DNA of 64,000 bases from Halobacteria archaeon AArc-dxtr1. Its GTDB lineage: Archaea > Halobacteriota > Halobacteria > Halobacteriales > Natrialbaceae. The first letter of the stretch is position 1. Every line of letters begins with the position of its first letter. The stretch is from positions 248,001-312,000 of the forward strand of contig JAOPJY010000001.1 in assembly GCA_025517425.1 (NCBI GenBank), written 5' to 3'. The notes below the pieces were generated by a model. It was not told where the DNA came from and made no database searches. It worked only from the letters and a program-made list of their open reading frames with translations. Below, piece by piece: positions 1 through 64,000 of this stretch. The position numbers were made by a program, and so were the translations under genes.

Positions 1-505
1 CGACGTCGGCGGGACGGACCTCTCCGTCGACGATCCGGGTCGCCTCTAACTCCCCGTCGTGCTCGGAGATCGCCGTCAGTGTTCCCTTCTCGGCCACCTG
101 TGCGATGTCTCCGAGGACACGAAACATCTCGTACTGCAACAGCGAGTTCTGGAGGACCGTCTCGCGATCGCCTTTGAACGCGGCGAACTCGACGAGCTCG
201 GATTCGATCTCTTCTTCGTCCTCTTCGTCCCAACTGAATGACTTCTGTCGGCGCTCGTCGGGATCTTCCTCGTACACTCGATTTTCGACCACGCTCGCTT
301 TGAGCTGTGCCGCCGGCGTGTACTTGCTCACCGACTGATCCTCGGCGACGGCTTTGAGGATGAGCGTGTTGTTCCGACGTGTGAGTTCGACGTCGGTCAC
401 GCCGTCGGGGTAGCTGGCGGTGTCTAAGTGGTCGCGAAGGTCTTCGAGTGGCAGTTCGAGCGTCGAATGAAGTCGATAAACGCGTCTGGAATCCTCTGTT
501 GACAT
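1..505 (-). CDS. Haloarchaeal conserved protein of unknown function, truncated by window edge
   Basis: The frame opens with ATG at 505 and stays open to base 1, so the C-terminus lies outside the window. About 168 residues are visible. They begin MSTEDSRRVYRLHSTLELP and include a basic stretch (TRRNNTLILKAVAED) and a DEEDEEE acidic run. The block near FKGDRETVLQNSLLQYEMF and the tail GELEATRIVDGE recall a haloarchaea-only family (I believe DUF7110; that name is from memory). No catalytic motif, signal peptide or membrane segment is visible. It lies downstream of the glutaredoxin gene on the same strand with about 156 bp between them. Confidence 0.75.
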   Translation of the reverse strand, partial: MSTEDSRRVYRLHSTLELPLEDLRDHLDTASYPDGVTDVELTRRNNTLILKAVAEDQSVSKYTPAAQLKASVVENRVYEEDPDERRQKSFSWDEEDEEEIESELVEFAAFKGDRETVLQNSLLQYEMFRVLGDIAQVAEKGTLTAISEHDGELEATRIVDGEVRPADV

Positions 506-661
506 AGTGGGGGAAGGTGCACCGGAGCGGTGTTAGGTCCATATACGGGTGCGGCCCATATATGACCTGCTGTTGTCTGCGATCGATACGTGGCTGTAGG
601 AATCCCGAATCGGTCGTCCGGTAGCTTTCGACCGCCGGACTGTGACGTGGCTCGCCACTGC

Positions 662-1006
662 TTAGGCCGTTTCGAGCGTCTCGCCGAGTTCGCCGCGCTC
701 GTCGAGTTCCGCGAGCACGTCCGAGCCGCCGACGAACTCGCCGTCGACGAACGTCTGTGGGATCGTCTCCCAGCCGCTGTGTTCCGACAGCGCCGCGCGG
801 TACTCGTCGAGCGACTCGAGGACGTCGACGGTTTCGAACTCGTCGCGGTGCTCGGCGATGAGACCGAGTGCGCGTCGGGAGTACCCACACTGGGGCATGA
901 GTTCGGTTCCCTTCATGAAGAGGACGACCTCGTTGTCCGCAATCGTCTCGGCGACGAACTCGTCGACCTCGTCCTGATCGAGGCCCTGATTCGGTGGGAA
1001 GTCCAT
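662..1006 (-). CDS. Monothiol glutaredoxin (CGYS type)
   Basis: A 114-residue thioredoxin-fold protein. The single active-site cysteine lies in a CGYS motif (variant of CGFS) at about residue 40, after a strand ending FMKGT. The glutathione-binding TIPQTFVDG loop and the GGSDVL motif follow. CGFS-type glutaredoxins carry Fe-S clusters or reduce mixed disulfides. Many haloarchaea use gamma-glutamylcysteine in place of glutathione, and a GshA-type ligase is encoded at 8131 in this window. It sits just downstream of the YeeE/YedE pair on the same strand, which fits a thiol/sulfur context, though co-transcription is only inferred. Confidence 0.9.
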   Translation of the reverse strand: MDFPPNQGLDQDEVDEFVAETIADNEVVLFMKGTELMPQCGYSRRALGLIAEHRDEFETVDVLESLDEYRAALSEHSGWETIPQTFVDGEFVGGSDVLAELDERGELGETLETA

Positions 1007-1087
1007 ACCTACCGGTACGAGCGTGTTCGGGATAGGCCTTGCGTCATCGCGACGCGCTCGTCTCTCTTGGCAGGCGCGCTGATCGCC

Positions 1088-1555
1088 TCAGTCGGCAGCC
1101 GCTGTTGCGGTGTCACTACCGGCGCGCTGGCTGCGCCAGAACCCCTGGGCGTAGGCGCCGACGAACATGCCAGCGATGCCATAGAGGATGAAGACGTTGC
1201 CGACGCCTAGGCTGGCGTAGGCCGCACCCGGGCAGATTCCCGACAGGCCCCAGCCGACGCCGAAGATGCCGCCGCCGAGGACGACGTTCCGGTCGAGTGC
1301 CTTCAGCCGTCGACCGTACGCGGTTCCCGTCAGCGGCGCGTCCGAGCGCAACAGCCCGACGCCGAAAAAGGTGATCCCAGTCACGACTGCCGCGCCGAAC
1401 ATCACGAACATGAGCCCGAAGTCCTCGAGCTGGAGGAAGTTCAGGACGATCTCGGGCTGGGCCATGTGGCTAAAGCCGAGCCCGAACCCGAAGATTAGCC
1501 CGCCGGCAAACACCAGCGGGAGGAACAGCGGGTGTTGCTCGTGTTCGGCGCTCAT
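1088..1555 (-). CDS. YeeE/YedE (DUF6691-type) membrane protein, second half of a split sulfur transporter
   Basis: About 155 residues, mostly four to five hydrophobic helices. The family cysteine is in GWGLSGICPGAAYASLG and the N-terminal block FGFGLGFSHMAQPE is typical of this half. YeeE/YedE (TsuA-like) proteins move thiosulfate or other sulfur compounds across the membrane. In archaea they are often split into two short proteins, as here with the gene at 1644. I chose the internal ATG at 1555 (MSAEHEQ) because homologues usually begin there. An upstream ATG at 1594 would add a polar 13-residue extension. Confidence 0.85.
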   Translation of the reverse strand: MSAEHEQHPLFLPLVFAGGLIFGFGLGFSHMAQPEIVLNFLQLEDFGLMFVMFGAAVVTGITFFGVGLLRSDAPLTGTAYGRRLKALDRNVVLGGGIFGVGWGLSGICPGAAYASLGVGNVFILYGIAGMFVGAYAQGFWRSQRAGSDTATAAAD

Positions 1556-1643
1556 CGCTTCCACCTCCGTCGGTGTTCGCGGCTCGCGGGACACAACGTG
1601 CTCCGCTCGCAGTCCCGAGATTCTCGCCCGAGAATCTCGCTCA

Positions 1644-2201
1644 TTACGGACTCACCCCCAGTGCCTGTACGATCTGGGCGACGCCGATCGCGACGAACAG
1701 GAAGGTCGCGACGCCAACGAACGACGCACTCGAGGCAGAGCCGACGCCGCAGACGCCGTGACCCGAGGTACAACCCTTGCCGACTCGAGTCCCGATGCCG
1801 ATCAGGATGCCCCCGAGGAAGAGCCGCCAGGGCTGGACCTCGGTCAACCAGAGCGTGACGCCGCCGACCTCCCGTAGCTCGCCGGTCGTCGCGGGCTGGT
1901 GGAGGCCACTCGAAAGCAGCCCGGACTGGAAGGTCAGCGCGTAGACGGCCGCACCGGCGACGATTCCGAGCGTGAACACGACCCGCCAGTCGCGGGAGGC
2001 GTGGTACTGCTCGAACCGGGAGAGTTCGGAGACGTACGAGAGCGTCGATTCGAGGAACGTGCTCGCGCCGGCGGCGATCCCAGTACCGAGGTAGACCACT
2101 GCGACGCCGAGACCGACCAACAGCCCGCCAATCGCGTAGTGGGCAATCCCGTTGGGGAACGGATCGGCGAGGATTGCCGGTGAGAGTCCGACTTCGATCA
2201 T
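1644..2201 (-). CDS. YeeE/YedE family membrane protein, first half of a split sulfur transporter
   Basis: A 185-residue membrane protein with about five hydrophobic segments and the conserved cysteine motif GKGCTSGHGVCG near residue 140, typical of YeeE/YedE transporters of thiosulfate-like sulfur. It is first in a minus-strand cluster: this gene, the DUF6691-type partner, then a monothiol glutaredoxin. The two halves together would make the inverted-repeat pore of the full-length bacterial protein (family knowledge). No rhodanese, TusA or MBL-fold partner, often found next to such pairs, is present nearby. Confidence 0.88.
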   Translation of the reverse strand: MIEVGLSPAILADPFPNGIAHYAIGGLLVGLGVAVVYLGTGIAAGASTFLESTLSYVSELSRFEQYHASRDWRVVFTLGIVAGAAVYALTFQSGLLSSGLHQPATTGELREVGGVTLWLTEVQPWRLFLGGILIGIGTRVGKGCTSGHGVCGVGSASSASFVGVATFLFVAIGVAQIVQALGVSP

Positions 2202-2274
2202 TAGCTCACACTACGCATCCCAGCGTATGAATCCTCCACCAGCGGGGAAATTTGTCCGTATCTCGGTCCGGTTG

Positions 2275-3072
2275 TCAGTCGGCTTCTGTTGGAGGAGAGA
2301 GTACGTCGAGCTTCTCGGCTGCGTAGCCGAAGACGTCCCGGTAGCCGTTCGGTGACATGAGAACAGGGTAAAAGGCCTCCTCGGCCACCTGCTTCTCGCC
2401 GTCGGCGGCCGCAAATGGGGCGCCCGCCTCGACGCGCTCGAAGTTCTCGACGAACACCTCGTAGGTCTCGGCCTGCTGCTTTCTGATACAGTCGACGAGT
2501 CGGTAGACGGGCAACTCTCGGTAGATCGCATCGCCAGGAAGCGCGCCAACTGCGGTCAGAAACGCCCTGGCGAGGCTGTAGGCGTTCTCCGCGGCCGTCT
2601 CCGTTCCCTGGAGACCGCACTCGACTTCGATCGTGTCGACTTTGGTGAACAGGCGCCCCTCGCTGAACGCGCCGGTCTCGACGAGCGCGGCGATCGGCAG
2701 CTGTGGGCAGATCTCCCGGGCGTGGTCGGTAACTCCGTTGACGATCGCGAAGGGCTCGGCGTGGCTCTGCGTGGAGTGAATCGAGAACGTCAGACAGTCC
2801 TTGAGTTCCTGTGTGAGTTCGTAGGCGAGACGACCCTCGTGAGTTTTGGCCTCCGGATCGCCGGGGAAGGCCCGATTCAGATCCTCGTCGACGAACCGTA
2901 CCTGCCGCTCTAGGGCGTGCTCGTTCGCAACGACGAGCTTGACCGGTCGATCGACCGCCGGCCGTTGATCCAGCAGCCGTTCGATAGCGCGAACGCCGCC
3001 GGGTTCGTCGCCGTGGACGCCCGCGAGCACCGCAAATTCCGGTTCGCCAGAACCGAGCTGTGCGACTCTCAT
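2275..3072 (-). CDS. Succinylglutamate desuccinylase/aspartoacylase (AstE/AspA) family Zn hydrolase
   Basis: A 265-residue M14-like zinc hydrolase. The zinc-binding His-Glu pair is in GVHGDEPGG at about residues 20-28, a second His motif is in FSIHSTQSH, and ETGAF/EVECGLQGTE fit the distal active site. These enzymes remove an acyl group from an amino acid; the substrate here is unknown. ATG 3072 is taken as start; an alternative TTG two codons upstream adds nothing. It is divergent from the DUF309 gene at 3184. No other arginine- or NAA-pathway gene is adjacent. Confidence 0.85.
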   Translation of the reverse strand: MRVAQLGSGEPEFAVLAGVHGDEPGGVRAIERLLDQRPAVDRPVKLVVANEHALERQVRFVDEDLNRAFPGDPEAKTHEGRLAYELTQELKDCLTFSIHSTQSHAEPFAIVNGVTDHAREICPQLPIAALVETGAFSEGRLFTKVDTIEVECGLQGTETAAENAYSLARAFLTAVGALPGDAIYRELPVYRLVDCIRKQQAETYEVFVENFERVEAGAPFAAADGEKQVAEEAFYPVLMSPNGYRDVFGYAAEKLDVLSPPTEAD

Positions 3073-3183
3073 TGCCAACTGTAGGTCCGTGGGCCTGAAA
3101 TGCGATTCGGTCTGCTGTGTGACTCGGTGGCGAGATACGCATCCGCCGATGGAGCTACAGGACCACAGCCCGAATCAAATCCC

Positions 3184-3669
3184 GTGAGCGACCACACTCG
3201 GGACGAGAGCGTGGCGCCGCCGCGGGCCGGCACTCCGACGGGCTGGGAGCCCGCGGCCGAGCGCTGGACTCACGACACGCTCCGCCAGGCGACCGTCCAC
3301 GGCGTCCGGCTGTACAACGACGGGGCCTACCACGAAGCCCACGACTGCTTCGAGGCGGAGTGGTACAACTACGGCCGCGGTACTTCCGAAAGCGCCTTTC
3401 TTCACGGAATGGTCCAGGTTGCTGCCGGCGCGTACAAACACGCGGATTTCGACGACGCCGACGGGATGCGATCGCTGTTTCGGACCGCAGAGCGGTACCT
3501 CTCTGGGCTGCCTCGGGACTTCTACGGCGTCGACCTTCGGGACGTCAAACGGACGCTCCGGACGGCTCGCGAGGAGCCGACGATTCTTCGCGAGTGGGAG
3601 ATCACGCTCGACGACGACCAGCCGAGGGCGCGGCCGGTAGACTACGATTACGCGGCCGAACTCGAGTGA
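3184..3669 (+). CDS. DUF309 family protein
   Basis: A 161-residue, mostly helical protein carrying the DUF309 signature: a helix with [14 protein letters not shown], an aromatic EAEWYN, and [18 protein letters not shown]309 proteins are small helical bundles of unknown function found in archaea and bacteria. The start is uncertain. GTG 3184 gives a polar haloarchaeal-style N-terminus; an in-frame ATG at 3100 would add 28 residues but would begin within the short divergent intergenic region. The tRNA-Leu gene follows 71 bp downstream. Confidence 0.82.
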
Positions 3670-3708
3670 GACACAGGGGTCGGGGAACGGCGGCAAAATC
3701 GCAGAGTA

Positions 3709-3716
3709 TTCAAATA
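3709..3716 (+). promoter_or_regulatory. TATA box of tRNA-Leu
   Basis: TTCAAATA lies about 28 bp upstream of the first tRNA base at 3741, at the expected archaeal TATA position. Confidence 0.5.
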
Positions 3717-3740
3717 GGACCTCCCTACTCGACCTTGCGT

Positions 3741-3823
3741 GCGAGGGTAGCCAAGCGGCCAACGGCGGCGGACTCAAGATCCGCTCTCGTAGGAGTTCGT
3801 GGGTTCGATTCCCTCCCCTCGCA
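3741..3823 (+). tRNA. tRNA-Leu (anticodon CAA)
   Basis: The acceptor stem is GCGAGGG/CCCTCGC with discriminator A. The anticodon stem GCGGA/TCCGC encloses loop CTCAAGA, giving anticodon CAA. A long variable arm (TCTCGTAGGAGTTC) confirms the class II Leu type. No CCA is encoded. The T stem GTGGG/CCCTC contains one T-T mismatch. The last 22 bp are duplicated 98 bp downstream (see repeat at 3900). Confidence 0.93.
3802..3823 (+). repeat. 3' end of tRNA-Leu, copy 1 of a direct repeat (att-like)
   Basis: These 22 bp, from the T arm through the acceptor end, are repeated exactly at 3900-3921. Duplication of a tRNA 3' end is the usual footprint of a tyrosine-recombinase element that integrated into the tRNA gene. 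Confidence 0.7.
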
Positions 3824-3899
3824 TTGCAGCGAGGCGCACTGACGCGCCGAGCGAAAATGCACGGAGGGATCGAATCAGGGAGCAGTTCACTGCGACCGT

Positions 3900-3921
3900 G
3901 GTTCGATTCCCTCCCCTCGCA
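3900..3921 (+). repeat. Direct repeat copy 2 of the tRNA-Leu 3' end (probable att scar)
   Basis: Exact copy of 3802-3823, displaced by 98 bp, outside any tRNA. The 76 bp between copies are too short for an element and hold no integrase. A degenerate inverted version of the same motif (GGAGGGATCGAATC, near 3862) lies between them. The likely reading is a remnant of an integrated element now almost entirely deleted. Confidence 0.65.
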
Positions 3922-4107
3922 CTGACAATCAGTGCGGCAAGAGCAATCTTGCCCTCGCAACACTTCCGACCAGCTCTCGATCAGACAGCGACTGCTGGCG
4001 AAATCGAGACGCAGCCGGCACCCACGTAAGCTGTAGCATCCTGTTACTCGCATGCATGCGCCTGCAACAGACGACTAACAATGGTACCCGTTCCCGTGAA
4101 GCGGGAT

Positions 4108-4395
4108 ATGAGCCTATTCGACCTCACCGGGTTCCAGCGCGATCTGCTCGTCGTCATCGCGGGGCTGGACCACCCGTCGGGCCAGACGATCAAAGAGCGT
4201 ATCGAAGACGATGCGTCGATGGAGATCAATCACGGGCGTCTCTATCCCAATCTCGACGCACTCGTCAACCAGGAGTTCGTCGAAAAAGGAGAACTCGACC
4301 GCCGGACGAACTACTACGAACTCGCCGAAAAGGGAGAACGGGCGCTTTCCGAACGTCAGGAGTGGGAGCGATCGTATCTCGAAGACGCTCTCTGA
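4108..4395 (+). CDS. PadR-like winged-helix transcriptional regulator
   Basis: A 95-residue one-domain regulator. The pattern LTGFQRDLLVVIAGLD, then a helix with IKERIEDD, then NHGRLYPNLDALV and a basic wing DRRTNYYELAEKGERAL is that of haloarchaeal PadR-type proteins. The target is unknown. I start at ATG 4108 (MSLFDLTGFQRD), matching the length of homologues; ATG 4081 would add nine residues. It lies directly downstream of the tRNA-Leu repeat scar, so it might be cargo left from the lost element, but nothing in its composition proves that. Confidence 0.85.
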   Translation: MSLFDLTGFQRDLLVVIAGLDHPSGQTIKERIEDDASMEINHGRLYPNLDALVNQEFVEKGELDRRTNYYELAEKGERALSERQEWERSYLEDAL

Positions 4396-4515
4396 GCCTC
4401 CACCCGTCACGTACGGCCTCGCTATCGTGTCCCAGTCCGTCGGTGAGCGTCGATTCTCGGAACGGTCACGTTTTGCTGTATGTTCACTAGAGGTACCAAT
4501 TCACCGACAAGAAAG

Positions 4516-4521
4516 CTTATA
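4516..4521 (+). promoter_or_regulatory. TATA box of the gene at 4546
   Basis: CTTATA centred about 27 bp before the ATG at 4546, predicting a leaderless transcript. Confidence 0.45.
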
Positions 4522-4545
4522 CCGGGCTACTCTGGTTATCGAGGC

Positions 4546-4848
4546 ATGGCTCAGCAGTCCACAGACGAACCCTTGCACAACTTGATAACGATCGTCGGCC
4601 GCGGCGTCCCCTCAAACTTCGAGATCGCCGTCGACGGTCGCATCGAAATGGTTGCCGACGACCCTGCTGCCGAGGCGACGATCGTTTCGCGCGGTGTCGC
4701 CGAAGGAACGATCGACGTCGGCGTCCAGCGGTTTCGCTTCTCGGGTGAGATGGCCAACGTCCACCTCGTCGACTGGAACGGGACTCCGGCACCGGAGTCT
4801 CCTTCGACCCCACACGTCCACGTCGATTACGGTGTCTCCGATCTGTGA
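4546..4848 (+). CDS. Small haloarchaeal protein of unknown function
   Basis: 100 residues from ATG 4546 (MAQQSTDEPLHN). The sequence is beta-rich, alternating short hydrophobic strands (LITIVGRGVPSNFEIAVDG, TIDVGVQRFRFSGE) and ending in HVHVDYGVSDL. It has no signal peptide, transmembrane helix or cysteine. I do not recognise a named family. The TATA box 25-30 bp upstream of this ATG decides the start over the ATG at 4480. It stands alone between a PadR regulator and a HalOD1 gene, both on the same strand. Confidence 0.7.
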   Translation: MAQQSTDEPLHNLITIVGRGVPSNFEIAVDGRIEMVADDPAAEATIVSRGVAEGTIDVGVQRFRFSGEMANVHLVDWNGTPAPESPSTPHVHVDYGVSDL

Positions 4849-5001
4849 GGCCGAACGCCGTCGTTTCAGGCTCCCCTCCACAGAGCCGGAGGCAAGTGGC
4901 ACCCAACACCACATGTGCCGTGCGACCAAGGACCACGAGATATTACTATTGACTATTCTAACTTCGAAAATTATTAGTTGGGGAGTGTTGCGGTACGAAC
5001 A

Positions 5002-5250
5002 ATGACACAGACGGTCGCAGCTGATGGCGACGGCGTCCACGAACAGATTATTACCGCCGTCGCGGCTATCGAACAGGTTGATCCGATTGATCTCCCGCCG
5101 TTGTTCGACGCGATCGATCCCGATGCACTCGAGGCGCTGTTCGCGTCGACCGGAATCGGTGGCGACCGCATTGGGACCATCGAGTTCCCGTATGCCGGCC
5201 ACACTGTCTCCGTGGTGTTCGAGGATTCGGTCGTCGTTACGGTTGATTGA
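5002..5250 (+). CDS. HalOD1 output-domain protein
   Basis: 82 residues that are a single HalOD1 domain: an amphipathic first helix (VHEQIITAVAAIEQVD), the hallmark LPPLFDAIDPDALEALF, then two strands (IEFPYAGHTVSVVFE and DSVVVTVD). HalOD1 domains occur fused to receiver or sensor domains or, as here, alone, and are thought to act as output modules in haloarchaeal signalling; their biochemistry is unknown. ATG 5002 follows an A+T-rich TATA-like stretch (AAATTATTAG near 4968). A second stand-alone copy is at 50273. Confidence 0.85.
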   Translation: MTQTVAADGDGVHEQIITAVAAIEQVDPIDLPPLFDAIDPDALEALFASTGIGGDRIGTIEFPYAGHTVSVVFEDSVVVTVD

Positions 5251-5324
5251 CTGTCGACGTGTCTGCTCTCCCCGTCTGTCGGGTTCTGTGAGAAATCGGA
5301 AACGGTAAGCGCCCTCCGTTCCCG

Positions 5325-6434
5325 GTGTCGTCCATGGACGACCTCTTCGAACGGGTCGGCCCCGAACGTCTCTGGGTCGCCACCGCTTCGATTCTCGCTG
5401 TCGGTATCGCCCTCGCCGCGGTGTTGTTCCCACAGCGCGTGTACGTCGACATCATTTGGCACTATTTCTGGGGTCCGGTCGTTGCCGACGCCCACGGCTG
5501 GAGCTGCGTCGCCTGGGCCGACGGCGCCCAGATCGACGCGGGAACGAACTGTACCAATGCGGGTCCGGGTGACGGACCGACCGCGACGCCGGGATACACC
5601 TGGCAGTCGTACGCGGGATACATCCCCACGCTGCTCCTGTTAGTCACCGGGATCATCCTGCTGATCCGTCGCCTCGATATCGACCGCTACCGCGCCGGCT
5701 TCTACGGACTGTTCCCGTTCTTCCTCTTCGGCGGTGCACTGCGCGTCGTCGAGGACGCAAACGTCGCCGTCTACCGCGAGACGGGCGACCTCGCGATCGA
5801 GCTTCCGCTGTCGGGATTCCTGATCAGCCCGTTAATTTACGTTACCGTCTTCCTGATCGCGTTACCGGCGCTTCTCGTGTCCATTTGGCTCGATCGCAAC
5901 GATTACGTGAGAGGATACGAGTATCCGCTCGCCGGAATCGGAACGGTGCTGTTGGTGCTGACGGTCGGTTTACTCGCCTGGATGACGACCGACGTCGGCC
6001 ACGGTTGGTTCCCGCTTATCGGCGTCGTCACGCTCGTCGGCGCGACTGTGATTGCCTTCGGTGCCTACTGGCTCATCGATCAGATTGCACCCAGCATCAA
6101 TCGCGGAACACAGTACATGGGAATCGTCGTCATCTGGGCGCATTCCGTTGACGGCATCGCCAACCTGATCGGGCTGAGCTACGCAACCGACTTCGGCTGG
6201 CCACAGAACATGGCTGGTAAACACCCAATCAACATCGCGATCGTCGACTTCTTCGGCAACGCCTGGCCGTTTCTCGCACTCAAGATCGCCGCGGCCATCT
6301 TTGTCGTCTGGATCTTCAACGAGGAGGTCTTCGAGGAGACGCCCCGGTACGCCTACCTCCTCATGGTGACGGTGGTCGCTGTGGGGCTCGGGCCGGGTAC
6401 CCGAGACATGCTCAGAGCGGTCTTCGGCGTCTAA
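5325..6434 (+). CDS. DUF63 family polytopic membrane protein
   Basis: 369 residues with about nine hydrophobic helices spread along the whole length. The N-terminus ([15 protein letters not shown]), [22 protein letters not shown], and motifs such as [17 protein letters not shown] and [15 protein letters not shown] fit DUF63, an archaeal integral membrane family of unknown function. It begins with GTG 5325 or ATG 5334, three codons later. A perfect hairpin at 6468-6487 follows and separates it from nop5. Confidence 0.85.
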
Positions 6435-6467
6435 GTCACCCTTTTCGACATTTCACAGCGTCGTGAG

Positions 6468-6487
6468 CCCGTTCGTTCCCGAACGGG
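6468..6487. repeat. Inverted repeat between DUF63 gene and nop5
   Basis: CCCGTTCG and CGAACGGG are 8-bp perfect arms around TTCC. It lies 34 bp after the DUF63 stop and just before the nop5 TATA-like CTTTAAT (6490-6496), so it could end upstream transcription or act as an operator. Confidence 0.5.
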
Positions 6488-6489
6488 GG

Positions 6490-6496
6490 CTTTAAT
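6490..6496 (+). promoter_or_regulatory. TATA box of nop5-flpA
   Basis: CTTTAAT centred 28 bp upstream of the nop5 ATG at 6521, indicating a leaderless or nearly leaderless mRNA. Confidence 0.5.
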
Positions 6497-6520
6497 CCCG
6501 CAGCCCGGAAACGGACGGGC

Positions 6521-7399
6521 ATGACCGACACATCGGGCTGGTTCGACGCCGAGAGATCGACCGAACCAACCGACGAGAACCTCGCGGCGGCGGTTCGTGA
6601 CGGCTCCGCGAGCGAGCCCGCCACGTGGCCCGAGCGCGCCGTCGACGCCGGCTTCGCCGCCGACGAGGAGGCGTACTACGACCGCCTTCATCAGGTGACG
6701 ACGGCCGCGACACGCGAGGCCGTCGCCGAGCGCGAGCAGGCTGACGACCGCCAGCTCGTCCACGCCGTCCGGGCGATGGACGACTGTCAGCGGACGGCCA
6801 ACGAACTCGCCGAGCGCGTCGCCGAGTGGGCTGGCACCGTCGACGCGGAGGCCGGAAGCGGCGTCAGCTACGCCCGCGAACTGGTCGCCGGCGAACCCAC
6901 GCCGGAGACAGCGGCAGTCGCCTCTCTGGCCGGCCGTGTGGCCGATCTCGCCGACGAGGCCGACAAGTTGCGCGAGTACGTCGAGCGCGAGGCGCCTGCG
7001 GTCGCGCCGAATCTCGCCGCGCTCGCCGGTCCCGTCCTCGCGGCGCGGCTGCTCTCGCTGGCCGGGGGGCTGGAGGCGCTCGCAAAGAAACCAAGCGGCA
7101 CGGTGCAGGTGCTGGGCGCCGAGGAGGCGCTGTTCGCACATCTCCGGGGCCACGCTCCCTCGCCGAAACACGGTATCATCTACACCCACGATGCGGTCCG
7201 CGGAACGCGTCCCGATGACCGAGGATCTGCGGCGCGGGCCCTCGCCGGCAAGCTCTCGATCGCTGCTCGGGTGGATCACTACTCCGGCGAGCGAAAGCCT
7301 GAACTCGACGCCGAACTCGAAGCGCGCCTCGCCACGATTCAGGCGCGAGCCGACGGCGAGAACGACGTCGACGCCCACGGTGGTGAAATCGATGAGTGA
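6521..7399 (+). CDS. Nop5/Nop56 family C/D-box RNP core protein
   Basis: A 292-residue archaeal Nop5. A coiled-coil helical middle (residues ~60-150) is followed by the NOP domain with VAPNLAALAGPVLAARLLSLAGG, a KKPSGTVQVLGAEEALFAHL segment and HGIIYTHDAVRGT. Nop5 bridges L7Ae and fibrillarin on box C/D guide RNAs that direct 2'-O-methylation of rRNA and tRNA. It lacks the Lys-rich eukaryotic tail. It overlaps the fibrillarin gene by 8 bp, giving the conserved archaeal nop5-fibrillarin operon. Confidence 0.95.
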   Translation: MTDTSGWFDAERSTEPTDENLAAAVRDGSASEPATWPERAVDAGFAADEEAYYDRLHQVTTAATREAVAEREQADDRQLVHAVRAMDDCQRTANELAERVAEWAGTVDAEAGSGVSYARELVAGEPTPETAAVASLAGRVADLADEADKLREYVEREAPAVAPNLAALAGPVLAARLLSLAGGLEALAKKPSGTVQVLGAEEALFAHLRGHAPSPKHGIIYTHDAVRGTRPDDRGSAARALAGKLSIAARVDHYSGERKPELDAELEARLATIQARADGENDVDAHGGEIDE

Positions 7400-8030
7400 G
7401 CCCGCCCTCCCGACGGGCGTCGAACGCCGCCAGATCGACGGCGAGGACCGGCTTGCCACCTGCGGCGAGCCGGTATACGGAGAGCCGACCGACGGCGAGT
7501 GGCGCGCCTGGGACCCCCACCGGTCGAAGCTCGGCGCGATGCTCGCCCTCGAGATGGACACCGGACTCACCGGCGGCGAGACGGTGCTCTATCTTGGAGC
7601 TGCAAGCGGTACGACAGTGAGCCACGTCGCTGACTTCGCCGGCCCGACCTACGCCGTGGAGTTCGCTCCTCGCCCCGCACGGGACCTGCTCTCGGCCGTC
7701 GAGTCCCGACCGCGGCTGTTCCCGCTGCTCAAAGACGCCCGGAAGCCCGAGACGTACGCCCACGTCGTCGAGGCCGACGTCGACACCCTGATTCAGGACG
7801 TCGCGACGCGGGGACAGGCGCGCGTCGCAGTCGAGAACCGGCGCTTCCTGGCCGACGACGGACGACTGCTGCTGGCGATCAAGGCCAGAAGCGAGGACGC
7901 GACCCGAGAGCCCGAGACCGTCTTCGAGGGCGTGATCGCAGTGCTCGAGGAGGGCTACGAGATCGTGGAGCGTCGATCGCTCGAACCGTACCACGCGGAC
8001 CACCTGGCCGTGGTCGCGCGGCCGAAGTAG
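7392..8030 (+). CDS. flpA: Fibrillarin-like rRNA/tRNA 2'-O-methyltransferase
   Basis: 212 residues. After an N-terminal beta domain, the SAM-binding Rossmann fold shows [19 protein letters not shown] (motif I), [13 protein letters not shown], a VEADV acidic loop and [11 protein letters not shown]. This is the methyltransferase of the C/D-box guide RNP and works with the Nop5 encoded immediately upstream. ATG 7392 overlaps the nop5 stop, which implies coupled translation. Length matches archaeal FlpA. Confidence 0.96.
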
Positions 8031-8130
8031 GAGGCGGCCGTCGCACGATCAATGGAACGATCGGCACGGTGTAGTCCCTCTCGCGGTGAGTCCAAACCGT
8101 ATTTACTTCCCCGGCCGAAAGCCTGCGTCA

Positions 8131-9213
8131 ATGGAACGCGGGTCGCCGGAATCGTTTACGCGGATGGGGACGCTCGGGATCGAAGAGGAGTACTTCGTCG
8201 TCGACGAGCGCGGTCGACCGGTAAGTGGCACCGACGAACTCGTCTATGAGGCCGAGCCACCGGCGATCCTCGAAGAGCGCCTCGATCACGAGCTGTTCAA
8301 GTTCGTCATCGAGAGCCAGACCCCGTTGATCGAGCAGTTCTCCGACGCCCGCGAGACGTTTCTCGACGTGCGCCAGGCGCTGATCGAGCACGCCGAAATG
8401 AACGGCTTCCGGATCGCCGCTGCCGGACTCCACCCGCTTGCTGACTGGCGCGAACTCGAACACGCCGATAAGCCACGCTACCGCTCGCAGCTCGAGCGGA
8501 TCCAGTACCCCCAGCACCGAAACACGACCGCGGGCGTTCACGTCCATGTCGGCGTCGACGACGCTGACAAGGCCGTCTGGATTGCAAACGAGTTGCGCTG
8601 GCACATGCCACTCTTGCTCGCGCTGTCTGCGAACTCGCCGTACTGGTGTGGGTTCGACACCGGACTCCAGTCCGCCCGCGCGAAGATCTTCGAGGCGCTT
8701 CCGAACACCGGGATGCCGACACACTTCGCAGATTACGAGGCGTTCGACCGCTTCGAGCGCCTGATGGTCGAGACCGGCTCCATTCGTGACCGCGGGGAGC
8801 TGTGGTACGACGTGCGCCCGCACACGGAACACGGTACCGTCGAGATCCGGACGCCGGACGGACAGGCCGATCCTGACGTCGTGCTCGCGTTCGTCGAGTA
8901 CGCCCACGCGCTCGTGGAAGCGCTCGCAGACGACTACGAGGACGGCGCGGACGGAACGCGGATTCGCCGAGAGCTGCTCGACGAGAACAAGTGGCGTGCG
9001 ATCCGACACGGACAGAACGCGACGCTTATCGACCGCGATCTCGAGGGGACCGTCGAAATCGGCGAGCTCGTCGACCGGGAATGTGACCGACTCGGGATCG
9101 ACGGCATTCGGGAGGTTTACGACCGCGAGAGCGGCGCGAGCCGGCAGCGCCGGCTTCGCGAGGAAGCCGGCGACGACGCGCTCTGTGAATCGTTGTTCTT
9201 GCAGGCGCGCTGA
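8131..9213 (+). CDS. gshA: Glutamate-cysteine ligase (GCS2 family)
   Basis: 360 residues of the carboxylate-amine ligase GCS2 family. The N-terminus [13 protein letters not shown] is the ATP/Mg-binding strand. [15 protein letters not shown] and [10 protein letters not shown] are the metal- and glutamate-binding motifs, and [14 protein letters not shown] closes the site. Haloarchaea make gamma-glutamylcysteine as their main small thiol, and this family supplies it. Translation probably starts at ATG 8131; an upstream in-frame ATG at 8086 gives an atypical extension. It is monocistronic between flpA and a convergent M24 gene. Confidence 0.88.
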
Positions 9214-9264
9214 GCTGCCACGTCGCCTCTCAGTCTCGAAGACGCCGATTCGTCCACGGCACGC

Positions 9265-10461
9265 CTACCCGTCCAGTTCGAGAACCGCCGGCCGCTCGAG
9301 TGTTACTGCATCCACGTCGAGATCAGCCCCCGATTCCGAGCCATCGGTGACCGCCTGCGCTTCGATCGTCGGCCAGGTACCACCCTCGACGGCCGTCAGC
9401 ACCTCGAATCCGTCCTCGGTGACGAGCACCGTATCCTCGCTTTTTGCGCCCTGTACCGTCGGATTCCAGGAGTAGGCCATCGGCGCGTAAACGGGCGCGT
9501 CGAGCGTCGGGGTCGCGATCCACTCCCGTCCGGCGAAGCCCGCGGCGCCGCCCTGGTGGTGGTGTTTCCACTCGCCGTCCCAGCCGACGCCGTCGTAGCC
9601 ACCCTGGATCGCCGCGAAGACGTCGCCCGCGGTTCCGGCGGGTTCGCCTCCGCCGTCGCCGGATCTGTCTTCGACGCCGCCGTCAGTTTCCACGTCAGCA
9701 GTGTGGGGCCTCGCGGCGGCCTGCGTGGCAGCCAGCGCCGTCGTCTCGACGCGGGCGGCAGCTCGGTGGCGCTCCGTGAGCCACTCGGGTGGATCGAACG
9801 CGACCGTCCGGCTACAGCTGGCGTGGAGGCCGTGGCGTTCGACGGTCACCGAAATGAGCGCGTAATCGCCGAGTTCCACCGACTTCGGCGTGTAGTGGCG
9901 GTGACGACTCACCCGGTCGCTGCCGCCGACTAAAATCACGGGTGCCTCGATCCCGCGGGCCGAAAAGGCGACGCGCAGCGCCGAGGCGACTTCGTGCTCG
10001 GTGTCGTCGGGCTTGAGCTGGCGACAGACCGATTCGACGGCTGTCGCGGTCTCTTCGCCGAGTTTCCGGTATCGCTCGCGGTCCCGTTCGGTCAGCGGCT
10101 GGCGCAGCGGCGTCGGATCGACGCGCTCCCAGCCAGGGACCTCGACGTCCGCGGCGGCCGGTCCGTCGACGCGCTCGGCGAGGGTTTCCTCGAGCGTCGA
10201 CGCATACCAGGGGAACGTCTCGACGTCGAACTCCGCAATATCTGGCAGCTCCTCTTCGACGAGCCGATCGACTTCGATCGTATCGGTCAGCAGCGTCACG
10301 GTCTCCCCGTCGTAGCCGACCGCGCCCACGCCGCGGTCGGTGCTCCGGTCGACGACGTTCGAGCCCCCGGTCAGCCACGCGAAGGAGTTCGGGCGGGCGA
10401 ACCACACTGACTCGAGGTCGCGGGCGGCCAGGTACGCGGATAGCCGATCGAGTTTTTCCAT
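9265..10461 (-). CDS. M24 (pita-bread) family protein with degenerate metal ligands
   Basis: 398 residues: an N-terminal creatinase-like domain (MEKLDRLSAYLAARDLESV, FAWLTGGSNVVDRS) and a C-terminal pita-bread fold. Active aminopeptidase P-type enzymes have a D...D pair, H, E and E. Here the strand that normally carries the aspartates reads YALISVTVERHGLHASCSRT, with no Asp in place. The His block (KHHHQGGAAGF) and the last Glu (GAKSEDTVLVTEDG) remain, but the usual EPG glutamate is replaced by NPT. It may be a non-peptidase member. ATG 10461 starts it; the ctaA-like gene is divergent. Confidence 0.82.
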   Translation of the reverse strand: MEKLDRLSAYLAARDLESVWFARPNSFAWLTGGSNVVDRSTDRGVGAVGYDGETVTLLTDTIEVDRLVEEELPDIAEFDVETFPWYASTLEETLAERVDGPAAADVEVPGWERVDPTPLRQPLTERDRERYRKLGEETATAVESVCRQLKPDDTEHEVASALRVAFSARGIEAPVILVGGSDRVSRHRHYTPKSVELGDYALISVTVERHGLHASCSRTVAFDPPEWLTERHRAAARVETTALAATQAAARPHTADVETDGGVEDRSGDGGGEPAGTAGDVFAAIQGGYDGVGWDGEWKHHHQGGAAGFAGREWIATPTLDAPVYAPMAYSWNPTVQGAKSEDTVLVTEDGFEVLTAVEGGTWPTIEAQAVTDGSESGADLDVDAVTLERPAVLELDG

Positions 10462-10608
10462 GCGAGGCGATCGGATGGAGTCGTCTTGAATCTCACGAAG
10501 GGGGCTCGACACGGCCACATCGACGCGTCTCTGCCAACCGATTCCCGATCGGCGGGAGCGACTCGGGCGACATAAGTACGGTCAATCCTAAGCCCGATCT
10601 GAACGCCC

Positions 10609-11490
10609 GTGTCGTCTTCATCAACCACCGCTTCGAGGCTGCGCTCGCTAATCGACCGCTTTGGCTTCCCGCACCTGCTGGCGACGACGCTCGCCTTCGT
10701 CGGCGCAACGATACTCCTCGGCGTGGCGGCGAAGGCGACGGGAGGCGGACTCGGCTGCGAGGCCAACTGGCCCCAGTGTGACGCCGGGCCGTACAATCTG
10801 TTACCGGCGGGGCTCCCGAGTTTTTACGAGTGGATCCACCGTTTCGTCGCGATGTTCGCCGGCTTCGCGATCATTGGAACCGCAATCGCTTCCCTTCGCA
10901 ACGCCGCGATCGACCGCCGCGTCACCGGGCTGATCGCTCTTGGCGCCGTCCTCACGCCGATTCAGGTCTATCTCGGCCGCGAGACGGTCCTCCAGTACCA
11001 GATCGAGATCCTCTCGTTGCACTTCTGGACGGCCGTGCTCATCTTCGTCCTCTTCGTCGTCGCCACGGTCCTCGTCTGGGCGCCCCGACTCGGCACCCGC
11101 CACGTCATCTACGCGCTCGGTATCGGCGCCCTCACGCTGCCGTTACACGCCGCGCTCAGTCCGCTGTTCCTGACGAATATCACGTCCTACGATCCGAGCG
11201 TGCAGGTTGCCCAGTACGCGACCACGCTGTTGTTGCTCTCCAGTGGTATCGTCGCCGCAATGGTCGGCCGCCGACGGATCGCGACGCCGGCGATCCAGGC
11301 GGTCCTGTTCTCGACGCCCGTGCTCGCGTTCACGACGTCCTTTTTCGGTCGTCAGTACACGAGCACCTTTAACTGGGTCTTCGAACCCCTCTACGTGCTC
11401 TCTGCGCTCGCCCTGCTCGCTGCCCTCCTCGGCGCCATCGTCCTGATCAGGCGGGAGACGACCGATCGCTCCGCCGCCTTAGATCGGTAG
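10609..11490 (+). CDS. ctaA: Heme A synthase (COX15/CtaA family)
   Basis: 293 residues, about eight transmembrane helices. The first half has GATILLGVAAKATGGGLGC, the cysteine pair in CEANWPQC, and the heme-ligand motif EWIHRFVAMFAGF; LSLHFWTAVLIF carries the second His of that bundle. The second half lacks an obvious His pair. CtaA oxidises heme O to heme A for the terminal oxidase. Start is GTG 10609. No ctaB or cox genes are beside it in this window. Confidence 0.88.
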   Translation: MSSSSTTASRLRSLIDRFGFPHLLATTLAFVGATILLGVAAKATGGGLGCEANWPQCDAGPYNLLPAGLPSFYEWIHRFVAMFAGFAIIGTAIASLRNAAIDRRVTGLIALGAVLTPIQVYLGRETVLQYQIEILSLHFWTAVLIFVLFVVATVLVWAPRLGTRHVIYALGIGALTLPLHAALSPLFLTNITSYDPSVQVAQYATTLLLLSSGIVAAMVGRRRIATPAIQAVLFSTPVLAFTTSFFGRQYTSTFNWVFEPLYVLSALALLAALLGAIVLIRRETTDRSAALDR

Positions 11491-11517
11491 CTCATCCACG
11501 TGTTTCTCCAACGCAAT

Positions 11518-12009
11518 TCAGCCCGTAGCCGCAACGATCACCGTTCCGACGGCTGTCACCGCCAGTCCCAGACCCAACAGCGCGTAGTTTGCAAGTGGAT
11601 TCTTCGCCGCGACGAGGTCGGCGGTGTAGTGACGGTCCGAAACTGGCCAGAGCGGGCGGATTCCCATCGGCGTGACCGCGTCCGCGAGCAGGTGGGAGCC
11701 GACGCCGATCGCGCCAACGACGAACGCGAATCCGACTCGCTCCGAGCCAACCGCAGCTCCAGTTACGTCACCAATGGCCGCCATTCCGGCCGCGAACGAG
11801 ACGGCGACGAGAAGCACGAACGCGAGGCTGTGGGTCGGGCCCCGGTGGGCGACGAACGGAAGCCGGTGGTCGACGTCGGGGAGCGTCGACACCGAGACGC
11901 AGGCCATGGCACCGAGCAGTGCAGCGGTCTCGAACCCTGCCATCCCAACCGCGACACCGACCGGCGCGTACGCGAGCAAGGCGGCGCCGTAATGTCCCTG
12001 CTGATACAT
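11518..12009 (-). CDS. DUF457/YdjM-type membrane-bound metal-dependent hydrolase-like protein
   Basis: 163 residues starting MYQQGHYGAALLAYAP, with four hydrophobic helices and the family pattern of polar residues: STLPDVDH, HRGPTHSLAF and GSHLLADAVTP, which together form a putative metal site. The tail PVSDRHYTADLVAAKNPLAN is typical of haloarchaeal members. The function is unproven. A clear paralogue with the same motifs is at 51067. ATG 12009 chosen; the longer frame to 12177 has an unlikely N-terminus. Confidence 0.85.
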   Translation of the reverse strand: MYQQGHYGAALLAYAPVGVAVGMAGFETAALLGAMACVSVSTLPDVDHRLPFVAHRGPTHSLAFVLLVAVSFAAGMAAIGDVTGAAVGSERVGFAFVVGAIGVGSHLLADAVTPMGIRPLWPVSDRHYTADLVAAKNPLANYALLGLGLAVTAVGTVIVAATG

Positions 12010-12335
12010 TGGTCGACGTTCGTCCCCGACCGATAAATTCGGTCCGATCTCATCTCCTATAATAACTGACTTCGGTATCGAAGCCACCTGCTTTTGCTGG
12101 TCTAACCACTGTGTTACACTGAAGCAATGGTTCGAGACCACCGAGGATCGACGTCGGCGCGACCCGCCGGCTCGCACGCGTCAGTCGGTTCACACACGCC
12201 GGCCAGTTCGGGCAGACCAGTCGACTCGTGCGTGCACGTCCGGCTGTGGCGTCTGGCCGGTTCGTATGCGTCGTCCGGCTGTAACCGGTCGCGCTCCGGA
12301 ACCGCTGCGCGCTTTGCCGGCGCTCCGTGGGTGTG
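12010..12335. other. Intergenic region with no recognised gene
   Basis: 326 bp between divergent genes (DUF457 on minus, HTH on plus). A 69-codon plus-strand frame at 12127 has arginine/serine-rich content unlike local proteins. The right half holds degenerate short repeats of a GCCGGTTCG-like motif. It probably carries both promoters; no clear TATA box stands out before 12336. Confidence 0.4.
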
Positions 12336-13001
12336 ATGAGCGTCATCGCCACCGTCTGGGTGCCCGACGAGACCTTCTCGCTCGGGTCGTCGCTTACCGA
12401 GACTGGTGCGTCCCTCGCCGTCGAACCGACCGTTTCGACCGGCGGATCAGCGGTTCCCTACCTCTGGGCCCAGACCGCCGACCCGGACCGCCTCGTCGCG
12501 GATCTCGAAGCCGATGCGACCGTCGCGAGCGCGACGGTCGTCGATCGGGGTGACGGCTACGTTCTCGTCAAATTCGCGTGGGCCGAGCCGGTAAACGGCT
12601 TTCTCGGCGCGATTCGACGCAGTGACGCGCTCGTGATGAACGCAGTCCGAGGCGGAGACGGCTGGCAATTTCAGCTCCGCTTTCCGAGCTACGATGCGAT
12701 CTCCGCCTTCTACGCAGAGTGTCGTGAACACGAGCTCTCGATCGACGTCAGACAGCTTTCCGAAACCGTCGCCCCCGGTGAGGGAGAGCGGTTCGGACTT
12801 ACCGAGCCCCAGCGCGAACTCGTCGTCGCCGCCTACGAGGCCGGCTACTTCGACGTTCCGCGGCAGACGACGCTCGTTGAACTGGGCGAGCAGTCGGGCA
12901 TCTCAGACGTCGCTGCCTCCCAGCGCCTTCGGCGCGGACTGCAGTCACTCGTCGGCTCGACAGTTGCGCTCGGAGCCGCCGACGCAGACGAAGAATCGTA
13001 G
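12336..13001 (+). CDS. Bat-type helix-turn-helix (HTH_10) regulator
   Basis: 221 residues. The C-terminal 60 residues are an HTH_10 domain: LTEPQRELVVAAYEAGYFDVPRQTTLVELGEQ, a turn, then a recognition helix with SQRLRRGLQSLV. This domain defines the bacterio-opsin-activator family of haloarchaeal regulators. The N-terminal ~150 residues form the usual partner domain (VIATVWVPDETFSLGSSL, VVDRGDGYVLVKFAWAEP) thought to sense a ligand. ATG 12336 is preferred to GTG codons at 12327-12333. The target genes are unknown. Confidence 0.88.
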   Translation: MSVIATVWVPDETFSLGSSLTETGASLAVEPTVSTGGSAVPYLWAQTADPDRLVADLEADATVASATVVDRGDGYVLVKFAWAEPVNGFLGAIRRSDALVMNAVRGGDGWQFQLRFPSYDAISAFYAECREHELSIDVRQLSETVAPGEGERFGLTEPQRELVVAAYEAGYFDVPRQTTLVELGEQSGISDVAASQRLRRGLQSLVGSTVALGAADADEES

Positions 13002-13114
13002 CTCACGGGCAATCAACTGGCTAGCTCTGGTGAGGTGACCGACGCCAAACCGTGGGTTTTCACGCAGTGAACTGAGCAACAGGACTCAGGTCCGTCTGGA
13101 GTGAGCTATCGGCA

Positions 13115-13699
13115 ATGACACTCGATCCCACGAGGCGACAGTTCGTTTGCGTCTCGAGTGGAGTCCTTGCCGCGGGTCTCGCAGGCTGTCTCACGGAGGC
13201 CCAAACCACCCACTCGACTACCCAACGGAACGAGTCTGACGCGATAGGCGGATCAGTTGATTCGGGACAAACCGAATCGGGACCGATCGACGACAGATCG
13301 GCTGCAACTATCGTCGACGACCGCGACGAGAACGTTCGTTCGGATGGTGACGTCGTGGTCACCGCCGACGGTGGGCTCGACGGAAACCTTCGTGCCGACG
13401 GCTCAGTGGTCCTCGAGAGCGGCGCTGCAGTCGATGGGAACGTCACCGCTGCTGACCACGCACTGCTCGACGGTGGTACCGAAATCGACGGCAATCTCGA
13501 GGTCGGAGGCGACGTGTTACTCAACAGAGATGCAGCCGTCGACGGGGCGAGCGTCGATGGAAATCTCTCTGCGGGCGATACCGTTCGTCTCGGGACAAAC
13601 ACCGAGATCGACGGAAACGTCTCCGCTACCAGCGTACAACGCGCCTCGAGTGCCACTGTTGCCGGAAACGTGACTGGAGACACGACGAGAATTGAGTGA
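13115..13699 (+). CDS. Tat-exported lipoprotein with bactofilin-like beta-helix repeats
   Basis: 194 residues. Residues 1-26 give a Tat-type signal (TRRQF, then a hydrophobic core) ending in lipobox LAGC, so the mature Cys26 is probably lipidated. After an acidic Ser/Thr-rich linker, residues ~75-190 are tandem short repeats built on a DGNL/DGNV turn (for example GLDGNLRADGSVVLESGAAV), each one rung of a right-handed beta-helix. The spacing recalls polymer-forming bactofilins, but on the outer face of the membrane rather than in the cytosol. No enzymatic motif. It is flanked by an HTH regulator and a UDG-like gene. Confidence 0.8.
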   Translation: MTLDPTRRQFVCVSSGVLAAGLAGCLTEAQTTHSTTQRNESDAIGGSVDSGQTESGPIDDRSAATIVDDRDENVRSDGDVVVTADGGLDGNLRADGSVVLESGAAVDGNVTAADHALLDGGTEIDGNLEVGGDVLLNRDAAVDGASVDGNLSAGDTVRLGTNTEIDGNVSATSVQRASSATVAGNVTGDTTRIE

Positions 13700-13776
13700 G
13701 AGAGCAATCGAGCGCCGTTCGTTGGTGTTGTAACGCTCTCGCATCGCCGCGTCGACTATGCCGAACCGCGCGAATT

Positions 13777-14436
13777 ATGAGCACCCATCGTCTCCAATCA
13801 GCTGTGAAGAACGTCACCGAGCGGACAAGCAATCCTTTCGGCATGCGCCCACCATACGAACGGCAAGGTGAGGGCGCCCGTCCGGCCGCATTCGGCTACG
13901 GCGACGCCAACGCTGACTTCCACCTGATCGGCGACCACCCCGGCGTCCACGGCGGCGAGATGACGGGCGTTCCGTTTACCGAAACCGAATCGGGCCGGGC
14001 CGTCCAGGCCGTCGCCCGCGAGCTCGGCTTCGTTCGCGGCGCTGCCGACGAACCCGAGCTGGAGAACCTCTTTGCGAGCTACATCCATATGTGCACACTC
14101 GCGGACGGTCGGAGCCCGACCGCCGAGGAGTACGCCGATCTCGAGCCGTACTTCGACGCGGAGCTGCGGGCAATCAACGCACACATTCTGATCCCGGTCG
14201 GCCAGCGCGCGACCGATCACGTCCTCCGCGAGTATACGACCCGGCGCGGACGGCTCGACCTCGATATGGCCACACTCCACGGCCGCGAGATCCGCGGGCG
14301 CGGATTCCTGGTCGTCCCGATGCGCGATCCTGCGGAGTGGGAGCCAGGCGACGAGGACCGGATCGTTCCGGCGCTTGCAGCCGTCAAGGCACGAGACTAC
14401 CGCCAGACGAAGGGAATTCCGACGCTGGTCGGCTGA
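13777..14436 (+). CDS. Uracil-DNA glycosylase family protein (haloarchaeal)
   Basis: 219 residues. The pattern FGYGDANADFHLIGDHPGVHGG resembles motif 1 of UDG-like folds, followed by VPFTET, a helix and ILIPVGQRATDHVL, the equivalent of the central strand with the G-x-x-A motif. The classical Fe-S cysteines of family 4 UDGs are absent. The catalytic residue cannot be assigned with certainty, so it may be a glycosylase or a non-catalytic homologue. ATG 13777 starts it. The convergent Y-family polymerase gene begins its stop codon one base after this gene ends. Confidence 0.72.
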   Translation: MSTHRLQSAVKNVTERTSNPFGMRPPYERQGEGARPAAFGYGDANADFHLIGDHPGVHGGEMTGVPFTETESGRAVQAVARELGFVRGAADEPELENLFASYIHMCTLADGRSPTAEEYADLEPYFDAELRAINAHILIPVGQRATDHVLREYTTRRGRLDLDMATLHGREIRGRGFLVVPMRDPAEWEPGDEDRIVPALAAVKARDYRQTKGIPTLVG

Positions 14437-15795
14437 TCACGACTCGAAGTCAGCGAGCGACGTCTGACCGCAGCCGTTCAGTTTTCGGTTATCTTCTGCC
14501 GGCTCACGATCATCCTCGGTCGGCTCGGCGTCGTCTCCCGCCGCGTTCCGGACGTCTCCATCTCCACCCGCACCGACGTCTCGACTCGACTCGGCCGACG
14601 AACTCCCGGTTCCGTGCTCCCATCCGTCGAGGCGGGCCTGGTCGTCGCCGGTGAACTCGAGGTTGGCAACCCGAACGCCGAGCTTGCGAACCGGTTCGGT
14701 TTCGAACTCGGCGAAGAGATCCCGGGCGATCTGTGCGACCAGCTCGGGTTCGTCGACAGGCCCAGGGAGCGAGCGCTCGCGAGTGTTGACCTCGAACGGC
14801 GGCGTGACGGCCTTGATTCCGACCGTCCGATAGAGCGCCCCCTCTCGGTGTGCGCGATCGGCCACCGCCGCCGCCAGCGTCTCGAGACGCTCGTACTTCG
14901 GTTCCGACTCCGCGACGGGCTCGGCGAACGCTGACTCCCGCGAGAAGCTCTTTGGCTCGCCGCGGGGCTCGACGCGCCGATCATCCTCCCCGCGAGCGCG
15001 CTCGTACAGCGTCCGGCCGCGCTCGCCGAACCGCTCGAAGAGCGGTCCCGGATCGGCTGTGGCGACGTCACCTGCGGTTTCGAGCTCCATCGATCGAAGC
15101 TCGCGAGCCGTGACGGGGCCGACGCCGTGAAGCAGATCGACGGAGAGCGGCGCGAGGAACTCCCGGATTTCGTCGGGCTGGACGACGGTCAGCCCATCGG
15201 GCTTCTCGAAATCGCTCGCGATCTTGGCTGCGCTCATCGTCGGCGCGACGCCCACGCTGACTGTCACGCCGACCTCGCGGGCGATCCGCTCTTTGATGTG
15301 TCTGGCCAGACCCTCGGCGACCGTCCAGGCGGTGCGGTCGGTAACGTCGAGGTACGCCTCGTCGATGCTCACCTCCCGGACGACGTCGGCGCAGTCGTGG
15401 AGGATCTCCCGGACGTCGGCGGCGACCGACTCGTAGTACTCCATATCGACGGGCCGGTAGTGACCGGTTTCCTCTCGGCTGAGTTCGGGATCGTAGTCCG
15501 CTGCATCCGGCGTCAGTGCGGCGCGACGAGGCAACCGCTCGAGTGCGGTCGAGATCGCTTGGGCGCTCTCGACGCCGAACTCGCGGGCTTCGTAGCTCGC
15601 CGTGGCGACGGCGCCGACGGTCTCTCCGGGCTCGTAGCCCATCCCGACGACGAGGGGTTCGCCCGCGAGGTCGGGCTCGCGAAGGCGCTCGCAGGCGGCG
15701 TAAAAACAGTCGGCGTCGACGTGGCAGACGATCCGATCTTCGGCCTCCGCGTCCTGCTCGACGCCGGGCAGCCGCGGCCGTGACCCGTCGCTCAT
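14437..15795 (-). CDS. dinB: DNA polymerase IV (Y family, translesion)
   Basis: 452 residues. Palm carboxylates are in HVDADCFYAACE and EVSIDEAYLDVT; the fingers carry SYEAREFGV; the thumb HhH is in LHGVGPVTARELRSM; the little finger ends near KLGVRVANLEF. An acidic linker follows and the last residues, GCGQTSLADFES, look like a PCNA-interacting (PIP) box. It replicates across damaged bases, here in a neighbourhood with UDG-like, MutY and RadB genes elsewhere in the window. ATG 15795 chosen; the longer frame to 15864 has an unlikely extension. Confidence 0.94.
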   Translation of the reverse strand: MSDGSRPRLPGVEQDAEAEDRIVCHVDADCFYAACERLREPDLAGEPLVVGMGYEPGETVGAVATASYEAREFGVESAQAISTALERLPRRAALTPDAADYDPELSREETGHYRPVDMEYYESVAADVREILHDCADVVREVSIDEAYLDVTDRTAWTVAEGLARHIKERIAREVGVTVSVGVAPTMSAAKIASDFEKPDGLTVVQPDEIREFLAPLSVDLLHGVGPVTARELRSMELETAGDVATADPGPLFERFGERGRTLYERARGEDDRRVEPRGEPKSFSRESAFAEPVAESEPKYERLETLAAAVADRAHREGALYRTVGIKAVTPPFEVNTRERSLPGPVDEPELVAQIARDLFAEFETEPVRKLGVRVANLEFTGDDQARLDGWEHGTGSSSAESSRDVGAGGDGDVRNAAGDDAEPTEDDREPAEDNRKLNGCGQTSLADFES

Positions 15796-15926
15796 CGCTT
15801 GCTCAGGTGGTTTGTCCGCTCGGACGTCAACGTTGCGCTCGCAGTCCCAGCGCAGGTTGCACATGTGTGAGACACACCGAACGCGGATCCGTCACGCTCA
15901 TCTGACACGACGATCATTGTCGGCAC

Positions 15927-17150
15927 GTGCCTATCCCGCTTCAGGATCGAACGGCCGACCTCTCGCTCTCCCCCGAGACGGAACGAGACGTCGCGCGGTA
16001 CCTCGATCAGGGTGGGATGCTCGGCGTCCTCGCGTACACGTTCGTGGCGCTCAGCTCCGCCTCGGACGGCGACGTCCAGGATCCAGCGGGTGTCGATCAC
16101 GTCCTCGATTCGGGCGACCGAGAACTCGCCGCGAACGTCGCGACCCAGCTGACCCTCCTGTTCGTCGCCAGCAGCCTCCACGACGACGCGATCGACGAGC
16201 ACGACAGCGCGAAGCGCTTTCGCAACGAGCGCGTCACCGTGGGGGATCTGTTGCTCGCAGACGTCCTGGAACTTGCCGGGGAGCTCCCCGCCGACGCGGA
16301 CGTCGGTGCGACGGCGGCGAGCGTTCGCGAGATCGCCCGCGGCCAGCTCGCCGAAGAGGCCGTCGATCCCACAGTGGCCTCACGCGAACTCGCCATCGAG
16401 CGCGTCGAGCAACGCGGTTCCGTCTGGGGGTCGCTGGTCGCGAGCCTCGTCGATGCCGGCGGCGATCACCCGGTCGCCCAACTCGACCGAATCGAGTCGA
16501 TTACCGCCGACTTGCTGTTCGTGTATACGATCTTCGACGACGTGGCTGACCTCTCCGAAGATGTGCGAAACGGCGTCTCGAGCGTGCCGCTGCTGTTGCT
16601 CGCAGATAGCGAGGCGGACCGAGCAGTCGAGCTGGAGCGCCCGCCCGGATCGGATGGGGATTCCCACGCGGCCGCTGTCACGCGCACGGTTCTGGACTCC
16701 GACGTTCCCGAACAACTCCGCGAACTGGTTGCGAGTCGCGAGGCGGCGATCGAGACCACTGCCGAGGCGTTCTACGAGGCTGGCGAGTACACGCCGCGGG
16801 CAGTCGCGCCGGCGGTCGACGAGGCTCTCGAGTGGTACTGCGAGTCCGCCTGTACGACGCCACCTTCGGCGACGGTCTCTCCGGCGGTTCGCGACGACGT
16901 TCGCGCGCAGCTGTCGGCAGATCCGGAGACGCGGTGTGCGTTCGTCGAGTCGATGCTCCGGGAGTCGCCGCTTCCGACAGCGATCTTCCCCGACGCGGCG
17001 ACGATCGTCGACTCGCTTCCGCCGGAGCCCCTCGGCGATCTGACGGTACGACTCGTCCACGTCGACGCGCTGGCCCGGGAGACGATGCCGACGGATCTCG
17101 ACGCGGCGCTGGAATCGCTGCGCCGGCGGGTGGAATCCGACAACAGCTGA
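15927..17150 (+). CDS. Class 1 isoprenoid synthase-like protein
   Basis: 407 residues from GTG 15927. A first Asp-rich motif HDDAIDEHD (DDxxD) sits near residue 90 and a second, FDDVADLSED (DDxxD), near residue 205, in the order and rough spacing of trans-prenyltransferases. ERVTVGDLLLADVLELAG and NGVSSVPLLLL match the segments after each motif. The FARM-associated RRG is missing. Beyond residue ~260 a second, acidic helical region (another 145 residues) is not typical of GGPP synthase. The metal-binding machinery looks intact; substrate unknown. No carotenoid or phytoene gene is adjacent. Confidence 0.72.
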   Translation: MPIPLQDRTADLSLSPETERDVARYLDQGGMLGVLAYTFVALSSASDGDVQDPAGVDHVLDSGDRELAANVATQLTLLFVASSLHDDAIDEHDSAKRFRNERVTVGDLLLADVLELAGELPADADVGATAASVREIARGQLAEEAVDPTVASRELAIERVEQRGSVWGSLVASLVDAGGDHPVAQLDRIESITADLLFVYTIFDDVADLSEDVRNGVSSVPLLLLADSEADRAVELERPPGSDGDSHAAAVTRTVLDSDVPEQLRELVASREAAIETTAEAFYEAGEYTPRAVAPAVDEALEWYCESACTTPPSATVSPAVRDDVRAQLSADPETRCAFVESMLRESPLPTAIFPDAATIVDSLPPEPLGDLTVRLVHVDALARETMPTDLDAALESLRRRVESDNS

Positions 17151-17219
17151 TCACCGATTCGCTGGAGCGACCGCCGAATCTCCACGGTATACCCCTACTG
17201 GCTTGCGAGCGCCGCCCGG

Positions 17220-17247
17220 GTACCTAGCTTCATTATTCGGTAGGTAC
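17220..17247. promoter_or_regulatory. Inverted repeat upstream of the creatininase-family gene (outer)
   Basis: GTACCTA and TAGGTAC are perfect 7-bp arms separated by 14 bp that contain the A+T-rich TTCATTATT. The position, 42-69 bp before the ATG at 17289, brackets the likely promoter element and suggests an operator. Confidence 0.45.
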
Positions 17248-17258
17248 AATCTCCGCGA

Positions 17259-17278
17259 GAACCGTGGTACCGCGGTTC
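17259..17278. promoter_or_regulatory. Near-perfect 20-bp palindrome before the creatininase-family gene (inner)
   Basis: GAACCGTGGTACCGCGGTTC matches its reverse complement at 18 of 20 positions and lies 10 bp before the ATG at 17289, downstream of the first inverted repeat. It could be a repressor site or an RNA hairpin at the start of the message. Confidence 0.5.
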
Positions 17279-17288
17279 GTACTCACCA

Positions 17289-18119
17289 ATGACGAACGAC
17301 GAGCAACTTTCGCGCGAGATGGAGCGCATGACCGACACGGAAGTAGCGGCGTACTTCGAGAACGCGGAGCCAGCCACCGCGCTGGTTCCGGTCGGCTCGA
17401 TGGAACAACACGGCCCACACCTCTGTCTGGGGACTGACGCACTCATCCCCGAGGAAGTGAGTCGGCGGATCGCCCCCGACCTCGACGCGCTCGTCGCCCC
17501 GCGGGTAAACTACGGCGTCTCCGACGACCACGTCGGCTTTTCCGGCGTCGCCTACCTGACCCAGGAGACGCTGATCGACGTCCTCCACGACGTCGCCTAC
17601 TCGCTGTGTGAAGCCGGCTTCGACGACGTCGTTTTCCTGAACGGACACTACACGAACGAGGCTCCGATCAAGGTGGCCTGCAACAAGGTGATGCGCGAAC
17701 TGCCCGCGGACAAGCACGTCTATGGCTTCCCCTACTGGATGGCGCTTGGTTTCGAGGAGATGGCGGAGTACCTCTCCTTCGAAGAGGGCTGGCACGCCAA
17801 CGTCGGCGAGACAGCGGCCGTGCTCGCGATCGACGAGGAGTTGGTCGACATGGACGAGGCCGTCGCAGAGTACCCAGAGATGTCGATGGACGTCCCGAAC
17901 CCGGCGACGCTGATGGATTCGACCTTCTTCGGCCCGTCGACGATGTTCCGCGCGCTGGAGACCGGCGTCTGGGGCGACCCGACCGAAGCCACCGCAGAAC
18001 GCGGCGAAGAGTACTACGAAATGATCACCGACGCGGTCGCCACGCTGATCACGACGTTCCAGACGGAACGCGAGAAGACGTACATGCGGGATCGACCGAC
18101 CGAAGAAGAGCTGTTCTGA
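17289..18119 (+). CDS. Creatininase family (creatinine amidohydrolase-like) protein
   Basis: 276 residues. The metal motifs are VPVGSMEQHGPHL (Glu-His), the Asp in LGTDALIPEEV, FLNGHYTNEAP and the late Glu in EEGWHANVGETAAVLA. The family includes creatininase, FAPy deformylase ArfB and the mycofactocin peptidase MftE, so substrate cannot be inferred. The haloarchaeal type usually stands alone, as here. Two inverted repeats lie in the 70 bp upstream (17220-17278), suggesting dedicated regulation. Confidence 0.87.
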   Translation: MTNDEQLSREMERMTDTEVAAYFENAEPATALVPVGSMEQHGPHLCLGTDALIPEEVSRRIAPDLDALVAPRVNYGVSDDHVGFSGVAYLTQETLIDVLHDVAYSLCEAGFDDVVFLNGHYTNEAPIKVACNKVMRELPADKHVYGFPYWMALGFEEMAEYLSFEEGWHANVGETAAVLAIDEELVDMDEAVAEYPEMSMDVPNPATLMDSTFFGPSTMFRALETGVWGDPTEATAERGEEYYEMITDAVATLITTFQTEREKTYMRDRPTEEELF

Positions 18120-18173
18120 CGCGGCGATGAGCTGGGCGTCGCCTGGTGCGAAGGCGACACGTAACCCCCTCAG

Positions 18174-19193
18174 TCAGTCGCCCTCAGCAGACGAGTGGGC
18201 CGCTGCCCGCCGACGGAGTTCTGCAGAGATAGCCGGTACGTCCGCGGCCTCGACTGCTCCCTCGGCATCGATCTCCTCGATCGATTTCGGGAACGTTCGG
18301 AGTTCGCGGTGGATGGCGATGCCGGTTTTTGCGCCCTCGCCCATCGCGATCGGAATCTGGTTAGAGCCGGGCGTGAGGTCGCCGACGGCGTACAGCCCGT
18401 CGACCGACGTCCTCCCGTGTTCGTCGGCGGCGACGGTGCCGTCGTCCTCGAGTTCGGCGCCCAGCGAGGCCGCGAGGTCGCTGTTGTACTCGGCGCCACA
18501 CATCGCGAACCCGCCGGCGTACTCGCGAGTGGTGCCATCCTCGAAGGTCATCGACTCAAGCCAGCCGTCCTCGCCGTTTTGGACGCCGGTCACCGCCTCG
18601 CTCACGACCTTGACGGGATGATTCGCGAGCTGCTCGTCGGTCTCTTCGCTCCACGTCGGCTCCTCCCCCTGAAGCAGGAGGTCGACCTGGTCGGTGAAGT
18701 TGAGCATGATCATCGCGACAGTCGCGGCGCTCTCGCCCTGCCCCATCACGTAGACCGGCTCGTCGACGAACATGTACGCGTCACAGTACAGGCAGTAGTG
18801 GAGTCCTCGCCCGGTCCGGGGCAGCGGCGGCTCCGGGCGCCCGTCCGAGAAGCCGGTCGCGATCACGACGCGATCGGCGCGGATCGTCCCGTCGTCGGTC
18901 TCGAGTGTGAACCCATCCTCGTCCCGACCGATGTCGGTCACGAACGTCCGGCGGTAGTCAGCGCCGTAGGACTGGACCTGCTCGCGTGCGGTTTCGAGGA
19001 ATTCCTTCCCGGAGACGGTCTCGGGGATGCCGATCACGTTGTGAGTATCCTGCATCATCGCGGCGCGGCCGCCCCCGCGATCGAAGACCGCCGTCTCGTG
19101 GCCGAGCCGGGTCGTATACAGCGCTGCCGTCAGGCCGGCTGGACCGCCGCCCACGACGGCCACCTCGTACCGGTCACTGGCTATCTCTGTCAT
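18174..19193 (-). CDS. Thioredoxin reductase-like FAD/NAD(P)H oxidoreductase
   Basis: 339 residues. The FAD-binding strand is VAVVGGGPAGLTAALYTTRLG; a redox CxxC (CLYCDA, near residue 136) precedes the NAD(P) domain; VIATGFSDG and LYAVGDLTPGSNQIPIAMGEG complete the FAD site. The NAD(P) motif reads VMGQGESAATVAMIM rather than the classic GGGxSA, so cofactor preference is unclear. It likely reduces a thioredoxin- or glutaredoxin-like partner. ATG 19193 chosen over GTG 19196. Confidence 0.87.
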   Translation of the reverse strand: MTEIASDRYEVAVVGGGPAGLTAALYTTRLGHETAVFDRGGGRAAMMQDTHNVIGIPETVSGKEFLETAREQVQSYGADYRRTFVTDIGRDEDGFTLETDDGTIRADRVVIATGFSDGRPEPPLPRTGRGLHYCLYCDAYMFVDEPVYVMGQGESAATVAMIMLNFTDQVDLLLQGEEPTWSEETDEQLANHPVKVVSEAVTGVQNGEDGWLESMTFEDGTTREYAGGFAMCGAEYNSDLAASLGAELEDDGTVAADEHGRTSVDGLYAVGDLTPGSNQIPIAMGEGAKTGIAIHRELRTFPKSIEEIDAEGAVEAADVPAISAELRRRAAAHSSAEGD

Positions 19194-19261
19194 CACCTCT
19201 CGTTGGGTTCCGAGCCCTAAACGTCGTTCGGCGATCGCGGGATCGATCGCACGTGGCCCGT

Positions 19262-19591
19262 TCAGTTGTACTCACGCCACCGATATCCGCACTCGGTGCA
19301 CTTGAAAAACCGCGTCGGCGGCTCGTCGGCAGAAGCCGTCTGCTTGATCGTGTACCACGCCTCTTCGGTCCCACACTCCTCACAGCGGACGTCCGTAGCG
19401 ATCGGCTTCCCCTCGAAGTTCGCCTCCTCGCTGGATTCGATCACGTCGTCGTCGGTCTGGGTCTCCGTCGAGACGAACGCCGACTCGGCCTCTCGGTCGC
19501 GTTCCGTCTCACCGCCGCAGTCGTCGTTCGCACAGACCATACGCTCGCCCTCGGCTCGCATCATCGAGCCGCAGTCGTCGCAAAATTGCAT
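19262..19591 (-). CDS. tfs: Transcription factor S (TFS)
   Basis: 109 residues with two zinc ribbons: N-terminal CDDCGSMM...VCANDDC and C-terminal CEECGTEEAWYTIKQTASADEPPTRFFKCTEC. The second has the catalytic acidic pair in the hairpin tip (ADE here; DE in TFIIS) that inserts into RNA polymerase to stimulate transcript cleavage, so it acts as the archaeal TFS and not just an Rpb9-like subunit. Start ATG 19591 encodes MQFCDDCG, the standard N-terminus. Confidence 0.93.
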   Translation of the reverse strand: MQFCDDCGSMMRAEGERMVCANDDCGGETERDREAESAFVSTETQTDDDVIESSEEANFEGKPIATDVRCEECGTEEAWYTIKQTASADEPPTRFFKCTECGYRWREYN

Positions 19592-19659
19592 GCCCGCCGG
19601 TACGGCGTCGGGACGCAAAAATCTTCGAGCTTCGTCGCAGTCCCGGCGCCTCTCCTGAT

Positions 19660-20625
19660 TCAGTCCTCGATTCGCGCGCCCGCCCGAGACGGTTCGGCGA
19701 CGAACACCTCTCCCTCGAGGCCACGCTCCTCGAGGGCCAGGCGAGCGGCCTCGCGGGCCTCCTCGGCGTGGCGCTCGTCGGTGACGCCGTAGACGACGGG
19801 TCCCCACGACGACTGGCCGACGCCGGTGAGGACAGGGCTTGTCTCGAGTGTTGCGACCAGTTCGCCGGCGGGCGGTCGGTAAACGCCGCCCTGGGCGTCG
19901 GCGTACCACGCGCCGTTCTTGCGGCCGATCGCCGCTACCGCGTCCCCGAAGGGCTCGAGGTCGCCTTCCGTCGCGGCCGGCAGCAGCTGCCCGGTCACGA
20001 TCCGGGCGATTTCGTCGGCGACGCCCGGATCGGCGCGCTCGACAACCGATCGGATACTCTCGTCCTCACCGTCGCCGCTGCGGCCCGGATCAGCCGCGGG
20101 AATCGTCACGACGAACCGCCAGTCGGTCGGCAGTTCGTGTCGGGCGACGACCGGGGGGACCGTCCAGTCGCCCTCCGCGGGTGGATCGGTCGTGAATCGG
20201 CCGGTCGGGTGGCCCGCGTCGACGACGAAGCCTCCCGCCTCGAAGGTCGCGACGCCGACGCCGCTGCGTCCACCCCGGCCCATGGCGGGTGCACGCTCAC
20301 GAACTCGCGGTTCGAGGTCGTAGGTCGCGGCCGTCGCGGCCAGCACCGACAGTGCGAGTTGGGTGCCACTTCCCAGGCCGACGTGGCGCGGGAACCGCGC
20401 TTCGACGTCGACCCTGACTCCCGGTACGTCGAGGATGTCGGTGGCACGACGAGCATACGAGGTTGCGAGCGCCCCGCTTCCGGTCACCTCGGTGTCGGGC
20501 TCGGCGCTGACCGTGATGCGGGGCGCTGCGAGTCCCACACCGATACCGCCGTAGAGGCGGTCACGGGCCAGCGAGAGATTCTGAAAGCCGACGTGGAGCC
20601 GGGCGCCGGCGCTGACGGTCGCCAT
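19660..20625 (-). CDS. Beta-ribofuranosylaminobenzene 5'-phosphate synthase-like GHMP family protein
   Basis: 321 residues. N-terminal [15 protein letters not shown] and the glycine-rich motif [19 protein letters not shown] are typical of RFAP synthase, which condenses PRPP with an aminobenzoate in the first step of the methanopterin pterin branch. [17 protein letters not shown] and [11 protein letters not shown] are the later conserved blocks. Haloarchaea do not make methane; the gene suggests a methanopterin-like folate analogue or a divergent product. ATG 20625 is chosen. It lies divergent from ilvD and beside tfs. Confidence 0.82.
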
Positions 20626-20765
20626 GCCTCTCGGTTTTGGAGCCGTCGGCAAGGGGGTTTCGACGGTGGCAAGGGGTGTCGGTTTGCGGTGCCGGACGGA
20701 TCCGTTTCGGGCCAGACTGTTCGGTGGAATGTCGACGACTGTGATCCCGGCGTGCGGGAGAGAAA

Positions 20766-20781
20766 GGGTGACTTATCACCC
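20766..20781. promoter_or_regulatory. Palindrome overlapping the ilvD TATA box
   Basis: GGGTGA and TCACCC are perfect 6-bp arms around CTTA; the loop and right arm form CTTATCA, about 26 bp before the ATG at 20801, where the TATA box is expected. A dyad over the TATA box would let a repressor block TBP. Confidence 0.5.
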
Positions 20782-20800
20782 CTCACGCACAGGTGAGCGT

Positions 20801-22540
20801 ATGAGCAGCGACCCGTTCGACCACGGCAAGGACGACCGACTGCAGAGCCGGGACGTGACCGAGGGCGCCGAGAAGGCGCCCCACCGGGCGATGTTCCGTG
20901 CGATGGGCTTCGACGACGAGGACTTCGGCGCGCCGATGATCGGCGTGCCAAACCCCGCCGCCGACATCACGCCCTGTAACGTCCACTTAGACGACGTCGC
21001 CGATGCGGCGATCGAGGGCGTCGACGAGACCGGGGGTATGCCGATCGAGTTCGGGACGATCACCATCTCCGACGCGATTTCCATGGGGACGGAGGGAATG
21101 AAGGCGTCGCTGATCTCCCGCGAAGTGATCGCCGACAGTGTCGAACTCGTCAGCTTCGGCGAGCGCATGGACGGCCTCGTCACCGTCGCGGGCTGCGACA
21201 AGAACCTTCCCGGAATGTTGATGGCTTCGATCCGCACCGATCTCCCCTCCGTCTTCCTCTATGGCGGCTCGATCATGCCCGGCCAGCACGACGGCCGGGA
21301 CGTCACCATCGTCCAGGTCTTCGAGGGTGTCGGCACCTACGCGACCGGCGAGATGGACGCCGACGAACTCGACGAGCTCGAACGAAACGCCTGCCCCGGC
21401 GCGGGCTCCTGTGGCGGCATGTTCACCGCGAACACGATGGCCTCGATCTCCGAGGCCCTCGGGATGGCGCCGCTTGGCAGCGCCTCCGCGCCGGCCGAGG
21501 ACGACGAGCGCTACGCGGTCGCCCACCGCGCCGGCGAGCTCGCCGTCGAGGTCGTCGAGGAGGATCGTCGCCCCTCCGACATCCTCTCGCGAAAGTCCTT
21601 CGAGAACGCGATCGCCCTCCAAACCGCTATCGGCGGCTCGACCAACGGCGTCCTCCACCTGCTTGCCCTCGCCCGCGAGGCCGGCGTCGATCTCGAGATC
21701 GGTGACTTCGACGAAATCTCCCAGCGGACGCCGAAGATCGCGGACATGCAACCCGGCGGCGACAGCGTGATGAACGACCTCCACGAGTTAGGCGGCGTTC
21801 CGGTCGTCATCCGCCGCCTGCTCGAGGCCGACCTCTTCCACGGCGACGCGATGACTGTGACGGGGCGGACGATCGAGGAGGAGTTGGCCGAACTCGAGGC
21901 AGCAGGGGACCTCCCGGGAGACGACGAAATCGAGGCCGACTTCCTCTATCCGGTCAACGACCCCAAGGAGGAGGAGGGCGCGATCCGCATTCTGACGGGC
22001 AACCTCGCGCCCGACGGCGCGGTCCTCAAGGTGACCGCCGAGGACGACGACATCGTCCACGAGGGTCCCGTCCGCGTCTTCGAGGAGGAAGAAAACGCCA
22101 TGGCCTACGTCCAGAGCGGGGAGGTCGACACCGGCGACGTCCTCGTCGTCCGCGGTGAGGGGCCCCGAGGCGGCCCCGGAATGCGTGAGATGCTCGGCGT
22201 CACGAGCGCGGTCGCCGGGCAGGGCCACGCCGAGGACGTCGCCCTGATCACCGACGGCCGGTTCTCGGGTGGCTCGCGCGGGCTCGTGATCGGCCACGTC
22301 GCCCCCGAAGCCTTCGTCGGCGGCACCATCGGTCTGCTCGAGGACGGCGACGAGATCCGGATCGACGTCGACGCGCGCACCCTCGAAGTCGACCTGAGCG
22401 AGGACGAACTGGCCGAGCGCCAGGAGGCGTGGGAGCAACCCGAGCCGAACTACGACGGCGGCGTGCTGGCGAAGTACTGTCGCGACTTCGATTCGGCGTC
22501 GAACGGGGCCGTGACCAATCCTGGCCTCACGCGCGACTGA
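20801..22540 (+). CDS. ilvD: Dihydroxy-acid dehydratase
   Basis: 579 residues. The Fe-S cluster cysteines are in [27 protein letters not shown] and [33 protein letters not shown] and [21 protein letters not shown] are the remaining signatures. It dehydrates dihydroxy-isovalerate and -methylvalerate to the ketoacids of valine, leucine and isoleucine. ATG 20801 sits about 26 bp after a TATA box, so the message is probably leaderless. Other ilv/leu genes are not in the window. Poly-T at 22579-22584 follows. Confidence 0.96.
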
Positions 22541-22578
22541 AGCGGCTGCGGTGACGGCGCCGGTCGGTTATTGGTCTC

Positions 22579-22584
22579 TTTTTT
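22579..22584 (+). terminator. Poly-T terminator after ilvD
   Basis: A run of six T within TCTCTTTTTTGCTC, about 40 bp after the ilvD stop, matches the simple oligo-T signals of archaeal termination. Confidence 0.5.
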
Positions 22585-22662
22585 GCTCGAGACGGAGTGT
22601 CGTGCTTTCGATATCGTGCACCGGAGTTTCGGAGTCAGTTCCCGGAGAGTGAGTAGAGCGAT

Positions 22663-22818
22663 ATGAAAAAATACTGTCTCGAGTGCGGGTGGCGGGCCAG
22701 TACCGCCAATGGTGTCACCGAACGCGAGGTCTCACAGCAGGCGATCGATCACTTCGTCGAAACCGGTCACACAATCGATTCCTTACCGCTCCCGCCGCCG
22801 CTGGTCGCGAAAAACTGA
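22663..22818 (+). CDS. Mini zinc-finger protein (51 aa)
   Basis: A 51-codon frame, MKKYCLECGW to a TGA at 22816. Cys5 and Cys8 (CLEC) and His30 and His36 in AIDHFVETGHT make a C2H2-like site. It is small, cationic at the N-terminus and acidic later. Haloarchaea encode dozens of such mini proteins, and some affect motility or biofilm; this one has no assigned role. It is transcribed in the same direction as ilvD, after its terminator, and the short length explains why it is easily overlooked. Confidence 0.72.
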   Translation: MKKYCLECGWRASTANGVTEREVSQQAIDHFVETGHTIDSLPLPPPLVAKN

Positions 22819-22933
22819 TTCGGGTGTATCGGCGACGCTCTGAGCTGGAACCGCTCCAAACACCGCCAGTGCCGGTGCTGGTTGGTGGCTGCTGAAAAGT
22901 GGATTCAGTTCGCGGTCCGCATACGCAGACTCC

Positions 22934-24229
22934 TTAGAACGGCGGCGAGTTCGGAATCTCGCTCTCGTAGTCGCCGACGACGCAGACGCCGATTCCGTGG
23001 AAGTCAGGCGACGATACGTCTTCGTCCTCGATCTCGTCGGCGTCGTAGTCGTCGATCGGGTCGGGCTCGATCGTCGCGACGATCTCACGGCTCTCGATGT
23101 CGAGCACCGAGAAGCCGGGCGTCACGCCGGTCGCGGCGTGGGGGTCGCCCGAGACCGGTTCGGGGCCACGGAGGCTCACGAACATGTACTCGCCGTCCGG
23201 CGAGGCCCACATGATGTCGGGCGCGTCACGGTCGGCGTTCTCGTCGGACTGGTTCTCACCGTAGGCGTCGATCTCCTCGATGACCTCGTCCGTCTCGGGG
23301 TCGACGATCACGCCATCGTTCGTCTCGCGGTTGAGCACCCACAGCTCCTCACCGTCGGGGGTGAACCAGAAGCCGTGTGCGTCGATGCCTTCGGTGCTTT
23401 CGCCGTCGACGACGACCTCGTCTGCGTCGGTGTCGTAGACGTAGTAGGCACCGACACCATCCTCACCGGTTGGCTCGCCGTCGTCGGTCGGCGTCGGGAG
23501 ACCGGCGGTCAGGTAGAACTTGTCCTCGTCGGGGTGGGGCATCGTGCCACAGTTGGTCGGCAGCTCGTCGCCGGAGTAGGCGCGGTCGACCGTGAACTCG
23601 TCGTGGTCGACGATGACGAGCGCGCCGTCGTGGTAGCTCGGGCCGAGCGTGTGCAGCGTGCGGCCGTTGCCGTCCCACTGGTGGCAGATCGGGGAGCCGG
23701 CCTCGATGCCGGCGTCCTGAACCGTCTCGTCCTCGAGCACGTCGATCGAGTCGACCTGCTCGAACTCCTCGTCGTCCAGGTCGGCCTCGACGCGGGCGAT
23801 CTCGCCCTCGCCGATGACGTCGACGTGGATGTAGTCGTCATCGGGGGAGAAGGCAGCCATGTGCGAGCCCGCGCCGGTCTCGATGTTGCCGACGAGCTCG
23901 TGGTCTTCGGTGCGGAAGACGAGCGTGCGCGCGCCAGCCGTACAGGCGATGGCGGCGTACTCGTAGTCCGAGCTGTAGTCGATCATGTGCGGGACGACGC
24001 CCGAGTCTGGGACGCCCTCGAGGTCGTTGAGATCGAGCGTCTCGACGTTCTCGAACTCGTCGTCACCATTGGGCTCGTAGATGTGGATGTTGTCCATCCC
24101 CTGGTCGAGTGCCCAGATTTCGTAGGCGTCGTCGTCACCGCTCAGATCCGATACGCAGCCTGCAAGTGCGAGGGCACCGGCACCGGCAGCCCCGCCGAGA
24201 AACGCGCGTCGCGTTCGTGTTGTTGGCAT
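22934..24229 (-). CDS. Tat lipoprotein with beta-propeller (YncE-like) fold
   Basis: 431 residues. The N-terminus MPTTRTRRAFLGG plus a hydrophobic Ala/Gly stretch ends in lipobox LAGC, indicating Tat export and lipid anchoring. The rest is a run of about seven blades of the form hydrophobic strand, DxD/DxE turn, V-x-D (for example LVFRTEDHELVGNIETGAG, VSLRGPEP, FSVLDIESREIVATI). Cysteines and His (SPICHQW, NCGTMPHP) could bind metal. It lacks enzymatic signatures and probably binds a ligand or partner at the cell surface. ATG 24229 chosen because the Tat motif starts there. Confidence 0.82.
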   Translation of the reverse strand: MPTTRTRRAFLGGAAGAGALALAGCVSDLSGDDDAYEIWALDQGMDNIHIYEPNGDDEFENVETLDLNDLEGVPDSGVVPHMIDYSSDYEYAAIACTAGARTLVFRTEDHELVGNIETGAGSHMAAFSPDDDYIHVDVIGEGEIARVEADLDDEEFEQVDSIDVLEDETVQDAGIEAGSPICHQWDGNGRTLHTLGPSYHDGALVIVDHDEFTVDRAYSGDELPTNCGTMPHPDEDKFYLTAGLPTPTDDGEPTGEDGVGAYYVYDTDADEVVVDGESTEGIDAHGFWFTPDGEELWVLNRETNDGVIVDPETDEVIEEIDAYGENQSDENADRDAPDIMWASPDGEYMFVSLRGPEPVSGDPHAATGVTPGFSVLDIESREIVATIEPDPIDDYDADEIEDEDVSSPDFHGIGVCVVGDYESEIPNSPPF

Positions 24230-24535
24230 GAACGGAATTGGCCGCTCCACACTCAAAAGGCTGCGGATTTCAGCGCCTCTACCTGGCAATTTTGGGACTT
24301 TGAGGCAGGTAGGGGAAACAATGTCCGCTTCTTTGACTGCTCGTGAAACCGCTCTTTGTCTTCAGTCCTTCTCTGTCGAATGTCCGCCGGTGACCTTCCA
24401 AGAAACCGGCAATAATTCCTTCTTTCTAGTTCCCGAATTTCCCGCCCATTGAGCACCATCCGTACTGCAGCCTCGTGGCTATCGATTCGATCGGTCGTGT
24501 CGGTATCCTGTGATATCGACTCCGTCGGTCGGTCC
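24230..24535. other. Intergenic, A+T-richer stretch without a convincing gene
   Basis: 306 bp with noticeably lower G+C than neighbours. A 43-codon plus-strand frame (24321, MSASLTARETALC) and a minus-strand frame ending near 24253 have no recognisable motif. It contains the promoter of the minus-strand lipoprotein and the 3' flank of ribL. It could be decayed mobile DNA, but I found no matching terminus. Confidence 0.35.
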
Positions 24536-24967
24536 TTACTCTCGTTGCTCGAGAATGCGATCGACGATCAACCGCGTCGAGAGGAGTTCCTCGTCGGATC
24601 GGGGCTCGCGGGGCTCGGCCCGCTCGACGGCGCAGTCGATCCCTCGTCGGTTGAGTTCCGCTTCGATCGCCGCATCGTCGTGGTGTTGATCGTGGCCGAG
24701 CGCGATGACGTCCGGTTGAATCCGCTCGATCGGCTCGAAAATGTCTTCCTCGTGGCCCAGAATCGCCTCGTCGACGACGGCGAGGGCCTCGACGACCTCG
24801 CGGCGCTGACTGGCCGGACAGATCGGCGCCGCCTTGTGCTCGACGTTGGTTCTGCGGGCGACGATGACCACGAGGCGGTCGCCCATCGAGGCGGCCTGTT
24901 CCAGGTAGTGGACGTGGCCGGGATGGAGGATGTCGAACGTCCCCTGGGCGACGACGGTTCGTGTCAT
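24536..24967 (-). CDS. ribL: FAD synthase (archaeal nucleotidyltransferase)
   Basis: 143 residues of the cytidylyltransferase superfamily. The nucleotide motif [17 protein letters not shown] is at residues 9-25, [13 protein letters not shown] follows, and the C-terminal signature reads STRLIVDRI (ISST-like). Two cysteines are present (PICPAS, DCAV). Archaeal RibL adenylates FMN to FAD, using CTP poorly. Its start overlaps the stop of the JAMM gene by 4 bp, so the two are one operon. Confidence 0.9.
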
Positions 24968-25458
24968 CGGAGATCCTCGTCGATATCGGCCTGGGTAAAG
25001 TCGAAGAACTCGTCGGTGTCGGGCAGGGAGACGTCGATCACGTTGAGCTGTGTTGGCTGTCCCTGGGAGTCAAACGCCTGCCAGTCGCCTCGTCGGTACG
25101 GTGCGCCGATGATGATGTGGACGCTCCCGCGTCCGAACGTCTCCAAGTCGGCGCTACTCGGGCTGATCACGCCGTTCGGATGGGAGTGGATGCTTCCCAA
25201 CGCCTTCACGTCGTTCGGAATCTGGCTCGTTCTGACGGTTGCACTGACGCTGTTGGCCTCGGTTCCAGGCACGACCAGCACGTCCGTGATGACGAGTCCG
25301 TCCGTCTCGAGCCCGAGTCGGCTCGCCTCAGTTCCTCGGAGAAACCCCATGTACTCGTTGGGGTGAGTCGCCTCCGAGGACTCGAGTGCGAACTCGAGGG
25401 TCTCCTCGGCGATACCGAGAATCTCACTCGAGCGAAACAACGCGTCAAACAGCCCCAT
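24964..25458 (-). CDS. JAMM/MPN+ family metalloprotease
   Basis: 164 residues. The JAMM zinc motif is [15 protein letters not shown] (H-x-H-x7-S-x2-D), with the general-base Glu probably in [10 protein letters not shown]. Haloarchaeal JAMM proteins include desampylases that cut SAMP isopeptide bonds; another branch is not characterised. It overlaps ribL at the 4-bp ATGA and reads first in that two-gene operon. Divergent from the DHH gene at 25599, with a 140-bp shared promoter region. Confidence 0.88.
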
Positions 25459-25598
25459 ATCCCCCCTCGGAGCTTCCGGTTGCTAAACGTTCCGAAACCC
25501 GCGCTTGTCGAGTGTAGCCCTCTCACCGTCTCGGCCGCCGAACTTCCGACAGCGGTCTTGACAAGGGTTATACGCGACCGTCGCAAATACCCGCCACA

Positions 25599-27503
25599 AT
25601 GACAGCAGAGTCCGCCGGGGATTCCGGCGCAGACGACGGAGGTTCCGTCGTGTACGATCTCGCTCCCGACTGTACCGCCGATGACGTCGAGCCTGACACT
25701 CCCTATCTCGCCGAAATTAACGGTGTCGTCGAATACGGTGTCTTCGTCGATCTCTCCGACTCCGTCTCCGGTCTCGTTCACGAATCGGTTCTCGAGGGCA
25801 CGTACGGCGTCGGCGACGAACTCGTCGTCACGCTCGAGGACGTCCGCGACAACGGCGATCTCGCCTTCGAGCCCGCCGACATCGACCCCGAGACCGTCGA
25901 GGCCGTCGCCCACGATTACACGCTGACCGGAACCGACCGCCTCTCGGCGACCGTCGGCGAGCAGATCCACCTCGAAGGCGTCGTCGTCCAGGTCAAACAG
26001 ACCGGCGGCCCGACGATCTTCCACGTAGCCGACGAGCAGGGTGTCGTCCCCTGTGCGGCCTTCGAGGAGGCCGGTGTCCGTGCCTACCCCTCCGTCGAGG
26101 TTGGCAACGTCGTCCGCGTCACCGGGACGCCCGAGCGCCGCGAGGGAGCAGTCCAGATCGAAGTCGACGGACTGTCCGCACTCGACGGCGACGACGAACG
26201 CGACGCCCGCGAGCGCCTCGAGACCGCACTCTCGGAGCGCGCCCGTCCAAACGAAATCGAGCCGCTGATCGACTGGCCGGCCTTCGAGAAGCTCCATGAT
26301 GATCTAGAGGAGGTTGCCACGCTCCTCCGGCGGGCCGTCCTCGAGGGACGCCCCATCCGGGTACGTCACCACGCAGACGGTGACGGTATGTGTGCGGCCG
26401 TCCCGGTCCAGATCGCCCTAGAGCGGTTCATCGCCGAGGTCCACGCGGACGCGGATGCGCCGCGACACCTCATCAAGCGTCTGCCCGCAAAGGCCCCCTT
26501 CTACGAGATGGAAGACGCCACGCGAGACCTGAACTTCGCGCTCGAAGACCGCGAGCGCCACGGCCAGCAGCTCCCGCTCCTGTTGATGCTCGACAACGGC
26601 TCGACGGCCGAGGACGTTCCGGCCTACGAGACGCTGGCTCACTACGACATCCCGATCGTCGCCATCGATCACCACCACCCCGACCCCGAGGCCGTCGGTG
26701 GCCTCTTGGACGCTCACGTCAACCCCTACCTCCACGACGAGGACTACCGGATCACGACCGGGATGTGCTGTGTCGAACTCGCGCGGATGATCGATCCGAC
26801 GCTGACGAACGAGCTTCGCCACGTCCCTGCTGTCGCTGGCCTCGCGGACCGCTCGAAGGCCGATGCGATGACTGACTACCTCACACTCGCCGCCGAGGAG
26901 GGGTACGACGAAGCGCGCCTCAAAGACGTGAGCGAGGCGCTCGACTACGCGGCCTACTGGCTGCGCTACGACGCCGGCGACCGCCTGATTCGTGATCTCC
27001 TCAACGTCGACTGCGAGGACGAGGACCGACACCGAGAACTCGTCTCCTTCTTCGCCTCCCGCGCTCGAGAGGAGGTCGACGAGCAACTCGAGGCGGCAAC
27101 GCCCCACGTCGAACACGAGACGCTCGAAAACGGTGCGCATCTCTACCGCATCGACGTCGAGAACTACGCCCACCGCTTTACGTATCCCGCCCCCGGAAAG
27201 ACGACGGGCGAGATCCACGACCGCAAGATCGAAGAGACGGGCGATCCAGTAATCACGGTCGGCTACGGCCCTGACTTCGCCGTCCTTCGAAGCGACGGCG
27301 TCCGGCTCGACATTCCCGACATGGTCTCGGAACTGCAGGCCGAACTCCCGGAGGCGGGCGTCTCCGGGGGCGGCCACCTCGTCGTCGGCTCGATCAAGTT
27401 CCTGACGGGTAACCGCGAGGCGGTCGTCGACGCCTTAGTCGAGAAGATGGCCGACGCGGCTATCGACGAAGAGCTGTCGACGGCAGCGCCGATCGACGAC
27501 TGA
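25599..27503 (+). CDS. DHH family phosphoesterase / RecJ-like nuclease with S1 and OB domains
   Basis: 634 residues. Residues ~35-105 form an S1-like fold (EINGVVEYGVFVDLSDSVSGLVHES), residues ~115-200 an OB fold (VGEQIHLEGVVVQVKQTGGPTIFHVAD), then the DHH domain: VRHHADGDGMCAAV, LLMLDNGSTAED, VAIDHHHPDP. A DHHA1-type end GVSGGGHLVVGSIKF binds substrate. The layout matches the haloarchaeal RecJ/GAN-like single-strand nucleases linked to CMG and repair. A nanoRNase function cannot be excluded. Confidence 0.9.
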   Translation: MTAESAGDSGADDGGSVVYDLAPDCTADDVEPDTPYLAEINGVVEYGVFVDLSDSVSGLVHESVLEGTYGVGDELVVTLEDVRDNGDLAFEPADIDPETVEAVAHDYTLTGTDRLSATVGEQIHLEGVVVQVKQTGGPTIFHVADEQGVVPCAAFEEAGVRAYPSVEVGNVVRVTGTPERREGAVQIEVDGLSALDGDDERDARERLETALSERARPNEIEPLIDWPAFEKLHDDLEEVATLLRRAVLEGRPIRVRHHADGDGMCAAVPVQIALERFIAEVHADADAPRHLIKRLPAKAPFYEMEDATRDLNFALEDRERHGQQLPLLLMLDNGSTAEDVPAYETLAHYDIPIVAIDHHHPDPEAVGGLLDAHVNPYLHDEDYRITTGMCCVELARMIDPTLTNELRHVPAVAGLADRSKADAMTDYLTLAAEEGYDEARLKDVSEALDYAAYWLRYDAGDRLIRDLLNVDCEDEDRHRELVSFFASRAREEVDEQLEAATPHVEHETLENGAHLYRIDVENYAHRFTYPAPGKTTGEIHDRKIEETGDPVITVGYGPDFAVLRSDGVRLDIPDMVSELQAELPEAGVSGGGHLVVGSIKFLTGNREAVVDALVEKMADAAIDEELSTAAPIDD

Positions 27504-27607
27504 GACCGGCTCTGGAAGCGCTTTCGCGATGTGGTCGACCCGTTCGTTGTTTCTAACTGGAGTTCTGTCTAGACGTTTTATCATCTCTCGCTGAGAACTT
27601 TCTCGAC

Positions 27608-28429
27608 ATGACTTTCCAAGTCGGCACTGTCCTCTCTAAGACGGGGGAGCGGCTACTCACACCGATCGGCGCGATAGTGGTTCTAGGGTTGACGCTCGTC
27701 GGAATCGTCCAGACCATCGCGACGCAGGCCGTCGTGCAGGGATTTCTCGAGTGGATGCTGACCCAGTTGGACGATCCGACGATCCGAGAGGAGTTTTCGG
27801 CCGACGAACTCGCCGAACTGGAGGGACAACTCGAGTCGGCTATCGCAGACATCTCTCTGACGTTCGGTCTCTCGGCCGGACAGGGTGTTCTTCTGTGGGT
27901 ACTCGGATTCGTGCTCTCGCTCGTCGTCGTCGTCGTCGCTATCAACGCCTTCGGTCACGGGCGTGACAGCCCAGCGCTCGGAGAGATCGACGGGTTCGGA
28001 TGGAAACTGCTCAACCTGTTCGTCGGCTGGATCGTGTTCGGCGTCCTCTTCGTCATCGGGATACTGTTCTTCATCGTTCCGGGACTGGTGGTCGCGTTCG
28101 TGTTCGTGTTTTTCGCCGCCGCGGTCGTACTTGATGGCGACTCGTTCCTCTCTGCGTTCGCGTCGTCGTTCGGTGTGGTCCGTGAGAACCTGCTCGGGAC
28201 GGCTGGCGTGATCGTACTCTGTCTCGGCGCCTTCATCGGTCTGGGAATCGTCGGCAACGTGTTCGGGGCCGTTCTGCCGAGTACCGCGGCGCTCGTCGTC
28301 GACGACGTGCTCACCGCGGCCGCACAGGGATTCGCGATCGCCCTCGTCACGGTCGCCTACGTCGCGGCGACCGGTGACGGTGCCGAGTCGGACGAGGCCC
28401 CCTCGTCCCCCGACGTCGCCTTCAAGTAG
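27608..28429 (+). CDS. Polytopic membrane protein of unknown function
   Basis: 273 residues with about six transmembrane helices: residues ~18-50, then after a polar acidic loop (EEFSADELAELEGQLE) helices from VLLWVLGFVLSLVVVVVAI on. LGEIDGFGWKLLNLFVGWIVFGVL and FSSFGVVRENLLGTAGVIVL-like repeats resemble a family of haloarchaeal integral proteins I know only as DUF-type. No active-site residues. A TATA-like TTTTATC is about 25 bp upstream. Confidence 0.75.
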   Translation: MTFQVGTVLSKTGERLLTPIGAIVVLGLTLVGIVQTIATQAVVQGFLEWMLTQLDDPTIREEFSADELAELEGQLESAIADISLTFGLSAGQGVLLWVLGFVLSLVVVVVAINAFGHGRDSPALGEIDGFGWKLLNLFVGWIVFGVLFVIGILFFIVPGLVVAFVFVFFAAAVVLDGDSFLSAFASSFGVVRENLLGTAGVIVLCLGAFIGLGIVGNVFGAVLPSTAALVVDDVLTAAAQGFAIALVTVAYVAATGDGAESDEAPSSPDVAFK

Positions 28430-28566
28430 TCTCCTGAGGAGTGCTGATACGGGCTGTCGTATCCGTCTCCCGATACGTTCGGACGGCAGAGACCGGGTGG
28501 GCGGTACACGAGCCCGTCTGCAGTGAGTCGACCGGTCCCACGTCGTGGTCCTCTGTGAACGTGCGT

Positions 28567-28890
28567 TCAGAACTGGTATCGCCGCTCGTCGTCCATCGTC
28601 GGATACTGATTCGCCCCCGACATCTCCTCGTAGCTCATCCCCGAAAGATATTCGTCGTAGGTCACGTCGAAGCCCGAGCGCAGGTGGAAATCGAGCGCGC
28701 CGGTGTCGACGGTCGACTGAAAGAGCATGTGGATTGCCCGACGGACGAGTTCGTCGGTCTCGTCGGGACCGAGCGCGGTTTCGAGCAGTGCGAGTTCGTT
28801 TCTGGTCTCTCGGTCGAGCGTCACGGACAGCTCGTCGCCAAGCGCTGCGTAGCGCTCTGTCGTTTCGTCGGTCAGCTCGTCTAGGCTCAT
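28567..28890 (-). CDS. Small haloarchaeal conserved protein, function unknown
   Basis: 107 residues, helical and acidic: MSLDELTDETTERYAALGDELSVTL, a helix with ETRNELALLETALGPDETDELVRRAIHMLF, then FHLRSGFDVTYDEYLSGMSYEEM. The middle resembles a ribbon-helix-helix-like or short regulatory helix pair, but I cannot assign a family. No cysteine, signal or membrane segment. It is divergent from mutY, with 154 bp between the starts. Confidence 0.7.
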   Translation of the reverse strand: MSLDELTDETTERYAALGDELSVTLDRETRNELALLETALGPDETDELVRRAIHMLFQSTVDTGALDFHLRSGFDVTYDEYLSGMSYEEMSGANQYPTMDDERRYQF

Positions 28891-29044
28891 AGCGGTGATC
28901 ACTCGAGCCCGGCGTTTATGGGTTTCGTGGTCGCTTCGGTCGGCAGACGACGCCGGTGGCTCCAGACTGCGACGCCGGGACGCTACTGCCGACTGTCACC
29001 GCGGGACCACCACTCATAAAGCGTCGCCATCCCAACCCCCGCCG

Positions 29045-30019
29045 ATGACCGACGTGGACGGGGACGGAATGGATGGGGTCGAGGATGGTACCCTCCGGGA
29101 CGAGAGCGAGTCCGAGTGGTCTCTGCCCGACGATCTGAACGCGGTGCGCGAGGCGCTGATCGCGTGGTACGAGGCCGACCACCGGGAGTTTCCCTGGCGA
29201 CAAACCGACGATCCCTACGCCATTCTCGTCTGTGAGGTGATGAGCCAGCAGACCCAACTCGACCGCGTCGAGGAGGCCTGGGGTGCGTTCCTCGAGCGGT
29301 GGCCGACGACCGCCGAGCTGGCGGCGGCCGACCGGGCCGACGTCGTCGGCTTCTGGACCGATCACAGCCTGGGGTACAACAATCGGGCGAAGTACCTCCA
29401 CGAGGCCGCCACACAGGTGGAAGTCGAGTACGATGGGTCTTTCCCGGAAACGCCGTCGGAACTGCAGGAGCTGATGGGCGTCGGTCCCTACACCGCTAAC
29501 GCCGTCGCAAGCTTCGCGTTCAACGCCGGCGACGCCGTCGTCGACACCAACGTCGAGCGCGTCTGCTACCGCGCGTTCGACGTGCCCGACGACGACGCGG
29601 CGTTCGAGCGCGCCGCGAACGAGCTTCTGCCGACCGGCGAGTCGCGGGTCTGGAACAACGCGATCATGGAGCTGGGCGGCGTCGTCTGTGGGACACGTCC
29701 GCGCTGTGAGGAGGCGGGCTGCCCGTGGCGCGAGTGGTGTGGTGCCTACGCGACGGGCGACTTTACCGCACCGGACGTGCCGACCCAGCCGAAATTCGAG
29801 GGCAGTCGGCGCCAGTTTCGGGGTCGGGTGATCGCTACTTTACGCGAGTACGACGAACTCGAAATCGACACGCTCGGCCACCGGATCCGGGTCGACTACG
29901 CGCCGGACGGTGAGCACGGACGGGAGTGGCTCGGTGGCATCCTCCGTGATCTCGAGTCGGACGGACTCCTCTCTCTCACAGACGGCGAGGACGGGCTGGT
30001 CGCCAGCCTTCGGCGCTGA
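29045..30019 (+). CDS. mutY: A/G-specific adenine glycosylase
   Basis: 324 residues. The catalytic Glu is in CEVMSQQTQLDRV; the helix-hairpin-helix is LMGVGPYTANAVASFAFN; the catalytic Asp is in VVDTNVERV; a four-cysteine Fe-S loop follows (CGTRPRCEEAGCPWREWC, spacing x5-x4-x5 rather than the bacterial x6-x2-x5). The C-terminal NUDIX-like 8-oxoG-recognition domain is replaced by a short ~90-residue winged-helix-like tail. It removes A mispaired with 8-oxoguanine. ATG 29045 fits the family N-terminus better than upstream starts. Confidence 0.93.
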   Translation: MTDVDGDGMDGVEDGTLRDESESEWSLPDDLNAVREALIAWYEADHREFPWRQTDDPYAILVCEVMSQQTQLDRVEEAWGAFLERWPTTAELAAADRADVVGFWTDHSLGYNNRAKYLHEAATQVEVEYDGSFPETPSELQELMGVGPYTANAVASFAFNAGDAVVDTNVERVCYRAFDVPDDDAAFERAANELLPTGESRVWNNAIMELGGVVCGTRPRCEEAGCPWREWCGAYATGDFTAPDVPTQPKFEGSRRQFRGRVIATLREYDELEIDTLGHRIRVDYAPDGEHGREWLGGILRDLESDGLLSLTDGEDGLVASLRR

Positions 30020-30095
30020 TCTTCGCCGCTGGTTACCCGACCGCGTTCCTGCCCTCGTCGCCGCCTATTTGATAGCTCCCGCCGTTGTGGCCGTC

Positions 30096-30686
30096 ATGAG
30101 CCCCAGCACGACGCACGTCGTTGGTCTCTGTGGTAGCTTACGCGAGGAGAGTTACACCCGGATAGCACTCTCTCGGACGCTTGCGGCCGCAGCCGACGCC
30201 GGCGCGACGACCGACCTCGTCGATCTCCGAGCGCTCGAGTTGCCGGTGTACGACGCCGACGTCGATGTCGAGGACGCCGGCGACGCCACAGAGTTGACCC
30301 AGCGCGTCCGCGAAGCCGACGCGATCATCCTGGGATCGCCGGTCTATCACGGCTCCTACGCCTCGCCGCTGAAGACCGCCCTCGACTACTGCGGATTCGA
30401 CGAGTTCGCCGGCAAGACGGTCGGCCTGCTTGCGGTTGCGGGCGGCTCGTTTCCCATCACCGCCGCCGAGCACATGCGATCGGTCTGTCGATCGCTGAAC
30501 GCCTGGGTGATTCCTCACGAGGCCGCAGTCCCACGGTCGAGCGAGGCGTTCGAGGACGGCTCGTTCGTCGACGAGTCGCTCGAGGATCGCGTGGCGACGC
30601 TTGGCATCCGGGCGGTGCAGTACGCCCGCATCGATCCAGATCCCGAGACATTCGAGAGCGAGCAGAACGTTGGTGCCGACGACTAG
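30096..30686 (+). CDS. NADPH-dependent FMN reductase family protein
   Basis: 196 residues with the flavodoxin-like signature: VVGLCGSLREESYTRIAL (phosphate loop), LVDLRALELPVYDADV, IILGSPVYHGSYASPLKTALDY and GGSFPITAAEHMRSV. Such proteins bind FMN and reduce quinones, chromate or azo dyes, or supply reduced flavin; the true substrate is unknown. It begins 76 bp after mutY. Its stop overlaps by 3 bp the stop of the convergent membrane-protein gene. Confidence 0.88.
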   Translation: MSPSTTHVVGLCGSLREESYTRIALSRTLAAAADAGATTDLVDLRALELPVYDADVDVEDAGDATELTQRVREADAIILGSPVYHGSYASPLKTALDYCGFDEFAGKTVGLLAVAGGSFPITAAEHMRSVCRSLNAWVIPHEAAVPRSSEAFEDGSFVDESLEDRVATLGIRAVQYARIDPDPETFESEQNVGADD

Positions 30687-31327
30687 GGGACCGTTCGCCG
30701 AAATCGACATCGGTGGGCGGCGAACGCGACGAGAACGAATCCGGCGCCAGCGAGGTGAATCGCCTCGAGTTCGAGGGTAAACGTTTCCGGATCGAGGCCG
30801 AGGGGCGTAACCAGTACAGCCCACTCGACGAACCAGACCGACGAGAGCAACATCGAGGCGGCCAGCGCGAGCAGCGTTGCCGGGAGGAGCATCGGCAACA
30901 CACCGCCTCGCTTGGTCTGAATGCCGACAATTCGTGGCTCGAGCCAAAACTGGGCGGTCAGCCCAGCGACGAGGATCAGCCCCGCGACCACGACTCCCGC
31001 AGCACCCCCGATCGACTCGGCAACGAAAAGCCAACTCACCCAGCCTGCGGCCAGAAACACCGCCAGAGCGACGCGGCCGGGCTGTAGCAGTTCGTCCACA
31101 GCGCCGACGAAGATGCCGAAGACACCGGTTCGAAGCACGCAGCCCACGACCAGGATTCCGAGGCCAACCAGCGCCGTCGACGGCGTTCGCGTACTGAGCA
31201 CGAGCAGCAGAAACCAACTGTAGACGGCCACAGACTCGAGTATCGCCGCTGTGCTTGCGGCGACCGTTCCGACCAGTCGCCGGTGTGTCGTTTGGCCGAG
31301 CACCGTCGACTGTCGGATAACGCGCAT
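30683..31327 (-). CDS. Polytopic membrane protein of unknown function
   Basis: 214 residues and about six hydrophobic helices, from VGTVAASTAAILESVAVYSW to AIHLAGAGFVLVAFAAH. Loops are short and weakly charged. No conserved His, Cys or Asp-rich pair. ATG 31327 follows an A+T-rich TATA-like sequence (GTTATACAAG read on the other strand). I do not recognise a family. Confidence 0.68.
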   Translation of the reverse strand: MRVIRQSTVLGQTTHRRLVGTVAASTAAILESVAVYSWFLLLVLSTRTPSTALVGLGILVVGCVLRTGVFGIFVGAVDELLQPGRVALAVFLAAGWVSWLFVAESIGGAAGVVVAGLILVAGLTAQFWLEPRIVGIQTKRGGVLPMLLPATLLALAASMLLSSVWFVEWAVLVTPLGLDPETFTLELEAIHLAGAGFVLVAFAAHRCRFRRTVP

Positions 31328-31663
31328 ATCATCCCCCTCATCGAGCCCCTGTTTCGTTATACAAGTGTTTATTGAGCGCAACGAGATCAGCGTCGTCGCA
31401 ATCCTGCCCGTCGCGTGGCCTGCGTATACTACCCCAACGGCCGATTCCTCGATCCCCGCGTGGTGACGGCACAGCGCCGTGATTGCGGCGCCGCTCGGGG
31501 ACGGCGCCGCTGACCCCCACCCTGTTACTCTCGTCTCCCGATCCGGTAGGCAGATCCTTCCCGAATTGTCCAGGTCGGTAGGCGCCGGATACGCGACAAC
31601 TCGGGCACAAAATGACTCGAAACGTTGCACAGAACTATTTATTGGAACGTGGTCGGTGGGTGC
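31328..31663. other. Divergent promoter region, no gene seen
   Basis: 336 bp between two divergent membrane-protein genes. It has TATA-like elements at both ends: TTATACAAG near 31357 for the minus gene and CTATTTATT near 31636 for the plus gene. A G+C-rich middle contains the repeated CGGCGCCGCT at about 31487 and 31504. No frame looks coding. Confidence 0.45.
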
Positions 31664-32266
31664 ATGCCCGATAGGGAACAGCGCGAGGAGTCGATTTCGG
31701 CCCTCGTCGTGAAGGAAGCCGTCGAGAGAGGCATGGAAACTGGATTCCGCGACCAGATCGTCGAGGCCGTCGACGAAGCCGACGGTGGCGGGTCGACCCC
31801 CACGACGAAGGTCTCACTGGCGAGTGCTCTCGTAGGACTCGGTGTCGCGATCGGTTATCTGCTCGGACGCGGTGACCTCCCCTCCGAGGATCTTCCGCTT
31901 GAGGAGATCGAGACCCCGGAGGCCGTCGAGGAAGCCACGACAGACGACACAGCCGAAGCGTCGGACGAGGACGACACCGAATCCGAAACGGACGCCGAAT
32001 CGGGGCGCTCGAAAGTAATTCCGGCACTAGTCTTGCTCGCCGGCGCCGCTGCCGGGTTCGAGTTCCTGCGGCGGCGAATGGGCGGTGACGAGGAGTGGGA
32101 GCCGATCGAGGAGTTCGAACCGGCAACTGACGCGACCTTCGGTGACGAGGAGTCGGCGGATGACGAACAAGCAGAGACGTCCGACGACAAGGACGAGGCC
32201 GACTCCGACGAGGAAGCGTCCTCGGACGACGACTCCGGCGAGGCAGCCACGACGGACGAAGAGTAA
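31664..32266 (+). CDS. Membrane protein with two transmembrane helices and long acidic segments
   Basis: 200 residues. An N-terminal helix (SISALVVKEAVERGMETGF) precedes helix one (VSLASALVGLGVAIGYLLG); a ~45-residue Glu/Asp/Thr linker leads to helix two (SKVIPALVLLAGAAAGFEFL); the C-terminal ~55 residues are again almost only acidic and Ser/Ala. The acidic tails suggest a disordered scaffold suited to high salt. No family recognised. ATG 31664 lies about 25 bp after a TATA-like TATTTATT. Confidence 0.65.
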   Translation: MPDREQREESISALVVKEAVERGMETGFRDQIVEAVDEADGGGSTPTTKVSLASALVGLGVAIGYLLGRGDLPSEDLPLEEIETPEAVEEATTDDTAEASDEDDTESETDAESGRSKVIPALVLLAGAAAGFEFLRRRMGGDEEWEPIEEFEPATDATFGDEESADDEQAETSDDKDEADSDEEASSDDDSGEAATTDEE

Positions 32267-32374
32267 TCGACGGCTGTCGCTTACAGGCCGGTCGCGTGCG
32301 CTCGGACGGAGCGTGCTCGCTGTCCGCGCTGTCGGACGAAGAGCATAAGGTGGCGACGCCGACAGTCTCTGGCA

Positions 32375-33424
32375 ATGGAGACGACCCACCACGTCCACGT
32401 CGGGGACTCCCGGACGCTTTCTGCCGTCGACGACGACTCGATCGAGCTCGTCGTCACGTCGCCACCGTACCCGATGATCGAGATGTGGGACGACCTCTTT
32501 TCGACGCTCGACCCAGCCGTCGGGGACGCGCTCGACGCCGAGGAGGGATCGCTCGCGTTCGAAGCGATGCACGCCCAGCTCGATCGCGTCTGGGACGAAC
32601 TCGAGCGCGTCCTCGTCGACGGCGGTATCGCCTGTATCAACGTCGCGGACGCGACCCGGACGCTCGATGGGAGCTTTCGCGTCTATCCGAACCACGCCCG
32701 GATCATCGAAGCGTTCGAGGACCGAGGATTCGATCCGCTTCCGGACATCCTCTGGCGCAAGCCGGCCAACAGCGCCGCGAAGTTCATGGGTAGCGGGATG
32801 ATCCCGCCGAACGCGTACGTCACGCTCGAACACGAGTATCTGCTCGTCTTCCGGAAGGGCGGCGATCGGCGCCGGTTCGAGCCCGGTGCCACTCGCCGCT
32901 ACGAATCCGCCTACTTCTGGGAAGAGCGAAATCGATGGTTCTCCGACGTCTGGACTGAAGTCAGGGGCGAACTGCAGTCGTTAGAATCCGTCGACGAGGA
33001 GCTTCGCGATCGGTCGGGAGCGTATCCACTCGAGATACCCTACCGGCTGATCTGTATGTACTCTGCCTACGGCGACACCGTTCTCGACCCTTTCTGGGGA
33101 ACCGGAACGACGACGCTCGCGGCGATGTGCGCCGGGCGAAACTCGGTCGGCTACGAACTTGAGGAGGGACTCTTAGAGCACTTTGCGGATCGACTCTCGG
33201 CGGTCGATAGGCTCGCGCGCGAGATCGGACGGGCACGCCTCGAACGCCACCGGGAGTTCGCCGCCGAACGGGAGACGGCCGGCGAGTCGCTTCCCTACGA
33301 CGCAGACCACTATGACATCCCGGTGATGACGAAGATGGAGACAGAGATTCGGTTGCGAGCCATCGAGGCCGTAGCCGAGACTGCAGACGGATACCGGGTC
33401 GAACACGCTCCGCTCTCGTTCTGA
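32375..33424 (+). CDS. zim: N4-cytosine DNA methyltransferase, probable CTAG-specific (Zim-like)
   Basis: 349 residues. The catalytic motif SPPYPM (motif IV, N4-C/N6-A type) precedes the SAM-binding motif DPFWGTGTTTLAA, the beta-class order. LWRKPANSAAKFMGSG and EHEYLLVFRKGG match haloarchaeal orphan methylases that modify CTAG. There is no adjacent restriction gene, as expected for an orphan. CTAG is very scarce in this window (see findings). A TATA-like GCATAAGG 25-30 bp before ATG 32375 predicts a leaderless message. Confidence 0.83.
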   Translation: METTHHVHVGDSRTLSAVDDDSIELVVTSPPYPMIEMWDDLFSTLDPAVGDALDAEEGSLAFEAMHAQLDRVWDELERVLVDGGIACINVADATRTLDGSFRVYPNHARIIEAFEDRGFDPLPDILWRKPANSAAKFMGSGMIPPNAYVTLEHEYLLVFRKGGDRRRFEPGATRRYESAYFWEERNRWFSDVWTEVRGELQSLESVDEELRDRSGAYPLEIPYRLICMYSAYGDTVLDPFWGTGTTTLAAMCAGRNSVGYELEEGLLEHFADRLSAVDRLAREIGRARLERHREFAAERETAGESLPYDADHYDIPVMTKMETEIRLRAIEAVAETADGYRVEHAPLSF

Positions 33425-33471
33425 CGTTTTGCTCTCCGAACCTGCCGGAGTCCGACGCGTCGCTATCGGAC

Positions 33472-33484
33472 GAAAAATAAAAAA
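33472..33484 (-). terminator. T-rich terminator of the DUF1080 gene pair
   Basis: On the minus strand the sequence after the stop at 33499 reads GGTTTTTTATTTTTC. Two T-runs within 15 bp of the stop are a strong archaeal termination signal between convergent genes. Confidence 0.6.
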
Positions 33485-33498
33485 CCGCTCGTAACTGC

Positions 33499-35130
33499 TC
33501 AGTGGATCAGCGAGCGAGCCCAGGTGTTGCGGAAGTGGACGTCGCTGCCGTCCTCGGGTGGCTCGGCCAGCCGGATCTCCATATCTCCGTGATCTGCGTC
33601 GACGTTCGCCTCGTCGATGAGGAGTCGCGCCTGGACGATGACGCCGTTGACGAAAACGGTCGCCTGCGCGTCCTGGTCGTCGCCGGGCCCCTGGAAGATG
33701 ACATCCATGGACTGCCACTCACCGGATTCGGTGACGGCGTCCCAGTCGGGGCCGACCTGGTCGGTGTAGGCGCCGGCCCACTCTTCTGCCTCGACGGGGT
33801 TGTCGTCGGTGTCTACGATCTGGATCTCGTAGTCGCCGATCTGGAGGCCGCTGTTGCTTCGCCACGGTCCCATCGCGTCGGCGTCGGCGTCGGCCTGCCA
33901 CTCGACGTGGACCTGGCAGTCGCCGTACTCCTCGCCGCTCTCCCAGTCGCCGTCGCCGGCAGCGAGCGTCTCCTCGCCGTCGATCAGCACGTCGGCGTCT
34001 TCGGGCGCGGCGCCGGACTCTGTGCCTGGCTCGATCTGATCGGGCTGGTCGGGGTGGTCCGGATCCCACGAGTCCTCGTGGCCGTCGTACTCGTCTCGCT
34101 CTTCCCAGACGCCCCGCGTGCTCTCGTAGTAGGGCAGGTCGTCGTCTCCGTCCTCGACGGGCGACTCGGGCAGGTCGCGGAACCAGATGTTCCGGAAGTG
34201 ACACTCGTCGTAGTCGGCGCCGTGGTCTTGCAGGCGCAGTGGCGCCTCATCCAGGAAGTTCCCGTCGTCGTCCATCGGATGGGGGTTCGTGTCGTTGTCG
34301 AACTCGTCTTCGAACACGTCGACCCACCAGTTCGGACCTGGCACGTCGTAGTGATTGACGACAGCCACGCCGTTCCAGAACACCGTCAGCTGTGGGTAGC
34401 GTTCCAGTTCGTTGTCCTCGTTGAAACGCGGGTTCCGCCAGATGATGTCGAAGGCGTTCCACTCGCCTGGTGGGTTGGCCGGAAGCACTTTCGGCACAGC
34501 ACCGCCCTCTCCAGCACCGGCAGTGTAGAACGACCCGGAGTAGCCCGACGGATACGTTGGGTTGTTGTAGCTCTGGAGGACCTGTACCTCGTAGGTCTCC
34601 ATCAGGAAGACGCCACTGTTACCTGGCCCCTGACCGTCGCCACCTTCGTCGATGTCGACGAACCCTTCGTACTCTTCGGGGACACGGTACTCGACGTGGA
34701 CGTGACAGTCTCCGAGTTCTTCTTCGGTGCTGATGTCACCGGTACCGAGGTCGACTTCGAAGTAGTCGTCGTGTTCGTCCCACTCGGCGGGTTCGCCGCC
34801 GCTGTCGAAGGCTACCCAGTCGTCTAACGTAGCGTTCTCGCCGTCCCAGAGGATCGTCGCGTCCTCGGGTGCCTCAGCGCCGACATTAAGCGGGCTCGAG
34901 CCGGGGACGACACTCTCCGGCGTGTCGTCGGGCGCGTCGTACTCGTCCCACGGGTTGTCTTCGCCGTTGCCGTTCGGATCGTCGGCGTCGTCGCCGTTTG
35001 CGTCGTCACCGTTCTCCTCGTCGTCGTCACCGAGACAGCCGGCGAGGCCTGCGATACCGAGTCCGCCAACGGATTGGAGGATGCGTCGTCGTTCAGCCGA
35101 TAGCGACTGGTTGTCTGTTGGTTCGTTCAC
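33499..35130 (-). CDS. Tat lipoprotein with two DUF1080 (3-keto-disaccharide hydrolase-like) domains, copy A
   Basis: 543 residues from GTG 35130. The N-terminus has the Tat core ERRRILQSVGGLGIAGL and lipobox LAGC, then an Asp/Asn/Gly linker. Domain 1 (~95-310) has TILWDGENATLDDW, GNSGVFLMETYEVQVLQSY and FDIIWRNPRF; domain 2 (~350-540) has WRSNSGLQIGDYEIQI, YGDCQVHVEWQ and MDVIFQGPG. This is the laminarinase-like jelly roll of PF06439, linked to 3-keto-glycoside hydrolysis. It is followed by a paralogue at 35269-36840; an 83-bp stretch is identical in both. Confidence 0.82.
   Translation of the reverse strand: MNEPTDNQSLSAERRRILQSVGGLGIAGLAGCLGDDDEENGDDANGDDADDPNGNGEDNPWDEYDAPDDTPESVVPGSSPLNVGAEAPEDATILWDGENATLDDWVAFDSGGEPAEWDEHDDYFEVDLGTGDISTEEELGDCHVHVEYRVPEEYEGFVDIDEGGDGQGPGNSGVFLMETYEVQVLQSYNNPTYPSGYSGSFYTAGAGEGGAVPKVLPANPPGEWNAFDIIWRNPRFNEDNELERYPQLTVFWNGVAVVNHYDVPGPNWWVDVFEDEFDNDTNPHPMDDDGNFLDEAPLRLQDHGADYDECHFRNIWFRDLPESPVEDGDDDLPYYESTRGVWEERDEYDGHEDSWDPDHPDQPDQIEPGTESGAAPEDADVLIDGEETLAAGDGDWESGEEYGDCQVHVEWQADADADAMGPWRSNSGLQIGDYEIQIVDTDDNPVEAEEWAGAYTDQVGPDWDAVTESGEWQSMDVIFQGPGDDQDAQATVFVNGVIVQARLLIDEANVDADHGDMEIRLAEPPEDGSDVHFRNTWARSLIH
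33848..33930 (-). repeat. 83-bp segment identical to 35618-35700
   Basis: A perfect 83-bp match between the second DUF1080 domains of the two tandem lipoprotein genes, including synonymous sites. The flanks differ at many positions. This points to recent gene conversion or a very constrained core. Confidence 0.7.
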
Positions 35131-35151
35131 AGACGCTATTATACTATTCTT

Positions 35152-35158
35152 GGATAAA
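35152..35158 (-). promoter_or_regulatory. TATA box of DUF1080 lipoprotein copy A
   Basis: On the minus strand TTTATCC lies about 25 bp before the GTG start at 35130, so translation probably begins at or near the 5' end. Confidence 0.5.
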
Positions 35159-35268
35159 TATTTGCGGGGTGTCTCTCTGTTAGCTTTTAATCAGGTGTAG
35201 TCTCCCCCTATCAAAGAAACCAGTCCGTACAGGACGTTATTGCAGTTACAAGCGGTCTGTGTCGGGTT

Positions 35269-36840
35269 TTACTCGAGCGACCGGATCCAGGTATTCTGGA
35301 CGCTAACGTCGCTGCCGTCTTCTGGTGGTTCTGCCAGACGGATCAAGCGGTCACTTTCCTCCTCGTCGCCAGCATTTGGCTCGTCGGTCCGGAGGCGCGA
35401 CTGGACGACGATGCCGTTGAGCAGGGCGGTGATCTGGGCCGGACCGTCGTCCCGTGGTCCCTGGAAGACGACATCGAGTGCCTGCCACTCGCCGGACTCG
35501 CGCACCGCATCGTAGTACGGGCCTACGTGATCGGTGTAGGCGCCGGCCCACTCTTCTGCGTCGACAGGGTTGTCGTGGGTGTCGAGAATCTGGATCTCGT
35601 ACTCACCGATCTGGAGACCGCTGTTGCTTCGCCACGGTCCCATCGCGTCGGCGTCGGCGTCGGCCTGCCACTCGACGTGGACCTGGCAGTCGCCGTACTC
35701 GTCGTCGCTCTCCCAGCCGCCGTCGCCGGCGGCGAGCGTCTCCTCGCCGTCGATCAGTACGTCGGCGTCACCCGGCGGATCGCCCGTCGTCCCGACGCCG
35801 CCGGGATCGACCATCTCCGGGAACTCTTCTCCGTGAGCGCTGTCGTACATGGGCATCCCGTCTGGATCGTCGAGGTCGACCGGCTCCTCGGGGAGGTCGT
35901 AGAACCAGATATTTCGGAAGTACGCCATGTCGTTCTCGGCCATGTGGTCTTGCAGGTAGAAGGGTACGTGTTCTAGGAACTCGCCGTCGTCGCCGGTGTG
36001 GTGGCCGTGCTGATCGTGGTCGAAGGGGTGGATTCCCGCCCAGTTCGGGCCCGGAACGTCGAAGTGATTCTTCACGCAAACGCCGTTGAAAAAGACCGTC
36101 AGCTGCGGGTAGCGGATCAGCTCGCCGTCCTCAGATCGCGGGCCGCGCCAGATGATGTCGAACTCTTGCCACTCGCCCTGCGGCCGGGCCGGCATCGCCA
36201 GGGTCGGCTCCGTGGCGTAGTACGAACCTGCCTCGTTCCCGGGCGAGGTTTCGTTCTCGTAGTTATCGAGAACCTGGATCTCGTAGCGCTCCATCATGAA
36301 GACGCCGCTGTTACCGCGGCTCTGTCCGTCGCCGCCGACCCACTCGGGGACCATCCACTCGATGTGGAGGTGACAGTCGCCCATCTCGCCGCCGGCGCCG
36401 TCCCACTCGGGGCGGATCTCGCCGGTCCCGAGGTTGACCTCGAAGTGGTCGTCCTCCTCGACCCACATCGCGTCGTCGCCGTCCTCGCCGTCGCCGCCCA
36501 TCGGCGACGCCGTCGAGTGCTCCCACTGGTCGAGCGTCGCGGTGTCGCCGTCCCAGAGGATCGTCGCGTTCGCCGGCGGTTCGCGGCCGAGCCCGACGTT
36601 TTCCGTATCGACGCGCTCCGGCCACTCGTCCTCCGGTGGCGCGTCGTACTCGTCCCAGGGCTGCTCCTCGCCGTTTCCGTTCTCGGTATCGTCGCTGTCG
36701 TCGCCGTTTGGCTCGTCGTCACCGTCGTCATCGCCGAGGCAGCCGGCGATCGAGAGGGCGCCGAGTCCGCCGACGGTCTGCAGGATGCGCCGTCGCTGCA
36801 TCCACTCGCTATTGCTATCAGTTGTCTCGGGATCGTCCAT
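35269..36840 (-). CDS. Tat lipoprotein with two DUF1080 (3-keto-disaccharide hydrolase-like) domains, copy B
   Basis: 523 residues from ATG 36840. Residues ~16-34 carry QRRRILQTVGGLGALS and lipobox IAGC. Domain 1 contains TILWDGDTATLDQW, GNSGVFMMERYEIQVLDNY and FDIIWRGPRS; domain 2 contains WRSNSGLQIGEYEIQI and LDVVFQGPR. It parallels copy A in order and length, so the pair arose by tandem duplication of an already two-domain protein. It has its own TATA box, so the copies may be separately regulated. Likely acts on keto-sugars at the cell surface; substrate unknown. Confidence 0.82.
   Translation of the reverse strand: MDDPETTDSNSEWMQRRRILQTVGGLGALSIAGCLGDDDGDDEPNGDDSDDTENGNGEEQPWDEYDAPPEDEWPERVDTENVGLGREPPANATILWDGDTATLDQWEHSTASPMGGDGEDGDDAMWVEEDDHFEVNLGTGEIRPEWDGAGGEMGDCHLHIEWMVPEWVGGDGQSRGNSGVFMMERYEIQVLDNYENETSPGNEAGSYYATEPTLAMPARPQGEWQEFDIIWRGPRSEDGELIRYPQLTVFFNGVCVKNHFDVPGPNWAGIHPFDHDQHGHHTGDDGEFLEHVPFYLQDHMAENDMAYFRNIWFYDLPEEPVDLDDPDGMPMYDSAHGEEFPEMVDPGGVGTTGDPPGDADVLIDGEETLAAGDGGWESDDEYGDCQVHVEWQADADADAMGPWRSNSGLQIGEYEIQILDTHDNPVDAEEWAGAYTDHVGPYYDAVRESGEWQALDVVFQGPRDDGPAQITALLNGIVVQSRLRTDEPNAGDEEESDRLIRLAEPPEDGSDVSVQNTWIRSLE
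35618..35700 (-). repeat. 83-bp segment identical to 33848-33930
   Basis: Second copy of the perfect repeat, within the second DUF1080 domain of copy B. Confidence 0.7.
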
Positions 36841-36863
36841 GAACTCACGTCTCTCACAGGACG

Positions 36864-36873
36864 CTATATATCT
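36864..36873 (-). promoter_or_regulatory. TATA box of DUF1080 lipoprotein copy B
   Basis: GATATATAG (minus strand) about 28 bp before ATG 36840. The adjacent AGCGTC(C)TGTGA is shared with copy A's start region, a trace of the duplication. Confidence 0.5.
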
Positions 36874-36950
36874 GCTGACGGATTTGATGAACAGTTATGA
36901 TGGATGTGTCTGCGGGCTGTGTTCCTCTGACAACGGCGATCTTCTCGCTT

Positions 36951-36973
36951 CGCGAACGGCGAAGCCGTTCGCG
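36951..36973. repeat. Strong inverted repeat between DUF1080 copy B and tRNA-Val
   Basis: CGCGAACGGC and GCCGTTCGCG are perfect 10-bp arms around a GAA loop. It lies 55 bp downstream of the tRNA-Val 3' end on the minus strand and upstream of copy B, so it could end tRNA transcription. No poly-T follows. Confidence 0.5.
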
Positions 36974-37027
36974 GTTCCGTGGCGCTAACCCGCCACGCTT
37001 CGCTCGTCGTCGTTGTGTCGTCAGAAA

Positions 37028-37102
37028 TGGGTTGGGGCAGATTTGAACTGCCGGCCTCCTCCATGTCAAGGAGGTGTCATAACCAGACTAGACCACCAAC
37101 CC
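37028..37102 (-). tRNA. tRNA-Val (anticodon GAC)
   Basis: Read on the minus strand: acceptor GGGTTGG/CCAACCC with discriminator A, anticodon stem CCTCC/GGAGG around loop TTGACAT (anticodon GAC), T loop TTCAAAT. 75 nt, no intron, no encoded CCA. Confidence 0.95.
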
Positions 37103-37223
37103 GCCTGGTTTTCTGCGCTCCGTCGCGGCGCGCATCTCGCAACTCATCGTTGCCCGCCGCCGTAATTGAAGGTTTCGAATCGCTGGACGTACGCGAGCCA
37201 CCAGCATGGCGCCGTTCGGTACC

Positions 37224-37229
37224 CTTAAG
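37224..37229 (+). promoter_or_regulatory. Putative promoter of the trp operon
   Basis: CTTAAG within CCCTTAAGTCG lies 53 bp before the trpD ATG, implying a leader of roughly 27 nt. GAGGA at 37272-37276, five bases before the ATG, is a usable Shine-Dalgarno site. No leader peptide or attenuator is visible. Confidence 0.45.
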
Positions 37230-37281
37230 TCGATGCACTCTTTTGGACATTGTAAGACAACTCCGTACATCGAGGATCACA

Positions 37282-38292
37282 ATGAAAGAGTACGTCGAAC
37301 ACGTTACGGATGGATCGAATCTCTCCCAAGCGGAGGCGAGAGCGGCCTCGACGGCCGTTTTCGAGGAGGCAACGGAGGCACAGATCGGCGCCCTGCTCGC
37401 GGCACTGCGCGCGAAAGGCGAGACCGAAGCCGAGATCGCCGGCTTCGCGGAGGGGATGCGTGAGGCGGCGCGGACGATCGAACCGGACCGCGAGCCACTG
37501 GTCGACACCTGCGGGACCGGCGGCGACGACCACGACACGATCAACGTCTCGACGACCAGCGCCATCGTGGCGGCGGGTGCGGGCGTTCCGATCGCCAAAC
37601 ACGGGAACTACTCCGTCTCCTCCTCGTCGGGCAGCGCGGACGTACTCGAGGAGGTCGGCGTCAACGTCGAGGCCGAACCGTCGGCCGTCGAGGCCGCAAT
37701 CGAGTCCGATGGCATCGGCTTCATGCTCGCACCCGTCTTCCACCCGGCGATGAAGGCCGTCATCGGTCCGCGACAGGAACTCGGTATGCGGACCGTCTTC
37801 AACGTCCTCGGACCGCTGACCAACCCCGCGGGCGCCGATGCCCAGGTCGTCGGCGTCTACGATCCCGATCTCGTTCCCGTGCTCGCGAACGCGCTCGCGC
37901 GTATGGACGTCGATCGGGCGCTGGTCGTCCACGGCTCCGGGACCGACGAAATCGCAATCCACGGTGAGACTCGCGTCGCTGAAGTCGATGGATCTGCTGT
38001 CGAAACCTACGAGATCGAACCGGCCGACGTTGGCCTTGACCGACACGCGATCGAGGATATCGCGGGTGGCACACCGGCCGACAACGCGGCCGACCTGCGC
38101 GGTATCGTTGCCGGCGACGTGACCGGCGCCAAGCGCGAGGTCATCCTCGCGAACGCGGGTGCGGCGATCTACGTCGCCGGCGAGGCGGACTCCCTCGACG
38201 CCGGCGCCGATCGCGCCCGCGAGGCGATCGAATCCGGCGACGCGGCGGCGATGCTCGACCGACTCTCCGACACAGTTCCGGAGGCTCAATGA
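37282..38292 (+). CDS. trpD: Anthranilate phosphoribosyltransferase
   Basis: 336 residues. DTCGTGGDDHDTINVSTTSA is the PRPP-binding loop, KHGNYSVSSSSGSADVLEEVG and GIGFMLAPVFHPAMK are the anthranilate- and PRPP-contact motifs, and RTVFNVLGPLTNPA closes the site. It transfers phosphoribose to anthranilate. First gene of trpDFEG; its stop overlaps the trpF start in an ATGA. Confidence 0.96.
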   Translation: MKEYVEHVTDGSNLSQAEARAASTAVFEEATEAQIGALLAALRAKGETEAEIAGFAEGMREAARTIEPDREPLVDTCGTGGDDHDTINVSTTSAIVAAGAGVPIAKHGNYSVSSSSGSADVLEEVGVNVEAEPSAVEAAIESDGIGFMLAPVFHPAMKAVIGPRQELGMRTVFNVLGPLTNPAGADAQVVGVYDPDLVPVLANALARMDVDRALVVHGSGTDEIAIHGETRVAEVDGSAVETYEIEPADVGLDRHAIEDIAGGTPADNAADLRGIVAGDVTGAKREVILANAGAAIYVAGEADSLDAGADRAREAIESGDAAAMLDRLSDTVPEAQ

Positions 38293-38945
38293 CCCGGGTC
38301 AAAGTCTGTGGTATCACGCAACCGGCAGACGTGCAGGTCGCCGCCGCCGCCGGCGCCGACGCAGTCGGCATCATCTGCGACGTTCCCGTCGAGACACCCC
38401 GGGAGGTCGACGTCGAGCGCGCCCGCGAGCTGGCCGCCGGTGCACCACCGTTCGTAACGACGGTGCTGGTGACCATGCCCAGAGATCCCGAGCGAGCCGC
38501 CGAGCTAGTCGACCGAATCCAGCCCGATGCGATCCAGCTCCACGGGGCGATCGAACCCGACGCGGTCGCCACGGTCCGGGCTAACCTCCCCGTCGACGTC
38601 CTGCTCGCGATCGACGCGGCGGACCTGGACGACGCAAACCGCTTTGACGACGTCGTCGACGGCTTCGTCGTCGACTCGACCGACGAGCACGGCGGCGGCG
38701 GCACCGGCGAGACCCACGACTGGGAGCGCACGCGCGACGAGACCGCCGACCTCGACTCGCCGGTCGTCCTCGCCGGCGGACTGACTTCCGACAACGTTGC
38801 CGACGCCGTCGAAGCGGCGGCCCCGTTCGGCGTCGACGTCGCCAGTGGCGTCGAGTCGAGCGGCGGCGTCAAGGACCACGACGCCGTTCGATCGTTCGTT
38901 GCGAACGCAAAGGCCCGCCGCGAGACGGCGGGCGCAGAACCCTGA
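38289..38945 (+). CDS. trpF: Phosphoribosylanthranilate isomerase
   Basis: 218 residues of TIM-barrel type. VKVCGITQPADVQ carries the catalytic Cys, IQLHGAIEPD and VVLAGGLTSDNVADAVEAA the phosphate site, and FGVDVASGVESSGGVKDHD the late Asp region. It isomerises phosphoribosyl-anthranilate. Overlaps trpD by 4 bp and lies 6 bp before trpE. Confidence 0.94.
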   Translation: MTRVKVCGITQPADVQVAAAAGADAVGIICDVPVETPREVDVERARELAAGAPPFVTTVLVTMPRDPERAAELVDRIQPDAIQLHGAIEPDAVATVRANLPVDVLLAIDAADLDDANRFDDVVDGFVVDSTDEHGGGGTGETHDWERTRDETADLDSPVVLAGGLTSDNVADAVEAAAPFGVDVASGVESSGGVKDHDAVRSFVANAKARRETAGAEP

Positions 38946-38951
38946 CTCACT

Positions 38952-40625
38952 ATGGTTTCCCCAACACTCGACCTCGACCGAAGCGCGTTCCGCGAGCACG
39001 CCGGTGATCGCGAGGACCGGCCCGCCGTCGTCAGAACCGTCGCGACGCTTGACGTGGAGACGACGCCGCTTTCGGCCTACGCCGCCCTGACCGGCCGGTC
39101 GGAGACCAGCGATCGCGACCGATCTCCCTATGCCTTCCTCCTCGAGAGTGCCGAGAAGACCGCCTCGAGCGACCCCGACGGTGCCTTCCGTCCCAGCGCG
39201 GCACGCGCCGATCGCCACGCCCGGTTCTCCTACGTTGGCTATGATCCCGAAGCCGTGATCACGGTCGGCCCGGAGGGAGCCGACGTCGAGGCGCTCTCCG
39301 AGGATGCGCCGGTCGACCTGCTCGCGAACGGCGCGGACGGCGACACCGTCGATTCGCTCCGGGCGGCGCTGCCCGACGTGCGGCTCGCGAACGTCCCCGA
39401 GCACGACCGCCAACACTTAGAGGGCGGCTTGGTCGGCTTCCTCGCGTACGACGCGGTCTACGACCTCTGGCTCGACGAGGTCGGCCGCCAGCGACCGGAC
39501 TCGCGCTTTCCCGACGCCCAGTTCGTGCTTACGACCAAGACGGTCGCGTTCGACGAGCGCGATGGGTCGATCACGCTCACGTTCACGCCGATTCTCGATG
39601 CCGACGACGATCCCGACGCGGTCTACGACGAACTCCGCGCGGAGGCCGACGCCGTCGCCGAAACGCTCGCCGCGGCCGACGAACCTGAAACCGGCGGCTT
39701 CGTCCGGCAAGGAGAGGGATACGCCGGCCCACAGGCGGAGTACGAAGAGAGCGTTCGTCGGGCGAAAGAGCACGTTCTCGACGGCGACATCTATCAGGGC
39801 GTGATCTCTCGCCGACGTGAACTCGAAGGCGAGGTCGACCCGCTTGGCTTCTACGAGGCGATGCGGGAGGTAAACCCTTCACCGTACATGTATCTCCTGG
39901 CACACGACGATCTCACGGTCGTCGGTGCCAGCCCCGAGACGCTCGTCTCGGTTCAGGGGCGCCGGATCGTCTCGAACCCGATCGCCGGCACCTGCGACCG
40001 CGGCTCGAGCCCCGTCGAGGACCGTCGGCTGGCCGGCGAGATGCTCGCTGACGGGAAAGAGCGCGCCGAGCACACGATGCTGGTCGACCTGGCGCGAAAC
40101 GACGTGCGCCGGGTCGCCGAACCCGGCTCGGTCCGCGTCGAGGAGTTCATGAACGTCTTGAAGTACAGCCACGTCCAGCACATCGAGTCGACCGTGACGG
40201 GGACGCTCGCTGCGGAGGCGGACGCGTTCGATGCGACTCGGGCCGCCTTCCCGGCCGGGACGCTCTCGGGTGCGCCGAAGATCCGGGCGATGGAGATCAT
40301 CGACGACCTCGAAGCGGAGCCCCGGGGGCTCTACGGCGGCGGCGTCGGCTACTACTCCTGGACCGGCGACGCTGACTTCGCGATCGTGATCCGGACGGCG
40401 ACCGTCGAGGAGCAAGCGAGCGGGACCGACCTCATAACTGTCCGCGCGGGTGCGGGACTGGTTGCCGACAGCGACCCGACCGCCGAGTACGAGGAGACCG
40501 AGAAGAAGATGGGTGGCGTTCTCGCCGCCGTAGAGCGTATCGAGCAAGATGTCGAGGAGATTTCAGACTGGGACGAGTCGGCCGCCGAGGACGAGTCGAC
40601 AGCGGAACCGGAGGTGTCGCGATGA
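38952..40625 (+). CDS. trpE: Anthranilate synthase component I
   Basis: 557 residues. RHARFSYVGYDPE is near the Trp-feedback pocket, and the chorismate domain shows DGDIYQGVISRRRE, NPSPYMYLLAHDDLTVVGASPE, VSNPIAGTCDRG, EHTMLVDLARNDVRRV, FPAGTLSGAPKIRAMEII and DLITVRAGAGLVADSDP. It makes anthranilate from chorismate with ammonia supplied by TrpG. Overlaps trpG by 4 bp. Confidence 0.96.
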   Translation: MVSPTLDLDRSAFREHAGDREDRPAVVRTVATLDVETTPLSAYAALTGRSETSDRDRSPYAFLLESAEKTASSDPDGAFRPSAARADRHARFSYVGYDPEAVITVGPEGADVEALSEDAPVDLLANGADGDTVDSLRAALPDVRLANVPEHDRQHLEGGLVGFLAYDAVYDLWLDEVGRQRPDSRFPDAQFVLTTKTVAFDERDGSITLTFTPILDADDDPDAVYDELRAEADAVAETLAAADEPETGGFVRQGEGYAGPQAEYEESVRRAKEHVLDGDIYQGVISRRRELEGEVDPLGFYEAMREVNPSPYMYLLAHDDLTVVGASPETLVSVQGRRIVSNPIAGTCDRGSSPVEDRRLAGEMLADGKERAEHTMLVDLARNDVRRVAEPGSVRVEEFMNVLKYSHVQHIESTVTGTLAAEADAFDATRAAFPAGTLSGAPKIRAMEIIDDLEAEPRGLYGGGVGYYSWTGDADFAIVIRTATVEEQASGTDLITVRAGAGLVADSDPTAEYEETEKKMGGVLAAVERIEQDVEEISDWDESAAEDESTAEPEVSR

Positions 40626-41257
40626 GTGCAACGGTCTCGGGTGGAGACGACCGCCCGCACGTCGTCTTCGTCGACAACTTCGACTCGTTTACGTACAACT
40701 TGGTCGAGTACGTCAGCCAGCACGCCGAGACGACGGTGTTCAAAAACACCGCGTCGTTGTCCGAGATCCGCGCAGCCGAGCCGGACGCGATCATCGTCAG
40801 CCCCGGCCCCGGCCACCCGAAAAACGACCGCGACGTCGGCGTCACGATGGACGTCCTTCGTGAACTTAGCCCCGAAATCCCGACACTCGGAGTCTGTCTG
40901 GGACTCGAGGCGGCCGTCTACGCCTACGGTGGCTCGATCGGCCGCGCACCGGCGCCGATCCACGGGAAGGCCTCTGCGATCGATCACGACGGCGAGGGAG
41001 TCTTTGTCGGACTTGAGGACGGCTTTCGCGCGGGCCGGTACCACTCACTCGTTGCACACGACGTTCCCGACTGCTTTGAGGTGTCGGCGACCGCAGACCA
41101 CGACGGACACACGCTCGTGATGGGTGTTCGCCACCGCACCCATCCGATCGAGTGCGTCCAGTTCCACCCCGAAAGCGTGCTCACCGCCGTCGGGCACGAT
41201 CTGATCGAGAACTTCTTAGACCGTGTCTCGAAGCCGGCTGATGGCACAAGCGACTAG
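40622..41257 (+). CDS. trpG: Anthranilate synthase component II (glutamine amidotransferase)
   Basis: 211 residues, class I glutamine amidotransferase. The oxyanion strand is VSPGPGHPKNDRD, the catalytic Cys is in LGVCLGLEA, and the His-Glu pair is in CVQFHPESV. It supplies ammonia to TrpE. Last gene of the operon. trpC, trpB and trpA are not in the window, as in other haloarchaea where they form a separate operon. Confidence 0.95.
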   Translation: MSATVSGGDDRPHVVFVDNFDSFTYNLVEYVSQHAETTVFKNTASLSEIRAAEPDAIIVSPGPGHPKNDRDVGVTMDVLRELSPEIPTLGVCLGLEAAVYAYGGSIGRAPAPIHGKASAIDHDGEGVFVGLEDGFRAGRYHSLVAHDVPDCFEVSATADHDGHTLVMGVRHRTHPIECVQFHPESVLTAVGHDLIENFLDRVSKPADGTSD

Positions 41258-41304
41258 CTCCAGTCCGAAAACCGAACACTACTCCCACGTTCTGTTGCCG
41301 GCTC

Positions 41305-41478
41305 CTAGAACACGCCCAGATAGCCGGCGGTGTAGTACGATGCGAGGACGACCGCCGCGACGATGCCGACGCGGACAGCGAGTTTGATAGCGATGCGAAT
41401 AGCGATAACGGCGACTGCGAACGCGGCCAGCGCCGCAAGAACAAGCAGTCCGGTCGACCCTGTCAATGCCTCAAGCAT
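41305..41478 (-). CDS. Small hydrophobic membrane protein (57 aa)
   Basis: 57 residues, almost wholly hydrophobic: MLEALTGSTGLLVLAALAAF, then an Ala/Ile/Val stretch and ASYYTAGYLGVF. Two closely spaced transmembrane helices joined by a short basic IKLAVRVG. No family recognised. ATG 41478 is preferred because the upstream extension to 41619 is Arg/Ser-rich. It converges with trpG across 47 bp. Confidence 0.6.
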   Translation of the reverse strand: MLEALTGSTGLLVLAALAAFAVAVIAIRIAIKLAVRVGIVAAVVLASYYTAGYLGVF

Positions 41479-41891
41479 ACCCGGGTATGTCGAACGAAAG
41501 TACGTAACCTTTCTGGTGTCGTGAATGACAACAATCCGTGAGTTGCGCGTCGAGTCGCCGTCGGCGCCTCTCCGAGATCTACGTTCCGACTCAGCCTGGG
41601 GGACGACCGCCGAGACCACTTTCGCTGCGGTCTGAAAATCGTTAAGACCGTTCGCCCCGTACCTACTGACAGGCGGTCAGACGGCCGTTTGACTCACGGC
41701 CCAGACCTCGTCACTACACAGAGTCTTCTATACAATTTCAGTTTCAGTACTACAAGCAAACACGAACTACAACATTACGTTTATATTGTATGCACGACTA
41801 CCGAACCTTCGCCACGAATGATACACGCCTGGACCCGGACCCACGACAGAATCGGCGTACGAGGCCGCGGTAGCATCGAGGTGTCGCGCGC
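41479..41891. other. Intergenic region upstream of nrdJ
   Basis: 413 bp. Its right end holds the nrdJ promoter. From about 41700 to 41830 it is A+T-richer than the surroundings. A plus-strand 68-codon frame at 41689 has no recognisable motif. I saw no cobalamin-riboswitch-like B12 box before nrdJ. Confidence 0.45.
41780..41787 (+). promoter_or_regulatory. TATA box of nrdJ
   Basis: TTTATATT is a strong TATA match, about 110 bp before the ATG at 41892. That would give a leader of roughly 80 nt, longer than most messages here. Confidence 0.5.
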
Positions 41892-44800
41892 ATGAGCGGC
41901 TCCGAGCTCTCCGCGGACGAACTGACGCTGCCGATCAAACGCACCGAGGGCGACACGCTCGAGGAGCGCATGACGGCCAACGCCTACCACAACATCCTCC
42001 CCGCCCGCTATCTCCGCAAGGACGCCGACGGCGAACTCGTCGAGACCCAAGAGGAGCTGTTCACTCGCATCGGCCAGAATATCGCACTCGCAGAAGTTCC
42101 CTACGAGGCCGCAAAGCGCGACGTCGAGATCACCGTCACGCCCGAGCAGTTAAAGCCCGGCCACCCCCGCCGAGACGAGCTCGCCGCGGAGGTCTTCGGT
42201 GCAGGAACGACTGCCGAAGACGACGTCGAGACCGCGCTCACCGAGCACAACGTCAACAAGTTCGCCTACGAGACCGTCGTCCCCGAGTTGCCCGCGGAGA
42301 TCCGCGAGCACGTCGAGGACGTCGCCGACACGTTCGTCGAGGGGATGGAGAGTCTCTCCTTTATGCCGAACTCGCCGACCCTGATGAACGCCGGCGACGA
42401 ACTCCAGCAGCTCTCGGCCTGTTTCGTCATGAGCCCCGACGACGACCTCTCGGACATCCACGAGACCGCCAAGAAGGCCGCGGAGGTCTTCCAGTCCGGC
42501 GGCGGCGTCGGCTACGGCTTCTGGCAGCTGCGCCCCTTCGGCGACTCCGTCGGCTCGACCGGCGGCATTGCGTCGGGCCCGATCACCTTCATGCGGACGT
42601 ACGACCAGCTCTGTGAGACCATCGCGCAGGGTGGCACGCGACGCGGTGCCCAGATGGGGATCATGCGCGTCTCCCACCCCGACGTCATCGAGTTCATCCA
42701 CGCGAAGAACAAGGACGTCTCCCTGGCTCACACGCTGCGACTCAACGACCCGGACGACTACACCTACACCTCGTTCTCGGAGGCCTTAGAAGAGGCCCGC
42801 GACCTCATCGACGAGGACGGCCGCGTCCCCAAACACCTCCGCAACGCCGTCGAGGGCCACCTCTCTAACTTCAATATCTCCGTCGGCGTCACCGACGACT
42901 TCATGGAGGCGCTCCAGAACGGCGAGGAGTACACGTTCACAAACCCGCGAACCGAAGAGCCCCACATCGCGACCGAAGAGACCAAAGAGATGTACGGCCG
43001 CTACGATCTCGGCGAGCACGTCGAGGTCGGCGAGCCGCTTTCGATCCCCGCCGATCTCGTCTGGGAGCGTATCGTCTCCGGCGCCCACGAGAACGGCGAA
43101 CCCGGCGTAATCTATCTCGAGCGCGTCAACAAGGAACACTCCTTCGACGTCGAGGCCCACCCCGACCACCGGATCCTCGCGACGAACCCATGCGGTGAAC
43201 AGCCCCTAGAGGAACACGAGGCCTGTAATCTCGGCCACATCAACCTCTCGACGGTCGCGGATCTCGACGCCCCGGACTGGCGCGTCTGGTCCGAGGAACA
43301 CGGCGACGAGTACGACTCCCAGGAGGCGGCCATCGAGGCGTTCCTCGAGGACGCGATCGACTACGACGAGTTCGACGAGCGCATCGAGTACGGCACGCGC
43401 TTCTTGGAGAACGTCGTCACGATGTCTGACTTCCCCGTCGAGGAGATCGAGCAGACGGTTCGTGACATGCGCAAGATCGGCCTTGGTATCATGGGGCTGG
43501 CCCAGCTGTACATCCAGCTCGGCATCAAGTACGGCAGCGACGAGGGTGACGAGGTCGCCCGCCAGCTGATGACTCACATCAACCACGGCGCGAAAGCCAA
43601 GAGTCACGAGCTTGCCGAAGAGCGCGGCTCGTTTAACGACTGGGATGAGTCGAAGTATGCGAACCCGACCGAGTACCGCGAGTGGTTCGAGCACCAGACC
43701 GGCGAGGACGCCAACGACTGGGAAGGCGGCTTCCCGATCCGGAACCACAACGTGACCACCATCGCGCCCACGGGCACGACCTCGATGGTCGGCAACACGA
43801 CCGGCGGCTGTGAGCCGATTTACAACGTCGCCTACTACAAGAACGTCACCGACGACGTGCAGGGCGACGAGATGCTGGTGGAGTTCGACGACTACTTCCT
43901 GCGCGTGCTCGAGGCCAACGACATCGACGTCGAGGCCGTCAAAGAGGAAGCTCAGGAGCAGATGGCGACCAACCAGTTCGACGGCGTCGAGGGACTCGAG
44001 ACCGTCCCGAACGCTATCGGCGAGCTGTTCGTCGTCACCTCCGACGTCTCGGCGAAACAGCACGCGGCGGTCCAGTGTGCCTGCCAGAAGGGCGTCGACT
44101 CGGCGATCTCGAAGACGGTTAACGCGCCTAACGACTCCTCGCTCGAGGACGCCAAGGATGTCTTCGAATGGGTCTACGAGAACGGCGGTAAGGGCGTTAC
44201 CTACTACCGCGACGGCACTCGTAGCAAGCAGGTGCTGACCACACGCGCAGACAACGCCGACTTCGCCGACGAAACCGAGGCCGCAGAGGCACTCGTCTCC
44301 CAGATCGACGAGATCTTCGGCGGGCTCGAAGCCTTCCTCGAGAGCGACGACGTCCAGGACAGCCTCGGGGACGATGCCGAACCGCTCGTCGGCGACGCTC
44401 CAGACCCCGTTCAGGTCGACTTCACCGAGAAGCGCGAACGACCCGACGCGCTTCAGGGCGTCAGCCAGCGCATCGACACCGGCTACGGGAAGGTCTACGT
44501 AACGATCAACGAAGATCCCGAAACCGGCCAGCCCTTCGAGCTGTTCGCGAACATCGGTCACTCCGGGGGCTTCACGAACTCCTTTACCGAGGCGCTGGCG
44601 AAGGTCATCTCGACCTCGCTGCGCTCGGGCGTCGACCCCGAGGAGATCGTCGACGAACTCTGTGGGACTCGAAGTCCCAAAGTCGCCTGGGACAAAGGCG
44701 AGCAGATCCAGTCCATTCCGGACGCCATCGGTACCGCGATGCGACGGTATCTCGACAACGAGATCGACAAGCCGTACCCGACCCAGCAGACCTTAGAGGA

Positions 44801-45011
44801 CGCCGCCGACGCCGACACGACCGTCGAGTTCGACGGGCCGGAGACCGACGGCGGGGCAGCCACCGAGGCCCCTGCTGGCGATGCCGACGACGCCGTCCAG
44901 GACCTCATCGATGCCGGTGAATCCCCCGAGTGTCCCGACTGCGGCTCGCTCTCGCTGTACTACTCGGAGGGTTGCAAAACGTGCAATAGCTGCGGATGGT
45001 CCGAATGCTGA
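41892..45011 (+). CDS. nrdJ: Adenosylcobalamin-dependent (class II) ribonucleotide reductase
   Basis: 1039 residues. An active-site Cys177 lies in QLSACFVMSP, the radical Cys434 in NPCGEQPL, and the barrel shows QSGGGVGYGFWQLRP, QGGTRRGAQMGIM and APTGTTSMVGNTTGGCEP. The last ~28 residues form a Cys-rich ribbon (CPDCGSLSLYYSEGCKTC...CGWSEC) that probably re-reduces the active site. It converts ribonucleotides to deoxyribonucleotides without oxygen. The length equals intein-free homologues. An interrupted endonuclease gene follows within 98 bp. Confidence 0.96.
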   Translation: MSGSELSADELTLPIKRTEGDTLEERMTANAYHNILPARYLRKDADGELVETQEELFTRIGQNIALAEVPYEAAKRDVEITVTPEQLKPGHPRRDELAAEVFGAGTTAEDDVETALTEHNVNKFAYETVVPELPAEIREHVEDVADTFVEGMESLSFMPNSPTLMNAGDELQQLSACFVMSPDDDLSDIHETAKKAAEVFQSGGGVGYGFWQLRPFGDSVGSTGGIASGPITFMRTYDQLCETIAQGGTRRGAQMGIMRVSHPDVIEFIHAKNKDVSLAHTLRLNDPDDYTYTSFSEALEEARDLIDEDGRVPKHLRNAVEGHLSNFNISVGVTDDFMEALQNGEEYTFTNPRTEEPHIATEETKEMYGRYDLGEHVEVGEPLSIPADLVWERIVSGAHENGEPGVIYLERVNKEHSFDVEAHPDHRILATNPCGEQPLEEHEACNLGHINLSTVADLDAPDWRVWSEEHGDEYDSQEAAIEAFLEDAIDYDEFDERIEYGTRFLENVVTMSDFPVEEIEQTVRDMRKIGLGIMGLAQLYIQLGIKYGSDEGDEVARQLMTHINHGAKAKSHELAEERGSFNDWDESKYANPTEYREWFEHQTGEDANDWEGGFPIRNHNVTTIAPTGTTSMVGNTTGGCEPIYNVAYYKNVTDDVQGDEMLVEFDDYFLRVLEANDIDVEAVKEEAQEQMATNQFDGVEGLETVPNAIGELFVVTSDVSAKQHAAVQCACQKGVDSAISKTVNAPNDSSLEDAKDVFEWVYENGGKGVTYYRDGTRSKQVLTTRADNADFADETEAAEALVSQIDEIFGGLEAFLESDDVQDSLGDDAEPLVGDAPDPVQVDFTEKRERPDALQGVSQRIDTGYGKVYVTINEDPETGQPFELFANIGHSGGFTNSFTEALAKVISTSLRSGVDPEEIVDELCGTRSPKVAWDKGEQIQSIPDAIGTAMRRYLDNEIDKPYPTQQTLEDAADADTTVEFDGPETDGGAATEAPAGDADDAVQDLIDAGESPECPDCGSLSLYYSEGCKTCNSCGWSEC

Positions 45012-45108
45012 CGCAGTAACGCGTTCGATACCGCTCAACTCTCGAAACAATCTTCCTATTTCGCTCTCCTGTTCGAGTTTTTACCCGAAGACGATCCCAC
45101 ACATTCGT

Positions 45109-45999
45109 ATGGTAACGGTAGACGAGTGCCCCGCTTGTGGGAGATCGGATTTTAAGAATGAGTACGGAATTGGTATCCATCTCGTTCGGTATTGTGACAA
45201 GTGTACTGAATCTCAGAAAGAGTTCGGCCGAGAGCTGATCTCCGGGGAGAACCATCCGATGTATGGGTACAAAATGTCCGAAGAGACGAAACGAAAAATC
45301 GGCGAGGCGTCGTCAGGGAGAAAAATGCCAGAAGAGGCAAAACAAAAAATTAGCGATTCTCTGAGTGGACACGAGGTGTCGGAAGCGACTTGAGAGAAAA
45401 TAAGTGAATCACTCCAGGGAGAACGGAATCCGTGGTATGGAGTTACCGGAGAAGACCATCCCAGGTACGGTGACTCATTCGAGCTAACTGAACAGAGCCG
45501 GAAACGACTGTCCCAATCACTCAAGGAGACCTATGCAGACGATCCGACCAAGCACTCGATGTATGGACGAACCGGAGAGGATCATCCGCTCTATGGCTAC
45601 ACCTGGAGTGATGAACAGCGGCAGAAATTGAGCGACGCGTTGCGGGGTACAGTTCCGGGAAAAACCAAACCACGCCAAGTCATAAAATCCAGACATGTCG
45701 TCAGAAATGGCTGGGAAGCCGCAATAGACCTAATTCTGCACGACTCACCGTTCGAATACTCGTACGAGGACGTTTCGTTCCAGTTGAGCGGTCAATCGTA
45801 TACGCCGGACTTCGTAGCCGCAGGTGTGGTAATTGAAGTGAAAGGAATGGTATGGTCCGGGGACGACGATAAAGCCAAGACATTCATGGAGTTGTATGAT
45901 CGCCCATACGTCGTCGTGGGTTCCGAGTTGCCATGCGACGAACACCTTCCGTGGGATGAGCGAGAACAGCTCCCTGGCGTCATCGAAGCACTTCGTTGA
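45109..45999 (+). pseudogene. NUMOD3/PD-(D/E)XK endonuclease gene interrupted by one in-frame TGA
   Basis: One reading frame of 296 codons plus stop, broken by a TGA at 45391-45393. The N-terminus has a zinc-binding CPACGR...YCDKC. Then come NUMOD3 repeats before and after the TGA (GENHPMYGYKMSEETKRKIGEAS; after it EKISESLQGERNPWYG, GEDHPRYGD, GEDHPLYGYTWSDEQRQKL), and finally a nuclease-like end with YTPDFVAAGVVIEVKG, a PD-(D/E)xK core. NUMOD3 is a DNA-binding module of homing endonucleases. CGA (Arg) to TGA would restore SEATREKISESL. It is A+T-richer than its neighbours and stands right after nrdJ, a common site of free-standing homing nucleases. Confidence 0.82.
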
Positions 46000-46090
46000 C
46001 TAGGTACGCCTCTTTCAAAGGCGTTCCAGCCGTCCCCGATGAACAAATCAGACCCCGAAAATATTAGCACGTGATCGAATAAGACTCGAT

Positions 46091-46225
46091 ATGACCGCTG
46101 ACAGGGATACTTCAGGTGACATTCCGACGTGTCCGTTCTGTGAGGCTCCCCTCTACAGGCGCCACTGCAAGTACGTCTGTCCCCAACACGGGGTCGTGAT
46201 CGACTGCAGCGATCCGTTTCTCTAA
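46091..46225 (+). CDS. Mini zinc-ribbon protein (44 aa)
   Basis: 44 codons from ATG 46091: MTADRDTSGDIPTCPFCEAP, then RRHCKYVCPQHG and the end CSDPFL. Cys/His groups CPFC, HC, CPQH and a late Cys make one or two zinc sites. It recalls a conserved haloarchaeal mini zinc-finger family (I believe the HVO_2523 type, from memory). The role is unknown. It lies alone between the endonuclease gene and a DUF5830 gene, on the same strand. Confidence 0.78.
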   Translation: MTADRDTSGDIPTCPFCEAPLYRRHCKYVCPQHGVVIDCSDPFL

Positions 46226-46315
46226 TTCTTCTCTGGCTCCGCCGACGCGTTCTCACGACAGATCACCGGTCCGATAGCCGGAACGCTTTTGCGAATCGCC
46301 GAAAAGCACCCACCG

Positions 46316-46669
46316 ATGGACGACCGCGTCGAGCGTGGATTGGCCCTACTTGAGCGCTTAGAACACGAGTCGCTACCGCTGGCTGACGCCGTCGACCGGC
46401 TCGAGGCGGTGACCGCCGATCCCCACGTCGTCAGAACCACGCTGGACGAGGCGGAGCTTCGAGGCATTATCGAGCGCGAGGACGGGATTGTCAGGCCGAA
46501 GAGTCGCCAGTACGTCCGCTTTGGTGAAGACGTCGTGACCAAAGAGGGAGAGTTCACGTGTCAACGGTGCGGGTCGTCGCTGTCGACCGGCCACTTCATC
46601 GATCTCGATGCGGGCGAGATCGGACCCTTCGGCTCGTCGTGTATTCGAAAAGTCACGGGTCGAGAGTAA
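46316..46669 (+). CDS. DUF5830-type protein with winged helix and zinc-binding cysteines
   Basis: 117 residues. Residues 1-75 look like a winged helix (LALLERLEHESLPLADAVDRLE, HVVRTTLDEAELRGIIERED), followed by a short cysteine ribbon CQRCGSSL...GSSCIRKV. The family is restricted to haloarchaea; DNA binding is suggested by the fold only. Start ATG 46316 gives MDDRVERGLALLERLE. It converges with the coiled-coil gene across 18 bp. Confidence 0.78.
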   Translation: MDDRVERGLALLERLEHESLPLADAVDRLEAVTADPHVVRTTLDEAELRGIIEREDGIVRPKSRQYVRFGEDVVTKEGEFTCQRCGSSLSTGHFIDLDAGEIGPFGSSCIRKVTGRE

Positions 46670-46687
46670 CGCTGAGACGGCCGTCCG

Positions 46688-47779
46688 TTACCGTCCGCGA
46701 CGGAGCTCTTCGATGAGTTGTTCGATCGTCTCTTGTTGGTGTTCGAGCAGTGCGTGTTGCTCTTCGATCGCCTCTTCGAGGTGGTCGATCCGCTCGAGCA
46801 GGGCCGGATCGGTGGTGTCTGCGGGCTCGAATCCGCTTCCCTCGAAAACGTCGGCGTCCGCGGTTGTAGCTGTCTGCTCGTCGGTGTCTGGATCGGCGGT
46901 GCTCACGGATTGGTGTGCCTGGCCGCCGTCCTCACTCGCTGCGGTGCTGGTCAGCGGTTGCGATTGGTCGGTCGTCGGCTCCGACGCCGAATCTGATACC
47001 CCACCGAACCCGGAGAGCGGGTCGTCTGTCTCGGACGACGGCTCTGTGGCCGCCTCGTCGTTGCTCTTGTCAGCGCTGCTCGCGCTCAGGGGTTCGACGC
47101 CCTCGCCGAAGGCAGATGCGGGATCGGCTGGGTCGTCGTCGGTCTCGTCCTCGACTGCGAGCTCGTCTAAGGATCCGACGCCGTGGTACGAGCAAATCGC
47201 GCGCTCGAGGCGCTCGCGAAGATCGTCGGCGTCCTCGTTGGGTGCTTTGATCCGCTGTGGTCGCCCGTCGACGACGAGGACGATCTGGGTCGCGACGTTC
47301 CCGTCCTCGATCGAGAGGTCGGATACCTTATCGAAGTGATACTCCTCGAAGTCGCCGTCCCAGACTGCCTCTCCGATATGTTTGACCAGTCGGTTGCTGG
47401 TGAGGATCACCGTGAGCTCGCTAAAGCGGTAGGTCTGTACCACGGATTCGCCGGGCTCGGTGATTCCGTTGCCGCTCAACACGCCCGCGAGCACGGCGTG
47501 GAGGGTACTCTCCGTGCTACTGGATGGAACGGTAAACTCGTGCGTTCCCTCGAGCGTGTACTCCAGCCCGATTCGCGTCTTGCGTCGGCCCTCCGAGAGA
47601 GTCAGCCGGTCGGCGTCGTGTCCGTACTCTTCGACCGTCTCGTCGCTCAGCAGGCCGTCGGCACGGTAGACGATCGTCCGCGTCGGTGTGACAAACAGCT
47701 CGTCGTCGCCGCCCAGAGAGACGCGAGTAGCGACGTCCTCGCCGTCGAGAGTGGAGTGTACGATCTCGGGAACGCTCAT
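46688..47779 (-). CDS. Haloarchaeal beta-domain protein with acidic linker and C-terminal coiled coil
   Basis: 363 residues. Residues 1-~180 form two similar beta-rich domains (VATRVSLGGDDELFVTPTRTIVYRADGLL and TYRFSELTVILTSNRLVKHIG), reminiscent of PH-like repeats. A ~130-residue low-complexity acidic linker leads to a C-terminal coiled coil (ALLERIDHLEEAIEEQHALLEHQQETIEQLIEELRRG). No membrane segment. Oligomerisation is likely. I do not assign a named function. ATG 47779 is chosen over the upstream frame, which runs toward the tRNA gene. Confidence 0.72.
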   Translation of the reverse strand: MSVPEIVHSTLDGEDVATRVSLGGDDELFVTPTRTIVYRADGLLSDETVEEYGHDADRLTLSEGRRKTRIGLEYTLEGTHEFTVPSSSTESTLHAVLAGVLSGNGITEPGESVVQTYRFSELTVILTSNRLVKHIGEAVWDGDFEEYHFDKVSDLSIEDGNVATQIVLVVDGRPQRIKAPNEDADDLRERLERAICSYHGVGSLDELAVEDETDDDPADPASAFGEGVEPLSASSADKSNDEAATEPSSETDDPLSGFGGVSDSASEPTTDQSQPLTSTAASEDGGQAHQSVSTADPDTDEQTATTADADVFEGSGFEPADTTDPALLERIDHLEEAIEEQHALLEHQQETIEQLIEELRRGR

Positions 47780-47849
47780 GCTGGCGGGTTGGTTAGGCCT
47801 CGTGATAAATCCGTGGGTGTCCGTTGCACGCGAGTTTCGAATGGGAAGG

Positions 47850-47855
47850 TTAAAG
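47850..47855 (+). promoter_or_regulatory. TATA-like element of tRNA-Met
   Basis: TTAAAG about 30 bp upstream of the tRNA start at 47882. Confidence 0.4.
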
Positions 47856-47881
47856 AAACGGACCCGACTACTCGAAGATGA

Positions 47882-48034
47882 GCCCGGGTGGCTTAGCTGG
47901 ACATAGCGCCGCACTCATAGGGTTCAGAGATTCGGTGCGGTTTCGCCTTGGAAGCCTGCGTGTCCCCCGAGGACTCTGCCGAGCCTCGAACCTGGGACAT
48001 GCGGAGATCGAGGGTTCGGAGCCCTCCCCGGGCA
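47882..48034 (+). tRNA. Elongator tRNA-Met (CAU) with a 79-nt intron
   Basis: Acceptor GCCCGGG/CCCGGGC with discriminator A; anticodon stem CCGCA/TGCGG; T arm GAGGG/CCCTC. The anticodon loop CTCATA is interrupted after position 37. The junction forms a perfect bulge-helix-bulge: exon stem, 3-nt bulge ACA, 4-bp helix CTCA/TGGG, 3-nt bulge TAG, intron stem GGTTC/GAACC. Cuts at TA|G and AC|A excise 47920-47998 and give loop CTCATAA. Haloarchaeal elongator tRNA-Met genes are known to have an intron here. Confidence 0.93.
47920..47998 (+). other. Archaeal tRNA intron in tRNA-Met
   Basis: 79 nt bounded by a canonical bulge-helix-bulge. It has no C/D box motifs, unlike the intron of haloarchaeal tRNA-Trp. 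Confidence 0.88.
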
Positions 48035-48664
48035 CTGACTTTCTACACGACGTCACGAGTCGGAGACGAATGAGAACGCCGAGTTCGGGATCTCTCGAAC
48101 AGGAAGGCACTGTCTAGTTTCGCACCTCGTCAGCTGGCGATCGTCCATCAAGCGATTGATGCGGTCTCTGATGGTTGGAGTAATGTACAAACTGCTCAAT
48201 CCAGTTACGGGTGCTCCGCCAACTGCCCACCCAGGAGTTATCGAAACGGTCAACTCGCATTTTGAAGGTGTGGACAAACTGATTCGGTAAACACAGGAAC
48301 TAAACTAGGATGTAGTTCACTCAAGTAGCTGTTTGACCATAGAATGCACCATATTCACACGTGGACAGCTACCGGCCCGGTGTAGATCTCTCGAACGGGA
48401 TACTGACGATCAACTGCTCAAAATCGAGATAGATGGTGTGGGGTCTGCTAGGGACGGGTGATGGTGGTTTCGTTGTCCCACAGAGTGTGCTCACCGTGGT
48501 TCACTAGTGAGCGTTTGAATGTTCGGTCAGTTGTATATAATCCTTTGGCACATTCTGATTGTCTGGGAGCGTGGAGTCCGGTCCAAGTACGGGCGTGACG
48601 CAGCCGGCGTCGATTTCAGTGACGACGGCACGTTTTGGAGTTCGGTGGGGGAACACGCCCGTCT
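48035..48664. other. Gene-poor, A+T-richer scar between tRNA-Met and photolyase
   Basis: 630 bp with lower G+C. The only recognisable remnant is an integrase C-terminal fragment (48114-48300, minus). 48300-48560 contains three CTAG sites in about 200 bp and stop-rich frames. 48560-48664 is mostly downstream sequence of the photolyase gene. The pattern fits decayed mobile DNA beside a tRNA gene. Confidence 0.5.
48114..48300 (-). pseudogene. Fragment of a DDE integrase/transposase C-terminus (IS3/IS481-like)
   Basis: On the minus strand a frame without upstream start reads ...QFVHTFKMRVDRFDNSW, then WIEQFVHYSNHQRPHQSLDG and RSPADEV before a TAG at 48114-48116. The block YSNHQRPHQSLDGRSPADEV is the classic end of rve-domain transposases (YNxxRPHxxLxxxTPxE). 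A stop lies just upstream of 48300, so only about 62 codons remain. The DDE residues are gone. Confidence 0.62.
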
Positions 48665-50062
48665 TCACTCCTCCCCACGTGCTGTCTGGAACATCTCCAG
48701 GGCCGCCTCCCGGCGCGTCGCGTGGTCGACGATGGGATCGGGGTACGAAGGAGCGATCTCGGCGCGCTCCTCGGCAGGAAGCTCCGACCACTCGTGGATC
48801 GCCTCTGTCGGGGCATCGCGAAGTTCGGGGACGTACTCGCGGATGTAGTCGGCGTCGGGATCGTAGCGTTCCCCCTGCGTCGTCGGGTTAAAAATTCGGA
48901 AGTATGGCTGGGCGTCGGTACCGGTGCTGGCTGCCCACTGCCATCCGCCGCTGTTGTTCGCCGGATCGTGATCTGCGAGACGCTCGCGGAACCAGGCGTA
49001 CCCCTCTCGCCAGTCGATCAGCAGATCCTTCGTGAGGAAGGAGGCGACGACCATCCGGACGCGGTTGTGCAGATATGCCTCCTCGCGAAGCTGGCGCATT
49101 CCGGCGTCGACGAACGGATAGCCGGTCTCGCCGCGTTTCCAGGCGTCCAGTCCCTCGGGGTCGTCGGCCCACTCGATCGGGTTCTCGTACTCGCGGTAGT
49201 TTCGGCTCACGACACGGGGGTGAGCTGCCAGCACATGGGTGTAAAACGCCCGCCAGGCGAGTTGAGAGGCGAACTCCTCACAGGAGTCGGCACCGTCTGC
49301 ATCGGGCGCCGTATCTGTCGCCTGCTCGACAGCCTCACAGACGGTTCGGATACCGATCGTTCCCCACCGGAGGTGGGGGGAGAGTCGCGACGTGCCCTCC
49401 TCGGCAGGGTAGTCGCGTGCCGCCTCGTAGTCGTAGATTGGGGCCTCACAGAACGCCTCGAGCAACTCAGCTGCGACCGCCATGCCGCCGTCGGGAACCG
49501 TCGCCGCAGGCTCCTCGAAGCCGAGATCCGCCGCTGTGGGAAGGGGGTCGCCCTCGACGGTCGCGAGTTCGGTCTCACTCGGCGCCTCGTACGGCGGCGT
49601 CTTCTCGCGGTCGCGCCACTTCTTCCAGAAGTACGAGTAGACCGCGTATGGCTCGCCCTCGTTGGTCGTGATCGAGCCTGGTTCGTGGACAATCGCGTCG
49701 TGGTAGGCGGCTGATTCTACGCCGACGTCGGTAAGTGCCGCCTCGACGTCGGCGTCACGCGCTCGCGCCAGGTCCGAGTAATCTCGGTTCCAGACGACGC
49801 GATCGCAGCCGTACTCGGTCGCAAGCGACGGGATCGCCTCTCGCGGATCACCCGTCGCGATCACGAGGTCGCTCCCTCGCTCCCGGTACCACGACCGGAG
49901 ATGAGAGAGCGAATCGAGCATGAACGCGACTCGTGGAGACGACGCATACTCGAGAACGTCCGGATCGAAGACGAACGCGGGGACGACGGTATCTGTCGCG
50001 GCTACCGCAAGCCCTCGATTATCGGTCGACCGGAGGTCGCGACGGTGCCAGTGGAGTTCCAT
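48665..50062 (-). CDS. phr: Deoxyribodipyrimidine photolyase (CPD class I type)
   Basis: 465 residues. N-terminal Rossmann domain MELHWHRRDLRSTDNRGL and VVWNRDYSDLARARD; FAD domain with TSRLSPHLRWGTI, ASQLAWRAFYTHVL, FVDAGMRQLREEAYLHNRVRMVVASFLTKDLLIDW, and DHDPANNSGGWQWAASTGTDAQPYFRIFNP. The Trp and Asn residues for electron transfer and FAD are present. It splits cyclobutane pyrimidine dimers with blue light, suited to sun-exposed halophiles. Confidence 0.95.
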   Translation of the reverse strand: MELHWHRRDLRSTDNRGLAVAATDTVVPAFVFDPDVLEYASSPRVAFMLDSLSHLRSWYRERGSDLVIATGDPREAIPSLATEYGCDRVVWNRDYSDLARARDADVEAALTDVGVESAAYHDAIVHEPGSITTNEGEPYAVYSYFWKKWRDREKTPPYEAPSETELATVEGDPLPTAADLGFEEPAATVPDGGMAVAAELLEAFCEAPIYDYEAARDYPAEEGTSRLSPHLRWGTIGIRTVCEAVEQATDTAPDADGADSCEEFASQLAWRAFYTHVLAAHPRVVSRNYREYENPIEWADDPEGLDAWKRGETGYPFVDAGMRQLREEAYLHNRVRMVVASFLTKDLLIDWREGYAWFRERLADHDPANNSGGWQWAASTGTDAQPYFRIFNPTTQGERYDPDADYIREYVPELRDAPTEAIHEWSELPAEERAEIAPSYPDPIVDHATRREAALEMFQTARGEE

Positions 50063-50232
50063 GGGCCGAGAACGGACGCTATGACCGTATAAGTGGAGAT
50101 TTTCTCTCAGAGACGATGTGTGTCTATCAATGTGTGTCTATCAGTGTCACAGTGAACTCGTATGAATCAACTGCCGGTGACGAGTATGGGGCACCAAGTT
50201 TTCAGACGAGATTATACCCACACACATATATA

Positions 50233-50241
50233 ATTATAAAC
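50233..50241 (+). promoter_or_regulatory. TATA region of the second HalOD1 gene
   Basis: A very A+T-rich stretch (ACATATATAATTATAAACTATTATG, 50224-50248) ends about 25 bp before ATG 50273; ATTATAAAC is the best TATA match. Confidence 0.45.
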
Positions 50242-50272
50242 TATTATGTATTGTTAGACCGTCCATTCGACT

Positions 50273-50539
50273 ATGGAACACTCGAATCGGGATACCAAAA
50301 TGATTCGGGGGACCTACGATTGGTCCCAAACGGTGCCGAGCCTGGCCGTTCTCGACGCCATCGCAAAACTGGAAGGGGTGGCCACTCCAGCGCTTCAGAT
50401 CGTGTTGTACGATCACATCGACCCCGACGCTCTGGACGCGCTCCTCACGACTGAGAAAGCTGTCACCGTTCGGTTTCAGGTCGAGGGATACCAGATTCAG
50501 ATCGTTGGTGACGAGCTAACTGTTTCGCTGGTATACTGA
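50273..50539 (+). CDS. HalOD1 output-domain protein, second copy
   Basis: 88 residues. After a polar N-terminus (YDWSQTVPSL), the HalOD1 pattern: AVLDAIAKLEGV, YDHIDPDALDALL, then strands VTVRFQVEGYQIQIVG and LTVSLVY. Compared with the copy at 5002, the LPPLF stretch is replaced by LQIVLYDH, so it is diverged. It stands alone, next to no receiver or kinase gene. Confidence 0.8.
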   Translation: MEHSNRDTKMIRGTYDWSQTVPSLAVLDAIAKLEGVATPALQIVLYDHIDPDALDALLTTEKAVTVRFQVEGYQIQIVGDELTVSLVY

Positions 50540-50591
50540 CTCAGAGAGCCCACCATCGATGGCCCTCTCTGTGCCAGACTCGACAGACCGG

Positions 50592-50903
50592 TCAGGTCGT
50601 CACACTCGCGATCGCCTCTTCTATCTCTGACTGAGCGTCTGGCCACTGCGTTTCGATCCACTCGATCGTCGCGACGATGTCCATCCGAAGTTCGTACTCG
50701 TATTGTTCTTTCAGACAGTCGGCGTACTTCGAGGCATCTGTCTCACTGTCGGCGTCGAGGATCTCGGTCGACTCGACGCAGTCTTCGGGTTCGTCATCGG
50801 GCGCGATATCGCTTTGATCGATCGAAATAGCAACTGCGCCAGCCGGTCCAACGAACAGCGCCGCCGTAACGAGGAGAGCGATCAGTGCGGTCACCAGACG
50901 CAT
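50592..50903 (-). CDS. Small secreted acidic protein of unknown function
   Basis: 103 residues. Residues 1-23 are a Sec signal peptide (MRLVTALIALLVTAALFVGP, AGA cleavage). The mature ~80 residues are acidic, with two cysteines (CVESTEIL and DCLKEQ) able to form a disulfide, then a helix (YELRMDIVATIEWIETQW). No family recognised. It converges with the HalOD1 gene across 52 bp. Confidence 0.68.
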   Translation of the reverse strand: MRLVTALIALLVTAALFVGPAGAVAISIDQSDIAPDDEPEDCVESTEILDADSETDASKYADCLKEQYEYELRMDIVATIEWIETQWPDAQSEIEEAIASVTT

Positions 50904-51066
50904 ATGTACTGGGGTGGACCATGACTGGCCACATACCTCTTGTGTCGAGTTTCAGGCTCTCGAACGGCTCCTCTCGTGGGTAATAGTCGTTCGCCTGCGT
51001 ATCAGCTACGACGAAACTGACGCAGAGTTATCTACCCGAGCGAGGAACGGTGAGTCGGAAACGATC

Positions 51067-51549
51067 ATGTACCGTGAAGGACACATTGGGCTGAACGCGC
51101 TCCTTTACTCACCGGTCGCTGTCGGCCTCCTCGTCACGGGTCACGTCGAGCTGGCGGCACTCGGCGCCGTCGTGGCGATCGGAACGTCGACGCTTCCGGA
51201 TCTCGATCTCGTGATCCCCTGGATTCGACACCGCGGAATTACCCACACCGTCTGGTTTGCCGTCACCGTGGGTCTCGCGACCGGCTATCTCGCGACGTTC
51301 GTCCCGCTGTCGTACGAGCCGACCGTCCTGTTCGCATTCGGCGCCCTCGTCGGCGCTGGCGGCATCTTGGGCCATCTCCTCGGAGACGCATTCACGCCCC
51401 TCGGTGTCGAACCGTTCCGGCCACTCAGCAACTCTCACTACACGCTTGGTCTGTTCACTGCCGAAAACTGGGTTGCGAACAACGTCTTCTTGCTGGTCGG
51501 CGCAGTCGCATTGGCGCTCTCGTTTAATCTATGGTTCGGAGTCGTCTGA
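51067..51549 (+). CDS. DUF457/YdjM-type membrane-bound metal-dependent hydrolase-like protein, paralogue
   Basis: 160 residues with the same start and motifs as the gene at 11518: MYREGHIGLNALLYSPVAV, STLPDLDLVIPWIRHRGITHTVWF, GGILGHLLGDAFTPLGVEPF and SNSHYTLGLFTAENWVANN. Four membrane helices. ATG 51067 is chosen because the longer frame from 50914 lacks typical N-terminal sequence. Function unproven. Confidence 0.85.
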   Translation: MYREGHIGLNALLYSPVAVGLLVTGHVELAALGAVVAIGTSTLPDLDLVIPWIRHRGITHTVWFAVTVGLATGYLATFVPLSYEPTVLFAFGALVGAGGILGHLLGDAFTPLGVEPFRPLSNSHYTLGLFTAENWVANNVFLLVGAVALALSFNLWFGVV

Positions 51550-51603
51550 CTGTCCCTTCCCAGTGAGAGCAACATACTTGACTGACCACCCGAAGCAACG
51601 ACT

Positions 51604-52212
51604 GTGATCGTCGTCGCATTGGGACACCGGCTCACCGATCCGACCATCCACCCACACCTCCGGAGACGCGTCAACGCTGCCGTTGACGCCTATCAGGCGA
51701 CCAGCGCCTCGGCGTTGCTCGTCAGTGGCGGCCGGCGCAACGAGGCGGTCGACCGGTCGGAGGCGGCAGTGATGTACGAGCACGCTCGCGAGCGCGGCGT
51801 TCCGGCGACACGGCTCCTCGCGGAAGACCACTCACTCGATACGATCGGCAACGCCTACTTTACACGCTGTCTGCTCGATCGACGAGAGATATCTCCGGAG
51901 ACCCTCCTACTGGTTACAGCCGACCAGCACGCAGACCGGGCCGCGTTCGCCTTCGAGCAGTGTTTCGAGGACGTCGAGATCGATGCGTCGGTTACTGTCG
52001 AGGCGCCACGAACCGAATCGGGCCACGACGAGGGAGAACAGTCAGGTGCAGGTCCTCGCACCCGTATGGACCGAACGCGGACCTTCTTCGAGCCAGTTGA
52101 ACCAGGCGATCGGATCGCGATCGCCCGTCGACTCGTCGATACCCACGACTGCTACGGACCGGGCGACGTCGCCGATGCAGTCGACGAGACGTTCCCACGC
52201 CGTTCGGTTTAG
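51604..52212 (+). CDS. DUF218/YdcF-like protein
   Basis: 202 residues from GTG 51604. VIVVALGHRLTDPTIHPHLRRRVNAAVDAY, ALLVSGGRRNEAVDRSEAAVMYEHARERGVPATRLLAEDHSLDTIGNAYF and TLLLVTADQHADRAAFAF are the DUF218 core; Arg/Glu and Asn-rich pockets fit SAM or nucleotide binding reported for YdcF. Unlike ElyC or SanA it lacks a transmembrane anchor. The C-terminal 60 residues are variable. Its stop overlaps the stop of the convergent acidic-repeat gene. Confidence 0.82.
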   Translation: MIVVALGHRLTDPTIHPHLRRRVNAAVDAYQATSASALLVSGGRRNEAVDRSEAAVMYEHARERGVPATRLLAEDHSLDTIGNAYFTRCLLDRREISPETLLLVTADQHADRAAFAFEQCFEDVEIDASVTVEAPRTESGHDEGEQSGAGPRTRMDRTRTFFEPVEPGDRIAIARRLVDTHDCYGPGDVADAVDETFPRRSV

Positions 52213-52853
52213 GGGGTGAAGAACCGCTTCAGTTTCGCCACGAGCCCGCCCGAGGAGTGAGCGTCGTCGCTCGATTCGGTCGTGTTCCGCTCGTCTCCCT
52301 CATCCGAGCCGTCGGCGGGGCCCTCGATCGTCGCCCGCGTGGGTGAGCTGGCGTCGATGTCGTCCAGCGAGAGGTCAATCTCGTCGACGTCGGGGGTCGG
52401 CTCGCGTCCCTCGCCGGCTTCCGCCTGTCTGACGTCTGCGCCCGTCACTGCGCCTCGCTCGATTCGATCGGCGAGCTCGTCGGGATCGGGCCGCTCGTCT
52501 GCCGGCTTCTCGGCTGTTGATTTCTTGTCTTCGGCTGTTTCGTCTGCCGGCTTCTCGGCTGTTGATCTCTCGTCTTCGGCTGTTTCGTCTGCCGGCTTCT
52601 CGGCTTCTGGCGCTTCGTCGTCCTCGCCGACGGTCGGCTCCGAACTGTGCTCCGCCACGGACGCGTCCGGCTGCGACGCCGGCGGCTCGTCGTCCGTCTC
52701 GTTTGGCCCGGCCTCCTGCTCGTCGTCTTGGCGCGTGATCGAGTTGAGGATGTCGTCGACGCTGGTGTCTGAGACGACTCGCTTCGGGCCACCGCCGGGC
52801 TCCGACCGGTCGGCGTCCTCGTCGGAGGGCTGGTTCGTGTGGTCGTCGGCCAT
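52209..52853 (-). CDS. Acidic low-complexity protein with amphipathic C-terminus and 15-residue tandem repeats
   Basis: 214 residues, mostly Asp/Glu/Ser/Pro/Ala and likely disordered. A 45-bp DNA repeat (52496-52540, 52541-52585, and a partial third) encodes ADETAEDxxSTAEKP. VSDTSVDDILNSITRQDD near the N-terminus and GGLVAKLKRFFTP at the C-terminus are the only segments with hydrophobic pattern; the latter could bind a membrane or partner. No family recognised. It lies between DUF218 and BrkB genes. Confidence 0.68.
   Translation of the reverse strand: MADDHTNQPSDEDADRSEPGGGPKRVVSDTSVDDILNSITRQDDEQEAGPNETDDEPPASQPDASVAEHSSEPTVGEDDEAPEAEKPADETAEDERSTAEKPADETAEDKKSTAEKPADERPDPDELADRIERGAVTGADVRQAEAGEGREPTPDVDEIDLSLDDIDASSPTRATIEGPADGSDEGDERNTTESSDDAHSSGGLVAKLKRFFTP
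52496..52610. repeat. 45-bp tandem repeat, about 2.5 copies
   Basis: Two full units (52496-52540 and 52541-52585) differ at a few positions; the third is partial. All in frame within the acidic-protein gene, so copy number could vary between strains without frameshift. Confidence 0.75.
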
Positions 52854-52916
52854 CGTCTCGGTGTGACGAGGCGGGCGACATAACTGTTCCTCACTTCGTG
52901 GGTCCGGGACTGGGGT

Positions 52917-53702
52917 TCAGGCCGCAAGCGAGGGACGCGACACGACGACGTTCACGACTGCTCCGAGCAACACCACGATGCCGGCCAGGTAGAGCCACGT
53001 AACGAACAACAAGACGGCACCCAGCGCGCCGTAGGCCTCGTACTGCCCTGCGTTCGCCGCGTAGAGCTGGAATCCCGCCTGCAGGACCACCCAGCCTACG
53101 GCAGCCACTCCCGCTCCCGGGAGCGCCTCTCGAAGCCCGATCGAAATCGGCGGCAAGACGTAGTACATCGGGAGAAAAACCACCACCAGACCGAACAGGA
53201 GGACGAACCAGCCAAACACCCCGACGTAGGGAATCGGCGTCAGCCGCAACAACGTCCCGACTGCGAACATCAGTGCGAGGCCGCCGACTCCCGCAACGAG
53301 GACGATCACTCCCTCCCGGAGCTGGTCTACGAACGAATCCTCCTCGACCGTCCCGTAGATCCGATCGAACGCGAGGCTCAGCCCCCGAAACACCTTGAGG
53401 GCACCCCAGGCGGCGACGAGCAGTGCCACGACGGTCGCCTCAGCACGGCCCGACTCGGTCGTCAGTACGTCCATCACGAGGTCTTCCCCGGCGTCGGGAA
53501 GGAAGTCCCCCGCCAGCACGACGAGCTGTTCGGCGGCAGCCTCACCGTCGACCAGCGAGCCGATTACCACTGCCAGTAAGACAAGCGGAATCAGTGAGAC
53601 GAACGCGTAGTACGCGAATCCAGCCGCGAGGTACGTCAGGTCCCGATCGCTCGCAGTCCGGTAGACGGCGAGCCCGGTTGACTTTACTCCGTCGACGGTC
53701 AT
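52917..53702 (-). CDS. YihY/BrkB family membrane protein
   Basis: 261 residues with about six transmembrane helices. Motifs DRDLTYLAAGFAYYAFVSLIPLVLL, AAWGALKVFRGLSLAFDRIYG and ALPGAGVAAVGWVVLQAGFQLY are characteristic of YihY (once called RNase BN, now known not to be). The transport or structural role is unknown. ATG 53702 is chosen. Confidence 0.88.
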   Translation of the reverse strand: MTVDGVKSTGLAVYRTASDRDLTYLAAGFAYYAFVSLIPLVLLAVVIGSLVDGEAAAEQLVVLAGDFLPDAGEDLVMDVLTTESGRAEATVVALLVAAWGALKVFRGLSLAFDRIYGTVEEDSFVDQLREGVIVLVAGVGGLALMFAVGTLLRLTPIPYVGVFGWFVLLFGLVVVFLPMYYVLPPISIGLREALPGAGVAAVGWVVLQAGFQLYAANAGQYEAYGALGAVLLFVTWLYLAGIVVLLGAVVNVVVSRPSLAA

Positions 53703-53784
53703 ACACTACGTTTACCGACGACGACCAAGAGTGTGTCACTCCATCGCAGCGAACGCAGCCGTCGTCTGACTGTCGCGGAGGACA

Positions 53785-54675
53785 TTACTGGGTAAACGTG
53801 ATCGGGAAGCTGTCGGCCTCGATGCAGAAGTTGTGCGTCGCGTACACCTCGCCCGAGCCGGTAATGTAGACGCCGACGCCGCCGCGGTCCCACGAGTCAG
53901 TCTGGTTTTCCTCTAAGATCGCTGCGCGGTGATCGGTCGAGTTCATCCACTGATCGACCAGCCCCTCGGCGATCCCCTCTGCGGTGTGGTACTCGACCGT
54001 TCCACCGTTGCCAGGCTGCTCGACGGGGCCATCGAGGTGGTTCAGTGCCAGGTTTTCGCCGTACCGTTGACAGTAGTCAGCCACTTCCTGGAAGCGATCA
54101 TGGGGTTCCTGTCCGTCGGGATTCGTGTGGGCGAAGTAGTCTCGATCGGACATATCGTAGCTGTGGGCACGTGACACCGACGCGATCGTGCCGTCCCAAT
54201 CGATCGACTCGAGCCCGTGATCGGCACGACGGTCGTTGACTTCGGCGTGGACGAAGTCTTCGACTGTAGCCGAGCTGACGACCTCGACTTGCGTCTCGTA
54301 GCTCGATTCGTTCGGATCGTCTGGATGGACGAGATCTGGGTCACGGTCGCCAGTCTCCGGCGGGTCGCCGCTCGGAGCGGGGAGTTCACCGGGCGAGAAC
54401 GGCCCCCGATCGAGTTCGTCGACGATCGCCGGGCCGAAAGTGATGGCTCCGGCGACGAGCACCACGACGAGCCCGATCGTTCCGAGCAGGCGTACTATGC
54501 TCCCGGCTGTGCCCGTGTCGCTCGTCGACGCCTCCCTGCGAGCGACGGTGTCGGTCCCCTCGCTTTCGTACTCGGGTGTCTCCCAGTCGATGACGTCGGA
54601 CGGGCTGGTGTCATCGTTTTGGGGACGAGCCCCCGTCGAATCGTCCGGCGAACGGTCGGGGGAGTGTGAGTCCAT
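53785..54675 (-). CDS. Membrane-anchored CAP/SCP-domain protein
   Basis: 296 residues. An acidic ~60-residue cytoplasmic N-terminus, one transmembrane helix (VRLLGTIGLVVVLVAGAITF), an acidic Pro-rich spacer, then a CAP domain from ~residue 150: VNDRRADHGLESIDWDGTIASVSRAHSYDM, DYFAHTNPDGQEPHDRF, CQRYGENLAL and GLVDQWMNSTDHRAAIL, GVGVYITGSGEVYATHNFC. His residues in SRAHS and NSTDHR fit the CAP cavity. Probably faces the outside; its activity is unknown in archaea. Confidence 0.86.
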   Translation of the reverse strand: MDSHSPDRSPDDSTGARPQNDDTSPSDVIDWETPEYESEGTDTVARREASTSDTGTAGSIVRLLGTIGLVVVLVAGAITFGPAIVDELDRGPFSPGELPAPSGDPPETGDRDPDLVHPDDPNESSYETQVEVVSSATVEDFVHAEVNDRRADHGLESIDWDGTIASVSRAHSYDMSDRDYFAHTNPDGQEPHDRFQEVADYCQRYGENLALNHLDGPVEQPGNGGTVEYHTAEGIAEGLVDQWMNSTDHRAAILEENQTDSWDRGGVGVYITGSGEVYATHNFCIEADSFPITFTQ

Positions 54676-54770
54676 ACGATCTTCGTGTCCAGAAACGGGC
54701 GGCCAAAATAAGACCACCGGGATCGATCGCAGCTGCTGCGAGGTACCCGGTCGAGGAGTCACCGGCCCAC

Positions 54771-55097
54771 TCACTCCGACTCGGGAGGCGACATCGCCGG
54801 CTCGCCGAAGATCGTCTCGTGAAACCCGATGACGAGTCCGGGAACGACGGCCATAAAGAGGTGTTCTTCTATCGGAATGCCGGCGACGTCGACGCCGGTC
54901 CGGAGCTGAATGTCGAAGACGCCGACGGCGAGCGTGTACCGATCCCAGAGGTACGCGATCGGGTACAGCGCGAGGATCGTCGCGCCCGCGCGGCGAAGTG
55001 CGTTTGCACGCCACAGCAAGACGAACGCGATTGCCCCCCAGAACAGTTCGGTGGCCAGATACGTGTATCGGCCCAGAACGCTGATATCGAGGCTCAT
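54771..55097 (-). CDS. Single-repeat lycopene-cyclase-domain membrane protein
   Basis: 108 residues with three hydrophobic helices. YLATELFWGAIAFVLLW, the charged-aromatic loop YPIAYLWDRYTLAVGVF and AGIPIEEHLFMAVVPGLVIGF match one half of CrtYc/d-type lycopene cyclase, with the PIEE motif. Active archaeal CrtY has two such repeats or two subunits; this has one. It may need a partner or do something else. It lies between the CAP gene (minus) and the CBS gene (plus), with no carotenoid genes nearby. Confidence 0.8.
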   Translation of the reverse strand: MSLDISVLGRYTYLATELFWGAIAFVLLWRANALRRAGATILALYPIAYLWDRYTLAVGVFDIQLRTGVDVAGIPIEEHLFMAVVPGLVIGFHETIFGEPAMSPPESE

Positions 55098-55233
55098 GGG
55101 CGCATATCCACCGCCAGCGACAAAAGCGCAGACCCGGCAACGAATCGGCCTGCCGCAGGGTTGCGTGAGTTCCCACGGGGCAGTCACCGGCGGTACGTTG
55201 AATATCCCGGCGCGAGTAGCCTCGCCCGGAACG

Positions 55234-56391
55234 ATGAATATCGCTGATATCGCCACCACGGAGTACATCGACGTGGACGCCGGAACGCGAATGGGGAAGG
55301 TCCGTTCGACCTTCGAGAACGGAAACCCCAAGGGTATTATTGTCACTGACGACGGCGAGTACGAGGGCGTCATCAGCGAGCGGGAGGTCCTCCAGTCGCA
55401 CGTCGAAGACGACGCCAAGGTGGCGGCGCTGATCAAGCCGAGTCGGAAGGCCCCCGCACCGAAAGTCGACAGACACGAGAACGTCCGGGAGGTCGCACGC
55501 GTCCTTATCGAGGGGAACTCGAAGGTTGCGCCGGTGTTCCAGAACGACGAGCTCTGGGGTGTGATCACCGACGACGCGATTCTCCGAGCCGTTCTCGAGA
55601 ATCTGGATGCTCTGTCGGTTGCGGACATCTACACGGACGACCCGGTCACCGTCCAGGAAGACGACGGCATCGGGAAGGCGATCAACTACCTCCGCGAACA
55701 CGGAATCTCGCGACTACCCGTCTTGAACGAGAACGGCTACCTCACCGGCGTCGTCACGACTCACGACATCGCCGACTTCGTCATCCGCCAGAACGAGCGG
55801 ATGACCACCGGCGACCGAGTTGGAGACAACGACCGGATGCTCGACGTCCCGATCTACGACATTATGAACAGCCCGGTCCAGACGACCTCGCTCGACGCCA
55901 CCGCCCGCGAGGCAGTCGAGCAGATGCTCGAGTCCGACTACGCGGGGTTGATGGTCACCCCAGAGGACGACGATCGGATCGCCAACGGCGTGATCACCAA
56001 AACCGACGTGCTCCGGGCGCTGACCTTCACCGAAGAAGAGCACATGGACGTCCAGATCACGAACGTCTCGCTGCTCGACACCATCAGCCGAGAGTCGGTC
56101 GTCGAAAGCATCCAGCAGGTGGCCGATAAGTACCAGGACATGCAGGTGCTTCACGCACACGTGCGCTTGCACGAACACAACGAGAAGCTCCGTGGGACCC
56201 CCCTGATCCGCGCCCAGATTCGGCTGCGGACGAACAAGGGACAGGTCGCCGGAACCGGCGAAGGGTACGGCGCCGAAAACGCCTTCCGCGTCGCCCTCGA
56301 TAAACTCGAGCGCAACGTCTTAGAGGTGAAGGGCGTCCAGAGCGACGAAGAGTACCGCGGTCAGTTGCTTCGGAAGCTAAACGAGCTGTAG
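55234..56391 (+). CDS. Four-CBS-domain protein with possible HPF-like C-terminal domain
   Basis: 385 residues. Four CBS units: residues ~1-60 (ATTEYIDVDAGTRMGKV), ~65-125, ~130-190 (IYTDDPVTVQEDDGIGKAI, VVTTHDIADFV) and ~205-270 (IMNSPVQTTSLDATAREAV). The last ~100 residues (DMQVLHAHVRLHEHNEKLRGTPLIRAQIRLRTNKGQVAGTGEGYGAENAFRVALDKLERNVL) recall the beta-alpha-beta-beta-beta-alpha plan of HPF/RaiA ribosome hibernation factors. CBS pairs bind adenine nucleotides, so an energy-sensing ribosome factor is an inference. ATG 55234 chosen. Confidence 0.8.
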   Translation: MNIADIATTEYIDVDAGTRMGKVRSTFENGNPKGIIVTDDGEYEGVISEREVLQSHVEDDAKVAALIKPSRKAPAPKVDRHENVREVARVLIEGNSKVAPVFQNDELWGVITDDAILRAVLENLDALSVADIYTDDPVTVQEDDGIGKAINYLREHGISRLPVLNENGYLTGVVTTHDIADFVIRQNERMTTGDRVGDNDRMLDVPIYDIMNSPVQTTSLDATAREAVEQMLESDYAGLMVTPEDDDRIANGVITKTDVLRALTFTEEEHMDVQITNVSLLDTISRESVVESIQQVADKYQDMQVLHAHVRLHEHNEKLRGTPLIRAQIRLRTNKGQVAGTGEGYGAENAFRVALDKLERNVLEVKGVQSDEEYRGQLLRKLNEL

Positions 56392-56430
56392 CCGGCCCCG
56401 GTTCGATCAGCAAAGCATTATTTTCGATTC

Positions 56431-59400
56431 TCACGGACAGGTTGTTATCCGTCGTGCCGCCAGTCCAGCGCCGACCGCGATCACCGCGACGGCTGCGGCG
56501 CCGACACCGAAGCCGGGAATCGCGCTCTCGGTGCTCGCGACCGTGACGGTTATCGACTCGACCGCGCCGCTTTCGACGGGATCGGTCGCCACCTCGCCGT
56601 CCTCGTAGCCCTCGGCCATAGCACTGAGGGTGTAGCTATCGCCGGTTCCAGGAACCGTGACCGTCACCTCGCCGTCGGCGTCGGTCCCGTCGCCGACTGT
56701 GAACGCCGAGCCGTCGGGGCGTTCGACAGTCACCGTCGCGTCTGCAACTGGCTCGTTCCCGTCGGATGCGACGACGACCTCTACCGTCGCGTCGCCTGCG
56801 AGCGAGACCGATTCTGCGGTCGTCGTGGCGGGGTTCGTGACGTCGACTGCGACCGATTCCTCGTCGTAGCCCGCTGCGCTTACGGTGAGGTCGTAGTTGC
56901 CCCCGCTCGGAACGGCGTCGATCCGGTACGTGCCGTCGCTGTCGTGAGTTCCCTCGTAGGTCCCCTGGTCCCCGGACCCCTCGACGGTCGCGTCGGTAAT
57001 CGCGTCGGTGAAGTGGGAATCGGTCACGTCGAGTTCGATGGCGGCGTCGCCGGCGAGCGTGACGTCGGTTGCCTCACCGACCGGGGCCGTCTCGGTGGTC
57101 GTCTCGTAGCCATCGGCACCGACGGACACGTCGTAAGCCGACGCTGCTCCGGAAACGATCACATCGAGCTCGCCGCTGGCGTCGGTTTCGCCGGGCGCCT
57201 CGAACGTGGCGCCGTCTGCGCGCTCGACCGTGATGGTCGCAGCTTCGATCGCGGTTTCTGTCACCGTGTCGGCGGCTGCGATCTCGACCGCCGCGGCTCC
57301 CGAGAGCGCGATCGGATCGGCGGTCGTCGTCCCCGGATCAGCGACGGTCAGCTCCACTGCCTCGGACTCGTAGCCATCGGCAGCGGCCGTCAGCTCGTAG
57401 GCGCTCTCGCTGGGTAGCGCTTCGACGACCAACGTGCCGTCGTCCGTCTCGGAACCGGGGTAGGTTCCTCGCTCTCCGCTGGCCTCGACGGTCACGTCGG
57501 TAATCGCGTCCTCGAAATGGGCATCGGTCACGTCCAATTCGACGGCCGCGTCACCGGAAAGGTCGATTGCGATCGATTCCTCGTCACCGCTTCCGAGCGA
57601 CGGCGTCGCGTCGGTTTCCGCCTCATAGCCCGTGGCTGCCGTCTCAACGTCGTACGCCTCCCCTGTTCCGGGCACGGTCACCGAGAGCATTCCGTCGGCA
57701 TCGGCTTCGCCGGGCGCCTCGAACGTAGCGCCGTCTGCGCGCTCGACTGCGACGGTCGCGTTCTCGATCGCAGCCTCGGTCACCGAGTCGGCGGCGTCGA
57801 CCTCGAACGCCGCATCGCCTGAGAGGGCAACCGAATCGGCGGCTGTCGTGCCGGCGTCCGTGACGTCGACCGAGACCGTCTCGTCGAGGTATCCATCGGC
57901 GCTCGCGGTGAGGTCGTAGTTTCCGAGGCTGGGGACGTTGTCGATCACGTAGGTGCCGTCTTCGTGATGAATTCCCTCGTAGGAACCCTGGGAACCCGAG
58001 AGCGTGACATCCGCGTCGGCGATTCCATCCGCAAAGTGGGCGTCGGTGACGTCGAGTTCGATGGCGGCGTCGCCGGCGAGTGCGACATCGTGGGCGACAG
58101 TGTCGCCAGGTCCGATCGTTTTGGTCTCCTCAGCGGGGTCGTACCCATCGGCTGCAACCGAGATCGCGTACGCCTGTTCGGTGCCGGGAACGGCAACGGC
58201 GAGATCGCCGTTGCTATCGGTTTCCTCGTGCGCTTCGAACGTAGCGCCGTCCTCGCGCTCAACCGCGACGGTGGCGTTCTCGATTGCCGCCTCAGTCACC
58301 GCGTCGGCGGCGGAAATCTCAACCGTCGCGTCGCCGGAGAGCGCGATCGGATCAGCGACCGTCGTGCCGGCGTCCGTGACGTCGAGTTCGGTCGTTCCGT
58401 CGTCGTAACCCGCCGCGCTCGCCGTGAGATCGTAGCCGCCGACGCTTGGAACGGCTTCGATCCGGTACGTGCCGTCGCCCTCGTAGGCGCCTTCGTAGGT
58501 TCCGTGTTCGCCCGACACCTCGATGGTCGCGTCGGAAATGTCGTCTCCGAAGTGGGCGTCGGTGACGTCGAGTTCGACGGCTCCATCGCCCGTCAGTTCG
58601 ACCGCAGTAGACCCGTCACCCTCCGCGGAGGTCGTCACCGACACTGGCTCTGCGTCGTGGTATCCGTCCGCGTCGATACTCAGATCGTATGCTGCTTCGG
58701 CCCCGGGAACGGCGACAGCGAGGTCGCCGCCGCTATCGGTTTCGTCGGGCGCCTCGAACGTGGCGCCATCTTCGCGCTCGACCGCGACAGTTGCATCTTC
58801 GATCCCAGCCTCTGTCACCGCGTCCGACACCGACACCTGGATCGACCCGGAGCCGGTCATGGAGACGTGCTCGGTAACGGTCCCTGGCTCGGTGACGATG
58901 AGTTGTGGATATACGTCCTGATAGCCGGCTGCGGCAATGGTGACGTCGTACCGATCGATACCGGGAACGTCCGGAATCGTATAGGTGCCGTCGCCGTCGT
59001 ACGTTCCCGGGTAGCGCTCTCCTGCCGTCGCCTCAGCCTCGACGGCCGCGTCAGCGATCTGATCGCCGAAGTGGGCGTCGGTGACGTCCAGTTCGATGGC
59101 GGCGTCACCCGCCAGCGAGACGTCGTGGACGGTCGTCTCGCCGTCGTCGATGAACCGGTCTTCGTCGCTGCTCTCGTAGCCGTCTGCCTCGATTGTGACC
59201 GCGTACTCGTCCCCACCGTCGATTCCCTCGACCTCGTAGGTGCCGTCGCTTGCGGTCGTCACCTCGCGATCGTCGACCGTGACGGTCGCGCTGCTGATCG
59301 GCGCGCCGGTCACGTCGTCGGTGACGGTGCCGGTGAGCGTGGCCGTCGTCGCCACGTCGTCAACAGCTGCGTGGGCGTCGATCACCCCGTCACCGTACCG

Positions 59401-60879
59401 AACGTCTTGGTCGTCCGGCTCTCCGTCGGGCTTCCAGGCAGTCTCGCGCAGTGCCGACTCGATCTCGTCGGGCCCTACCACCCGGTCGGTCGCCGACTGC
59501 ATGAGTGCAACCGTGCCGGCGACGTGAGGTGCGGCCATGCTCGTTCCGGTCTTTGTATCGTACCCACTGGGAACTGCGCTGTGAACGCTGACACCCGGTG
59601 CGGCGACTGTCGGCGTGACGTACTCGTCGGGCCAGTGGTCTGGAACGTCCGATCCCCACGCGGATTCGGTGGTAATGATGGTGCCGCCCGAGTCCTCCCA
59701 AATGTCGCCGCTGGTCGTCGTCGCCCCGACGCTTATCGTGTCGTAGACATTCCCCGGCGAGCCGGTACAGCCCTCGCCGTCGTTTCCGATCGAGCCGATT
59801 ACCACCGTTCCAGCCTCGCGGGCGTTCTGGATGGGGGCGATGCTCCCCTGTGCATACGTCTGGCAGGAGGTTCCGAGACTCATCGCGATCACGTCGACGT
59901 CGGCTTCGATCGCCCACTCCATCCCAGCATACACAGCACTCATCGACCCGCTTTCTTCGCCCAGTACTTTTCCGTGCCGGAGCTTGGTCTCCGGTGCGAC
60001 GCCAATCGCCGTCCCACTCGCGTCACCGCCGGCAACCGTACCGCTGACGTGCGTACCGTGGTCGCCAGCGTCGTACGGTGTCGACGCTTCGATCTGTTCT
60101 CCGTCGTCGTTGAACTCCGCCCATCCGCCGGGGTACGTCGGATCGTCCGGATCGTCGGTGTAGAGGTCGATATCCGAGTGGGACGGATCGACGCCGGTAT
60201 CGAGGACCGCAATCGAGGTGCCCGCTCCGCGCGTGTCGAAGGTCTCCCAGACGTCCGGTGCGTTGATCGCCGCGAGATCGTTCGTGACGTGACTCTGCGT
60301 GCCGAGATTCGGCCCGCCGGAAGTTGGTGTTGGCCCGGTTCCGCCCCTGTCGGAGGAGGCTGGCTGGCTGGCAGTTGCGCTCGCTGGCACCGTTTCGTAG
60401 TTTTCGGTCAGCGCAACCACGCCGTCGACGGCCGCAAGCGCAGAGAGCGACGTCACGTCGCGATCGACGGTGACGAGCGCAGCGTTCGCAATCCAGAAGC
60501 TTCGGTGGTGACTCACACCGTCGGTCGCCTCGGCGTAGCGTTCGAGGGCGCTCTGTTCCGTGGCGGCGTGGGCCTGTAGCGTGCGCGTCGCGTCGGCGCT
60601 CGTCATTAGCATCTGGCTGTCGGCCTCCGCGAACCGGACCAGCACATCTATCTCTCCGCTTCCGTTCTCGAGCGCTGGTTCGATCGTCGCCGAGCTGTCC
60701 TCGCTGGGCTCCACACGTTCGTCGATGGCAGCGAGTTCCGTGGTCGATTCTACTCCGGCGCCCACATCGAGTTCGGCGCTTCCTGTTGCTCCGAGCCCGG
60801 TCGGTGCGAGGAGTGCTGTGGCGAGAACGATCGCCAGCACGAGCACCCACCACCGCCGACCGGTCGGCGAAGACGACAT
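56431..60879 (-). CDS. Subtilisin-like (S8) serine protease with alternating repeat domains and PGF-CTERM-like anchor
   Basis: 1482 residues from ATG 60879. A signal peptide (residues ~8-30) and a propeptide-like region with coiled sequence precede the peptidase: Asp227 in AVLDTGVD, His274 in DHGTHVSG, Ser447 in GTSMAAPHVAGT. The C-terminal ~900 residues are one leading CarboxypepD_reg-like domain then five pairs of A (ELDVTDAHF type) and B (VTEAAIENATVAVER type) beta domains. The end, AIPGFGVGAAAVAVIAVGAG plus AARR, resembles the PGF-CTERM signal processed by archaeosortase. Start 60879 is preferred to 60900 because it begins the signal peptide. Confidence 0.88.
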   Translation of the reverse strand: MSSSPTGRRWWVLVLAIVLATALLAPTGLGATGSAELDVGAGVESTTELAAIDERVEPSEDSSATIEPALENGSGEIDVLVRFAEADSQMLMTSADATRTLQAHAATEQSALERYAEATDGVSHHRSFWIANAALVTVDRDVTSLSALAAVDGVVALTENYETVPASATASQPASSDRGGTGPTPTSGGPNLGTQSHVTNDLAAINAPDVWETFDTRGAGTSIAVLDTGVDPSHSDIDLYTDDPDDPTYPGGWAEFNDDGEQIEASTPYDAGDHGTHVSGTVAGGDASGTAIGVAPETKLRHGKVLGEESGSMSAVYAGMEWAIEADVDVIAMSLGTSCQTYAQGSIAPIQNAREAGTVVIGSIGNDGEGCTGSPGNVYDTISVGATTTSGDIWEDSGGTIITTESAWGSDVPDHWPDEYVTPTVAAPGVSVHSAVPSGYDTKTGTSMAAPHVAGTVALMQSATDRVVGPDEIESALRETAWKPDGEPDDQDVRYGDGVIDAHAAVDDVATTATLTGTVTDDVTGAPISSATVTVDDREVTTASDGTYEVEGIDGGDEYAVTIEADGYESSDEDRFIDDGETTVHDVSLAGDAAIELDVTDAHFGDQIADAAVEAEATAGERYPGTYDGDGTYTIPDVPGIDRYDVTIAAAGYQDVYPQLIVTEPGTVTEHVSMTGSGSIQVSVSDAVTEAGIEDATVAVEREDGATFEAPDETDSGGDLAVAVPGAEAAYDLSIDADGYHDAEPVSVTTSAEGDGSTAVELTGDGAVELDVTDAHFGDDISDATIEVSGEHGTYEGAYEGDGTYRIEAVPSVGGYDLTASAAGYDDGTTELDVTDAGTTVADPIALSGDATVEISAADAVTEAAIENATVAVEREDGATFEAHEETDSNGDLAVAVPGTEQAYAISVAADGYDPAEETKTIGPGDTVAHDVALAGDAAIELDVTDAHFADGIADADVTLSGSQGSYEGIHHEDGTYVIDNVPSLGNYDLTASADGYLDETVSVDVTDAGTTAADSVALSGDAAFEVDAADSVTEAAIENATVAVERADGATFEAPGEADADGMLSVTVPGTGEAYDVETAATGYEAETDATPSLGSGDEESIAIDLSGDAAVELDVTDAHFEDAITDVTVEASGERGTYPGSETDDGTLVVEALPSESAYELTAAADGYESEAVELTVADPGTTTADPIALSGAAAVEIAAADTVTETAIEAATITVERADGATFEAPGETDASGELDVIVSGAASAYDVSVGADGYETTTETAPVGEATDVTLAGDAAIELDVTDSHFTDAITDATVEGSGDQGTYEGTHDSDGTYRIDAVPSGGNYDLTVSAAGYDEESVAVDVTNPATTTAESVSLAGDATVEVVVASDGNEPVADATVTVERPDGSAFTVGDGTDADGEVTVTVPGTGDSYTLSAMAEGYEDGEVATDPVESGAVESITVTVASTESAIPGFGVGAAAVAVIAVGAGLAARRITTCP
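56700..59200 (-). repeat. Five alternating A/B beta-domain repeats in the S8 protease gene
   Basis: Five A units (for example AIELDVTDAHFGDQIADAAV, each about 85-90 residues) alternate with five B units (for example VEISAADAVTEAAIENATV). Repeats are similar in DNA as well as protein. Boundaries given are approximate. Confidence 0.7.
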
Positions 60880-61060
60880 TATCTGGAAGAATAAACTCAT
60901 CCGGATAAAGATATTGGTCGATCTAGATCCGAAACTGGTCAGATCCTGGGAACTATCGATAGATTATATATATCTATAAGTCATACGTTCACTCTCGAAA
61001 ATCAATCGGTGGACGGTGACGTCTCAGCCGCCGACCGACGCATCGACGCGTTCGGCGGCC

Positions 61061-61759
61061 TCAGGCTCCGCCGGTTTCGCTACTGCTGAGGCCGGTTTCC
61101 GTGATCTGAAACGTCGCGGACTCGCCTGCGGGCTTCGATCGATGTTTCTCCAGAGTCGCCCGTCGGTTCCCTCCGCGGAACCGGTCGATTCGGAGTACCG
61201 TTCCAGTCCAGTGTTCTAACGTATTCCCGCCCAGTGCGCGGGTTCGGTCACCGTCCGGATCAGCGAACACCTGGTTCGTGAGCACGACCGCGAGATCGTG
61301 CTTTCGTGCCAGTGAGAGCAGGTGGGTTACCTGCCGGGTGACGCTTCGCAGCGCCTCGCCGTCGTCGCCACCCCCAGTCCGTTCGAGCCGGTAGAAGCCG
61401 GTCGCACTGTCCAACACGATCAGGTCCGCCTGGGGCGCGAACTCCGCGGCGTCCCGGACGGCCTCCTCTTGCTCGCCGAAGTCAAGTGCGTCCTCGATGA
61501 CAATTCGAGAGGCGACGGCCTCGACGTCCTCGACGCGAGCCGAAAGGAGTTGCTGAAAGCGGTCGACTGAGACACCCTCGGTATCGATGTACACCGCTGT
61601 CGCGCCCGCTGCTGCCGTTTCGACGGCTCCCGAGAGCGCGAGATTCGTCTTTCCCGCTGCCGGCGGACCGTACAGCTGCGTGACGGTCCCCCGTTCGAAT
61701 CCCCCCTCGAGTAGCTCGTCGATCGGGTCACACCCGGTCGGAATCCGCTCGTCGTTCAC
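61061..61759 (-). CDS. radB: DNA repair and recombination protein RadB
   Basis: 232 residues. Walker A GPPAAGKTNLAL, Walker B ADLIVLDSATGFYRLE, and VVLTNQVFADPDGD, GGNTLEHWTGTVLRIDR as in RadA/RadB. RadB lacks RadA's N-terminal HhH, consistent with the size. It is a recombination mediator acting with RadA. GTG 61759 (VNDERIPTGCDPIDELLEGG) is the natural start; an ATG at 61846 adds 29 atypical residues. Confidence 0.93.
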   Translation of the reverse strand: MNDERIPTGCDPIDELLEGGFERGTVTQLYGPPAAGKTNLALSGAVETAAAGATAVYIDTEGVSVDRFQQLLSARVEDVEAVASRIVIEDALDFGEQEEAVRDAAEFAPQADLIVLDSATGFYRLERTGGGDDGEALRSVTRQVTHLLSLARKHDLAVVLTNQVFADPDGDRTRALGGNTLEHWTGTVLRIDRFRGGNRRATLEKHRSKPAGESATFQITETGLSSSETGGA

Positions 61760-61907
61760 GATCGGAGTTAGAATGGGATCAGCAAAAAGCCCCCGGAACG
61801 GGCGGTGTCGCCACGTGGACTCGATACGCCGCCGGGCTGGCTCCACCGACGCGGGCCTGCCCGGATCGTCGCGTACGTTTATTCGGGTCGACCGCGAACG
61901 ACCAACC

Positions 61908-62657
61908 GTGATCGTCGTCGCTACGTCTGATTTCGAGGTCTACCACGGCGTCGTCTCCGAGCTTCGCGACCGCGGATCCGAGTTTACCACGGTTGAGCCC
62001 GACGACGAGATTCCCGATCGAACCGCAGTCGTCGTGACGGACGCCGACAACGCAGACCGATTCGGGGCCGTTCCGGCGATCGTGGCCGACCCCGACGCGC
62101 CACGGCGCGCGGTCGACCAGGCCCTGTCGACCGTCCGAGGCGGCGACGGGAGAACCGTCATCGGCGTCGATCCGGGTCGGAAGCCAGGGATTGCCGTGCT
62201 CGCAGGCGACACTGTCGTCGCCGCTTTTCAGGTCCCCCTCACCGACGCCGTCGACCGCATCGAGCGCGAGGTGGCGGAAGCGCCCGCCCCGATCGTCCGC
62301 ATCGGCGATGGGTCCCGTCTCGAGGGAGCGACGCTCGTCAACGACCTGCAGGATGTCCGGGTCGAACTCGTCGACGAGACCGGCACTACGCCCTACCTCG
62401 GAACCGGGGCACGCGGGATGGGCGACGTCCTCGCGGCGATCAACATCGCCCGTCTCGAGGGTGAGGAAGTCGACAGCCGCCAGATCGAACCCACGGAGGG
62501 CGAGTTGCGCGTCATCAAAGATCGCTCGAGAGAGCACAGCGACCAAAACCGTGAGATCGACGAGGTGCTGGCCAGGCGCGTCGCTGCGGGTGAGTTGACG
62601 ATCGAGGAGGCGCTGGCCGAACACCGCGACCCGGGCGAGGGGAGCCCCGACAGCTGA
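61908..62657 (+). CDS. RNase-H-fold (RuvC/YqgF-like) protein of unknown function
   Basis: 249 residues from GTG 61908. An N-terminal ~85 residues (VVATSDFEVYHGVVSELRDRG, TTVEPDDEIPDRTAVVV) precede an RNase-H-fold segment: VIGVDPGRKPGIAVLAGDTVV (first Asp of the fold), PIVRIGDGSRLEG and VELVDETGTTPYLGTGARGMGDVLAAINIAR (later acidic residues). The end, RVAAGELTIEEALAEHR, is a helical tail. It resembles DUF460/RuvC-like proteins, suggesting nucleic-acid hydrolysis, but catalysis is unproven. Divergent from radB. Confidence 0.72.
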   Translation: MIVVATSDFEVYHGVVSELRDRGSEFTTVEPDDEIPDRTAVVVTDADNADRFGAVPAIVADPDAPRRAVDQALSTVRGGDGRTVIGVDPGRKPGIAVLAGDTVVAAFQVPLTDAVDRIEREVAEAPAPIVRIGDGSRLEGATLVNDLQDVRVELVDETGTTPYLGTGARGMGDVLAAINIARLEGEEVDSRQIEPTEGELRVIKDRSREHSDQNREIDEVLARRVAAGELTIEEALAEHRDPGEGSPDS

Positions 62658-62711
62658 CGATTGGACCCGTGGTGTGGGTGGGTCGCCGTCGAGGTAGCCG
62701 GGCGGTCGAGA

Positions 62712-64000
62712 TTAGTCGTCCGTGCAGCTACAGAGCGTCCCGGCGTCGGCCTCGGCGATCTTGACCCCGTCGTAGAACAGGGACACCGGCTTGAGCGTCT
62801 TCTTGAAGTCGACGGTGAAGCCTCGCTTCGTCTCGGCAGGGACGGTGACCTTCCCACCCTCTTTGTTGTTTTTCACACTCCAGGAGAGCTTGAGTTTGTG
62901 CTCGGTCTCGTTGTACACCGCGTAGGTTACCGTCTTCCCACCATCAGTGTTCGTTTCAATTGAGACGGATTTCATCTGCACGCCGTCTTTGACGTCAGAT
63001 TTCTTCTTGTCGTCTTTGTCGTCTTTGTCGTCCTTGTCGTCTTTCTTCTCGTCTTTCGTGAACTGCTTGATCTCGCCGAAGAACGTTCCGTCGTTCGCTG
63101 TGACGACTGCACGGAACTCGTAGGTGCTACCTCGGTCGAGACCCGACACGGTCTCACTGAACGCACTCATCTCCGTGCGCTGTTGGGGCTCTGTTGCCTC
63201 CCACTCATCAGTGCCTTCCAGACGGTATTGGAAGAAGACGAACACCTCCTCGAAGTCGCCGAGCGTGGTGAGAGAGCCGTTGAGCGTCGCCGTGGACTTG
63301 TTGACGTCGGTCGGCTTTTTCGTTTTGACCTTCGGCTCTCGGGGGTCGTCGACCTCCTTAGTAAACGTCTGGATGGCACCCTCGAAGCGCTCGTCGTTTG
63401 CCTCAAGAATCGCGCGGAACTCGTACTCCGTGTCGTCGTCGAGGTCGTCGATCTCGGCGCTGAACGGCCCCGAGGCCGTGAGCGTCTGGGGCTCGGTCGG
63501 CAGCCACTCTTCGGCGCCGATTGCGCGGTACTCGAAGAAGACCGTCACCTCCTCGAAGTCCCCAAGTGAGGTGAGAAAGCCGTTGAGCGTCGCGCTCGAT
63601 TCGTTTACCTCCGTGGCAGGCCGGGTCTCGAAGTCAGGGTCTTCAGGTTCGGTTTTGATGAATCCGAACACGTCACCCGAGACGACGATCTCTTGGTCGT
63701 TACTCCCGCGTGCAACCGCGAAGAACTCGTACTCGGTGTCGAGATCCAGGTCGGTGAGGGTTTCGCTGAATGGGCCGGGTGCCCCCAGTGTCTGTGGCTC
63801 CGTTTCCTGGAACTCGTCGGTTCCGACCGCTCGCCAGCGGAAGAAGACCTCGACGGAGCCGAAGCCGCCGAGGTCGAGCAGGTTGCCCTGCAGCGTTGCG
63901 CTCCCCTCGTTGACTGCGGTCGCGTCGAGGGTGATGACGTCGAGAGCCGGCCGTTCGCCGTCGTCGTCGACGCAGGCTCCTTCACTGATGGTGAGAATTG
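62712..64000 (-). CDS. Surface protein with Fn3-like repeats, truncated by window edge
   Basis: The frame is open from base 64000 to the stop at 62712, so the N-terminus is missing. Three fibronectin-III-like units are visible, each with VNESSATLNG/VNKSTATLNG, LGDFEEVTVFFEYR, WLPTEPQTLTASGPFSAEI and L-D-x-x-T-x-YEFRAI. A Lys/Asp linker (DDKDDKDDKDDKK) connects to a C-terminal beta domain (KSVSIETNTDGGKTVTYAVYNETEHKL, TVPAETKRGFTVDFKK), ending with a CSCTDD dicysteine tail. The plan fits an extracellular adhesion or pilus-like protein. It converges with the RNase-H-fold gene. Confidence 0.75.
   Translation of the reverse strand, partial: ILTISEGACVDDDGERPALDVITLDATAVNEGSATLQGNLLDLGGFGSVEVFFRWRAVGTDEFQETEPQTLGAPGPFSETLTDLDLDTEYEFFAVARGSNDQEIVVSGDVFGFIKTEPEDPDFETRPATEVNESSATLNGFLTSLGDFEEVTVFFEYRAIGAEEWLPTEPQTLTASGPFSAEIDDLDDDTEYEFRAILEANDERFEGAIQTFTKEVDDPREPKVKTKKPTDVNKSTATLNGSLTTLGDFEEVFVFFQYRLEGTDEWEATEPQQRTEMSAFSETVSGLDRGSTYEFRAVVTANDGTFFGEIKQFTKDEKKDDKDDKDDKDDKKKSDVKDGVQMKSVSIETNTDGGKTVTYAVYNETEHKLKLSWSVKNNKEGGKVTVPAETKRGFTVDFKKTLKPVSLFYDGVKIAEADAGTLCSCTDD
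63000..63060 (-). repeat. Short Lys-Asp repeat coding segment
   Basis: A 9-bp unit (TTGTCGTCT/C) is repeated about four times and encodes the KDD-rich linker between the Fn3-like units and the C-terminal domain. Simple repeats of this kind may expand or contract in frame. Confidence 0.6.

Follow-up and report, generated by a model that had tools for sequence, protein, structure and literature searches.

Among the closest described systems to the protein considered here is halofilin B (HalB) of Haloferax volcanii, which Curtis et al. are said to have placed, in 2024, on the outer cell surface and which is reportedly held by membrane helices. Halofilins are archaeal bactofilins, and HalB was found at negative curvature, according to an excerpt of the report (PMC12186497). 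Bactofilins, which assemble into non-polar filaments with no need for a nucleotide, have been studied mostly as internal scaffolds. TtBac of Thermus thermophilus is a cytosolic protein, bound to the inner face of the membrane by an N-terminal peptide. The typical bacterial bactofilin is likewise cytosolic and lies on the inner membrane face by means of a short N-terminal peptide, while about 3.2% have membrane helices, as stated in an excerpt of another report (PMC12448750).

The window analyzed in this work is a stretch of 64,000 nucleotides from the genome of Halobacteria archaeon AArc-dxtr1 (contig JAOPJY010000001.1), and all positions below are counted from its first letter. At 13115..13699 on the forward strand, where all features of the gene also lie, an open frame of 194 codons encodes a protein of 194 amino acids, predicted to be exported by the Tat system, anchored by a lipid, and folded as a bactofilin.

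Predicted Export and Lipid Anchor

The initial annotation had described a Tat lipoprotein, and the N-terminus agrees with this description. Both elements of a haloarchaeal Tat lipoprotein, as the motif is generally defined, are present, namely the twin-arginine motif and the lipobox cysteine (TRRQF...LAGC). The predicted Tat signal peptide comprises residues 1-24 (13115..13186), in which PTRRQ (residues 5-9) is followed by a hydrophobic run that ends in LAGC; this lipobox occupies residues 22-25 (13178..13189), and Cys25 is predicted to be lipid-modified. These assignments were made by eye and by pattern match. Twin-arginine signals are present in the collected members of the family, of which 19 of 29 have a lipobox (counted by pattern, in L117 by eye) and the other ten an export signal without the cysteine. 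The Tat route is used by 78-87% of putative haloarchaeal lipoproteins, according to an excerpt of the work of Storf et al. 2010 (PMC2945643). The window protein would be exported and carry its lipid anchor on the outside of the membrane.

Between Cys25 and the beta-helix lies a non-repetitive linker of about 35-40 residues; the part at residues 26-58 (13190..13288) is rich in S, T, and D and belongs to a region of low model confidence (pLDDT <50 over residues 18-55). At its end stands the putative N-cap motif PIDDR (residues 57-61; 13283..13297), which is common to one branch of the family and leads into a short helical turn at residues 61-63 in the model. F, W, and Y are all absent beyond residue 30.

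Five N-x-S/T sites occur in the mature protein, one at residue 39 and, within DGN/AGN turns, four more at residues 109, 150, 168, and 185. The mean expected from shuffling is 1.9, and five sites were reached in 201 of 10,000 shuffles. Across the 29 members, the number of sequons per whole protein ranges from 0 to 5, with five found only in the window protein and in L084. As a sign of glycosylation, this excess is suggestive, not strong.

Repeats and Predicted Fold

Residues 65-194 (13307..13696) are assigned to a right-handed beta-helix of the bactofilin type on the basis of Pfam, an AlphaFold2 model, and VIA-align. The turns of the mature part read DGNL, DGNV, or AGNV, with the turn glycine at residues 90, 108, 126, 149, 167, and 184, which gives spacings of 18, 18, 23, 18, and 17. 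The repeat has a period of 18, with an identity autocorrelation of 0.262 at this lag compared to 0.100 on average after shuffling (z 5.5); none of 10,000 composition-preserving shuffles reached this value at lag 18, and none of 2,000 did so when all lags between 3 and 44 were considered. The Pfam family PF04519 (Bactofilin) matches with 41.9 bits (E 1.2e-10; cut-off 27.9) and also matches all nine of the aligned family members, while in shuffles of residues 56-194 it was found in none of nine at E<=1. Since the shuffles reach neither the lag-18 autocorrelation nor PF04519, compositional bias was ruled out as the source of the repeats, a concern that the initial annotation itself had raised. 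No NCBIfam model matched the window protein.

One rung, at residues about 140-149 (13532..13561), is shortened: in the tblastn alignment, it lacks 13 residues that are present in the closest relative found, in frame, which leaves the spacing of 23 and is accompanied by a dip in pLDDT. The claim that the mature part consists almost entirely of DGNL/DGNV rungs is therefore correct as to the period-18 repeats, but it overlooks the linker and this shortened rung.

The AlphaFold2 model, built with a three-row alignment, has pLDDT >=90 at 100 residues, and its stretches below 50 all precede residue 56. VIA-align was run on the 177 chains ranked highest by Foldseek. The best row is the filament subunit of the Thermus thermophilus bactofilin TtBac (6rib_A), with Z 15.7, an rmsd of 1.3 A over 100 of 101 residues, and 22% identity, about 3 Z units above the second row. 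Other bactofilin rows are BacA (2n3d, Z 12.6) and TtBac (6ria, Z 12.6), and the tapirin/adhesin chains 6n2b (Z 12.8) and 4wa0 (Z 12.7) are also near the model. In Foldseek's own scoring, no chain matched the window model at E<=0.001; the probabilities for 2n3d (0.66) and 6rib (0.51) are among the highest in the rows listed. The model of a second family member, from Natronoglomus, aligns best with 6rib_A (Z 14.4, rmsd 1.4), with the adhesin beta-helix 4wa0 at 13.7, less than 1 Z from the best row.

Sequence-search matches of the window protein include LpxD and GlmU, which could point to an acyltransferase-like protein with a left-handed hexapeptide-repeat helix, misread as a bactofilin. The rmsd to the model is about 11 A for such enzymes and between 1.3 and about 3.5 A for right-handed helices, so that the helix is read as right-handed. 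On this VIA-align result, the acyltransferase-like candidate was rejected; the window protein also has no catalytic domain and is apparently exported, and the probability that we leave to this reading is negligible. The predicted model contains a right-handed, triangular beta-helix of about 100 residues, as in bactofilins, and shows no globular, non-helical fold. The likeness to bactofilins proposed at the outset is thus upheld by both Pfam and the model, and the assignment of the window protein to the bactofilin fold is supported at the level of prediction.

The C-Terminal Rung and Polymerization

The last rung, from G167 to G184 (13613..13666), has 17 residues, as does the final rung in 24 of the 29 collected members, the window protein included; most other rungs have 18. 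In the profile alignment to TtBac, TtBac residue 104, where the alignment ends, is opposite profile position 192; F105 therefore falls at Val182, and the residue ranges from VIA-align agree with this placement. The phenylalanine that is conserved at the C-terminal interface (F130 in BacA, F105 in TtBac) is accordingly absent from the window protein, which has Val182 instead. Among the 24 of the 29 collected members whose last rung was placed at the C-terminus, the site is occupied by Val in 20 and by Ile in 4. The BacA variant F130R showed no polymerization, according to an excerpt of the report (PMC12448750). This phenylalanine is a conserved residue of bacterial members and not a strict criterion for the bactofilin family. 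By eye, the cytosolic paralogue in the same genome has Ile at this site too, so the phenylalanine is possibly dispensable in haloarchaea. Judging from the aligned sequences, members of the Tat family have kept the layout of the helix end and lost its aromatic residue.

A rung-by-rung count in the other family members gave about 5 to 13 rungs per member (the spacings of the window protein were taken from its turn-glycine positions). Members of about 290 amino acids are L082 (G028:C9), L083 (G312:C2), and L038, the last from a Halomontanus rarus plasmid; L082 has an inner rung of 17 residues resembling the last rung, as though two helix units were fused.

The main rival to a filament-forming protein is a lipid-anchored beta-helix that does not polymerize and acts as a stiff rod, as a spacer, or as a surface lipoprotein with an adhesive function, with the bactofilin fold serving only to present exposed loops and glycans. 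Val or Ile at the polymerization site would suit such a protein, as would the PIDDR motif, which could close one end of the helix, and the variable number of rungs. The strong likeness to extracellular tapirin/adhesin beta-helices, the five sequons where 1.9 are expected, and the ten of 29 members without a lipobox, which may be released, point in the same direction. Nevertheless, the best structural match is a bactofilin filament subunit, and it extends over the whole length; the last rung and the end of TtBac are laid out alike; and the Ile of the cytosolic paralogue suggests that these proteins may not need the phenylalanine. We regard the non-polymerizing protein as rather unlikely, although it deserves to be taken seriously. 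For the polymerization of the window protein itself, the predicted fold and end layout speak in favor and the loss of the phenylalanine against, and we consider the two sides to be in balance.

Paralogues and Genomic Site

A profile search of the genome revealed three bactofilin loci, the window gene and two others. The second bactofilin (C1:1168582-1169370) has two repeat stretches and no signal, as a cytosolic protein would. The third (C1:1637280) combines a Sec-like signal and a beta-helix repeat with several membrane helices; it reached 34.4 bits with PF04519 in the genome profile search, yet Pfam hmmscan at E<=0.1 does not list it. Each of the genus mates G001-G003 has one frame of about 293 amino acids and one of about 390 and no third bactofilin. 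The window copy is an extra one beside the two bactofilins that are common to its genus mates.

These paralogues bear on the question of whether the window protein is a plain orthologue of HalB, which is itself reported to be a surface bactofilin. C1:1637280 is a different locus of this genome, and its bactofilin, which combines a Sec-type signal with several membrane helices, has the architecture attributed to HalB; a second bactofilin frame, ~390 amino acids long, is present in each of the genus mates as well. The Tat family is rare (21 of 391 genomes of the class), whereas, at the level of the order, 283 of 292 genomes have PF04519 proteins. Simple orthology with HalB is thus very improbable.

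The gene is preceded by a BAT/HTH_10 transcription regulator (12327..13001, forward strand), identified by domain search, and followed by a gene for a uracil-DNA-glycosylase (UDG) superfamily protein (13804..14436, forward strand). The start of the latter is probably 13804, which is conserved in the sister species, and not the upstream GTG at 13696. The stretch 13002..13762 (no strand assigned, right edge approximate) is absent from the sister species and is a probable insertion between both neighbors. In G001, G003, and G004, the UDG-like gene directly follows the BAT regulator, with ~60 to 116 bases between the matched blocks as against ~790 to 840 in the window; G002 could be compared on the UDG side only, and the completeness of G004 is 83%. 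GC content is 0.600 over 13002-13802, and the GC3 of the gene is 0.634 versus 0.759 and 0.783 in its neighbors. Because the site is empty in three sister species and GC3 is low, horizontal acquisition is probable, with the gene as an accessory to the pair of shared bactofilins. Gain is the simplest reading, the alternative being loss in all sisters. The genome of the window (G000) is unusually small, at 2.8 Mb with 98.8% completeness, compared to 4.1-4.7 Mb in near-complete genus mates.

Distribution and Signs of Decay

The family of Tat-exported bactofilins is sporadic. Within the taxonomic family of the window, 117 genomes that are >=90% complete were searched with a profile of nine members, and in 20 of them a piece reaches E<=1e-24 and a match extends into profile positions 1-5 (a manual count among the matches listed). 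When genomes were drawn from the whole class, 21 of 391, the window's own included, reached E<=1e-24, and 19 of these belong to the same taxonomic family. As to the two matches outside it, the G112 protein has a Tat signal without the cysteine, and the G045 protein has no signal; the latter locus (L010; G045:C1:2147521-2148267), from another family, is a 308-aa frame with a long run of similar rungs and without an export signal. These figures come from the genome profile search; a separate contig scan gave two loci. Relatives were found in Natronoglomus mannanivorans and Natronorubrum texcoconense and on plasmids of Halomontanus rarus and Haladaptatus halobius; they point to Natrialbaceae as the taxonomic family of the window. 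One scan of viral contigs, with a query that reaches close relatives only, gave no viral relative among 21 pattern matches.

No conserved partner gene emerged: none of nine neighboring window proteins had a match in 20 relative loci (tblastn, E<=1e-6). Outside those 20 loci, the stretch of L110 (G030) contains a homologue of the left-hand BAT regulator; since BAT-type regulators are numerous in haloarchaea, this was taken as chance. In ten loci from five genera (L076, L077, L080, L088, L089, L090, L107, L108, L109, and L111), the Tat bactofilin lies in a context of Nudix, zinc-type dehydrogenase, and prolyl-tRNA synthetase genes, which does not occur at the window locus. At L074, L075, L078, L079, and L081 (three genera), it adjoins a PAP2-superfamily phosphatase; this context is also absent at the window locus and the orientation of PAP2 varies, so no functional link was drawn.

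Six close pairs of family members have dN/dS values of 0.14-0.33, indicating purifying selection; between the window copy and its closest relative found, the G029 copy L086 (G029:C1:1826843-1827464; 76% identity over the repeats), the value is 0.38. L086 is broken by a frameshift and a TAA stop and has Tyr in place of the lipobox Cys. A short remnant, L037, on the Halomontanus rarus plasmid NZ_CP135524.1, is annotated as 'polymer-forming cytoskeletal protein', and the frame upstream of it contains stops. The window gene might accordingly be a recent gain that has no lasting function and is heading to decay, a reading favored by these two broken relatives, the shortened rung, a dN/dS above that of the six other pairs, the empty sister sites, and the low GC3. 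Its frame is nevertheless intact, with the signal, lipobox, and last rung retained; the difference in length is in frame, and dN/dS is well under 1. Decay appears unlikely to us.

Proposed Role

The explanation we prefer, to which we give an even chance of being correct, is that the window protein is a lipid-anchored surface bactofilin that stacks into a scaffold on the outer face of the membrane. The Tat system would export the protein already folded, the lipobox cysteine would be lipid-modified, and, on its linker of ~35-40 residues, the right-handed beta-helix with its approximately seven rungs would sit in the space that separates the S-layer from the membrane. The helices would probably stack by their ends, and perhaps also along their sides, to give filaments or patches that are short and static and could act as an outer-face scaffold, as reported for HalB, held by a lipid instead of by membrane helices. 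Export, anchor, and linker may be derived from the sequence and established pathways. An effect on the shape or stiffness of the envelope is doubtful.

A more speculative extension, which we consider improbable, is that the Tat bactofilins of haloarchaea in this family amount to a mobile cytoskeleton module outside the cell, which moves between genomes, alternates between lipid-anchored and released forms, and builds a scaffold within the S-layer or beneath it. In the window protein, the DGN-L/V-S/T rung corners would then form a ladder of N-glycosylation sites and make it a glycan-bearing filament on the membrane. Interchangeable anchors (a lipid or none), beside membrane-helix and cytosolic types in one genome, would make it possible to test whether one filament fold shapes cells from both sides of the membrane. 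The same set would let one ask what an accessory, gained bactofilin copy adds.

Comparison with Known Systems

The initial annotation knew of no described role for such a protein, and in this respect it has to be corrected: halofilins are archaeal bactofilins, HalB reportedly acts at the cell surface of Haloferax volcanii, and relatives of the gene on Halomontanus plasmids were already annotated 'polymer-forming cytoskeletal protein'. A patterned layer, as the initial annotation envisaged, is conceivable, with Val in place of the classical polymerization phenylalanine speaking against it. The idea of a surface bactofilin is not new because HalB has already been described in haloarchaea; the predicted combination of Tat export and lipid anchoring represents a variation on it. 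A literature search that covered few papers beyond their titles and the beginnings of abstracts, mostly non-subscription ones, found no lipid-anchored bactofilin.

The window protein departs from the typical cytosolic, peptide-bound layout of bactofilins in having a Tat signal and a lipobox. With TtBac (6RIB/6RIA), it shares a right-handed beta-helix that superposes at 1.3 A over 100 residues and whose last rung aligns, but the C-terminal interface of TtBac has Phe105 where the window protein has Val182. Caulobacter BacA (2N3D) has the same fold (Z 12.6); it is cytosolic and has the membrane-targeting peptide MFSKQAKS and F130, as given in an excerpt of its description (PMC12448750), in place of which the window protein has the Tat signal with lipobox and Val182. 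The Caldicellulosiruptor tapirin/adhesin proteins (6N2B and 4WA0) resemble it in their right-handed beta-helices, as judged from low rmsd and the Z scores given above, yet these helices are larger and 9-15% identical to the window protein. Tapirin/adhesin beta-helices are extracellular and are not known to be lipoproteins of this type. With HalB, the likeness is that of an archaeal bactofilin with a putative place at the cell envelope; the window protein differs in its Tat signal and lipobox and in being a sporadic, extra copy in a genome that also encodes a membrane-helix bactofilin, a comparison made with the membrane helices reportedly present in HalB and at the level of architecture.

Follow-up and report, generated by a model that had tools for sequence, protein, structure and literature searches.

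The window, which is the whole 64,000-nt stretch of DNA analyzed here, contains an nrdJ gene for a B12-dependent (class II) ribonucleotide reductase (41892..45011, + strand), identified from an ORF of 1039 aa with the Pfam domains Ribonuc_red_lgC (1.7e-130), TSCPD, and Ribonuc_red_lgN. This gene is the host and presumed target of the element described below, a broken endonuclease gene located on the same strand 97 nt downstream. The spacer between the two (45012..45108, +) contains a TATA-like sequence, TTTTTA (45078-45083), 31 nt upstream of the start codon of the endonuclease. Sequence comparison revealed this box 30-31 nt ahead of the start codon in all four copies of the gene; the fixed spacing suggests that the endonuclease gene has its own promoter and would be transcribed without a leader. 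The right-hand neighbor of the element is a small zinc-ribbon gene (46091..46225, +), which follows directly after nrdJ at most of the empty sites that we read.

When translated, positions 45109-45999 form a single frame of 296 codons plus the stop codon, and the sole in-frame TGA is codon 95 (45391..45393, +). The 5' part of the gene (45109..45390, +) encodes a zinc finger and the first NUMOD3 repeats; the 3' part (45394..45996, +) is open for 201 codons and encodes further NUMOD3 repeats and a nuclease domain. In Pfam, NUMOD3 matched five stretches of the frame (E 1.8e-25; score 89 bits, cut-off 20.4). A first-pass annotation of this DNA had described one long frame with NUMOD3 repeats, a PDF...EVKG core, and a single TGA, directly downstream of nrdJ, and translation and Pfam agree with this description, including the identity of the reductase. 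The annotation had also noted an N-terminal zinc site. This site (45127..45195, +) is real, with C-x2-C...H-x4-C common to all four copies in alignment A1; however, the fourth cysteine of the window copy is not conserved in the other copies.

The nuclease domain (45682..45996, +) displays the motifs W-E, P-D, and E-x-K-G. Used alone as query against the PDB, the window copy had a weak match to T7 endonuclease I (1m0d, E 0.007). Profile A2, built from 14 haloarchaeal and viral nuclease homologues, matched the same structure with an E-value of 1.1e-7 and had no other convincing match. In the alignment of this profile to 1m0d, the catalytic order E / PD / E-x-K is shared with T7 endonuclease I; the E, D, E, and K are invariant across all 14 homologues, and we take the residues aligned to them to be E20, D55, E65, and K67 of T7 endonuclease I. 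The domain also matched phrog_29037 (8.7e-15) and phrog_945 (1e-7). The Pfam family Phage_endo_I (PF05367, T7 endonuclease I) scored 19-21 bits on the window copy and 17.5-25.7 bits over all sequences examined, under its gathering cut-off of 29.1, and with this sub-threshold score the nuclease is not a filed member of the family. An AlphaFold2 model of the domain (pLDDT 75.8, built from few sequences) had weak Foldseek matches (best E 0.02), mostly to PD-(D/E)XK nucleases; the matches include Bax1, PvuRts1I, AbaSI, R2 endonuclease, and T7 endonuclease I. The model lends weak support to the PD-(D/E)XK fold class and says nothing on the subtype. The profile and the motifs place the nuclease with T7 endonuclease I among the PD-(D/E)XK enzymes. 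The first-pass annotation had described NUMOD3 with a PD-(D/E)XK nuclease and had named Vsr/EDxHD and restriction-enzyme-like folds as ones to search for; NUMOD3 and a PD-(D/E)XK nuclease were recognized by profile, whereas the EDxHD identity was rejected because the motif reads E / PDF / EVKG. I-Ssp6803I, which is a compact, intron-encoded enzyme, was absent from the PDB matches of profile A2 down to E 1. Membership in its type was also rejected, as there is no visible sequence similarity and only the fold class is in common; to our knowledge, I-Ssp6803I contains neither NUMOD3 nor a zinc finger.

Among 391 genomes scanned across the class, G254, G104, and G302 each contain a close homologue (71-72% identical); they belong to three other genera of the window's family. 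All three genes are uninterrupted and located directly downstream of nrdJ on the same strand; the layout of a free-standing homing endonuclease beside an nrd gene, proposed in the first-pass annotation, thus recurs at the same place in three other genera. When all 125 genomes of the family were searched with a profile, no copy beyond these four came up; the fifth match (G344) is an RFC intein. The gene is present in 4 of the 123 family genomes that contain nrdJ. We read the region 3' of nrdJ in 60 non-carriers and found the endonuclease gene in none of them. Most of these empty sites consist of nrdJ, a short spacer (about 100-260 nt), and the zinc-ribbon gene; the wider gaps seen in some genomes contain mostly ordinary host genes on the opposite strand and no endonuclease of the window kind. 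Both the empty and the full-length versions of the site envisaged by the annotation therefore exist. As in free-standing homing endonucleases, the gene is optional, being present between two conserved neighbors in some genomes and missing there in relatives, and its product joins a nuclease domain to modular DNA-binding repeats (NUMOD3, five times).

The carriers are scattered on an nrdJ protein tree built without the last 12 residues: four changes are needed, and a tree placing the carriers in a single clade was rejected (p-AU 3.8e-7). Spread between genomes, rather than descent only, may explain this scatter, but the four-taxon trees of endonuclease and nrdJ are not in significant conflict. 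No close relatives of the window protein were found in viral contigs, nor in named genomes searched with alignment A1. In G302 (locus L036), extra sequence about 1000-1400 nt 3' of nrdJ separates the endonuclease from the zinc-ribbon gene. This sequence has the look of an inverted repeat (TATAGTAGCCACTGA ... GTGGCCACTATAGA) and is perhaps a small mobile element.

A new finding is that all four carriers have a recoded nrdJ end, 36 nt in length. In the window, these 12 codons (44976..45011, +), the presumed cleavage-resistant target and edge of the mobile unit, read AAA ACG TGC AAT AGC TGC GGA TGG TCC GAA TGC TGA. The four carriers share AAA ACN TGC AAT AGY TGY GGN TGG TCN GAA TGY TGA (CNSCGWSEC), whereas most non-carriers in a codon table of nrdJ ends from 64 genomes have AAG ACC TGC GAG TCC TGT GGC TGG AGC GAG TGC TRA (CESCGWSEC). 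The recoding is nearly silent, with E-to-N as the one protein change; in most comparisons, both serine codons swap TCN/AGY class, in opposite directions. We divided the final 480 codons of nrdJ into bins of 12 and compared identities in each. In the last bin, the identity is 0.894 among carriers and 0.694 between carriers and empty genomes, a difference of +0.200; in the remaining 39 bins this difference lies between -0.122 and +0.055. The sister species G302 (carrier) and G163 (empty) have 11 mismatches in the last 36 nt and 30 in the preceding 1008 nt (Poisson 2e-8). Downstream of the nrdJ stop codon the two are unrelated until homology resumes about 45 nt ahead of the zinc-ribbon gene.

The recoded motif was found in 7 of the 125 family genomes, namely the four carriers and three Natrinema non-carriers, and in no class genome outside the family. 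It is present in 4/4 carriers and 3/119 non-carriers (Fisher 3.9e-6, a value that ignores kinship; the carriers belong to four genera). The three exceptions, G400, G375, and G403 (loci L076, L079, and L092), come from one Natrinema clade and have the recoded end without the endonuclease gene; the link between gene and recoding, and any protection that it provides, is therefore not strict. Their recoded ends may have been left behind when the gene was lost, or may be natural variation. The same two serine codon changes, but with the E kept, occur in four further non-carriers. Among named genomes, the motif occurs only in Natrinema zhouii, a non-carrier; it was absent from viral contigs, and thus no viral donor was found. 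A displaced old nrdJ end, of the kind that integrases leave, was sought 3' of the endonuclease gene and not found. As this search found none, and the original spacer was replaced, the sequence does not reveal the exact position of the cut.

While the anatomy of the element is well supported, its homing activity is a proposal from sequence. The locus is likely to be a free-standing homing endonuclease, broken by a nonsense codon, that would move together with a substitute 3' end of nrdJ, which probably shields the carrier allele. The intact protein would bind a long DNA site through its zinc finger and NUMOD3 repeats, and the T7-endonuclease-I-like domain would cut the bound site. The target would most likely be at the 3' end of nrdJ, where a conserved stretch encodes the C-terminal cysteine motif CxSCGWSEC. 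An empty genome would be cut at this end, and repair from a carrier would copy in the recoded 36-nt end, the spacer with its promoter, and the endonuclease gene, so that the mobile unit would start 36 nt inside nrdJ. By altering the DNA and keeping the reductase protein nearly unchanged, the recoded end would probably protect the carrier from its own enzyme. The recoded block is about as long as the targets, of up to 30 bp, that homing enzymes of the NUMOD type contact (PMC3943268), which agrees with this reading. Free-standing enzymes of T4, as the relevant section of PMC2988022 describes them, cut hundreds to thousands of bases away from their own gene; the target could accordingly sit elsewhere in nrdJ. 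The rewritten end hints both at how the site was chosen and at how a host gene may escape cutting.

An alternative retains the homing endonuclease and regards the recoded end as co-converted donor DNA that was kept by chance; protection would then come from the insertion, which would split a recognition site that reaches across the stop codon into the spacer. Flanking DNA is commonly co-converted during homing, according to the account of the process in PMC2988022, and the three non-carriers with a recoded end would be natural targets under this alternative. However, the left edge is located at the same 36-nt point in four genera, whereas co-conversion tracts normally vary in length, and the switch of both serine codons between classes, mostly in opposite directions, also speaks against it. 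We consider chance co-conversion possible but doubtful.

The codon at the position of the window TGA is a sense codon in G254, G104, and G302; thus, no relative shares the TGA. A TGA shared by many intact relatives is what the first-pass annotation would have read as two real genes. TGA as a recoding signal was rejected on the same grounds, and because nrdJ and the endonuclease frame themselves end in TGA. Apart from this nonsense codon, the window copy shows no further lesion. Of the 200 columns that are invariant in the other three copies, it differs at 23; for the uninterrupted G104 copy, the corresponding count is 21 of 198. The inactivation is therefore either recent, as had been annotated, or an artefact. 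In the G302 copy, alignment A1 has PGF in place of PDF, which means that the catalytic aspartate is lost. Two of the four copies, those of the window and G302, thus look dead, and this fits the life cycle of homing endonucleases. If the TGA were a sequencing or assembly error, the window copy would be intact and active; its being the single difference of its kind, in a copy that has no second lesion and has diverged no more than the others, would agree with such an error. The independent damage to the catalytic Asp in G302 indicates instead that decay is normal for this element, and an error seems unlikely to us.

The endonuclease frame is A+T-rich, as annotated: its GC content is 51.1% (GC3 0.545) compared to 64.2% for the whole window (GC3 of nrdJ, 0.87), which places it at the 0.3 percentile among 891-nt windows. 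The genes of the three relatives are likewise A+T-rich (GC 44.8-48.9%). A+T richness is therefore a trait of the gene family and gives no date for the entry of the element. Between copies, pN is 0.09-0.18 and pS 0.76-0.89, with synonymous sites saturated in every pair. Low pN over saturated pS points to a protein long under selection, and the saturation, together with the A+T richness of all copies, to an old family; these data do not show the recent entry suggested in the first-pass annotation.

Strong conservation of the protein, and trees of endonuclease and nrdJ without clear conflict, would also suit an immobile host gene, for example for a resolvase or repair nuclease, inherited vertically from the family ancestor and lost in most lineages. 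We regard vertical descent as very improbable: its presence in 4/123 genomes, from four genera scattered on the nrdJ tree, would require very many losses, its A+T-rich base use differs from that of the hosts, the same nuclease occurs inside RFC inteins and beside viral genes, and the recoded nrdJ end is left unexplained. That each half of the locus encodes a working protein of its own, first a zinc-finger/NUMOD3 peptide of 94 aa and then, from ATG 45559 onward, a C-terminal nuclease of 146 aa, is hardly credible, for although both half frames are open, none of the three relatives has a split frame, and the inner ATG is well 3' of the stop and would leave off most NUMOD3 repeats.

The same nuclease was found in other settings. 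Among loci L007-L030, 21 of 24 (L007, L010-L017, and L019-L030) are RFC small-subunit genes with an intein. In these inteins, a zinc site is combined with a NUMOD3-like stretch, which in L013 scores slightly under the Pfam cut-off, and with a T7-endonuclease-I-like PD-(D/E)XK domain rather than a LAGLIDADG endonuclease. Both rfc-a and rfc-d appear in a survey of inteins in Halobacteria, whose entries for them do not name the endonuclease type (PMC4071816). In genomes G161 (L037, 4275-7987) and G381 (L038, 281-5191), which belong to two other families, an endonuclease of this kind separates the N-terminal from the C-terminal part of DNA polymerase B. The split point is the same in both genomes, and the reading frames overlap or almost abut. 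The unsplit polB of the window's genome reads KKRYAG-HITWKEGKDVDDID-ITGFEY, whereas the split genes read KKRYAG-LKSWIR-stop, followed by the endonuclease and then MNELPGTILRPPEVD-ITGFEY.

In the haloviruses HVTV-1 and HCTV-5, gp37 (L033, 3866-4591) and gp38 (L031, 4866-5591), respectively, are located directly 3' of thymidylate synthase; no such endonuclease follows the thymidylate synthase gene of HCTV-1. Like the window element, these proteins contain a zinc finger, NUMOD3, and the same nuclease (32% identity over 93%), but they are viral, adjoin a different host gene, and have fewer NUMOD3 repeats. The abundance of homing endonuclease genes in both viruses had been noted before (PMC3950731). 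GenBank entry KC117377 labels gp37 "replication factor C small subunit"; this label probably arises from the RFC intein. One endonuclease of the same nuclease type is encoded on a Natrinema thermotolerans plasmid.

Among known systems, F-CphI of cyanophage S-PM2 is also free-standing, also has a catalytic domain from a Holliday-junction resolvase lineage, and also occurs with a host gene made resistant by a change in the target (PMC6083498). It differs in its Endonuclease VII catalytic motif and its phage host gene, psbA; its resistance is due to an intron, whereas that of the window element would probably be due to silent recoding, and its activity was measured (PMC6083498), whereas the window element is known here from sequence. 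MobE and the Seg/Mob enzymes of T4-like phages are likewise free-standing, some adjoin nrd genes, and they cut the neighboring gene in alleles that lack them; unlike the window element, they are HNH or GIY-YIG enzymes of phage genomes with targets hundreds of bases away, and the sections of PMC2988022 on these enzymes describe no recoded gene end. The same sections link mobE to the split nrdA of phage Aeh1 and seg43 to the split gene 43 of phage 25, arrangements that resemble the endonuclease between the polB halves of L037 and L038. I-Ssp6803I (cited in PMC3943268) shares the PD-(D/E)XK fold class. T7 endonuclease I (PDB 1m0d, 1fzr, 2pfj, 3cae) is the closest solved sequence relative, with E, PD, and E-x-K aligned, but is a structure-specific junction resolvase without NUMOD3 or a zinc finger.

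Homing endonucleases have been sorted into six families plus an endonuclease-VII type (PMC6083498). We tentatively suggest, and hold it to be slightly short of an even chance, that the T7-endonuclease-I-like nuclease is a separate catalytic lineage of homing enzymes in haloarchaea and their viruses, free-standing, in inteins, and in split genes, and that the free-standing nrdJ form carries, in the recoded host-gene end, an immunity of its own. Beside the endonuclease-VII type, another resolvase-like catalytic domain appears to have been put to use in homing, this time in archaeal chromosomes and not in phages. In the literature collection that we searched, no paper joined NUMOD3 with haloarchaea, and none joined homing endonuclease, T7 endonuclease I, and free-standing. 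The recoded nrdJ end provides a ready-made pair of carrier and empty alleles for asking how a free-standing homing endonuclease spares its own genome, and the polB and RFC cases present one nuclease type moving among free-standing, gene-splitting, and intein settings.

In loci L008 and L009, the same nuclease domain follows arrays of other DNA-binding repeats (helix-turn-helix-like in L008), and no NUMOD3 was seen in either. These arrays indicate that the nuclease domain swaps its DNA-binding parts.
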